From NCBI GenBank assembly GCA_035559535.1, contig DATMBG010000046.1:1-34355 (forward strand): a DNA stretch of 34,355 nucleotides, in the 5' to 3' direction. Within the stretch, counting starts at the first letter, position 1. Each line of letters begins with the position of its first letter. Under the pieces are notes generated by a model. It made no database searches. It saw only the letters and a program-made list of their open reading frames with translations, and was not told the DNA's origin. Shown here one piece after another: positions 1-34,355 of the stretch. The stretch comes from Candidatus Limnocylindrales bacterium. Lineage in GTDB: Bacteria > Moduliflexota > Moduliflexia > Moduliflexales > JAUQPW01. The translations under genes were made by a program, and so were the position numbers.

Positions 1-234
1 AGGGATGCGTTGGAGGATTTCCGGTATGGACAGGCCGGTTACCAGCATTTTTCCGTTGAAGAGTCGCATGACTTTGTGGGGAGCTTCTCCCACTGCGTCT
101 ACGATGGTGACGCTGTGGCCGGCTCTCTTCAAACTGGAAGCCACATAGGCTAAGCCCAGGGGGGGAGTTAAGGATCGTGTACTGGCATAGTAGGACACCA
201 GAGTAGGTGGACGGACCAATGTGATGTGGGGCAT
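1..234 (-). CDS. B12-binding-type radical SAM protein, N-terminus only
   Basis: This open frame starts at ATG 234 and runs off the left edge, so only the first 78 residues are visible. The start is set by AAAGGAG eight bases upstream. The protein opens MPHITLVRPP and continues through TPPLGLAYVASSLKRAGHSV to VTIVDAVGE, the usual beginning of the cobalamin-binding (Rossmann-like) domain found at the N-terminus of many radical SAM enzymes: a first strand ending in RPP, the PPLGLAYVAS helix, then a second strand ending in D. The radical SAM core with its CxxxCxxC motif should lie outside the window, so its presence is inferred and the substrate is unknown. It is divergent from the regulator at 711 and shares the 476-bp region between them. 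Confidence 0.7.
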   Translation of the reverse strand, partial: MPHITLVRPPTLVSYYASTRSLTPPLGLAYVASSLKRAGHSVTIVDAVGEAPHKVMRLFNGKMLVTGLSIPEILQRIP

Positions 235-710
235 ACTCTTTTCTCCTTTAGTCGGTTATGGGATGTTATCCCATAGCCTGACACCCAAGGTTTTAATTAA
301 CTTGAGTTTTTCGTTTGGATAAGGTCTCATCTTGACATTTACTTCTACGATGAAAACATTAAAACTAAGTAGTTAGTAAAGGAGGGAGGCAGGGGAATAG
401 AAGGGGCAGAAAAAGAATTTTACCTGGAATTCTTTTGTTTAATTCTCCTGTCTTCCCCTTAACTATCTTATTTTTGAAGGCTTAAAAAATCAGCCTTTTT
501 TAAGCTTTGAAATTTTACCTGAAAGTATAAAAAGATCCTGTTAAAAATGTCAACAAAAAATAAATTTTCCCTGAAATTCTCCTCTATTTAATTTTTAAAT
601 TTTGCTTTAATAGCTTTTATTTTTAATAGATTAGGAGGGAATCGGTCTTTCCAAATTTTGAAATTCTCCCTGAAAAGGTGGGGAGGAAATAGGGGAGCAG
701 GACTATAGAT
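235..710. other. Divergent intergenic region with repeated AATTTTACCTG-like motifs
   Basis: This 476-bp AT-rich gap lies between two divergent genes and I see no convincing small gene in it. A short inverted repeat, TATGGGAT-GTT-ATCCCATA, sits at 257-275 just upstream of the minus-strand start. Four related 11-mers lie on the plus strand: AATTTTACCTG at 416 and 511, AATTTTCCCTG at 563 and AATTCTCCCTG at 662, each followed by GGAA or GAAA. The first is embedded in an inverted repeat (AAGAATT at 413-419, AATTCTT at 428-434). A TTGACA occurs at 332-337 but has no good -10 partner. Regulatory function is inferred from placement and repetition only. Confidence 0.5.
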
Positions 711-1937
711 ATGGACCAGACTCTCTTAAGGTATGTAAAGATTGCCTGTTATGGAATGGAGAAAGAAGATCCGCTGATATCCTGGTTACAACAAACAGGT
801 TATCCGATTACGGTGGTCTCGGATAGGTTGACCTTACTCAGTTTCAATGAGCAGATGAAAGAGGTTTATTTGGTAGTAATCAAAGATCAGATCGATCTGC
901 ATGAAGATTTGGAGGTTCTGGGTCTTCCGGTTCTTTTGATTTTATCCCAGAAACCTCCTCAGTCCGATTTCCCGCCTTTCCTGGAGAATTCCATCTTTGA
1001 TTTTATGTTTCTTCGGGGAGGCCCTTCGGATTTAGAGGAATTGCACTATCGCTTAACACGGCTGGTGGAGCAAAGTCGGGCTCTTTCCATTTCCGACGAA
1101 TATCATTTTGATTTCTTGACCCGGACTTTTCGACATAAAGATCGGGATATTCTTCCGGGTAGAGGGAACCGGCTATATATGGCAATTGCCGTTCTGCGGA
1201 TGCTGGTTCGAAACCGTGGAAAAGCCATCAGTAAGGAAGCTATTCGTCAATATCTGGGACCTCGTGCACCGCTACTGGCCATTATCAATGATCTACGGGT
1301 AGCCCTTCAAGATTATGACAGTGTTTATCTCCAGAAAACTTTTATTCAGTATAGCCGGGAAAATGGAACTTATACCTTCACCGGGCATGTATTATTTCCA
1401 CAGAAGAAAGCTCTCGACGAAAACATTCGACGATTGGTAGAGGAAGCCCTGGTTAAAACCCTGCGTTCCCTTCCAATACGGCGGAAGTTAAAATATGTAT
1501 TGGGAAAACTCAAGTATATTTTAATGACGGATCGGGCCGGGTTGTTCTGCTTTTCCAGGGAAAACAGGAAGTTGTGCCAGTTTATCGGAGACTATCGTAT
1601 TTCCCAGCCGTCAAAGCGGTATGATCAGGTAGAAATAGATTTAGGTTCCTCTAACCTTTCGCCCAAGCTGGATGCACTTTATCGATACTTGTTGGAACCC
1701 AAGGATTTAAACTCTAATTTTTATGTAGCCTGTGAGATTCCACAGTGTGGAGCCGATTGTTGCATCTATGTAGGTCGTTCTAGAGAATATGAAATTTATC
1801 TGTTGGTAGATGATCTTACCCGATCACGTACTTTTAATCCCATTGATTTAAAATACTGTCGAGATATTCTCAGGCTAAGCAGCGTGCAGAAATTACTCAG
1901 CCAACTCTTAGTTCAGTGGGAGAGTGAAAAGAAATAG
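711..1937 (+). CDS. Divergent response-regulator-like protein with winged helix and Cys-rich C-terminal domain
   Basis: The protein has 408 residues and I do not recognise its family. Residues about 8-122 look like a degenerate receiver: a first strand KIACYG, a strand YLVVIKDQ where the phospho-acceptor Asp would sit, a strand PVLLILSQ, and FDFMFLRGG where the Lys-Pro signature would be. The receiver residues are therefore largely absent. Residues about 130-226 resemble an OmpR/PhoB-type winged helix, with a predicted recognition-helix stretch at about 185-200 and a closing GTYTFTG. Residues about 235-400 may be a GAF-like sensory domain and contain CEIPQCGADCC (C341, C346, C350, C351), which could bind metal or a cofactor. 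The start has a weak GGAG-type site. It is likely a transcription factor, possibly autoregulated through the repeats upstream. Confidence 0.55.
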   Translation: MDQTLLRYVKIACYGMEKEDPLISWLQQTGYPITVVSDRLTLLSFNEQMKEVYLVVIKDQIDLHEDLEVLGLPVLLILSQKPPQSDFPPFLENSIFDFMFLRGGPSDLEELHYRLTRLVEQSRALSISDEYHFDFLTRTFRHKDRDILPGRGNRLYMAIAVLRMLVRNRGKAISKEAIRQYLGPRAPLLAIINDLRVALQDYDSVYLQKTFIQYSRENGTYTFTGHVLFPQKKALDENIRRLVEEALVKTLRSLPIRRKLKYVLGKLKYILMTDRAGLFCFSRENRKLCQFIGDYRISQPSKRYDQVEIDLGSSNLSPKLDALYRYLLEPKDLNSNFYVACEIPQCGADCCIYVGRSREYEIYLLVDDLTRSRTFNPIDLKYCRDILRLSSVQKLLSQLLVQWESEKK

Positions 1938-1948
1938 GCCTATCCTGA

Positions 1949-2992
1949 TCATTCCCTTCGGAATAAAGAGCCTAAAATGCTTTGATAAGCTTCGCAGGGG
2001 GTCCAACACTGGGGACATTTATACTCCCAGATTTCCTTCTGGAGTTTTTGACACTTCTCAGAATTCCAGATTCGCGATAGATCATACCCGTTCTCTCGAA
2101 TATCCCCTACCACGCGACTATACATCCCGCAGGGATAGACTTTACCAAAGGGATCCAGAAAGCAAGAGGATTTTAAAGAATGGCACCGAATCGGAGTTTT
2201 TCCGGTTTGAAGGTAGCTTTCTACCCGCTTTAAATATTCCCTCTCTAAAAAGGAAACCGGGTTAGTCGGCATACCTCGATGCCGTAGGTATTTTTTAACT
2301 TCTGTAATCAATTTTTCCTGATTTCCCTGATAGGGATCTTGATCCTCATTACTATAATAGTGTCCAGATACATGGGCGATATTAACGTGAAAATCCTCAT
2401 AGGTAAGCCAGTCACACTCTCGCTTCGCCGCCTGAAAGGCTACTTCAATCTGATCGGCGTTGTAGGCGGATAAGGTCATCCCTAAAACCGTCTTGACTCC
2501 TGGAATCCCATGAAGTTGCTTAAAGGTTTCTATCTGGCGCTTCCAACCTCCTTTGATTCCCCGAACTTCATCATTAACCGTTTCATCTCCATCCATACTG
2601 ACGGTAATGATCAGCTTTGGAGGTTTCCAGCCCATGATCTTTTCCACCGACGAGACAATTTTATCCGTTAAGTAACCGTTTGTTGGAAAGTGCAATAAGA
2701 GTAAGTTCTGACAGTTGGATAAAACTGCTTCCACAATACCCAGAAAATCCTTCCTCAGAAACACCTCTCCGCCGGTTAGATCTACCCATGAAAATTGGTT
2801 GGAGTTACGAAAGAACTGCTGAATTTCTTTTAACGAAAGCTCATTTACAGGCTTCTTTTGCCAGATATTGCAGGTCTTACAACGATAATTACACCAATAT
2901 GTCAGAGCATAGGTGAGCTTATAGGGAAAGTCTAATCTCTTTAGGTTGGATACCAAGATATTTTTTGCAAGGGCTAGATAAGGTGATAACAC
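1949..2992 (-). CDS. Radical SAM protein with SPASM-like C-terminus
   Basis: The protein has 347 residues starting at GTG 2992, with only a weak AAAGAG site upstream and no later Met before the core motif. The radical SAM cluster motif is CNYRCKTC (C34, C38, C41), which holds the [4Fe-4S] cluster that cleaves S-adenosylmethionine. The GGE motif follows at 74-76 (DLTGGEVFLR). The C-terminal third has C270, C277, C288 and then C326, C329, C333, a spacing typical of SPASM-type auxiliary clusters. Such enzymes modify peptides, proteins or small molecules, and the substrate here cannot be inferred. It lies 152 bp downstream of the glycosyltransferase on the same strand, so the two may be cotranscribed. 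It is convergent with the 711-1937 regulator, with 11 bp between the stop codons. Confidence 0.85.
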   Translation of the reverse strand: MLSPYLALAKNILVSNLKRLDFPYKLTYALTYWCNYRCKTCNIWQKKPVNELSLKEIQQFFRNSNQFSWVDLTGGEVFLRKDFLGIVEAVLSNCQNLLLLHFPTNGYLTDKIVSSVEKIMGWKPPKLIITVSMDGDETVNDEVRGIKGGWKRQIETFKQLHGIPGVKTVLGMTLSAYNADQIEVAFQAAKRECDWLTYEDFHVNIAHVSGHYYSNEDQDPYQGNQEKLITEVKKYLRHRGMPTNPVSFLEREYLKRVESYLQTGKTPIRCHSLKSSCFLDPFGKVYPCGMYSRVVGDIRENGYDLSRIWNSEKCQKLQKEIWEYKCPQCWTPCEAYQSILGSLFRRE

Positions 2993-3144
2993 GATGTTAA
3001 ATGTCTCTTTATAACTTATCAGCTACAAAGGCACTGAAATCTCGGAAGACTAATCCTAGAAGATGGAGAAAAGCACTATTTTTTCATCCTGGCTACTTTT
3101 ACCGCCCTTGATCTTCCTACCTTCAGGTCTTTATCGCTGAGAAG

Positions 3145-3822
3145 TTAAAAAATATTTTTGATCAAACTCCAGATGTATCGATACCATACTTTTCTCAACA
3201 CAATAACCGATTTTCCATAACGTCTTGCATATTCATGGGTGGGAACCTCACCGACCCGGTACCCTTTTTTCAGACATTTCATGGTCATTTCCTGCTCAAT
3301 GGTAGTAATGTTTTCCTTAAGATTCAAGGCCCTGGCCACTTCGGTTCGGATAGCTCGAAATCCATTCTGGCTATCCGTTAAGCGGACATTCCACCGGTAA
3401 TTGATGGCTATTAAAATGAGATCGGCTCCAACCATTCGGAGAAGTTTCTGAATATCCCCGTGTAATTCATCGCTTCCTCCTCGTCCCCGGGAACCCACGA
3501 CCAAATCGGCCTCATCGTCTAAGATAGGTTGGACCAGCCGGGGAATATCATTGGGATCATGGGACCCATCGGCATCTAGAAAAACCAGAATATCACTATC
3601 AACTTGTTGAATGGCCGTGCGGATCCCATCCCCTTTTCCTTTACCATGGTCCAGGAGAACCCGCGCTCCTTCCCTTTCGGCAATGACTCGGGTGTTATCG
3701 GTGGAATGCCCATCGACCACCACCACTTCGTCAACAAGCGGTTTGGTATTTCGGATGATTTCCCCGATGGTTTTCTCTTCATTTCGGGCCAGAATAACTG
3801 CGCAAATGCGTTTTTGCTGCAT
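3145..3822 (-). CDS. Family 2 glycosyltransferase (DPM1/DPG synthase-like)
   Basis: The protein is a 225-residue GT-A fold glycosyltransferase. The N-terminal strand ICAVILARNEEKTIG (6-20), VVVVDGHSTDNT (33-44) and the metal/nucleotide motif DAD at 83-85 (FLDADGSHDP) are characteristic of GT2. DSQNGFRAIR (150-159) matches the acceptor-side region of dolichol-phosphate mannose synthase-like members. There is no C-terminal membrane domain, so it is a soluble or peripheral enzyme that probably moves a sugar from a nucleotide donor to a polyprenyl phosphate or similar acceptor. The start is supported by GGAAAGGGG seven bases upstream of ATG 3822. It is first in a probable two-gene minus-strand unit with the radical SAM gene and is divergent from the membrane protein at 4201. 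Confidence 0.88.
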   Translation of the reverse strand: MQQKRICAVILARNEEKTIGEIIRNTKPLVDEVVVVDGHSTDNTRVIAEREGARVLLDHGKGKGDGIRTAIQQVDSDILVFLDADGSHDPNDIPRLVQPILDDEADLVVGSRGRGGSDELHGDIQKLLRMVGADLILIAINYRWNVRLTDSQNGFRAIRTEVARALNLKENITTIEQEMTMKCLKKGYRVGEVPTHEYARRYGKSVIVLRKVWYRYIWSLIKNIF

Positions 3823-4200
3823 AAGTCAACCCCTTTCCAAGTTCCCATCCTAAAAACATTGTCTAACTTAATCCGCCTATTTCCTTTTATTTAACAGGAT
3901 TCCTTTAACATGAGAGTAATTTAGTCAATGCTCTAAAAGAAGTCAAGAATTATCCGTGGGTTGGATCTTCTCTTTCTATAAAATTTTGATGGGGATTCTA
4001 AAACTTAAATATCCTGACTTTTTTAAGTTATTGAAAATCAAAGTGCTTAAACTATTCGGGTCAGAAGAAACAGAGAAAATTTCATGGGGAATTTCTTTTT
4101 CTGTTGACAGAGGATTTCTTCGATAATACTTTCTGCATGACAGATACCAGGTGTGGGACCGGGTTAGAAAGCCAATCGGTTAGGTTATAAGGAGTAAGAC
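3823..4200. other. Divergent promoter region
   Basis: This 378-bp AT-rich gap between divergent genes contains no convincing gene. A consensus TTGACA lies at 4104-4109 on the plus strand, followed by AT-rich sequence, but the -10 at standard spacing (TACTTT) is poor. The strong ribosome site TAAGGAG at 4188-4194 belongs to the downstream gene. Confidence 0.4.
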
Positions 4201-6750
4201 ATGAAGTTGCTTTCTCATAAGGCTTTTTTAAAGCTTATTAATGCTCTCATCATTTTAGAATTTTCAGGCCTGTTGGTTCGTCATTTTATAGGTCCTATCT
4301 CTTTTAAATTTGTAGGATTTAAATTCAGCCTGACCAATTATGAAAAACCCCTTTTAATTATTACCGGGTTATGGATTCTCCGGCAGATCCTTGTTTACTT
4401 TCCTTTCCGAAAACTCCAGAAAACCCTCACCGGCAAAGGATATACCTACTATCTGGGAATCCTCATTATCTCCGCAGCCACTCTCCTGTTGGAAATTACC
4501 ATGACCCGTATCTTTGCGGTTATTTTTTTCAATCAATTTGCTTTTCTGATTATCAGTACCGCACTGTTTGGCTTCGGGTTCAGTGGGGTTGTGCTCTCCA
4601 TATCGCGACGCATTCATACCTATACTTTAGATAAATTTTTAACCTTTTTATCTTTAGCCTTTGGAGTCGGTACCCTGATAACCCTCAAAGTCGTAGTGGA
4701 TGTACCTTTAAGATTTAGTGCTATTTCTCAAGAGCCTATTCAACTCTTTTATTTGACCGTTTATTATTTGGCCCTGGGAACTCCCTTCTTCTTCTCGGGA
4801 ATGATCATAGCCCTGCTTCTCTCCCATCTGCCGAAGCAGGTAAATACCTTGTACTTCTATGATTTATTGGGAGCCGGGATCGGATGCTTTATTATGGTGT
4901 TATTGATTTCTAAACTGGGAGGATCTGGAACGGTCATTTTCTCTGCCCTGATGGGCTTTGCCGGCGCCATTTTTTTTAGTTTTTATACCCATAAAAAGTT
5001 CATTTTCCTGAGCTGTCTTTTTTTAGTTGCCGGTGCCTTTCTCCTTCCCTATGCAGATAAATATTTCGAGATTCAGGTCCATGAGATCAAACGAACCTTT
5101 AATTTCGATGTAAAGACAGGTAAAGTCGAATTCACACGCTGGAGTGCGGTATCTCGTGTAGATGTGGCCGATATGTTCCCTTACAAGATTATATGGATTA
5201 ATGGAGGTACGAACACCGCTTATATGGTTCCTTATCGTGAAGGTGCCCCCCTACCGTCTCCCTCTGCATTGGCGCCTGTAGTTTATCGGCTCAAGAAGAA
5301 CTTTGATATCCTTATTGTAGGTCCGGCAGGCGGTGCAGAAGTGCTAGAGGCCCTTTCCTACGGATCTAACTCCATAATCGGTGTGGAATTAGATCCCATC
5401 ATTACAGATATTGTTCAGAACGAGTACAAAGCCTTCATAGGGAATATTTATGGCCGACCCAATGTAAAGCTTATCAATGATGAAGGGAGAAGCTACATAA
5501 GTCGAAGCAGGGAAAAGTTCGATATTATTCAACAGATTAATAATGCCTCCCCCATTGCCATTGCTTCAGGGGCTCTTAATCTTTCGGAAAGCTATTTACT
5601 GACGGTAGAAGCCTTTCATGCTTACCTGGATCACCTCAAGGAGGATGGTTACCTTTACATCCGTCGTCAGGGTGCCATACGCCTGGCCTCGGTGGCTGCC
5701 CAAACCCTTCGAGAAAGGGGTATTACAAATCCACAAGATTATATGGTAATTATCTCGGAAGGGTCTCCTATTCGGGAAGGATTTTGTTTGAAGAAAAGCC
5801 CTATTACCCCGGAAGAGATTGAAAAGTTTCAGAAGTATGTGGAGGGTTTTCCCAATTACAAAATGCTGTATGATCCTTCCATGAAACAGGATGATAATCT
5901 TTATTACCACATCATATCCAGGGAGAACGGCTGGAAAGACTACTTAGATGTGGGTTTTAATCTTTCTCCAGCTACAGACGATCGACCTTTTTTCAACCAT
6001 TTCAAAAGGTTTGCCTCTTTTAAGCTATCGGATCAATTACCCGAGCCTTTAGAAGTCCTGGTGGGGGGAGGGCGTATCGAGTCGGATACCGTGCTTTTGA
6101 TTATCCTGGCCGAAGCCGCTATTTTATCGGTCCTTTTTATTATCCTGCCCCTTTATTTATTCAATCGAGCAGGACTCAGAACCCGGGACAAAGGAAAATT
6201 TCTCATCTACTTCTTTTCCCTGGGTCTCGGTTTTATTCTGATAGAAATCAGCCTGATACAAAAATTTACCCTGTTTATTGGTTATCCGGCTCACTCCATA
6301 ACCGCTGTTCTATTCTCCATCCTTGTTTCGGCAGGTATAGGGAGTTATCTTTCTGGCAGGTTTGTGACCCATATTCCCAGGGCCTTAACTTTCATTATCC
6401 TCGGCATTACCCTTCAGCTTATTGTTCAATTAATGTTTACCGTAACCCTCTTTGAAACCTTTCTGGGGCAGCCTCTGGCCATAAGGATTTTAATCTCTAT
6501 TGCTGTGATCATGCCACTGGGACTTTTATTGGGGATGCCTTTCCCGCTGGGAATTAGGATGGTAGACCATATAGCTCCTAAATTGATTCCCTGGGTTTGG
6601 GGGATTAACGGTTATGCTACCGTCATCGGTTCTGTGCTGTGTGTCATTTTGGCTCTTGTCTTCGGATTTAAAGTGGTATTAATTCTGGCCGGAGTTATTT
6701 ATTTACTGGGTCTTCTGGCCTTTTTAAGTATTGGAGCCGAAAAAAGTTAG
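4201..6750 (+). CDS. Multipass membrane protein with spermidine-synthase-like (SAM-binding fold) domain
   Basis: The protein has 849 residues. The N-terminal half (about 10-290) is a run of hydrophobic helices. The middle, about 300-615, carries a Rossmann methyltransferase-like fold with VGPAGGAEVLEAL (373-385) and the acidic end of the next strand GVELDP (E396). SPATDDRPFFNHF (A591, D593, D594) is a signature of membrane spermine/spermidine synthase-like proteins. A second hydrophobic block follows at about 625-845. Classical aminopropyltransferases are soluble, about 300 residues, and use decarboxylated SAM; membrane-fused members of this superfamily mostly lack a proven reaction. The start is well supported by TAAGGAG six bases upstream of ATG. 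It stands alone on its strand, so context gives no pathway. The fold assignment is firm and the activity unknown. Confidence 0.82.
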   Translation: MKLLSHKAFLKLINALIILEFSGLLVRHFIGPISFKFVGFKFSLTNYEKPLLIITGLWILRQILVYFPFRKLQKTLTGKGYTYYLGILIISAATLLLEITMTRIFAVIFFNQFAFLIISTALFGFGFSGVVLSISRRIHTYTLDKFLTFLSLAFGVGTLITLKVVVDVPLRFSAISQEPIQLFYLTVYYLALGTPFFFSGMIIALLLSHLPKQVNTLYFYDLLGAGIGCFIMVLLISKLGGSGTVIFSALMGFAGAIFFSFYTHKKFIFLSCLFLVAGAFLLPYADKYFEIQVHEIKRTFNFDVKTGKVEFTRWSAVSRVDVADMFPYKIIWINGGTNTAYMVPYREGAPLPSPSALAPVVYRLKKNFDILIVGPAGGAEVLEALSYGSNSIIGVELDPIITDIVQNEYKAFIGNIYGRPNVKLINDEGRSYISRSREKFDIIQQINNASPIAIASGALNLSESYLLTVEAFHAYLDHLKEDGYLYIRRQGAIRLASVAAQTLRERGITNPQDYMVIISEGSPIREGFCLKKSPITPEEIEKFQKYVEGFPNYKMLYDPSMKQDDNLYYHIISRENGWKDYLDVGFNLSPATDDRPFFNHFKRFASFKLSDQLPEPLEVLVGGGRIESDTVLLIILAEAAILSVLFIILPLYLFNRAGLRTRDKGKFLIYFFSLGLGFILIEISLIQKFTLFIGYPAHSITAVLFSILVSAGIGSYLSGRFVTHIPRALTFIILGITLQLIVQLMFTVTLFETFLGQPLAIRILISIAVIMPLGLLLGMPFPLGIRMVDHIAPKLIPWVWGINGYATVIGSVLCVILALVFGFKVVLILAGVIYLLGLLAFLSIGAEKS

Positions 6751-6838
6751 TTTTTACCCCTGGTCGACGCCAACATAGAGGAAAGGAGTATTTCCTGACT
6801 TCGCTTCCCAGGTCTAAACTTGAACTTAAAGGTCTGGA

Positions 6839-6891
6839 GGCCGGGTCCTTATTCCCCGTTTCGTAGGGAAAAGATCTTTTATAAGGCCGGG
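6839..6891. terminator. Possible bidirectional terminator
   Basis: Between convergent stop codons at 6750 and 6894, CCTTAT (6847-6852) pairs with ATAAGG (6881-6886). Inside are TTCCC/GGGAA and the self-complementary AAAAGATCTTTT (6869-6880), and GGCCGGG is repeated directly at both edges. The placement fits a terminator for both genes, but no clean stem plus U-tract is seen. Confidence 0.35.
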
Positions 6892-6893
6892 CT

Positions 6894-7427
6894 TTAAGCT
6901 CCTTCCCGTTCCGTAGTGATCCGTATAGGGTTAGGGGGTAGATTTAAAACTTCTTCAGAGAAATGATCTACCAGGTAATCGACGATATCCTTTACTGAGA
7001 CAATCCCAACAGGCTTATGGGCCTCATCTACCAGAGGGATATGGCGGAATCCCCCGATATGCATACGATTCAATGCGAAGGCAATCATATCATCCGGCTG
7101 GAGACAATCCGGGTTTCGGGTCATCAACGTCTCGATGGGAGTGGTGGACAGGTCTAGAGGGGTTCCAACAATTTTCATCAGTACATCCCGTTCTGTGAAG
7201 ATGCCGGTCAATTTCCCATTTCTTACCACCAGCATACACCCAATCCGGTTTTTCTTCATCAAATCCAGGGCCTGGGCAACAGAACTCCCCTCTTCCAGGA
7301 GGATGGGTTTGTGCAGAGGGAGATTTCGGATAGGGACTTTGATCGTGCTTTCATCGAGGACCTTAGGGGTACTTCCAGATTCTTCATACATTTGCCTGAT
7401 TTCGTCATCGATAATCTCACGATCCAT
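6894..7427 (-). CDS. Tandem CBS-domain protein
   Basis: The protein has 177 residues from ATG 7427; a GTG two codons upstream (7433) is the alternative, and neither has a clear ribosome site. It consists almost entirely of a CBS pair: the first CBS domain ends in GIFTERDVLMKIV and the second in GIVSVKDIVDYL, the usual last strand and helix of the fold. CBS pairs bind adenine nucleotides or SAM and regulate partner proteins by energy state. It lies just downstream of korB on the same strand, separated by a 26-bp perfect palindrome, so it could report adenylate charge to the oxidoreductase. That link rests only on position. Confidence 0.85.
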   Translation of the reverse strand: MDREIIDDEIRQMYEESGSTPKVLDESTIKVPIRNLPLHKPILLEEGSSVAQALDLMKKNRIGCMLVVRNGKLTGIFTERDVLMKIVGTPLDLSTTPIETLMTRNPDCLQPDDMIAFALNRMHIGGFRHIPLVDEAHKPVGIVSVKDIVDYLVDHFSEEVLNLPPNPIRITTEREGA

Positions 7428-7449
7428 AATCACAGCGTATAGGAAGGTC

Positions 7450-7475
7450 GGAGTATGGGAGTTCTCCCATACTCC
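7450..7475. repeat. Perfect 26-bp palindrome between korB and the CBS gene
   Basis: Two 12-bp arms, GGAGTATGGGAG (7450-7461) and CTCCCATACTCC (7464-7475), are separated by two bases. There is no T-run after it in either direction. It shares the 9-mer GGAGTATGG with the long hairpin at 18342-18413, so it may belong to a family of dispersed palindromes. It could also act as an intercistronic mRNA stem. Confidence 0.75.
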
Positions 7476-7492
7476 TGGACTCCTACCTCACT

Positions 7493-8536
7493 TTATTCTG
7501 GAATTACCCAGGTATTTCCACCGGTAAGAAGGGCGTCCAGGTCTCCTTCTCCAAGCTGTTTTTTAGCGTTCAGGATCTGTTCTGTCATCTCCATATCGTA
7601 AGTCGGACGCTGTACACAACGGAATACCCCAACCGGTGTTGGGAATCCGGGATGATCCGGCAGATGGCTCAAAATATAAGCCAGTGTAGGTTCCTGGGCC
7701 GTTTCATCATGAACTAAAAGGTCATCTAAGGCATAACCGTCTTTTAAAGAGACCACCCGGGGTTTTAAGCCTTCCAGCTTAATCCCCTTATCCCGGTTTT
7801 TTCCAAATACCAGGGGCTTTCCATGTTCCAGGTAAAGGACATTATCATCCTTTACATCCTTTTCGGTCAGATGGGAAAAGGCTCCATCGTTAAAGATATT
7901 ACAGTTCTGATAGATTTCTATGAAAGCAGTCCCCTTATGACGGGCCGCACGCCGTATCATTTCTTGAAGATGCTTGGGGTCTCGATCTATGGTACGGGCC
8001 ACAAAAGTTCCTTCAGCCCCTAAAGCTACCGAGATAGGATTGAAAGGATGGTCGATGGAACCGAAGGGTGTAGAGTATGTCTTCTTTCCGTATTCCGAGG
8101 TTGGAGAATACTGACCCTTGGTTAATCCATAAATTTTATTGTTGAACAACAGGATCTTGACATCTACGTTGCGACGTAGGATATGAATAAGGTGATTTCC
8201 TCCGATACTCAATCCATCACCATCCCCGGTAGCGATCCATACCGATAGATCCTGGTTAATACATTTTACACCTGTAGCAATGGCGGGAGCCCGGCCATGG
8301 ATTCCATGAAAACCATATGTATTCATGTAGTAGGGGAATCGACTGGAACAGCCTATTCCGGCGACAAAAACATAATTTTCCCGTTTGATACCCAATTCCG
8401 GCAGGACTCTTTGAACCTGCGCTAAAATGGAATAATCCCCACAACCCGGGCACCAACGTACATCCTGATCCGATTCAAAATCTTTTTTGGTTAAGGGAGG
8501 TGGATTTCCGTTATCGGTTGTTTTGACAGTACTCAT
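7493..8536 (-). CDS. korB: 2-oxoacid:ferredoxin oxidoreductase, beta subunit (KorB-type)
   Basis: This is the thiamine-diphosphate subunit of an enzyme that oxidatively decarboxylates 2-oxoacids (2-oxoglutarate, or pyruvate) to the acyl-CoA while reducing ferredoxin. Counting from the upstream GTG at 8557, CPGCG holds C36 and C39, and C70 (GIGCSSR) and C219 complete the four-Cys set for a [4Fe-4S] cluster. GDGDG (111-115) followed by NN (139-140) is the thiamine-diphosphate/Mg motif. I chose ATG 8536 (347 residues) because the seven residues before it are encoded by a repeat element that ends in the gene start. It is the downstream partner of korA on the same strand. The substrate cannot be settled by eye. 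Confidence 0.9.
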   Translation of the reverse strand: MSTVKTTDNGNPPPLTKKDFESDQDVRWCPGCGDYSILAQVQRVLPELGIKRENYVFVAGIGCSSRFPYYMNTYGFHGIHGRAPAIATGVKCINQDLSVWIATGDGDGLSIGGNHLIHILRRNVDVKILLFNNKIYGLTKGQYSPTSEYGKKTYSTPFGSIDHPFNPISVALGAEGTFVARTIDRDPKHLQEMIRRAARHKGTAFIEIYQNCNIFNDGAFSHLTEKDVKDDNVLYLEHGKPLVFGKNRDKGIKLEGLKPRVVSLKDGYALDDLLVHDETAQEPTLAYILSHLPDHPGFPTPVGVFRCVQRPTYDMEMTEQILNAKKQLGEGDLDALLTGGNTWVIPE

Positions 8537-8548
8537 AGAAATGTAATT

Positions 8549-8702
8549 TTTAACCACGAAGATACTAAGACTTAACCATCACCCTCCCCCGTTCCTTCTC
8601 TCCGGAGTAAGCCTGTCGAACCCGTGGAAACTGTAGGAGCGAGGGTCTGAGGTAAAGAGGATTTTGGACTTTCCTTTGGGTCTTTGTATCTTGGTGGTTG
8701 AA
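8549..8702. repeat. MITE-like element with 22-bp imperfect inverted ends between korA and korB
   Basis: The left end (8549-8570, core TTTAACCACGAAGATAC) and the right end (8681-8702, core GTATCTTGGTGGTTGAA) are inverted repeats that match at 19 of 22 positions. About 110 bp with no coding content lie between them. Short AACCACGAAGA-type inverted repeats are familiar intergenic elements in several bacterial phyla. No transposase is encoded. It separates two subunit genes that are normally a few bases apart, so it looks inserted. Confidence 0.65.
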
Positions 8703-8711
8703 TCTTTTCAG

Positions 8712-10541
8712 TCATCCTTTAAGGAGTTCTTTGATCTTTTTCTCAATTTCTCCCGGGGTAAAAGGCAAGCCCTGGACTTTGCTAAAGGAAATAATCGGGA
8801 CGAGGTATTCTGCCCGCAGCACCTTGGCCAACTGACCCAGATTCATTTCAGGAAGAAGGACTTTATTGAAACGCTTGAGGATATTTCCCAGATCCGGGGG
8901 AAGTGGATTAAGATATCTTAAATGAACATTGGAAACCAACAGTCCTTCTGCCTGGCATCGTTCAACGGCTGTGAGAATAGAGCCAAAGGTACTCCCCCAG
9001 CCTACCACCAACAAATCTCCTTCCGGTTGTCCATAGATCCGGGTAGGAGGAATTTCCTGGGCGATACGGGCTACCTTCTCCGCACGGAGTTTAACCATCA
9101 GCTCATGGTTCTCAGGTTCATAGTTTACGTTTCCTGTAATGTGCTGCTTTTCAAGTCCTCCGATTCGATGTTCCAATCCAGGGGTCCCAGGAATAGCCCA
9201 GGGTCTTGCCAGGGTATTCTCATCCCGCAGGTAAGGATAAAAGCCGTTTGGATCGGTACGAAACCTGACTTTAATTTCAGGCAGGTCTTTCGAATTGGGA
9301 ATTAACCAGGGTTCTGCACCGTTAGCCAGGTAACCATCTGACAGGAAGAAAACCGGAGTCATGTACTTCAAGGCGATGCGACAGGCCTCATAGACGGTAT
9401 AGAAGCAGTCTCCTGGGGTTGCTGCAGCTAAGACAGGTACCGGGGCTTCACTGTTACGTCCATACAAAGCTTGAAGCAGATCGGCCTGTTCTGTTTTTGT
9501 GGGAAGACCTGTACTGGGACCTCCTCGTTGAATATCGCAGATCACAAGGGGCAATTCGACCATAACGGCCAGACCAATAGCCTCTGTTTTGAGGGCCACG
9601 CCAGGGCCACTTGTACTGGTAACGCCCAGTGCACCGGCAAATGAAGCTCCAATTGCTGCACAAATACCTGCAATTTCATCCTCCGCCTGGAATGTTCGGA
9701 CTCCATAATTTTTATAACCGGCAAGCTGATGAAGAATCGTACTGGCCGGAGTAATGGGATAACTTCCCAGAAACAAAGGCAGTCCACTCTTTTTGGAAGC
9801 AGCTACCAGTCCTAAAGCGGTCGCTTCATTTCCCGAAATATTCCGATATTTACCAGGTTTTAGCTTGGCAGGTTTTACTTCATATCGGGTTGTAAAAACT
9901 TCGGTGGTTTCCCCAAAATGGTAACCGGCCTTTAAAGCCCGTAAATTAGCTTCTAAAATCAATGGTTTTTTGGCAAACTTGGTTTTGAGCCATTCTATAG
10001 TCGGCTCCATCTTTCGGTTGTATATCCAGTATAAAAGTCCTAAGGCAAAGAAATTCTTACAACGTTCGGCATCCTTAACCGGTAAACCCAAATCCTTCAA
10101 GGCTTCCAGCGTCATCTTGGAAAGGGGTAAAGCATGGACTTCGTAACCGGCCAGGGAACCATCTTCCAGGGGATTAGACTTATAATTGGCAAGCTTTAAG
10201 TTTTTCTCATCGAAATCATCACTATTCACAATAATCATCCCACCGGGCTTAAGTTCATCTAAATTGACCTTTAAAGCTGCCGGATTCATGGCTACTAATA
10301 CATCCGGTGAATCTCCCGGTGTGTGGATATCAAAGCTACTAAAGTGGAGTTGAAAACCACTGACGCCATATAGGGTTCCGGCAGGGGCTCGAATCTCCGC
10401 AGGAAAATCCGGTAATGTGCTCAAATCATTTCCCATGAGAGCAGTCGTGTCTGTAAATTGCATTCCCGTCAGTTGCATCCCATCACCGGAATCCCCGGCA
10501 AACCGTACGGTCACTTCATCAAGTTGGACCTTATTAGCCAT
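8712..10541 (-). CDS. korA: 2-oxoacid:ferredoxin oxidoreductase, alpha subunit (gamma-alpha fusion)
   Basis: The protein has 609 residues from ATG 10541. An in-frame extension to 10646 is open but has no ribosome site and crosses a palindrome, whereas AGGAG lies about 13 bases before this ATG. The N-terminal gamma domain begins [17 protein letters not shown] (G16-G26) and would take part in CoA and subunit contacts. The alpha domain follows, with the conserved YPITP at 261-265 near the 2-oxoacid pocket and the QAEDEIAG segment. There is no ferredoxin-like delta domain, so it is the two-subunit KorAB/PorAB architecture with external ferredoxin. 2-Oxoglutarate is the likeliest substrate, but pyruvate or branched 2-oxoacids are possible. 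Confidence 0.9.
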
Positions 10542-10593
10542 AATCGATTTTAACACTCCTTTTTGTGAAAATGGGGTCACTCTACGCCTACGC

Positions 10594-10611
10594 CATCCCC
10601 TGATAGGGATG
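10594..10611. repeat. Short inverted repeat upstream of korA
   Basis: CATCCC (10594-10599) and GGGATG (10606-10611) flank a six-base loop about 55 bp upstream of the korA start. It could be a leader stem or operator, or chance. Confidence 0.4.
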
Positions 10612-10757
10612 ACGCGCAGTGCTTGCGGCCGAGAATAAAAATTCAAAGTATTCCATCTTAAACTTAAAGTCTAAAGTCCCTTCTTGTCAAGGTGTATCTT
10701 GGTCGAGGCAAGATCCCAGGAACTACCTTTCCTGTGACCCGGGTCTCGCCCTTTCCT

Positions 10758-11717
10758 TCACATCCAATGTTTCCATTTCATCCATAAGAACATCCCTACA
10801 GGCACTACGATAAAGGAAACCAGGGTTAAACTGAAAACCAGATTACTTTTTATGGGGAGACCTTCAAAATTCATTCCAAACACCCCGGCTATAAAATTTA
10901 AAGGAAGGAAAATGGTAGAAACAACCGTCAGGCGCTTCATGACTTCATTAAGGTTATTAGAAACTGAAGAAAGATAGGCATCCAGGGTGGCCGAAAGGAG
11001 ATCTCGCTGCATCTCGAGAAATTCATAAATCCTTACCGTGTGGTCATAAATGTCCCGAAAATATACAAGATGATCTTCTTGAATTTGAGGTATTCCTCGA
11101 TTAAGAATTTTATTAAATACATCCCGCATAGGTCCTACGGCTTTTCTGAGGAATACCAGTTTTCGTCGGACCTGAAAGATCTGATCCAGAAAGGTTTTAT
11201 TGGGAACCAGGGTCGCCTTCCGTTCCAGTTTATCGATCATCTCATCCAGTTGTTCCAGAACCGGAAAGAGCTGGTCGATCACCTGATCAGCAAGGGTATA
11301 AAAAAGAAAATCGACTCCTTTCTTAAGGATTTCTGCAGCATAAAGGGGCTTCTCCCAGAGCCTGGAAAGGGCCGGAATAATTTGAGATTCCACCGAGATA
11401 AGATAATTTTCCCCGAGGAACAGATGGAGCTCTTTGATTCTAAGACGATTCTTTCTGAATTTAATGGCGAATAAAACCAGGAAAATATATCCTTCATACT
11501 GATCCAGTTTTGCCCGCTGATTCTGGTGACGGCAATCCTCCAGGGTTAAGGGATGAAAATGGAAAATTTCTTCCAATTGACAAAGTTCTTCTTCAGAAGG
11601 TTGGATCCATCGCCCCCAGAGGATCACATCCTTCTTGGAAAGGAAATCTTTAACTTCTTCCAGGGAAGGGGTATGGAATCGATGGGTATCTTTAAAGAAA
11701 ATGGTGAGTTGGATCAT
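10758..11717 (-). CDS. corA: CorA-family Mg2+/Co2+ channel
   Basis: The protein has 319 residues from ATG 11717. A TTG at 11753 would extend it by 12 residues but lacks a ribosome site. The N-terminal two thirds form the soluble alpha/beta and long stalk-helix funnel (LERKATLVP and LEMQRDLLSATLDAYLSS lie in it). The selectivity motif GMN is at 281-283 (FIAGVFGMNFEGLP) between two C-terminal membrane helices, the second ending in the basic WMKWKHW tail typical of CorA. It would form a pentameric inner-membrane channel for magnesium, possibly cobalt or nickel. It lies about 216 bp upstream of korA on the same strand and is probably a separate transcription unit. Confidence 0.93.
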   Translation of the reverse strand: MIQLTIFFKDTHRFHTPSLEEVKDFLSKKDVILWGRWIQPSEEELCQLEEIFHFHPLTLEDCRHQNQRAKLDQYEGYIFLVLFAIKFRKNRLRIKELHLFLGENYLISVESQIIPALSRLWEKPLYAAEILKKGVDFLFYTLADQVIDQLFPVLEQLDEMIDKLERKATLVPNKTFLDQIFQVRRKLVFLRKAVGPMRDVFNKILNRGIPQIQEDHLVYFRDIYDHTVRIYEFLEMQRDLLSATLDAYLSSVSNNLNEVMKRLTVVSTIFLPLNFIAGVFGMNFEGLPIKSNLVFSLTLVSFIVVPVGMFLWMKWKHWM

Positions 11718-11765
11718 AACTTTTAGCTTATCGTAAAAGCTGTTTTCGATCAAGAAAAATTATCA

Positions 11766-11793
11766 TTGACTTCTCAGGGTTTCGGTATAAAAT
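11766..11793 (+). promoter_or_regulatory. Candidate sigma-70 promoter for the dehydrogenase operon
   Basis: TTGACT (11766-11771, five of six consensus bases) is followed after 16 bp by TAAAAT (11788-11793, five of six). It sits about 100 bp upstream of the ATG at 11897 on the same strand and would drive the three-gene operon. Confidence 0.5.
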
Positions 11794-11896
11794 GACCGCA
11801 TAGTTTATTAACTCTTTGGTTCATAGAGCATTCCGATGGCACTAAATTAGGTCTTCCCCTAACTTACTGCCAGCGGAGTTATCCGGATATTGAACG

Positions 11897-12937
11897 ATGA
11901 AAGATAAATTTAGAGTGGGTCTTACCCGGGATTTTCTTACAGACGACGGGAGGTTAGTTTTTGAAGATATCGGTTTGAGCCTATTGGATGAGCAACCCCA
12001 TATCGAATACACTTTTTTTAAAGAACATTTTCCCGAGATTCAACCGGATCAGATTCGGGGATTAGATGGAATTATTGTATTGGCCCCTCGGGTGACCCGG
12101 AATACCTTAAAGGGAGCCGATCGACTGGTGGTCATTGCGCGATTTGGAGTCGGTTACGAATCTGTGGATTTAGATGCCTGCACCGACCACAATGTGGCTA
12201 TATTTACAACCCCTGGAGCGGTGGAAAGACCTATGGCCGGGGGGATTATGGCCTTTTTATTGGCCCTTTCCCGAAAGATGTTGATTAAAGATCGATTGAT
12301 TCGATCTGGGCGTTGGAAGGATAAAATTTTCCATATGGGAATAGAATTTATTGGAAGAACGCTGGGATCGGTCGGAATAGGAAACATTGGAAGTGAGATG
12401 TTTCGTCTGGCTAAACCCTTTGGATTTGGGAGATTCCTTGCCTACGATCCTTATGTAACCAGAGAAAAAGCTGAAGCCTTAGGGGTTGAGTTGGTAAACG
12501 ATTTAGACACTATCTTTCGGGAATCAGATTTTGTAACGGTCAATTGCCCTCTAACCAAAGAAACTGCCAGAATGATAGGAGAGCGTCAATTCCGCCTGAT
12601 GAAAAAGACGGCCTATTTTGTTAATACGGCACGGGGAGGCATCGTAGATCAAAAAGCCCTGACCAGAGCCCTCACCGAGGGATGGATAGCCGGGGCCGGA
12701 ATAGATGTCTTTGAGCAAGAACCTGTAGATCCCGATGATCCTCTACTCAAACTGGACAACGTCATTGTAACCGCCCACTGTATTGGATGGACCCATGAAG
12801 CTTTCCGGGATATAGGACGTATGGACTGTATGGGCATTGTCAAAGCCTCTCGAGGTGAGATACCCGATCATGTGGTTAATAAGGCAGTGCTTCAAAAGAA
12901 GGAATTCCTGGATAAACTGGCACAGTATAAGAAATAA
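11897..12937 (+). CDS. D-isomer-specific 2-hydroxyacid dehydrogenase
   Basis: The protein has 346 residues and oxidises a D-2-hydroxyacid to the 2-oxoacid with NAD(P), or the reverse. The nucleotide-binding glycines are G160, G162 and G165 (VGIGNIG), with D184 at the end of the next strand (LAYDPY), which favours NAD over NADP. The catalytic set is visible: R246 (NTARGGIVD), E275 (EQEP) and H294 (VTAHCIGWTHEA). The last motif differs from the common HxxG(A/G) pattern but keeps the His. It is the first gene of a unit with the binding protein and kinase downstream, eight bases before the next open frame. The substrate is unknown; the sugar-type binding protein beside it hints at a sugar acid, which is inference. 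Confidence 0.9.
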   Translation: MKDKFRVGLTRDFLTDDGRLVFEDIGLSLLDEQPHIEYTFFKEHFPEIQPDQIRGLDGIIVLAPRVTRNTLKGADRLVVIARFGVGYESVDLDACTDHNVAIFTTPGAVERPMAGGIMAFLLALSRKMLIKDRLIRSGRWKDKIFHMGIEFIGRTLGSVGIGNIGSEMFRLAKPFGFGRFLAYDPYVTREKAEALGVELVNDLDTIFRESDFVTVNCPLTKETARMIGERQFRLMKKTAYFVNTARGGIVDQKALTRALTEGWIAGAGIDVFEQEPVDPDDPLLKLDNVIVTAHCIGWTHEAFRDIGRMDCMGIVKASRGEIPDHVVNKAVLQKKEFLDKLAQYKK

Positions 12938-12996
12938 CCAAGGAGGTGGAAGACTTATTTAACTTACTTTTGAAGAAGGGGAAAGGATCAGGAAGA

Positions 12997-14361
12997 ATGG
13001 CCATGGATTGGACCTTCATATGGTATATAGGTACCCTCCTCTGTGGTTGGATTTTGACCTTTACCCAGGTAAACCCGGTGGAAGGCAAAGATAAAAAGGT
13101 CGTCGTACTCTGGCATACAGAAACAGAGCCTGAATTCCTTAAAGCCATGGGGGAAATTATTCAGGATTTTGAGACCATCCACCCGGATATTCAGATCCAG
13201 CAGGTAGGTATCTCCTGGGATACGCTGGAGAATAATCTTGTAACCGCCCTCGGTTCCGGTAAGGTCCCGGATATAACCCATGGCCAGCCTATTACCTGTG
13301 CGTTTTTTTATGCGAAAAAACTTCTTCGCCCTCTGGACGATATCGTTGCTTCTATCGGAGAGGACAATATCTGGGAAGTGGTGAAGAAGATCGGTTACTT
13401 TGATAACCACTACTATGGCATTGTCCATGCGGCCGGAACTTCTCTTCTTATTTATCGAAAAGATTTATTCAAACAAAAACAACTCACCCCCCCCAAAACC
13501 TGGGAGGATTTTCTACAGATTGCCGGGATCTTAACGGAAGATCTTGATGGAGATGGTCGGGTAGACCGTTATGGGTTAGGCCTTCCGGGAACCTCTTTTT
13601 TTATTACCGGTGTTTTCGATGAACTCCGCCAATCTAATAATGCTGATCTCTTGGATTCCAAAGGAAATCCCTTATTAACCGAGAAACCAATCTTAGAGCT
13701 TCTGGAGTTTTACAGGAAACTCGTACCTTATCTCCCTCCCGATTGGATTCGATATGGATATTTAGATACCTTTGTGGCCCTTGCCCGTGGAAAAGTAGCC
13801 ATGATTTATACGGGTTATGGGCAAGGAGTCGGATATATCGAGCGATATGCTCCCAAGGAAATAGCCGACCCGGAACACTTTGGAGTTCTTACCAAACCGA
13901 TCGGACCTCTGGGAACCTATCCTGTTTCCCAGATGAATGCCGAACCGTGGATGATTTTTAAAGAAGCCCGGCATCCGGAAGAGGCTGCAGAATTTCTCAA
14001 GTTTTTTTATCGGGATGAAAATTACCTTAAATATATTCTGTCCATGCCGATTCATTTTCTTCCTATTACGAAATCTCTTCGAAACCACCCAAAATATCTG
14101 GCCAATCCGGTCATTAAGAAATGGCATGAATGGCTGATGGCTCAGCAAACTTATTTTGAAAATAATCTGGCGCGGCCTCTCTTAGTTACTCATTGGGAAG
14201 ATTTGCGAAAACCATTTCTTTTGGAAGTTCTTACCTCCAACATTATCTCGGAACTGGTTTTAGAGGTAACTGTACAAGGGAAACCTTCCGCTGAGGCGGC
14301 AATGAAGGCCCAAAGGAGCCTTGACAAGCTTTTACTTGCGGGTGGATATCGCAGAAAATAA
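12997..14361 (+). CDS. Periplasmic sugar-type ABC solute-binding protein (family 1)
   Basis: The protein has 454 residues from ATG 12997, which has AAGGA nine bases upstream; the frame extends to a GTG at 12946 that overlaps a ribosome site and is unlikely to be used. The N-terminus has a hydrophobic stretch (WTFIWYIGTLLCGWILTF) consistent with a signal peptide and no good lipobox. The body matches extracellular solute-binding family 1: KKVVVLWHTETEPE at the start of the mature part, FETIHPDIQIQ, and a Ca-loop-like DLDGDGRVDRYG at 182-193. These proteins bind sugars or oligosaccharides in the periplasm. Its stop codon is immediately followed by the kinase ATG, and no permease or ATPase gene is nearby, so I infer a receptor role. 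Confidence 0.85.
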   Translation: MAMDWTFIWYIGTLLCGWILTFTQVNPVEGKDKKVVVLWHTETEPEFLKAMGEIIQDFETIHPDIQIQQVGISWDTLENNLVTALGSGKVPDITHGQPITCAFFYAKKLLRPLDDIVASIGEDNIWEVVKKIGYFDNHYYGIVHAAGTSLLIYRKDLFKQKQLTPPKTWEDFLQIAGILTEDLDGDGRVDRYGLGLPGTSFFITGVFDELRQSNNADLLDSKGNPLLTEKPILELLEFYRKLVPYLPPDWIRYGYLDTFVALARGKVAMIYTGYGQGVGYIERYAPKEIADPEHFGVLTKPIGPLGTYPVSQMNAEPWMIFKEARHPEEAAEFLKFFYRDENYLKYILSMPIHFLPITKSLRNHPKYLANPVIKKWHEWLMAQQTYFENNLARPLLVTHWEDLRKPFLLEVLTSNIISELVLEVTVQGKPSAEAAMKAQRSLDKLLLAGGYRRK

Positions 14362-16860
14362 ATGAAAACCATTCGTTTTAAGTTTCTGGTTTTTCCCCTT
14401 TTGTTATCCACCATTCCTTTAATTATTCTCGGGTTTATTTCCTTTAAAGATAGCAGCCGGGTTCTACAAGAAACAACTTATCAGCGACTCAACCAGATGA
14501 TTCAGGATTTTCAACGGGATATCGACACGCACCTTCTGGATCGACTCAGTGCGGTTCAGTTTTTAAGTGAAAGCTCCGCCCTGGCTACATTTTCTCGTTT
14601 GGGAATGGAAAAACACACCTTTGACCTGGAGGTTTATCATTTCCAAAGATGGAACGGACTCAAATTGGATCCTTTTCCCTCTGTAGGAGATTTAGTTAAC
14701 TTTAGTGTGGGATTAGGGGAGTTAGGGGGGAAAAAAATCCTGGATTTCGGGTTATATCCTTCAGAGGAGTATGTGGGACTGGACGGGATGGTTCGCCAAC
14801 ATGTTTATGCGGGAGGATCCAACGATCAAGATTTTCAAGAAGTCCATTTAGAAAAACTTGACCGGTCTCAAGAGATCTGGTTTCAGGAAGCTAAAAAGGG
14901 AAACAATTATATTTCAAATCCCCAATTTGTGAAACTCTACTTGAAAGAATATGCTCTGAACCAGGTAGGGGAGAAAGAGCGGATCATCGAAAAAAAATTG
15001 ATAGTTCTGGCAGTTCCTCACCGGGTTCAAAAAGAGCTCCGCGGAGTCTTGATGGTTACCACAACTCCCGATATTCTCTATCGGCAATTGAAAGAGCTGA
15101 CCTCCCATTATGGAACAAGCTATATTGTAAGTAATCAAGGGGTTATCCTGGCCCATCCCAATCCTGAACAGGAGGGTCAGAAGATAGAAGCCGATCTTCT
15201 AGCCCTTTTGAAGGATTCCGGGAAGGGATGGAAATCTTATGGGGAACAAATGCTTATCTGCTCTTCCAGTTTGCTAACAGGATGGATCCTTACTCTTAAT
15301 ATCCCGGAAGAATGGATTCTACAACCTATTTCTAACCTACGCTTTAAACCTCTTATCGTAGTAGGAATCACCGTTGTTGTAACGGGTTTATTAATGATAG
15401 GGATTACCAATCGCTTTGTTGTCAATCCTTTACAAGTTTTATCTAGAGAGTCTGAAATCATTGCGAGGGGAGAATATTCCCACAGGTTGAAAATTTCTAC
15501 GGGAGATGAAATTGAGAGGCTGGCCCTTGTCCTGAATACGTTGGCCGAGAGGGTTCAATCCCATACCGAAAACCTGGAGATGCTGGTTCAGGAAAGGACC
15601 GAAGAACTCCAGAAAAAAAATCGCCAACTGGAGGAGACCCTGGAACAACTCAAAATAACTCAAAACCAGTTGATTCAGTCGGAAAAGATGGGATCTCTCG
15701 GTCAAATGCTCTCAGGGGTTGCCCATGAAATAAATAATCCTCTGGCTGTTATAAAAATGTTTACCGAGTTACTGATGATGAATCTGGCCTCAGACCAAGA
15801 TACCGTGGAAATCTTAAAGAAAATGGATCAGGCAACCGACCGGGCCAAAAGGACTATACAAAACCTGCTTACCATTGCAAGGAAGCATAAACCTGAAAAG
15901 CGCTTCATTGATGTTAACCAGGTCATAGAGGGAGTTTTAGAGCTACGATCTTATTACTTACGTGTCAGTAATATTGAAGTTATTAAAAACCTTCAACCAA
16001 ACCTTCCTAAAACCATGGCCGATTTTCATCAACTCCAACAAGTATTTTTAAATATTATCCTGAACGCCGAGCAGGCTATGCAAGAAGCCCATCGCCAGGG
16101 ACGATTGATTATTCAATCCAAATTGATAGAATCCGTTCAAGAATCCCCCTTGCTCAAAACTTTTGTGCTAAATCCAGGAGAAAAGCTTCTTCATCCGACT
16201 CCTCCGTTCATTCAGGTTTCTATAACCGATGAGGGTCCCGGAATTTCGCCGGAAAATTTAAGGCGGATTTTTGATCCCTTTTTCACAACCAAAGACGTGG
16301 GAAAAGGCACAGGGCTTGGGTTGAGTATCAGTTATACGATCATGCAGGAACATGAAGGAAGAATTTATGCAACCAGCGAATGGGGGAAAGGGGCCACCTT
16401 TTTTATAGAACTTCCCGTCAAAGTTGAAGAAGAGAAATCACAGGAACCCGCATCTCCCCGGGGAAATCAGCTACCTCATCCTATACTTCCTGAGAAGCGA
16501 GTTCTGGTGGTAGACGATGAAAGTATCATCCTGGAGATCCTTTCAGAGATCTTACAAAAACTGGGATATATGGTCGATACCTCGAGAACGGCTGACACAG
16601 CTTTGGAAAATCTTAACTCAAAGTCCTATGATTTCCTTATCACCGATATTAAAATGCCCCAAATGGGGGGTCAGGAGCTCTACCAACACATAAAGCAACG
16701 AAACCCAAAGCTTGCCAGACGGATTATTTTCATTACCGGAGATCTGTTATCCGACGATACCTTGAAATTCATCCAGGAAACTGGAAATCTATGTCTGGCC
16801 AAGCCTTTCAGTATGGAAGAACTTCAACGGATTCTTCATCGGCTATCCCAGATGACCTGA
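14362..16860 (+). CDS. Hybrid sensor histidine kinase with periplasmic sensor and C-terminal receiver
   Basis: The protein has 832 residues, and its ATG directly follows the TAA of the binding protein. Domains in order: membrane helix about 7-28, a 300-residue periplasmic region of probable dCache type, membrane helix about 332-352, HAMP about 353-405, a coiled coil, and HisKA with H455 (AHEINNP). The ATPase domain follows with the N box at N568, D623 (DEGPGIS) and a GTGLGLS lid motif. The receiver covers about 712-830, with acidic residues D718-D719, acceptor D762 (LITDIKMP) and K814. There is no HPt or output domain, so the receiver may be regulatory or pass phosphate to a distant partner. 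It probably reads ligand occupancy of the binding protein. It is convergent with ntrC, with 8 bp between stops. Confidence 0.92.
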   Translation: MKTIRFKFLVFPLLLSTIPLIILGFISFKDSSRVLQETTYQRLNQMIQDFQRDIDTHLLDRLSAVQFLSESSALATFSRLGMEKHTFDLEVYHFQRWNGLKLDPFPSVGDLVNFSVGLGELGGKKILDFGLYPSEEYVGLDGMVRQHVYAGGSNDQDFQEVHLEKLDRSQEIWFQEAKKGNNYISNPQFVKLYLKEYALNQVGEKERIIEKKLIVLAVPHRVQKELRGVLMVTTTPDILYRQLKELTSHYGTSYIVSNQGVILAHPNPEQEGQKIEADLLALLKDSGKGWKSYGEQMLICSSSLLTGWILTLNIPEEWILQPISNLRFKPLIVVGITVVVTGLLMIGITNRFVVNPLQVLSRESEIIARGEYSHRLKISTGDEIERLALVLNTLAERVQSHTENLEMLVQERTEELQKKNRQLEETLEQLKITQNQLIQSEKMGSLGQMLSGVAHEINNPLAVIKMFTELLMMNLASDQDTVEILKKMDQATDRAKRTIQNLLTIARKHKPEKRFIDVNQVIEGVLELRSYYLRVSNIEVIKNLQPNLPKTMADFHQLQQVFLNIILNAEQAMQEAHRQGRLIIQSKLIESVQESPLLKTFVLNPGEKLLHPTPPFIQVSITDEGPGISPENLRRIFDPFFTTKDVGKGTGLGLSISYTIMQEHEGRIYATSEWGKGATFFIELPVKVEEEKSQEPASPRGNQLPHPILPEKRVLVVDDESIILEILSEILQKLGYMVDTSRTADTALENLNSKSYDFLITDIKMPQMGGQELYQHIKQRNPKLARRIIFITGDLLSDDTLKFIQETGNLCLAKPFSMEELQRILHRLSQMT

Positions 16861-16868
16861 TGGGAGCT

Positions 16869-18296
16869 TTATAGCTCTACTCCAAGTTCCTGGATCTTCT
16901 TCCGCAGCGTATTTCTATTAATTCCCAGGATGCGGGCGGCTTGAATTTGATTTCCGCTGGTTTTTCGAATTACCTTTTCAATAAGGGATTTTTCTACCTG
17001 TTCGATCACAGTCTGGTAAAGATCCCCTTCAACGTCGGGAGGCAGTTTACTGGAATACAACTGGAGTTTCGCCTCGATCATATCTTCAAGGAAAATCTTT
17101 TTCTTCTCTGGAGACTCCGATAGTTGAGAGATGGAAGCAGGTAAGTGCTCAGGGGTAATGGTATCGGTACTGGTCAGTACAATGGCCCGCTTCAGAACGT
17201 TTTCCAACTCCCGAATATTACCGGGCCAGTGGTACTGGATAAGAAGATTTTCGGCCTCACGACTGATATGTTTTCGTTCGATTCCCAACTCGGCGGAAAT
17301 TTTATTCAAAAAGTACTCCGTGAGCAATTTGATATCGCTTTTCCGCTCCCGAAGGGGTGGTAAATGGATATTAATGACATTGAGTCGGTAATAAAGATCT
17401 TCCCGAAATTGCCCCTTTCGGACCGCTTCCTCCAGGTTTTTATTCGTGGCTGCAATGACCCGAACATTGGCCTTGATGGCTTTACTTCCGCCAACCCGGT
17501 AGAAATCTCCATCCTGAAGAACCCGTAGGAGCTTTGCCTGAAGGTCCAGGCCCATATCTCCGATCTCATCTAGAAAAATGGTGCCACCGTCTGCCTGTTG
17601 AAACTTTCCGATTTTTAAAGCCGTTGCGTCGGTAAAAGCACCTTTCTCATGGCCAAATAACTCGCTTTCCAGGAGCGTTTCCGGAATGGCGGCACAATTG
17701 ATCACTACAAAAGGTTTCGAAATACGCCGACTGTTATAATGTAAGACCTTGGCGACCAGCTCCTTGCCTGTTCCACTTTCACCGGTAATGAGTACCGTAA
17801 CATCCTTATCGGCTACACGACCGATCAATTTAAAAACTTCTTGCATGCCCTTGCTCTCTCCAATGATGCTCTCAAGGCTCTCAGGAACAGACTTTCGCTT
17901 GAGTTCAGAACGAAGATGGGTGACCTCTTCTTTAAGGGATTCGATACTCTGGATTTTCTCAATCAGGAGGTAAATCTCATTTAAATCGAAGGGTTTGGTG
18001 ATATAATCAAATGCTCCCAACTTCATGGCGTCGATGGCATTTTTCATATCATTTTGAGCCGTCATAATAATGACATAAACCCCTTCGTAGCTCCTCTTGA
18101 TCTCTTTCAAAGCCTCCAGACCGGATATCCCCATCATTTTAATATCCATAAAGACAATGGAACAGGGTTGTGTCCGGAGAAACTCAATGGCTGCCTCCCC
18201 ACTGTCCAGGGAGTAAACTTCATAGCCACGCTTTTCTATGGCTTTCGCCATAACCCAGCGCATACTTTCGTCATCATCGACGATAAGAATCTTCAT
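16869..18296 (-). CDS. ntrC: NtrC-type sigma-54-dependent response regulator
   Basis: The protein has 475 residues. The receiver has D7-D9, acceptor D51 (FMDIKM), T79 and K101. The AAA+ domain has the Walker A GESGTGKE at 172-179, Walker B FLDEIGD (D243, E244) and arginine-rich REDLYYRL at 298-305. The Fis-type helix-turn-helix is at about 432-473 (AARILGINRNTLRKKI). The sigma-54 contact loop reads GAFTDA (219-224) rather than the canonical GAFTGA. The start has AGGATG upstream. It follows ntrB, glnA and glnB on the same strand, which makes a nitrogen regulator the best reading over other family members. It would be phosphorylated by the NtrB-like kinase and activate sigma-54 promoters. Confidence 0.9.
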   Translation of the reverse strand: MKILIVDDDESMRWVMAKAIEKRGYEVYSLDSGEAAIEFLRTQPCSIVFMDIKMMGISGLEALKEIKRSYEGVYVIIMTAQNDMKNAIDAMKLGAFDYITKPFDLNEIYLLIEKIQSIESLKEEVTHLRSELKRKSVPESLESIIGESKGMQEVFKLIGRVADKDVTVLITGESGTGKELVAKVLHYNSRRISKPFVVINCAAIPETLLESELFGHEKGAFTDATALKIGKFQQADGGTIFLDEIGDMGLDLQAKLLRVLQDGDFYRVGGSKAIKANVRVIAATNKNLEEAVRKGQFREDLYYRLNVINIHLPPLRERKSDIKLLTEYFLNKISAELGIERKHISREAENLLIQYHWPGNIRELENVLKRAIVLTSTDTITPEHLPASISQLSESPEKKKIFLEDMIEAKLQLYSSKLPPDVEGDLYQTVIEQVEKSLIEKVIRKTSGNQIQAARILGINRNTLRKKIQELGVEL

Positions 18297-18341
18297 AAGA
18301 GTTCATCCTACAGGTATAAAGAACACGAAATAAAGAGATAG

Positions 18342-18413
18342 GGAAGTAGGGGAGTATGGAGGTAGGGGAGAAATTACAGGCATACTCCCCTACCTCCATA
18401 CTCCCCTACTTCC
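18342..18413. repeat. 29-bp perfect inverted repeat between ntrB and ntrC
   Basis: Arms at 18342-18370 and 18385-18413 are perfectly complementary and flank a 14-base loop. Each arm contains the 9-mer GTAGGGGAG (or its complement) twice around GGAGTATGG. It begins at the base after the ntrB stop codon and ends about 45 bases before the ntrC start. No U-run follows, so it is a strong intercistronic RNA stem or a REP-like element, not a standard terminator. Confidence 0.85.
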
Positions 18414-19490
18414 TCAAGAAAGGGGCAGATATACTTTAAATATACTCCCTTTTCCGATTTTACTTTCTACTTTAATAAAGCCTTCGTGTTCTTCGATAAT
18501 TTTATGAGAAATTGCAAGTCCCAATCCAACTCCTTTAGGTTTTGTAGTATAAAAAGGTGTAAAAAGCTTTTCTATGGCATCTTCCGGAATCCCTTCCCCT
18601 TGATCATGGATTTCCACGACGATCATAGGACGAGATCGTTTTTCTGGACCTGTTCTAGAAATATAACAATCGGTAGATACCCTGGTAACAAGTTTAATGA
18701 TTCCTTGTCCAGACATGGCCTCTATGCCGTTATGGATGAGGTTTAAAAAAACCTGGGTGAGCTTTTCTCTATCTGCCAGGATTTCCGGTAAGCTTGGATC
18801 GTACTCTTCCTGAAAAATAATTTTTGTGGAGGAAGCACTTTCTAGAAGTAGAATGTTTTTAAGTATTTCATGGATATTGACCTTCTTGAAGTTCAACCGG
18901 GTTGGTTTGGTCAGGCTCAGTAAATCTTCGATGAGGCGATTTACACGTTCTGCTTCTTTAATAACAACTTTAAGATATTCGGCCAGTTCCGGGTTATTTT
19001 TAACTTCTTCATATAAGAGTTGGGAGGCTCCGATAATACTTCCCAGGGGATTCTTTATCTCATGGGCGATTCCTGCTGCAACACTTCCCATGGAAGCCAG
19101 GATATCTTTCCGTCGGATTTCTTCTTCCAAATCCTTTATCGCGGTAAGATCCCTAAGGACAATAACTACACCATAGATGTCCCCCTGTTGATTAAAAAGA
19201 GGAGAGGTAGCAATATCCAGGGAGAGAGTTTTTCCATTCTTTAGGAAGAGGCTCCGTTTGTGACTGGAGAAAGTTTTACCCGTTAGAAGGGTATCTCGAA
19301 TAAGGAGCCGTATTTCAGAATCCATGGCCGGCAGATCATCAAAATTTTTTCCGCAGGCCTGGGAAGCAGGAAGATCTAATAAATGTTCGGCAGCTTGATT
19401 GAATAAGGTAATTTTTTTGTTAATGTCGATAACAATAATACCATCCCTTAAGCTCGAAAGGATATTTTCATAAAGGGTTTTGATATCCAT
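18414..19490 (-). CDS. ntrB: NtrB-type PAS sensor histidine kinase
   Basis: The protein has 358 residues with no membrane segments, so it is cytosolic. A PAS domain spans about 8-120 (GIIVIDINKKITLFNQAAEHLL, then VVIVLRDLTAIKDLEEE). The dimerisation/phosphoacceptor domain has H143 (GIAHEIKNPLG). The ATPase domain has N254 (LIHNGIEAM), D296 (HDQGEGIP) and GVGLGLAISHKI. Size and layout match GlnL/NtrB, which in known systems is switched between kinase and phosphatase by PII. The gene sits between glnA and ntrC, the classical order, and glnB is just upstream of glnA. No obvious ribosome site precedes the ATG, so translation may depend on coupling or on the hairpin upstream. Confidence 0.88.
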   Translation of the reverse strand: MDIKTLYENILSSLRDGIIVIDINKKITLFNQAAEHLLDLPASQACGKNFDDLPAMDSEIRLLIRDTLLTGKTFSSHKRSLFLKNGKTLSLDIATSPLFNQQGDIYGVVIVLRDLTAIKDLEEEIRRKDILASMGSVAAGIAHEIKNPLGSIIGASQLLYEEVKNNPELAEYLKVVIKEAERVNRLIEDLLSLTKPTRLNFKKVNIHEILKNILLLESASSTKIIFQEEYDPSLPEILADREKLTQVFLNLIHNGIEAMSGQGIIKLVTRVSTDCYISRTGPEKRSRPMIVVEIHDQGEGIPEDAIEKLFTPFYTTKPKGVGLGLAISHKIIEEHEGFIKVESKIGKGSIFKVYLPLS

Positions 19491-19607
19491 TGCATAGCTA
19501 AGTATTCTTTGTCCATTATTCGCTGGTCCGGTGGGCTTTATTCTCTGTTCATGGCCTATACCCTATTGTTTTTGTCCTCTGTTTTTGACCTGGTTCGTCG
19601 TCAACTC

Positions 19608-19656
19608 CCCGGCATCTGTTGTCGGTTAGATGGGATAACCGACAACAGATGCCGGG
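19608..19656. repeat. 21-bp perfect inverted repeat between glnA and ntrB
   Basis: Arms at 19608-19628 and 19636-19656 are perfect complements around a seven-base loop; the outer arm sequence is CCCGGCATCTGTTG. It lies 13 bases past the glnA stop codon. It lacks a U-run in the direction of transcription, so it may stabilise the glnA message 3' end or lower read-through into ntrBC rather than end transcription. Confidence 0.8.
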
Positions 19657-19669
19657 CCATCCATGATTT

Positions 19670-21094
19670 TTATATATCAAAATACAGAGCGAATTCGTAA
19701 GGATGTGGACGAAGTCGAATGGCATCCACTTCATGTTGTCTTTTGTAACTTAACCAGGTCTCTAAGACATCCTCTGTAAATACCTCTCCTTTCATAAGGA
19801 AATCATGATCCTTTTCCAGGGCATCCAGTGCTTCTTCAAGGCTACCCGGAACGGTCTCCACCAGGGCTGCCTCCTCAGGTTCCAGGTCATAGATGTCTTT
19901 ATCCAGAGGATCCCCCGGATCGATTTTGTTCTGGATCCCATCTAGTCCGGCCATAAGCATTGCCGCGAAGGCCAGATAGGCATTACAAGAAGGATCCGGA
20001 CATCTAAACTCGATTCTCTTGGCCTTTTCACTTCTAGAGTACATGGGAATTCGCACACAAGCACTTCTATTTCTCTGGGAGTAAGCCAGATTAACAGGGG
20101 CTTCATAGCCTGGAACCAGTCTTCTATAAGAGTTGGTAGTCGGTGCAGCAAAAGCTAAAACAGCATGAGCATGCTTAAGCAGGCCTCCAATGTAGTATTT
20201 ACAGGTTTGACTGATATCCGCATATCCACCACTTTGATAGAACAGATTTTTCCCATCTTTCCAGAGACTTTGATGAACATGCATTCCAGATCCATTATCC
20301 ATGAAGATAGGTTTTGGCATGAAAGTAGCGGTCTTTCCATTCCTCCGGGCCACATTCTTCACGACATATTTGAACGTCATGAGCCGATCGGCCATATCGG
20401 TCAGAGAGGTAAATCTCATATCAATTTCACCTTGACCCGCTGTAGCTACTTCATGATGTTGGACTTCTACAGGAATTCCGATTTTTTCCAGAGTCTCTAC
20501 GATTTCAGAACGGATGTCCTGTAAACTGTCCATGGGAGGGACCGGGAAGTAACCTTCCTTGTACCGAGGTTTATATCCCAGGTTTGGATTCTCTTCTTTA
20601 CCGCTGTTCCAGAATCCTTCCTTGGAATCGATATAATAATACCCTTGATTGTAGGTCTGCCCGAATCGAATATCATCGAAAATGAAAAACTCAGCTTCGG
20701 GACCAAAGTAAGAGATATCTGCAATTCCTGTAGATTTCAAATAATTCTCAGCTTTTTGAGCTACATACCTGGGATCTCTGGTATAGCGTTCGCCGGTCAC
20801 AGGGTCTTTTACATTACAAATAAGACTTAGAGTAGGATGTTTCATGAAGGGATCGATCCAGGCCGTATTGGGATCCGGTACTAAAAGCATATCACTCTGG
20901 TCAATGGTCTGAAACCCACGAATACTGGACCCGTCAAACCCTATTCCTTCTTCAAAAAGAGCCTCGTTGAATTCATTCCAGGTTATTGTAAAATGTTGCC
21001 AAAGCCCTGGAAGATCTTCAAATTTGAGATCAATGAACTGTACTCCCTGTTTTTTGGCGTAATCGATCACTTCCTTCGGTGTTCTTGCTATCAT
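19670..21094 (-). CDS. glnA: Glutamine synthetase type I
   Basis: The protein has 474 residues and makes glutamine from glutamate, ammonia and ATP; it forms a dodecamer in the cytosol. Visible motifs are [12 protein letters not shown] near residue 50, the metal-binding GPEAEFFIF, the [10 protein letters not shown] loop, the NRSACVRIP segment and the R-rich RIEFRCPD. Y402 in [10 protein letters not shown] aligns with the adenylylated Tyr397 of the enteric enzyme, so this is the GSI-beta type controlled by covalent AMP addition. The start has AAAGGAG ten bases upstream. It lies 138 bp downstream of glnB and upstream of ntrB on the same strand, and nitrogen control through the sigma-54 promoter ahead of glnB is likely. 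Confidence 0.97.
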
Positions 21095-21127
21095 GTAACG
21101 CTTTCTCCTTTTTCGTTAGAGGTCTCT

Positions 21128-21191
21128 GGTTACTGGAAAGTACCTGTAAATTCATCACATTCCTTTCATCGGTTACCAGTCACCAGTTACC
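21128..21191. repeat. GGTTACCAGT-type short repeats between glnB and glnA
   Basis: GGTTACTGG (21128-21136) and the run GGTTACCAGTCACCAGTTACC, which starts at 21171 and is built from two ACCAGT units, occupy the 138-bp glnB-glnA gap. They look like short low-complexity intergenic repeats of the kind that expand by slippage. No regulatory role is evident. Confidence 0.4.
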
Positions 21192-21232
21192 GTTGCTCCC
21201 ATAGAACATTATCCATGTTGGGGATTGCTGCC

Positions 21233-21589
<357 letters not shown>

Positions 21590-21600
21590 TTAGTTATAAC

Positions 21601-21625
21601 CCTGTAACTTTAAAAAAGCTACAGG
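21601..21625 (-). promoter_or_regulatory. Leader hairpin upstream of glnB
   Basis: CCTGTAACTTT and AAAGCTACAGG flank three bases. In the minus-strand RNA the single mismatch becomes a G-U pair, giving an 11-pair stem about 30 bases before the glnB start. It could affect translation of PII. Confidence 0.5.
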
Positions 21626-21734
21626 CATTACTACCCTTCTCGGTTCTATGTGACTCATATCCTGGGGATGTTACACCACCGAGAACCTTTCAGTAGAGGA
21701 AAGGCTAAACTTAACTTCTATTACCTTTAGCTGG

Positions 21735-21750
21735 AGCATATCCTATGCCA
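21735..21750 (-). promoter_or_regulatory. Sigma-54-type promoter for glnB
   Basis: Read on the minus strand the sequence is TGGCATAGGATATGCT. Against the consensus TGGCAYG-N4-TTGCW it keeps the GG and GC elements at the required ten-base separation and differs at two positions. It is about 165 bp upstream of the glnB start, as expected for an NtrC-controlled gene. I could not find a clear NtrC dyad upstream. Confidence 0.6.
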
Positions 21751-22501
21751 TTTCCTCTGTGCTTACAAAGATACTAGATATTTGGCGAATTTACAATGGA
21801 TGGATACGAAAAAAGCCTATTTATTTTGCAGAAATCTCTCTCCTGTTTGCCTATTATTTCGGCAGTCATTTTAAAAAATGCTTATTTTTTAGTCAATTAA
21901 AATTCATCTCAAACTTTTTATTCCCCCTTTTGGTAGGTTATCGGGTAATCTATCCTTAAAAAATCCGGTTCTTTTCTTAAAATGCCTAAATTTTAATCAA
22001 ACCCCCTTCTCCCTTCGGGCCTCCTCCTGGCGTAGCCCCTTTCCAGAGGGGAGTCAGGTCCAAAAAACCTACCCTTAAAAGTTGGGTAGCTCTAGAGGTA
22101 TTCCCATTTCTCATAACTTATGTCTATGATCCCCTGGGAGATTATCCTGCCAGGAAATGGTAACAGATCGATTTTGAACCTGACGGTGAAAAATAAAAAA
22201 ATGAAATTTTCTTAAAATCCATGCAATCTTTTATTCCTGCCCAGAGTATTTTATAAGTTAAGAGAAAAAACCTTACCCAAAAAAGGGATTATCTCGAATT
22301 TAACTCTCTTTTAATAGATTCCTGAGGCCTCCCATAATCGAAAAAACGGGACCCTGCACGTTATTTTCTAAACTTCTCTAAGGAGTCCCCTATACCGGTT
22401 CCATCAATTTGAAAAGGCCAGAGAGATCGTAGAGAGGTAGAAACTAAAGTCTTCAGGAATGGGATATAAAACCCTGCCTTCAGATTTAGAAAGGAGATCA
22501 T

Positions 22502-22792
22502 ATGAATCCTCAAGATTTGTTTTTAGGGCTCGTCCAAAATCGGCAGTTTCACCCTTTGGGATCGAAGTTTCCCCTGGGAAGTTCCGTAAGATTAACCCAG
22601 ATACAAATGCAGACTGCCATGTCTCCTGAGAGTGGAGAGCTTGATTTAACCCCATATGAGGGGAGTGCTATTATGGTTCAAGGGCACGGCGGAGGTGGAT
22701 GGATCTATGCTGCCCAGATAATCGACAAAGCGGGTCCGATTCTCACGGCGGTGGTTAAGCGGGTGTTTGGTCCGGATAGCCAGGTAAAATAA
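22502..22792 (+). CDS. Small conserved-looking hypothetical protein
   Basis: The protein has 96 residues, with a strong ribosome site (AAAGGAG) six bases before the ATG, which makes it a credible gene. It has no signal peptide, membrane segment or Cys. The second half, GELDLTPYEGSAIMVQGHGGGGWIY followed by AAQIIDKAGPILTAVVKRVFG, alternates hydrophobic and polar residues with a glycine-rich turn, suggesting a small beta-barrel or SH3/OB-like fold. I do not recognise a named family and give no function. It is convergent with the radical SAM gene at 22860-23873 (68 bp apart) and has 930 bp of non-coding DNA upstream, so it is its own transcription unit. Confidence 0.7.
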   Translation: MNPQDLFLGLVQNRQFHPLGSKFPLGSSVRLTQIQMQTAMSPESGELDLTPYEGSAIMVQGHGGGGWIYAAQIIDKAGPILTAVVKRVFGPDSQVK

Positions 22793-22859
22793 GCATATCC
22801 TGCTGGTATCCTACACTTCCGTGGAAGAACCAAAAGTGTGGTTTCGTTTCTTCCGGCTA

Positions 22860-23873
22860 TTATCCTCGGGTTGCCGAAGGATCTAAAGGGTTGGATTTTG
22901 ATTTTCCCGAGAATTTGAGGGTGGTTTTACCTATTCTATCGGAGATATTAAAAATAAATCTTAAAGGTAAAAAGCCCATCAGGCGATAATCCCCTACTCC
23001 CTTCAGGCCCGCCGAGGCTATGCAACCACACTGGGAACAATCCGGATTACCCCCAAATTGACAGGGGGTAATCCGGCTATGTAAATCCGCGGTGATACTC
23101 AAGGTAGTCCTGGCAAAAATGCATTTGGCGGGAGACGAAGGAGGATTACGAAGTCCTTCTAAGATTGCATCCCGTAAGTCTAACTTGGGAAACATCGGAC
23201 GCAACCGGGTAAGTTCTCTTAATACTTCCTCACGCTCATGGGGTGAAAGTATCTCCTCAGATCTTGCGCCTTTCTGGGGGGTGAACAGGCTGAACCAGAT
23301 CTTTTGGACTTCTGGCCTGCCGGACCAGAAGGACAGAAAAGCTTCAAAGTATCCGGCCCGGCCTGTCATCTGATGGGTTATGGTGCAATGTACCGTGATA
23401 GAATGCCCCTGGATGTTTTTTAAAATTTTCTCGTAAGTTGCAGGAGCTCGTCTGCGATCGTGATCGGGTTGTAAACCATCTATGGAAACCACCAGGTTCA
23501 GGTTCTTTATCTGGCTCCAGGATAGAGGAATTTCACGCACAGCACTGGTTACAAGCTGAACCACAAGACCCCTTTTGCTCAATTCCGGCAGTAGAGTGTT
23601 TAATTCCCGAAAACGTACCAGAGGTTCGCCTCCAATAATAGAGAGGTGAAGGGGACGATAGCGACTGACCAGATTTAACACGCCATCTATTAATTGCTGT
23701 CCCTTATAATCGGTCAGGGTCCGTAAGGGTCCAAGCTGCCCAAGATGTTGGGTTTCGTAAGCGTAACAACCCGGGCAACGAAGCGGGCACTCGCGGGTAA
23801 TCTCAATGGATAACGCTGGATAATACCCCCTTAAGATACGACCCCAGGCTGGGAGAATTTCCTTTACTTTCAT
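22860..23873 (-). CDS. Radical SAM protein
   Basis: The protein has 337 residues. The cluster motif is CPLRCPGC (C29, C33, C36), GGEP follows at 81-84 (SIIGGEPLVRF), and VVSIDGL marks a later core strand. The C-terminal part has a second Cys group (CIFARTT, then TPCQFGGNPDCSQCGC), which may hold an auxiliary cluster. It is the second gene of a probable two-gene unit with the radical SAM gene at 23972-25294, with about 100 bp between them that contain a tandem palindromic repeat. A clear ribosome site is missing before ATG 23873. The pair could act on one substrate in succession, and no candidate peptide substrate was seen in the immediate flanks. Confidence 0.85.
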   Translation of the reverse strand: MKVKEILPAWGRILRGYYPALSIEITRECPLRCPGCYAYETQHLGQLGPLRTLTDYKGQQLIDGVLNLVSRYRPLHLSIIGGEPLVRFRELNTLLPELSKRGLVVQLVTSAVREIPLSWSQIKNLNLVVSIDGLQPDHDRRRAPATYEKILKNIQGHSITVHCTITHQMTGRAGYFEAFLSFWSGRPEVQKIWFSLFTPQKGARSEEILSPHEREEVLRELTRLRPMFPKLDLRDAILEGLRNPPSSPAKCIFARTTLSITADLHSRITPCQFGGNPDCSQCGCIASAGLKGVGDYRLMGFLPLRFIFNISDRIGKTTLKFSGKSKSNPLDPSATRG

Positions 23874-23887
23874 AGGATTTTATTCCA

Positions 23888-23921
23888 TCAAACGGGGACG
23901 TTTGTCAAACGGGGACGTTTG
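23888..23921. repeat. Tandem 17-bp palindromic repeat
   Basis: TCAAACGGGGACGTTTG occurs twice with no gap (23888-23904 and 23905-23921). Each copy is an imperfect palindrome, CAAACG-GGGA-CGTTTG. It lies just upstream of the radical SAM gene start at 23873. The form is like REP-type elements mobilised by RAYT transposases; none is present here. Confidence 0.7.
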
Positions 23922-23971
23922 ACCTACCCTGTTGGGCTTGTTTTAGGCCCTATTCCTTCCAGTTCTTTGAA

Positions 23972-25294
23972 TCAGTCAAAGCTACCTGAAACTCCTTGAA
24001 ATCCACGCTTTGCTTGTTTCAACACCCATCGAATGACCCGTCCATCATCGTAGCAATATGCCAGGTTATGGTTCAGGGTCGAGAAACAATGGGTTTGGCA
24101 GCTTGTCTTCATGGTATTAAGCTGTTGGGTCTCAAACCTGTGACGACCCACAACTCCCCAATCATAGGTTGCTGAATACATGGGGAAACAGGGGGCTAAG
24201 GTTCCATCGACCCGGATGATAAGAGAATTATGGCCGGCCCGGCAGTTCCAGGGTTTTACCTTGCCACACATGAAATCCTTCATGTCCTTAAGACGCTGGA
24301 TAGAATTGACCATCTTGTAACCTGCACGATTCTTCTCAATCAACCAGTCTATCAATTCATCCACTTTGGGGTAATCTTCAGGCCGAAGAAAGGTCTCATT
24401 ATTCTCTAGATGTTTAAAGTGATGTTGTTCCAGCATGGGGGATTCATTGATATGATAATCGGTTGCAATCCCGTAATCATGGGCAATCTCGGTCAATTGT
24501 CTGATATCCTCCAGGTTGATTCGGGTAATGTTCATATTAAAGAATACACAATACCCGTAGACATACTGTTTTTTAATCAGATACTCAAAGTACGATCGAA
24601 TCGGATTTAATGCTTTGGGGAGCCCGGGTTTCTCATCCACGCAATCCACTGCAAAATTAACCGTAGCGACCCCTGCATCCCCGAGACGGTCAATCACTTC
24701 TGGCTTCAACAACCGCCCATTGGTAGGAAGATAAACCCAAAATCCTTTCTTTGCGGCATAATAGACCACCTTGTGGACAAACTTCGGCCTAAGAAGAACT
24801 TCACCCCCCATCAGAGCCAGTACCCGACAACCTGCTTCGTACAACCAATCTATCGACCGTTTGGCAGTATCCTCTGTCATGCCCTTGACGCGATTGTCGA
24901 AGGCCCAACAGTAGTGACAATCCAGGTTGCATTTCCATTCGGTAAACAGATAAGCAATGATGGGGTGAAAATCCCCAGGAAGTATGCGAGATCGAATGTA
25001 AGGAAACAGCCAGCCCCGCATGGCACGATAAATAAGAGGTGCTGTCCATCGTCGTCGATAAGGGTTATCAGAACTCCGAAGAGTAACCAGATCAGGTCCC
25101 ATATCTCCCAGAGCCTCTGGTTTTTGTGGAAAAACCGGCTCAGGGAGTGTTTGAAATTCGTCGATCTGAAGTAGATTGGGTTTCCTGGTTCCTTTCATTA
25201 ATAAATCGTGTAGTTGACTATCAAGTCGGAAGTCAGGGGCGCGTGTAGAGCCGTCCGAGTCTTTATGATGTTGGATCATCAAGTCTCTGCCCAT
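23972..25294 (-). CDS. Radical SAM protein with extended N-terminus and C-terminal Cys cluster
   Basis: The protein has 440 residues, with an excellent ribosome site (AAAGGAGG) six bases before ATG 25294. About 110 residues with no known motif precede the core. The cluster motif is CNLDCHYC (C122, C126, C129) and GGE lies at 163-165 (LMGGEVLLRP). The core continues with VYLPTNGRLL and VNFAVDCVDEKPG. The C-terminal region is SPASM-like, with CGKVKPWNC, APCFPMYSATYDWGVVG, and TSCQTHCFSTLNHNLAYC, which are enough cysteines for an auxiliary iron-sulfur cluster. It is the first gene of a unit with the 22860-23873 enzyme. The reaction is unknown. Confidence 0.88.
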   Translation of the reverse strand: MGRDLMIQHHKDSDGSTRAPDFRLDSQLHDLLMKGTRKPNLLQIDEFQTLPEPVFPQKPEALGDMGPDLVTLRSSDNPYRRRWTAPLIYRAMRGWLFPYIRSRILPGDFHPIIAYLFTEWKCNLDCHYCWAFDNRVKGMTEDTAKRSIDWLYEAGCRVLALMGGEVLLRPKFVHKVVYYAAKKGFWVYLPTNGRLLKPEVIDRLGDAGVATVNFAVDCVDEKPGLPKALNPIRSYFEYLIKKQYVYGYCVFFNMNITRINLEDIRQLTEIAHDYGIATDYHINESPMLEQHHFKHLENNETFLRPEDYPKVDELIDWLIEKNRAGYKMVNSIQRLKDMKDFMCGKVKPWNCRAGHNSLIIRVDGTLAPCFPMYSATYDWGVVGRHRFETQQLNTMKTSCQTHCFSTLNHNLAYCYDDGRVIRWVLKQAKRGFQGVSGSFD

Positions 25295-25886
25295 AACAAC
25301 CTCCTTTTGAGAAGGGTAATTACCTGGAATTATAGTCCAGCAAGTATCCTCTCTTGGGGGATTTTAAAGATAAAAAGGGTAGTAGCTTTAAAATCTCTTT
25401 AATATTTAAAAGGATTGCTTTAAGGAAAACATACTACTGAGGAGGAACTCCGAGGAAATTTGTATGGATCCTTCTCTTTTTATCCTTCTCTCCTGAGATG
25501 ACTGACGTATTGCCTAAGCGGCTTATTCTTAAAAGGATCTATTTTAAGTCACTAGTTTACTTTTTCATTCTTCTACTCAATTGTCAATAAAAAATTAATA
25601 AAGATACAAAAAGTGCTGTAAATATCTGAAAGCTTTACACATAGAACCTCCCTTGCCTGACCCCCTGTCGGGATTATACTTTAGATTTAGACCAGAGTCC
25701 CAATATGACAATTTTATCCAGGGGGAACTGGATAGATGAAAAAAGGTCCGACCGGGTTAACGGTACTGTATCTAAGTTAACGTAAAAAAATAGGGAGAAG
25801 GAGTCTGAAAAATGTGGAGCCAACGGATACTCCCTTACCAAACCAATACCCTTGTATAGGATGGAAGCTAATTGAGGGATAATCTT
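25295..25886. other. Divergent intergenic region
   Basis: This 592-bp AT-rich gap lies between divergent genes. It contains an inverted repeat GATTTTAAAG (25360-25369) and CTTTAAAATC (25386-25395), the near-palindrome AATTACCTGGAATT at 25318-25331 next to the radical SAM start, and a minus-strand TTGACA at 25582-25587 without a good -10. An ATCCAG/CTGGAT stem is near 25720. No small gene is supported. Confidence 0.45.
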
Positions 25887-27188
25887 ATGATAGATCACAC
25901 CCAAAAGGCTATTCACACCTGTAAGTATAGCTGGTTATTTCCGCTGGCCGGATTTGTGCTGACTTTCGTGGGTGGTCTCGGATTCAGTTTATCCAATCAG
26001 GATATACGGATCAATGTTCAAAGGATAGGATTGGTAGTTTTTGCCATTTTGACAGGGGTAGGTTTTTACTACACCCTTCAGGCTTTTCGTCACTTCAAGA
26101 TCTATAGGATAAAAGCTTGTTTTTATCATGTCGTGGGTGGGTTATTGGTTAACCTGTTTTTGGTTTTAATGACCGTTATTGGTGTCGGTGCCCTTTATAC
26201 CTTCAACCACCATTCAGATCCCCTAACTATCCATTCGGTAAAAGCGTTCAAGCCCTCGATATCTTACCCATCTAAACTACCTGTATGGATAGACACAGAT
26301 CCTGCTTGTGGAGAGGGAGAAACCGATGATGTGGACGATTGCTGGGCTTTGATAGCAGCTCTCCGCTCACCTGAGCTGGATATTCGAGGGATTAGTACCG
26401 TTTTTGGAAATACGAAGGGTGAGAAGGGTTTTCAAATTGCACGTCAGGCTATCACCCATTTTGGTGGCTCTTATCCCTCTCATCCACCCCCTCCCATTTT
26501 TGAAGGAAGCCTTTCCCCGGGAAATCCTGACTGGAAAAGTACTCAGGCCTCTGAAGCCCTGGCCTCGGCTTTAAGAAAAGAAAAACTGACCCTTATCGCC
26601 CAGGGACCTCTCACCAATGTTGCAACGGTTCTGATTAACCATCCCGATGTTGTGGGAAATATAGAAAGAATTGTCATGATCGGAGGGAAACACCCGGGGG
26701 ATTTGTTTCATCCCGGGGAACAATGGTGGTTCCATTTTCGTGACTTTAATGTTTGTAAAGATACCCCGGCTACTCAAATTGTTTTATATTCGGGAGTCCC
26801 TCTGATCTTGATTCCGTTTGAATTGGCAACTCACCTGGTAATTACACGGTCTGACTTGAAACGCCTGGAACTCGGCGATGAAGTTGCCAGATGGCTTTAT
26901 CGGGGGAGTGAGCCATGGTTATCCTTTTGGGAAAATAAACTCCATAAGGAAGGGTTCCATCCCTTTGATCTCCTGGCCATAGGCTATGTAACCCTGCCGG
27001 ATATGTTTACCTGTAAAGTTAGCCCGGCCCGGATCGGATTTAGTCTCTTTCTTGAACCCCTGGGTATGGGCCGTGACCTGGAAGTAGCACCCTATATTCG
27101 AGGTCCCAGGGTCTATTACTGTTTTGATCTAAACCCCCGGTTTAAGGAAGTCTTTATCCGCCGCTTATTGAATAATACCCCGGGATGA
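25887..27188 (+). CDS. Membrane-anchored nucleoside hydrolase (IUNH superfamily)
   Basis: The protein has 433 residues from ATG 25887, preceded by GAGGGAT; the frame extends five codons to a TTG. Three hydrophobic helices (about 16-36, 47-62 and 80-105) come first, then the hydrolase domain from about 130. The metal-binding N-terminus reads WIDTDPACGEGETDDVDDCWAL, so the DTDP and DD halves of the usual DxDxxxDD motif are split by about seven residues. Other family signs are QGPLTNVATVL, IVMIGG, FNVCKDTPATQIVLYSGVPLILIPFELA and a His before FDLLAIGY. Family members hydrolyse the N-glycosidic bond of nucleosides. With an odd helix count the catalytic part may face the periplasm. It is transcribed alone. 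Confidence 0.78.
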   Translation: MIDHTQKAIHTCKYSWLFPLAGFVLTFVGGLGFSLSNQDIRINVQRIGLVVFAILTGVGFYYTLQAFRHFKIYRIKACFYHVVGGLLVNLFLVLMTVIGVGALYTFNHHSDPLTIHSVKAFKPSISYPSKLPVWIDTDPACGEGETDDVDDCWALIAALRSPELDIRGISTVFGNTKGEKGFQIARQAITHFGGSYPSHPPPPIFEGSLSPGNPDWKSTQASEALASALRKEKLTLIAQGPLTNVATVLINHPDVVGNIERIVMIGGKHPGDLFHPGEQWWFHFRDFNVCKDTPATQIVLYSGVPLILIPFELATHLVITRSDLKRLELGDEVARWLYRGSEPWLSFWENKLHKEGFHPFDLLAIGYVTLPDMFTCKVSPARIGFSLFLEPLGMGRDLEVAPYIRGPRVYYCFDLNPRFKEVFIRRLLNNTPG

Positions 27189-27224
27189 CTCCTCCAGGGT
27201 TTCAGGGTATTTCTATAATTTCGT

Positions 27225-28058
27225 TCAGGGAATGTTCGTGGGATCCCAGCCGGTAGTTAAATTCTCATTGAAGGAATCTAAATAAGCCATATCCTCTGGA
27301 GAAATCAAAAAATCGAATACCTGGGCATTTTCTCGGATCCGCTCCCTTCGGACCGACTTTGGTATCACTATAAACTGATGTTGTAAGGCCCAGCGAATAA
27401 GGATTTGAGCAGGAGTTTTGCCGTATTTTGATGCAATTTTTACCAGCTTCGGATCCGTGAGTTTTTCCCCTTTGGTAAGCGGACTATAGGCTTCCAACCA
27501 AATGCCCTTAGCACGACAGAAATCTACAGTCTCTTTCCGATAAAGATAGTTGTACGGACTTAACTCTATTTGATTTACGGCAGGTATCACCCTGCAATGA
27601 TCCAATAATTCCTCTAAATGTCTGACCAAATAGTTACTGACGCCAATGGCTCTGCATTTACCCTCTGCCAGCAGCACCTCCATAGCCCGCCAGGTTTCAA
27701 GCCTGAGTCCCTTAACCGGCCAGTGGATTAAATAGAGATCGATATAGCCCAGACCCAACTTTTGATTGCTTTTTGCAAACGCCTTCAAGGTTGCATCGTA
27801 GCCGTGATCCTGATTCCACAATTTGGTTGTCACAAATACTTCCGATCTGGGAATCCCGCTCTCCCTAACGGCCTGACCCACATCCTGTTCATTACCGTAA
27901 ATTTTAGCCGTATCGATATGGCGGTATCCTATTTCTAAGGCATAAAGAACCGCTTTTTTCGTTATGTCTCCCGGAGGACTTTGAAAAACCCCGAGTCCAA
28001 GAAAAGGGATTTCAACCCCATTATTAAGTCTGGCCGTGCTTTGAATAGTCATTTCCAT
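27225..28058 (-). CDS. Aldo/keto reductase
   Basis: The protein has 277 residues from ATG 28058, which has AAAGGAG eight bases upstream; a TTG further up (28082) is open but unlikely. The NADPH-dependent (alpha/beta)8 barrel is recognisable by GVEIPFLGLG at the start and the catalytic tetrad D49, Y54 (HIDTAKIYGNE), K79 (TTKLW) and H112 (LIHWP). GVSNY and the cofactor segment IPKSVRRERIRENAQVF are typical of the 2,5-diketogluconate reductase (AKR5) group. It would reduce small aldehydes or ketones in the cytosol. It is convergent with the nucleoside hydrolase gene and shares a 606-bp upstream region with the Usp genes. Confidence 0.92.
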   Translation of the reverse strand: MEMTIQSTARLNNGVEIPFLGLGVFQSPPGDITKKAVLYALEIGYRHIDTAKIYGNEQDVGQAVRESGIPRSEVFVTTKLWNQDHGYDATLKAFAKSNQKLGLGYIDLYLIHWPVKGLRLETWRAMEVLLAEGKCRAIGVSNYLVRHLEELLDHCRVIPAVNQIELSPYNYLYRKETVDFCRAKGIWLEAYSPLTKGEKLTDPKLVKIASKYGKTPAQILIRWALQHQFIVIPKSVRRERIRENAQVFDFLISPEDMAYLDSFNENLTTGWDPTNIP

Positions 28059-28416
28059 TTTTTCTTCTCCTTTCCCTATCAACTTTCGGTCTTGAATCTA
28101 AACTCTATCATTCTGTTCCTTCCAGCAAGGGAAATTTTAGGTATGGGAGAATATCCAGAACAAACTGTCCTTTGTCTTGGTTTCGGACAGTATTTACTGA
28201 CCTTTATGGGTATTAGATCTTCACAAACCCTGTAAGATTTTAAGACATCCTATTTATAAAGGGGATTCTTACACTTCTTTTGCTTCTGGTAGTACTCGTT
28301 TTTAATTTTAAGATCAGTCAATTCAATTGAGAGCAAAAAATTATCAACAGCCGGTACAAACAAAGCCTTCTATCCTTTCCTTCTGGTTTCGGCTCTCCAT
28401 TTTCTTTTTTAAGATC

Positions 28417-28431
28417 TGGCACGTGGATTGC
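28417..28431 (+). promoter_or_regulatory. Sigma-54 promoter, exact consensus
   Basis: TGGCACGTGGATTGC matches the consensus TGGCACG-N4-TTGC at every fixed base. It points at the Usp genes, with a predicted start near 28443 and a leader of about 220 bases. Confidence 0.75.
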
Positions 28432-28465
28432 GTCTTTTCCGAGTAGTCTAAAGGCGCATGGGAAT

Positions 28466-28490
28466 AGGTGAATAGTCATCACCTTTTTCT
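28466..28490 (+). terminator. Terminator-like hairpin in the Usp leader
   Basis: AGGTGA (28466-28471) pairs with TCACCT (28479-28484) around a seven-base loop, followed by TTTTCT. The stem is short, so efficiency is doubtful, but it sits downstream of the sigma-54 start and upstream of the coding region, as an attenuator would. Confidence 0.4.
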
Positions 28491-28560
28491 ATAAAACCCG
28501 ATCAATTTTCCCGTTCCTGTGTTACCGCCTCTTTAAAAGCAAGATAAATCTATAAATACC

Positions 28561-28589
28561 TTGACAAAACTTAAGAATGGAACTATGGA
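28561..28589 (+). promoter_or_regulatory. Possible sigma-70 promoter for the Usp genes
   Basis: TTGACA (28561-28566) is a consensus -35, with TATGGA (28584-28589) 17 bp later as a weak -10. It would give a second, housekeeping start about 70 bases before the coding region. Confidence 0.4.
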
Positions 28590-28664
28590 GGAGTAGAGAT
28601 AAGGAAGTGGGGTAGTCCAAAAAAACTCTTTTACTTCCATTTTCTCGATCAGGAGAGATTTTAT

Positions 28665-29627
28665 ATGTATCGATCTGTTCTCGTACCCCTGGACGGTTCG
28701 ACCTTTGCGGAGCATGCCTTGCCTATTGCGCGAAGTATTGCACGTCGGGCCCCCGCCACCCTTCAACTGGTTTCTGTTCATGTCCCCATTGCAGCCAGAT
28801 ATGTGGATGGGACCGTTCTTTTTGATGAAGCGCTGGATAACCGACTTAAGGAGCATGAACGTGCCTATCTGGATGAAGTGGTCAAACGTCTGTCAGCCGA
28901 TTCAAATGTTTCCCTTACGGCCACCCTGTTAGAAGGAAATTTAGGATCAGTGGTCGATGCTCTTAATGAATATGCAATATCTACCCAGGCAGATTTGATA
29001 GTCATGGCGACCCATGGACGAAGTGCATGGAGTCGTTTTTGGCTGGGTAGCGTAGCAGATAAGCTCGTACGGCAAGTACTTGTACCTATCCTAATGGTTC
29101 GCCCCTCAGAAGCCGGAGAAACTCAGCCAGATCTTACCCGTGAGCAGGTCTTCCAGCACCTGCTTATACCCCTGGATGGATCTTCGCTAGCCGAGCAGAT
29201 CCTTGAACCTGCCTTAACTCTAGGCCAACTGATGCAAGCCGATTATACGTTGTTACGGGTGGTCGAGCCTCCTTTGCCTATAAGCTATCCCCATACAGAA
29301 TACACGACCAAGTTAGAAGAACAATTGTTAAAAGAATGGAAAACAGAAGCCCAGACTTATCTCCATGGCGTTGCTGAACGATTGCAGACCCAGGTAAAAG
29401 AGCAAGATAAGTCACCGCTATCCATTAAAACCAAGGTTACCATCAGCCGATATACAGCTAACTCCATTATCGAAGAAGCAAGCAGCCAGGGAATAGATTT
29501 GATTGCTATGGCTACCCATGGTTATGGTGGGCTTACCCGGGTGGTTATGGGAAGTGTAGCCGATAAGCTCCTGCGAGGAGCTCCTGTACCGGTCCTGCTA
29601 CGCCGTCCCCAGGGCGAAGCATCTTAA
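28665..29627 (+). CDS. Tandem universal stress protein (two UspA domains)
   Basis: The protein has 320 residues: one UspA domain at about 1-147 and a second at 163-316. Each begins with VPLDGS or IPLDGSS and ends with the nucleotide-binding motif THG-9x-GS (T116-H117-G118 to G128-S129; T284-H285-G286 to G296-S297), so both halves should bind ATP. These cytosolic proteins accumulate under starvation or stress and their biochemical output is often unclear. The start has AGGAGAG seven bases upstream. It is first in a pair with the paralogue 14 bases downstream, behind an exact sigma-54 promoter. Confidence 0.93.
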   Translation: MYRSVLVPLDGSTFAEHALPIARSIARRAPATLQLVSVHVPIAARYVDGTVLFDEALDNRLKEHERAYLDEVVKRLSADSNVSLTATLLEGNLGSVVDALNEYAISTQADLIVMATHGRSAWSRFWLGSVADKLVRQVLVPILMVRPSEAGETQPDLTREQVFQHLLIPLDGSSLAEQILEPALTLGQLMQADYTLLRVVEPPLPISYPHTEYTTKLEEQLLKEWKTEAQTYLHGVAERLQTQVKEQDKSPLSIKTKVTISRYTANSIIEEASSQGIDLIAMATHGYGGLTRVVMGSVADKLLRGAPVPVLLRRPQGEAS

Positions 29628-29641
29628 AAGAAAAATCTACC

Positions 29642-30571
29642 ATGTTTCGTTCTATCCTGGTACCTCTTGATGGTTCAACCCTTGCAGAGCATGCATTGCC
29701 TATAGCCGGTAGTATTGCACGTCGCGCCGGAGCAGAACTTCAATTAGTACATGTCCATGTGCCTGAGGCCCGCTATATTGAGGGTAAAATGGTTTTCAAT
29801 GAAGTACTGGATGCCCGACTCAAAGAGCACCAGCGGGTGTATCTTGAAGAAATAGCCAAAAAGATTCGGTCAGGTTTTCCGGTTACCTGTGTATTACTGG
29901 ATGGGGAGGTGGGTCAGATTGCAGAAAGACTGGATAGCCATATAAAGACTGCAGAGGTGGATTTAGTGGTAATGGCAACCCATGGACGGGGTATGCTGGC
30001 TCGCCTCTGGTTGGGTAGTGTGACCGATAAACTTGTACGGCAGGTAGAAATTCCCCTGGTGCTCATAAGGCCTCAAGAAAAAAAACCCGATCTTACCCAT
30101 GAGCCTGTTTTTCGGCATATACTTATTCCCCTTGACGGTTCAGCCCTTGCTGAACAAATACTGAAGTACGCCGTAACTCTGGGTAAGCTCATGCAGGCTG
30201 ATTATACCCTATTCCATGTGAGGGAACCCTGGATTCCCGTCAGTTACCGACCTGACGAGTACTTTATCGAATTTCAACAATTACGCATCCAAAAAGCTCA
30301 GGCCTATCTGGATGAGATAGCTAAGCGTTTGAGAACGAGGGAAGATGGCCTGACTGAAACGATACAAGTTCAGACAAAAATTGTTATGAGTCATTATCCG
30401 GCTGTAGCTATCTTAGAAGAGGCAAATCAGCATGGGATTGATCTCATTGCCATGGAGACCCATGGTCACGGAGGTCTAATCCGATTACTCATAGGTAGCG
30501 TAGCAGATAAGGTGTTACGAGGTACCTCTATCCCCATCCTCCTTCATCGTCCACACGATAAAACCCCTTGA
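29642..30571 (+). CDS. Tandem universal stress protein, paralogue
   Basis: The protein has 309 residues in the same two-domain layout as its upstream neighbour, and the two are clearly related along their length (both open with a VPLDGST-AEHALPIA pattern). The nucleotide motifs are T113-H114-G115 to G125-S126 and T273-H274-G275 to G285-S286. It probably arose by tandem gene duplication and is cotranscribed, since only 14 bases separate the two. The ribosome site is weak, which suggests lower or coupled translation. The two proteins may form heterodimers, which is inference. It is convergent with the beta-barrel gene, 31 bp away. Confidence 0.93.
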   Translation: MFRSILVPLDGSTLAEHALPIAGSIARRAGAELQLVHVHVPEARYIEGKMVFNEVLDARLKEHQRVYLEEIAKKIRSGFPVTCVLLDGEVGQIAERLDSHIKTAEVDLVVMATHGRGMLARLWLGSVTDKLVRQVEIPLVLIRPQEKKPDLTHEPVFRHILIPLDGSALAEQILKYAVTLGKLMQADYTLFHVREPWIPVSYRPDEYFIEFQQLRIQKAQAYLDEIAKRLRTREDGLTETIQVQTKIVMSHYPAVAILEEANQHGIDLIAMETHGHGGLIRLLIGSVADKVLRGTSIPILLHRPHDKTP

Positions 30572-30602
30572 TGGCACCTCCAGGGTTCTTTAACTTTAAG
30601 GA

Positions 30603-31418
30603 CTACCTTCCCCACAGCCTGATCCGCCAGGTCAGTCCGCCCAGAACTTCCCAATCGGCAGCCTGATTCGTAAGTCTGACACTCCCGCCTAAGTCCCACT
30701 GGATCTCTCTGGTTTGATACTGAAGGCCCAATCGCATCGAGGTTACATTGTTTCTCTTACTACTCAGGGTTTGTCCCGCAATTTCCATAACAAAGTGGAG
30801 TGTAGGAGTCACCGGAAGGATTGATGCGAACCCGAGTAAAAGCACATCATCTTGCTGAGCGGCATGGAAGGGGTTCCCTAAAATACCAAGCCCTGCGTTG
30901 GCATGGAAAGTTACCCCTTGATAGAATTTGGTTACCAGAAGAGAGCTCAAGAAATCGGTCTCATTGGTTCCTAAGCGAGCGGCATCGTCTGCGTTGGGAA
31001 GCTTGGTTCCAAATCTCAACCCTAAAGCGGGATGAGAATCCCTATCTTCTAAAATCTGAATCTTTGTAAAAACCTTTAAATCCCCGCTTCCAAATTTCTC
31101 TCCCACGCCGGGGCTTGATTCATTTAAATACAGAAGTTCATAGTCAAACTGTACCTCCGTTCGCTTATCCACTCCTAAATGAAGGCCTATGACAGGAATT
31201 TCCCAAAGATCTCTATTAAAACGCGGAGCGGATGTGGGAAAGGGAAAACTTTGATTCCGGAGGAAATCAGCTCCCAATTCGATTTCCAAGGTCCCAGGTG
31301 GTAAGGTCATTGCACTTTCTGTACTCAGAGGTCTTTGCCCCGCTGCAAAACTTGCTTTTAGAGGATAAAGCCAGCAGGTGAAACTTAAAAGGAGTGAAAG
31401 GGATAGGCTAAATTTCAC
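30603..31418 (-). CDS. Putative outer-membrane beta-barrel protein
   Basis: The protein has 271 residues from GTG 31418, with no clear ribosome site. Residues 1-26 form a signal peptide (KFSLSLSLLLSFTCWLYPL, cleavage probably after SFAA). The rest shows alternating hydrophobic residues typical of amphipathic strands (TLEIELGADFL, TEVQFDYELLYL, HFVMEIAGQTL, SMRLGLQYQ) and ends near an aromatic residue (TWRIRLWGR). It resembles the loosely defined transporter-like barrels annotated as phenol-degradation MetA-pathway proteins, but that name says little about function. It lies 95 bp downstream of the PAP2-ArnT fusion on the same strand and may be cotranscribed. Confidence 0.72.
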   Translation of the reverse strand: MKFSLSLSLLLSFTCWLYPLKASFAAGQRPLSTESAMTLPPGTLEIELGADFLRNQSFPFPTSAPRFNRDLWEIPVIGLHLGVDKRTEVQFDYELLYLNESSPGVGEKFGSGDLKVFTKIQILEDRDSHPALGLRFGTKLPNADDAARLGTNETDFLSSLLVTKFYQGVTFHANAGLGILGNPFHAAQQDDVLLLGFASILPVTPTLHFVMEIAGQTLSSKRNNVTSMRLGLQYQTREIQWDLGGSVRLTNQAADWEVLGGLTWRIRLWGR

Positions 31419-31513
31419 GGGTTCAAGTATAAGATTTGGATTTTAAGAATGTCAAGGAGCTTTATCTAAAATTATTTCTCCTGTTCTTTATCGGCCTTTT
31501 TGCCAGAAGGTTT

Positions 31514-33850
31514 TTACAATGGTTGATTAGAAAGCAATGCATATCCCTGGCGCTCTCTCCAGAGAAAGATACCTGTTTCCTTTTGCAGTTCCAGTGCCAG
31601 AGGCGTTTTCGTTATAATCAAGACTTGTTGAGGTAATTGAACAAGACTTTTGAGTTCTTCTTTACTTCGAGTTTTGATGAAACCGTGTTGTGAATAAAAA
31701 GCAATGCTCGGATTATCCAGTTTCCCATAAACGACGAGTTTTCCATCGGGTCGAATCTGAGTTCTTACCATATTGGCCAGATCGTGTAAAGAACCTTGAA
31801 AGTAGGCATTAACCGGAGGTACAATGGCTGTAAGGGTAATAATATTCACAAGGATCATGGTCAGGACGAGAATCCCGAAGCTGGTCCGTTTAAATTTAGT
31901 TAATGTTAGAGTGCCTCCAATTCCGCCGATCAAAAAAGTTCCGGCTAAAAGCCAGCAACCTAGTCGGATATCCAGAGATTCCATAAAACGGCCCGGATAT
32001 TTCTCGGCCAGTTTGCTTAAAATAAAGGGTGTCATTCCAAATATAAGGGCTAAGCTAAGGGAAGTAAGTCCCAAGATTAGGCGGGATATTTTAATTCCTC
32101 GAACCCCTTTCAGCTCCTCTGAGAGATAATCTGACCACCATCGGCCTGTCAGGATCGCCATGGCCGGAAAGAGGGGAAGTACATAATTGGGAAGCTTGGT
32201 TTTGGCAAAGGTAAAAAAGAGCAATGTGGTGAAAAACCAACTGGTAGCAAGAAAAGAAAGGGGATCTATCTTTGCAGATCGTTTCAGTTCTCCTATTCGG
32301 GTTGAGATAACCCGGCTCAAAGCATGGGGCAAGAAGGTACTCCAGGGAAAAAAGCCCACCAGAATAATCCCCAGGTAAAAATAGATAGGTCCCTTATGCC
32401 CCCGATCTGGCGCCAGATATCGGGTGACATTATGAAAGATAAAAAATTTGTTAATATAATCCCACCCATTTATGGCAATTTCCAGGATGTACCAGGGTCC
32501 GGTAACGGCTAAGAAAAGCAGAATCCCTGAAAAAATCCTCCCTTCCTTTAGGGTCTGTCGCCAGGTATCGGTGGCTATAAGGAAGGGAACGACGGCTAAC
32601 AAGGGAAGAACAACCCCTATAGGTCCTTTCGTGAGGGTTGCCAGAGCCATAAAAATATAACAACTCCTATACCACCATTTTTTGGTTTCGTTTGAGCTCT
32701 GATGACCCAGAAAAAAGGTATACAAGGCTGCTGTAATGAAAAAACAAAGGGTCATATCGGTTACGGCTACATGGGACAGGTAATACATCTCCAGACAAGT
32801 AGATAGGATCAAAGCACCCAGCAAAGCAACCTGGATATCCATCGTCCGTCGAAGAAAATAAAAGGTCATTATAACCAGAGCTACTGCCATGGTAGGAGAC
32901 CAAAAACGGGCTCCGAACTCGTTGACTCCAAAAAGCTTATAAGATAAAGCCATCAGCCAATAAAACAGGATGGGTTTATCATAACGATTGGAGTAGTTAT
33001 ATTGAGGTGTAATCCAGTTTCCGGTTTCCATCATCTCCCGGGTTGCTTCTGAAAATACTGCTTCATCCACATCAAAAAGTGTAAAACCGGTCAGGCCATA
33101 AAAAAAGAGGAACCCGGAGAATAGGATAAGTCCTGGAATGATGAGATAAGCTTTATAAGCCTGAAGTTTTTTAAGAAACGATCTATAGGACCCCATCGGA
33201 TTATCTCCTGGTTGAGTTAAAAAATAGAACATACATCCTCTCCCTATCCACCATCCTAAAATTATACCTGCATATACGTCGGAGGCAAAATGATATTCCA
33301 GGTAAATTCTTGAAAGACTTATGAGAAGGACCAATACATAGAGAGGATATCTTAGTTTGGGGTAGAAGGCTATCAGAACGGTTGCGACAGCAGAAGAACT
33401 TAAGGCATGCCCGGAGGGGAAAGATCCAAAATGACCGGACAGATCTTCCAGATCTCTTGGACCCATGAGAAGCTTTTCTATACTGGTATTAGGACGGGGT
33501 CGTCTTATCAACCATTTAAGGGTTTGGGTTACCAGACCACTTCCGATAAGGGTATAGATTCCTATTTTTCCCAATTTTTTCAGCCGCTCTCTTTTATAGA
33601 AATATCCGCCGGCCAGGAATAAAAGAAATAAAAATATTTGACCACTGCCATCCCCCAGGTAGGTGATATACTTGACGGTTTTAATATTTTTAATGGTTTT
33701 AAGGGTATGAACAAATGCTTGAATAGTCGAATCCAGGTTGAGTAACACAAAAAAGCCACCTAAAATAATCAGGAACCTGAAGATTTTTCGATATCGGTGA
33801 GACATATAGGTATAGAAGCAAGACAAACGATTCGCTAACAACCTACTCAT
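31514..33850 (-). CDS. PAP2 phosphatase fused to ArnT/GT39-type membrane glycosyltransferase
   Basis: The protein has 778 residues from ATG 33850, with GAGAAG upstream. Residues about 25-212 are a PAP2 lipid phosphatase with all three signatures: K112-x6-R119-P120, PSGH at 145-148, and SRIYLEYHFASD with S180, R181, H187 and D191. From about 235 a GT-C glycosyltransferase follows, starting with the catalytic-loop motif FDVDEAVFSEA (D260, D262, E263) and NRYDKPILFYWL, then many membrane helices and a C-terminal soluble tail (LVVYGKLDNPSIAFYSQHG). ArnT-type enzymes move a sugar from a polyprenyl phosphate to a lipid or glycan on the periplasmic face, and PAP2 enzymes dephosphorylate polyprenyl pyrophosphates there. 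Both domains look intact. Confidence 0.9.
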   Translation of the reverse strand: MSRLLANRLSCFYTYMSHRYRKIFRFLIILGGFFVLLNLDSTIQAFVHTLKTIKNIKTVKYITYLGDGSGQIFLFLLFLAGGYFYKRERLKKLGKIGIYTLIGSGLVTQTLKWLIRRPRPNTSIEKLLMGPRDLEDLSGHFGSFPSGHALSSSAVATVLIAFYPKLRYPLYVLVLLISLSRIYLEYHFASDVYAGIILGWWIGRGCMFYFLTQPGDNPMGSYRSFLKKLQAYKAYLIIPGLILFSGFLFFYGLTGFTLFDVDEAVFSEATREMMETGNWITPQYNYSNRYDKPILFYWLMALSYKLFGVNEFGARFWSPTMAVALVIMTFYFLRRTMDIQVALLGALILSTCLEMYYLSHVAVTDMTLCFFITAALYTFFLGHQSSNETKKWWYRSCYIFMALATLTKGPIGVVLPLLAVVPFLIATDTWRQTLKEGRIFSGILLFLAVTGPWYILEIAINGWDYINKFFIFHNVTRYLAPDRGHKGPIYFYLGIILVGFFPWSTFLPHALSRVISTRIGELKRSAKIDPLSFLATSWFFTTLLFFTFAKTKLPNYVLPLFPAMAILTGRWWSDYLSEELKGVRGIKISRLILGLTSLSLALIFGMTPFILSKLAEKYPGRFMESLDIRLGCWLLAGTFLIGGIGGTLTLTKFKRTSFGILVLTMILVNIITLTAIVPPVNAYFQGSLHDLANMVRTQIRPDGKLVVYGKLDNPSIAFYSQHGFIKTRSKEELKSLVQLPQQVLIITKTPLALELQKETGIFLWRERQGYALLSNQPL

Positions 33851-33890
33851 TCATAAACTTCTCGCCCAGAGGGTCTGTCTTGTAGAAAGA

Positions 33891-33909
33891 AGGATCTTGA
33901 AAAGATCCT
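33891..33909 (-). terminator. Hairpin, possible second rRNA-operon terminator
   Basis: AGGATCTT (33891-33898) and AAGATCCT (33902-33909) flank a three-base loop. On the minus strand the stem is followed by TCTTTCT. It lies 260 bases past the 5S gene and about 40 bases before the fusion gene start, so it could shield that gene from rRNA read-through or act in its leader. Confidence 0.45.
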
Positions 33910-34148
33910 GGCTGGTTTAATGGCTTATCTATGGTATCCCAGGCAAACCCGATAACAGAAATATGAATTATTTTAATCCACAGAGCAAGATATCTTTACA
34001 AGAAAAATGAAAAGAGATTTCAAATTTTTGCAGGAAGAGAAAAAACAGAAAGATATAAGGAGTTTTAGACAGAAGCTACCCTGCAAAGGGAGTAAGGAAG
34101 GTGGGAGTTTAGAAGGTTTTAGTTATCCATTATTCTTTCCGGTAGGAA

Positions 34149-34165
34149 CAAAAATCAAAAAAAGA
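34149..34165 (-). terminator. T-rich tract after 5S rRNA
   Basis: On the minus strand the 5S 3' end is followed by a run of seven T and then GATTTTTG. With the terminal 5S helix as the stem, this is a plausible intrinsic terminator of the rRNA operon. Confidence 0.55.
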
Positions 34166-34283
34166 TCCCAGCGACGACCTACTCTCCCACAGGGTCCCCC
34201 CTGCAGTACCATCAGCGCTGAAGGGCTTAACTTCCGTGTTCGGAATGGTAACGGGTGTTTCCCCTTCGCTATGGTCACTGGGA
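34166..34283 (-). rRNA. rrf: 5S ribosomal RNA
   Basis: The gene spans about 118 bases on the minus strand. The 5' end (TCCCAGTGACC) and 3' end (GTCGTCGCTGGGA) pair to form helix I. The conserved loop CCGAACACGGAAGTTAAGCCC, which starts near 34245, and GGGAGAGTAGG near the 3' end are diagnostic of bacterial 5S rRNA. It is the last gene of an rRNA operon that enters from the right edge. End positions are accurate to a few bases. Confidence 0.96.
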
Positions 34284-34300
34284 TCTTCTTCTCCTGGCTT

Positions 34301-34331
34301 GGTGGGGGCCTTTTCTCCCAAGGCCCCCACC
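34301..34331 (-). other. 23S-5S spacer hairpin
   Basis: GGTGGGGGCCTT (34301-34312) and AAGGCCCCCACC (34320-34331) form a 12-bp perfect stem around seven bases in the spacer upstream of 5S. It is probably part of rRNA precursor folding or processing. The 23S gene itself is not recognisable within the remaining bases. Confidence 0.6.
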
Positions 34332-34355
34332 TCCCAACTTTAACCGTGAGCCACC

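Follow-up and report, generated by a model that had tools for sequence, protein, structure and literature searches.

A family 1 solute-binding protein and a hybrid histidine kinase are encoded back to back in Candidatus Limnocylindrales bacterium (contig DATMBG010000046.1 of assembly GCA_035559535.1, 34,355 nt), and we favor, with a probability of about 0.58, the view that they form an SBP-dependent sensor kinase, in which a binding protein recruited from a transport family presents its ligand to the kinase, so that sensing is indirect. This proposal builds on the gene arrangement, the protein families, the confident fold of the binding protein, the conservation in two species and the linkage of the relatives to permease genes. 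The binding protein belongs to a family of ABC-importer proteins, but in this genus its gene is joined to that of a hybrid kinase and has no linkage to permease genes. In the proposed mechanism, the binding protein would capture a small solute outside the inner membrane, and the loaded protein would dock on the dCache-like sensor. The signal would pass the membrane via the HAMP domain to the kinase, which may relay phosphate via its own receiver to a regulator whose gene lies in another place, a step for which we infer both the output and the direction of the response. It is difficult to tell from sequence that a binding protein serves in signaling and not in transport. The step is visible here, as the relatives keep two permease genes and this genus has the kinase gene instead.

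Gene cluster and its conservation

The analyzed DNA, hereafter the window, is the entire contig C46 (34,355 bases) of the 5.6 Mb assembly, and the view ends at the contig edges. Seven proteins around the finding and seventeen others were scanned with Pfam. No ABC permease or ATPase was recognized among the predicted genes scanned on the 34,355-base contig, which agrees with the initial annotation in that none is nearby. Two window proteins of 408 and 849 residues (window:711-1937 and window:4201-6750) gave zero Pfam matches at E <= 1e-5. The features of interest are the following:

11766..11793, + strand: promoter-like site 5' of the dehydrogenase gene (8 such sites found, 9.0 expected in shuffled sequences)
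11897..12937, + strand: D-isomer 2-hydroxyacid dehydrogenase, PGDH / glyoxylate reductase-like (Pfam 2-Hacid_dh_C, E 7.6e-58)
13003..14361, + strand: family 1 solute-binding protein (Pfam SBP_bac_1, E 1.2e-34)
14362..16860, + strand: hybrid histidine kinase with the order transmembrane span, dCache-like sensor, transmembrane span, HAMP, HisKA, HATPase_c, receiver (Pfam, hydropathy)
14440..15351, + strand: region coding for the extracytoplasmic sensor, about residues 27-330 of the kinase

The dehydrogenase gene ends at 12937, 65 bases ahead of the binding-protein gene on the same strand, and is probably the first gene of an operon with the binding protein and the kinase. Its best NCBIfam scores fall under the equivalog cut-offs, and the promoter-like sites upstream of it are no more numerous than expected by chance for this region. 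At the junction of the binding protein and the kinase, the TAA stop (14359-14361) abuts the ATG start (14362-14364) with zero gap, exactly as had been described from the sequence. The initial annotation was also right about the binding-protein gene itself, but its first base was placed at 12997, whereas the conserved start is the ATG at 13003, six bases later. The 12997 position reads ATT in the sister species, where an indel is found further upstream, and a possible ribosome-binding site, AGGAAG, is kept there ahead of the ATG at 13003. A GTG at 12946 was rejected as start codon, because the indel of the sister species breaks the frame 5' of 13003.

In another genome of the genus (contig also listed as JAUQPW010000104.1), the gene order is unchanged, with CorA, then the dehydrogenase, the binding protein and the kinase, followed by NtrC, NtrB and GlnA. 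The binding proteins of the two species are 92-94% identical, and the kinase sensors 93%. Only two copies of the kinase are known, from two close species of one genus, and in both of them the binding-protein gene lies directly 5' with the junction kept. Between the two species, dN/dS is lowest for the dehydrogenase (0.026), followed by a permease-linked paralogue of the binding protein on contig C32 (0.065), the kinase (0.14) and the binding protein itself (0.22). All four compared genes are thus constrained, the window binding protein least so. The dS of the kinase is about 0.24, and the synteny counts as modest evidence, because the two species are closely related. The two genes might be chance neighbors, that is, a transposed or leftover transport gene beside a functionally unrelated kinase, and several permease-less family 1 genes are indeed dispersed in the genome. 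We consider this highly improbable, however, as the genes join without a gap on the same strand and as both frames are conserved under purifying selection in the second species.

Downstream of the kinase and convergent with it, NtrC-like and NtrB-like genes are followed by genes for glutamine synthetase and P-II (window:16869-21571), and the stop codons of kinase and NtrC are separated by 8 bases. A response regulator with an output domain is absent from the kinase's own cluster, as the kinase terminates in a receiver and the convergent NtrC/NtrB-like pair comes next. The assignment of this NtrC as the regulator of the kinase is unsupported, because it comes with an NtrB-like kinase of its own and adjoins glutamine synthetase.

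A transport-family protein without its permeases

The N-terminus of the binding protein forms a hydrophobic signal or anchor, and no clear lipobox was seen in it. An AlphaFold2 model of the protein (mean pLDDT 89.1) matched ABC sugar-binding proteins in Foldseek with TM up to 0.85, and proteins that bind sugars or a dinucleotide are present among the top matches. The ligand is probably a small solute, a sugar or a sugar derivative. Relatives were collected from the genomes of L030 and L031 and from 8 of 345 genomes sampled in the phylum to which the L030 genome belongs, with that genome counted among them. Those with 46-55% identity have the same two ABC permease genes directly 3' of the binding-protein gene in all eight scorable loci (L030, L031, L046, L047, L048, L049, L050 and L054), while a ninth, L051, stops at a contig edge. 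The permease pair is also found with the more distant L052 and L053, with the C32 paralogue and with the sister-species ortholog of the latter. In a phylogenetic tree, the permease-linked group encloses the window pair as a separate, supported clade. As the permease pair lies beside 8/8 relatives, the window protein is, judged from these sequence relationships, a member of a transport family that lacks the usual permeases. Outside the genus, homologues of the binding protein thus regularly sit beside ABC permease genes, which is the very observation that the initial annotation had named as speaking against its proposal. In L046, a permease-linked homologue, the binding-protein gene (L046:5318-6715) is broken by an in-frame TAG, either a mutation or a sequencing error.

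Two signature motifs, HGQPITCA and HAAGTSLLIYRKDL, are common to the window protein and its relatives L030 and L031, and the C32 paralogue departs from both. As the window protein has kept the motifs, it has presumably retained the ligand class of this group. Of the otherwise-invariant positions, 20% are altered in the window protein compared with 7-12% in other close clades, as would be expected if contacts with a permease have become irrelevant. Ordinary divergence could also account for the raised substitution rate, since the C32 paralogue is permease-linked and is altered at 34% of such positions.

The lack of a transporter gene has to be seen in the context of the genome, which contains 22 family 1 binding-protein genes. 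For about eight of these (L010, L011, L012, L014, L084, L085, L087 and L089), no permease was recognized within about 5 kb, a count that is approximate because the comparison to reference permeases can overlook distant ones. With such a proportion, having no transporter is not special; permease absence alone is weak evidence of sensing, and the conserved pairing without a gap is stronger. Four paralogous binding-protein genes are scattered over the genome (L010:4893-6179, L011:5494-6780, L012:5399-6685 and L015:5106-6392), with 67-73% identity and Tat-type-looking N-termini. Three of the four have no recognized permease nearby, and the L015 gene is flanked by two genes that by eye appear to encode oligopeptide-type permeases.

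A search of the genome for a lone permease that could match the window protein, as had been suggested, yielded only one close candidate, which is located on C32 beside its own binding-protein gene. This permease is 59% identical to permA of L030 and is a member of the family that also includes the permeases beside the relatives. Importers of this family can draw on components encoded elsewhere. The window protein may therefore still act in transport, serving the C32 permease pair or another set, and share an operon with the kinase since the kinase senses the same nutrient. We regard this as unlikely, as the binding protein adjacent to the C32 permeases shares only 38-40% identity with the window protein and differs in the signature motifs, so that its ligand is probably a different one, and as it is, by the dN/dS values given above, the more constrained of the two.

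The kinase sensor and a related chemoreceptor

In the kinase, Pfam identifies HAMP, HisKA, HATPase_c and Response_reg domains, and hydropathy places membrane spans at about residues 8-26 and 331-349, with some 300 residues outside, which confirms the initial view of a hybrid kinase with a sensor of this size. The sensor matches dCache_1 (PF02743) at E 1e-9 to 6e-11, with 42.8 bits against a gathering cut-off of 45, and all four members of the sensor family match this domain at E <= 0.01. Solved structures gave no match to the sensor, and a structure model from the four sequences was poor (mean pLDDT 34) and was discarded.

The nearest relatives of the sensor, with 43-48% identity, are the outer domains of a C32 chemoreceptor (L022:4856-7495, G000:C32), which reaches 48%, and of its sister-species ortholog. 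The similarity is unevenly distributed, as residues 121-240 are 58-70% identical and the rest 15-40%, with 15-22% in residues 241-325. As the binding site of dCache domains usually lies in the membrane-distal module, the kinase and the chemoreceptor probably respond to a common ligand or partner. At the thresholds applied, relatives of the sensor turned up only within the genus, and neither in plasmids and viral contigs nor in 385 genomes mainly from across the domain. Searches of 395 and 399 genomes belonging to the phyla of two genomes that carry the transporter were equally empty outside the genus, but they are weak evidence because they contained no positive control.

The gene of the C32 chemoreceptor has no binding-protein gene next to it, so that the sensor module may bind a ligand unaided. 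Cache domains usually bind small molecules directly, and the kinase could likewise bind its signal through the dCache-like module, most of whose resemblance to that of the chemoreceptor falls in residues 121-240, with the adjoining binding protein having no signaling role. This strikes us as quite unlikely in view of the strict gene pairing in both species; moreover, the conserved part of the sensor could equally be a docking surface, and ChvE is an example of one binding protein that serves a kinase and chemotaxis alike. A more elaborate possibility, which we hold to be distinctly doubtful, is that the former transport protein acts as a shared periplasmic receptor for the window kinase and the C32 chemoreceptor, the sensor module docking family 1 proteins instead of providing a small-molecule pocket. 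We maintain the view that the binding protein presents its ligand to the kinase, but our confidence is lowered because the chemoreceptor has the sensor without a binding protein beside it and because 8/22 family 1 genes lack a recognized permease in their vicinity. The occurrence of this rare sensor module in a kinase and a chemoreceptor offers a direct way to examine whether its role is the docking of binding proteins or the binding of solutes.

Comparison with known systems

Periplasmic binding proteins that act on hybrid kinases, as the window protein would, are found in CBP-ChiS of Vibrio cholerae, TorT-TorS and LuxP-LuxQ. CBP, TorT and LuxP belong to other binding-protein families, and the NCBIfam models for TorS and LuxQ match the window kinase only far under their cut-offs. 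In Escherichia coli, the family 1 binding protein MalE presents its ligand to the membrane receptor Tar, but Tar is a chemoreceptor whose sensor has four helices, and the maltose transporter uses MalE as well. A transport role is also mentioned for CBP in the CuaDSR paper (PMC10384115).

A close precedent by description is CuaDSR of Ruminiclostridium cellulolyticum, in which CuaD, a dedicated protein of family 1 fold encoded beside its own kinase, is distinct from CuaA, the transport protein (PMC10384115). By itself, the outer part of CuaS has no affinity for cellobiose, and it is bound by CuaD (PMC10384115). The initial annotation was hence wrong in stating that the known cases involve either other families or a binding protein shared with a transporter. 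Like the window kinase, CuaS has two membrane spans and an outer domain, there of about 265 residues, with the binding-protein gene beside the kinase gene. In contrast to the window kinase, which is a hybrid in an operon without a regulator, CuaS is of the plain type and its cluster includes a YesN/AraC-type regulator; furthermore, CuaD is a lipoprotein and the window protein shows no clear lipobox.

The same paper cites similar systems from Clostridium beijerinckii, Geobacillus stearothermophilus, Vibrio cholerae (chitin) and Bordetella pertussis (citrate), and describes XylFII-LytS of C. beijerinckii and AraPST of G. stearothermophilus as having separate binding proteins for sensing and transport, the former feeding a sensor kinase (PMC10384115). 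By description, these two differ from the window pair in kinase architecture and organism. XylFII also belongs to a different binding-protein family. As systems such as CuaDSR are already known, the window pair would add one example to a known kind of mechanism and not establish a new principle. The notion of a distinct sensing module has thus to be narrowed, as the pairing is real and occurs in both species, but the relatives are permease-linked and CuaDSR sets a precedent.

The genome contains a second module of this kind on C22 (L092:5410-10077; G000:C22, about 235400-240080), for which an identity as PgtABC was rejected, the NCBIfam PgtA match being far under the cut-off. There, a weak SBP_bac_1 protein that by eye appears to be a lipoprotein, a PAS-containing HisKA kinase and a sigma-54 type response regulator are encoded in tandem on one strand.
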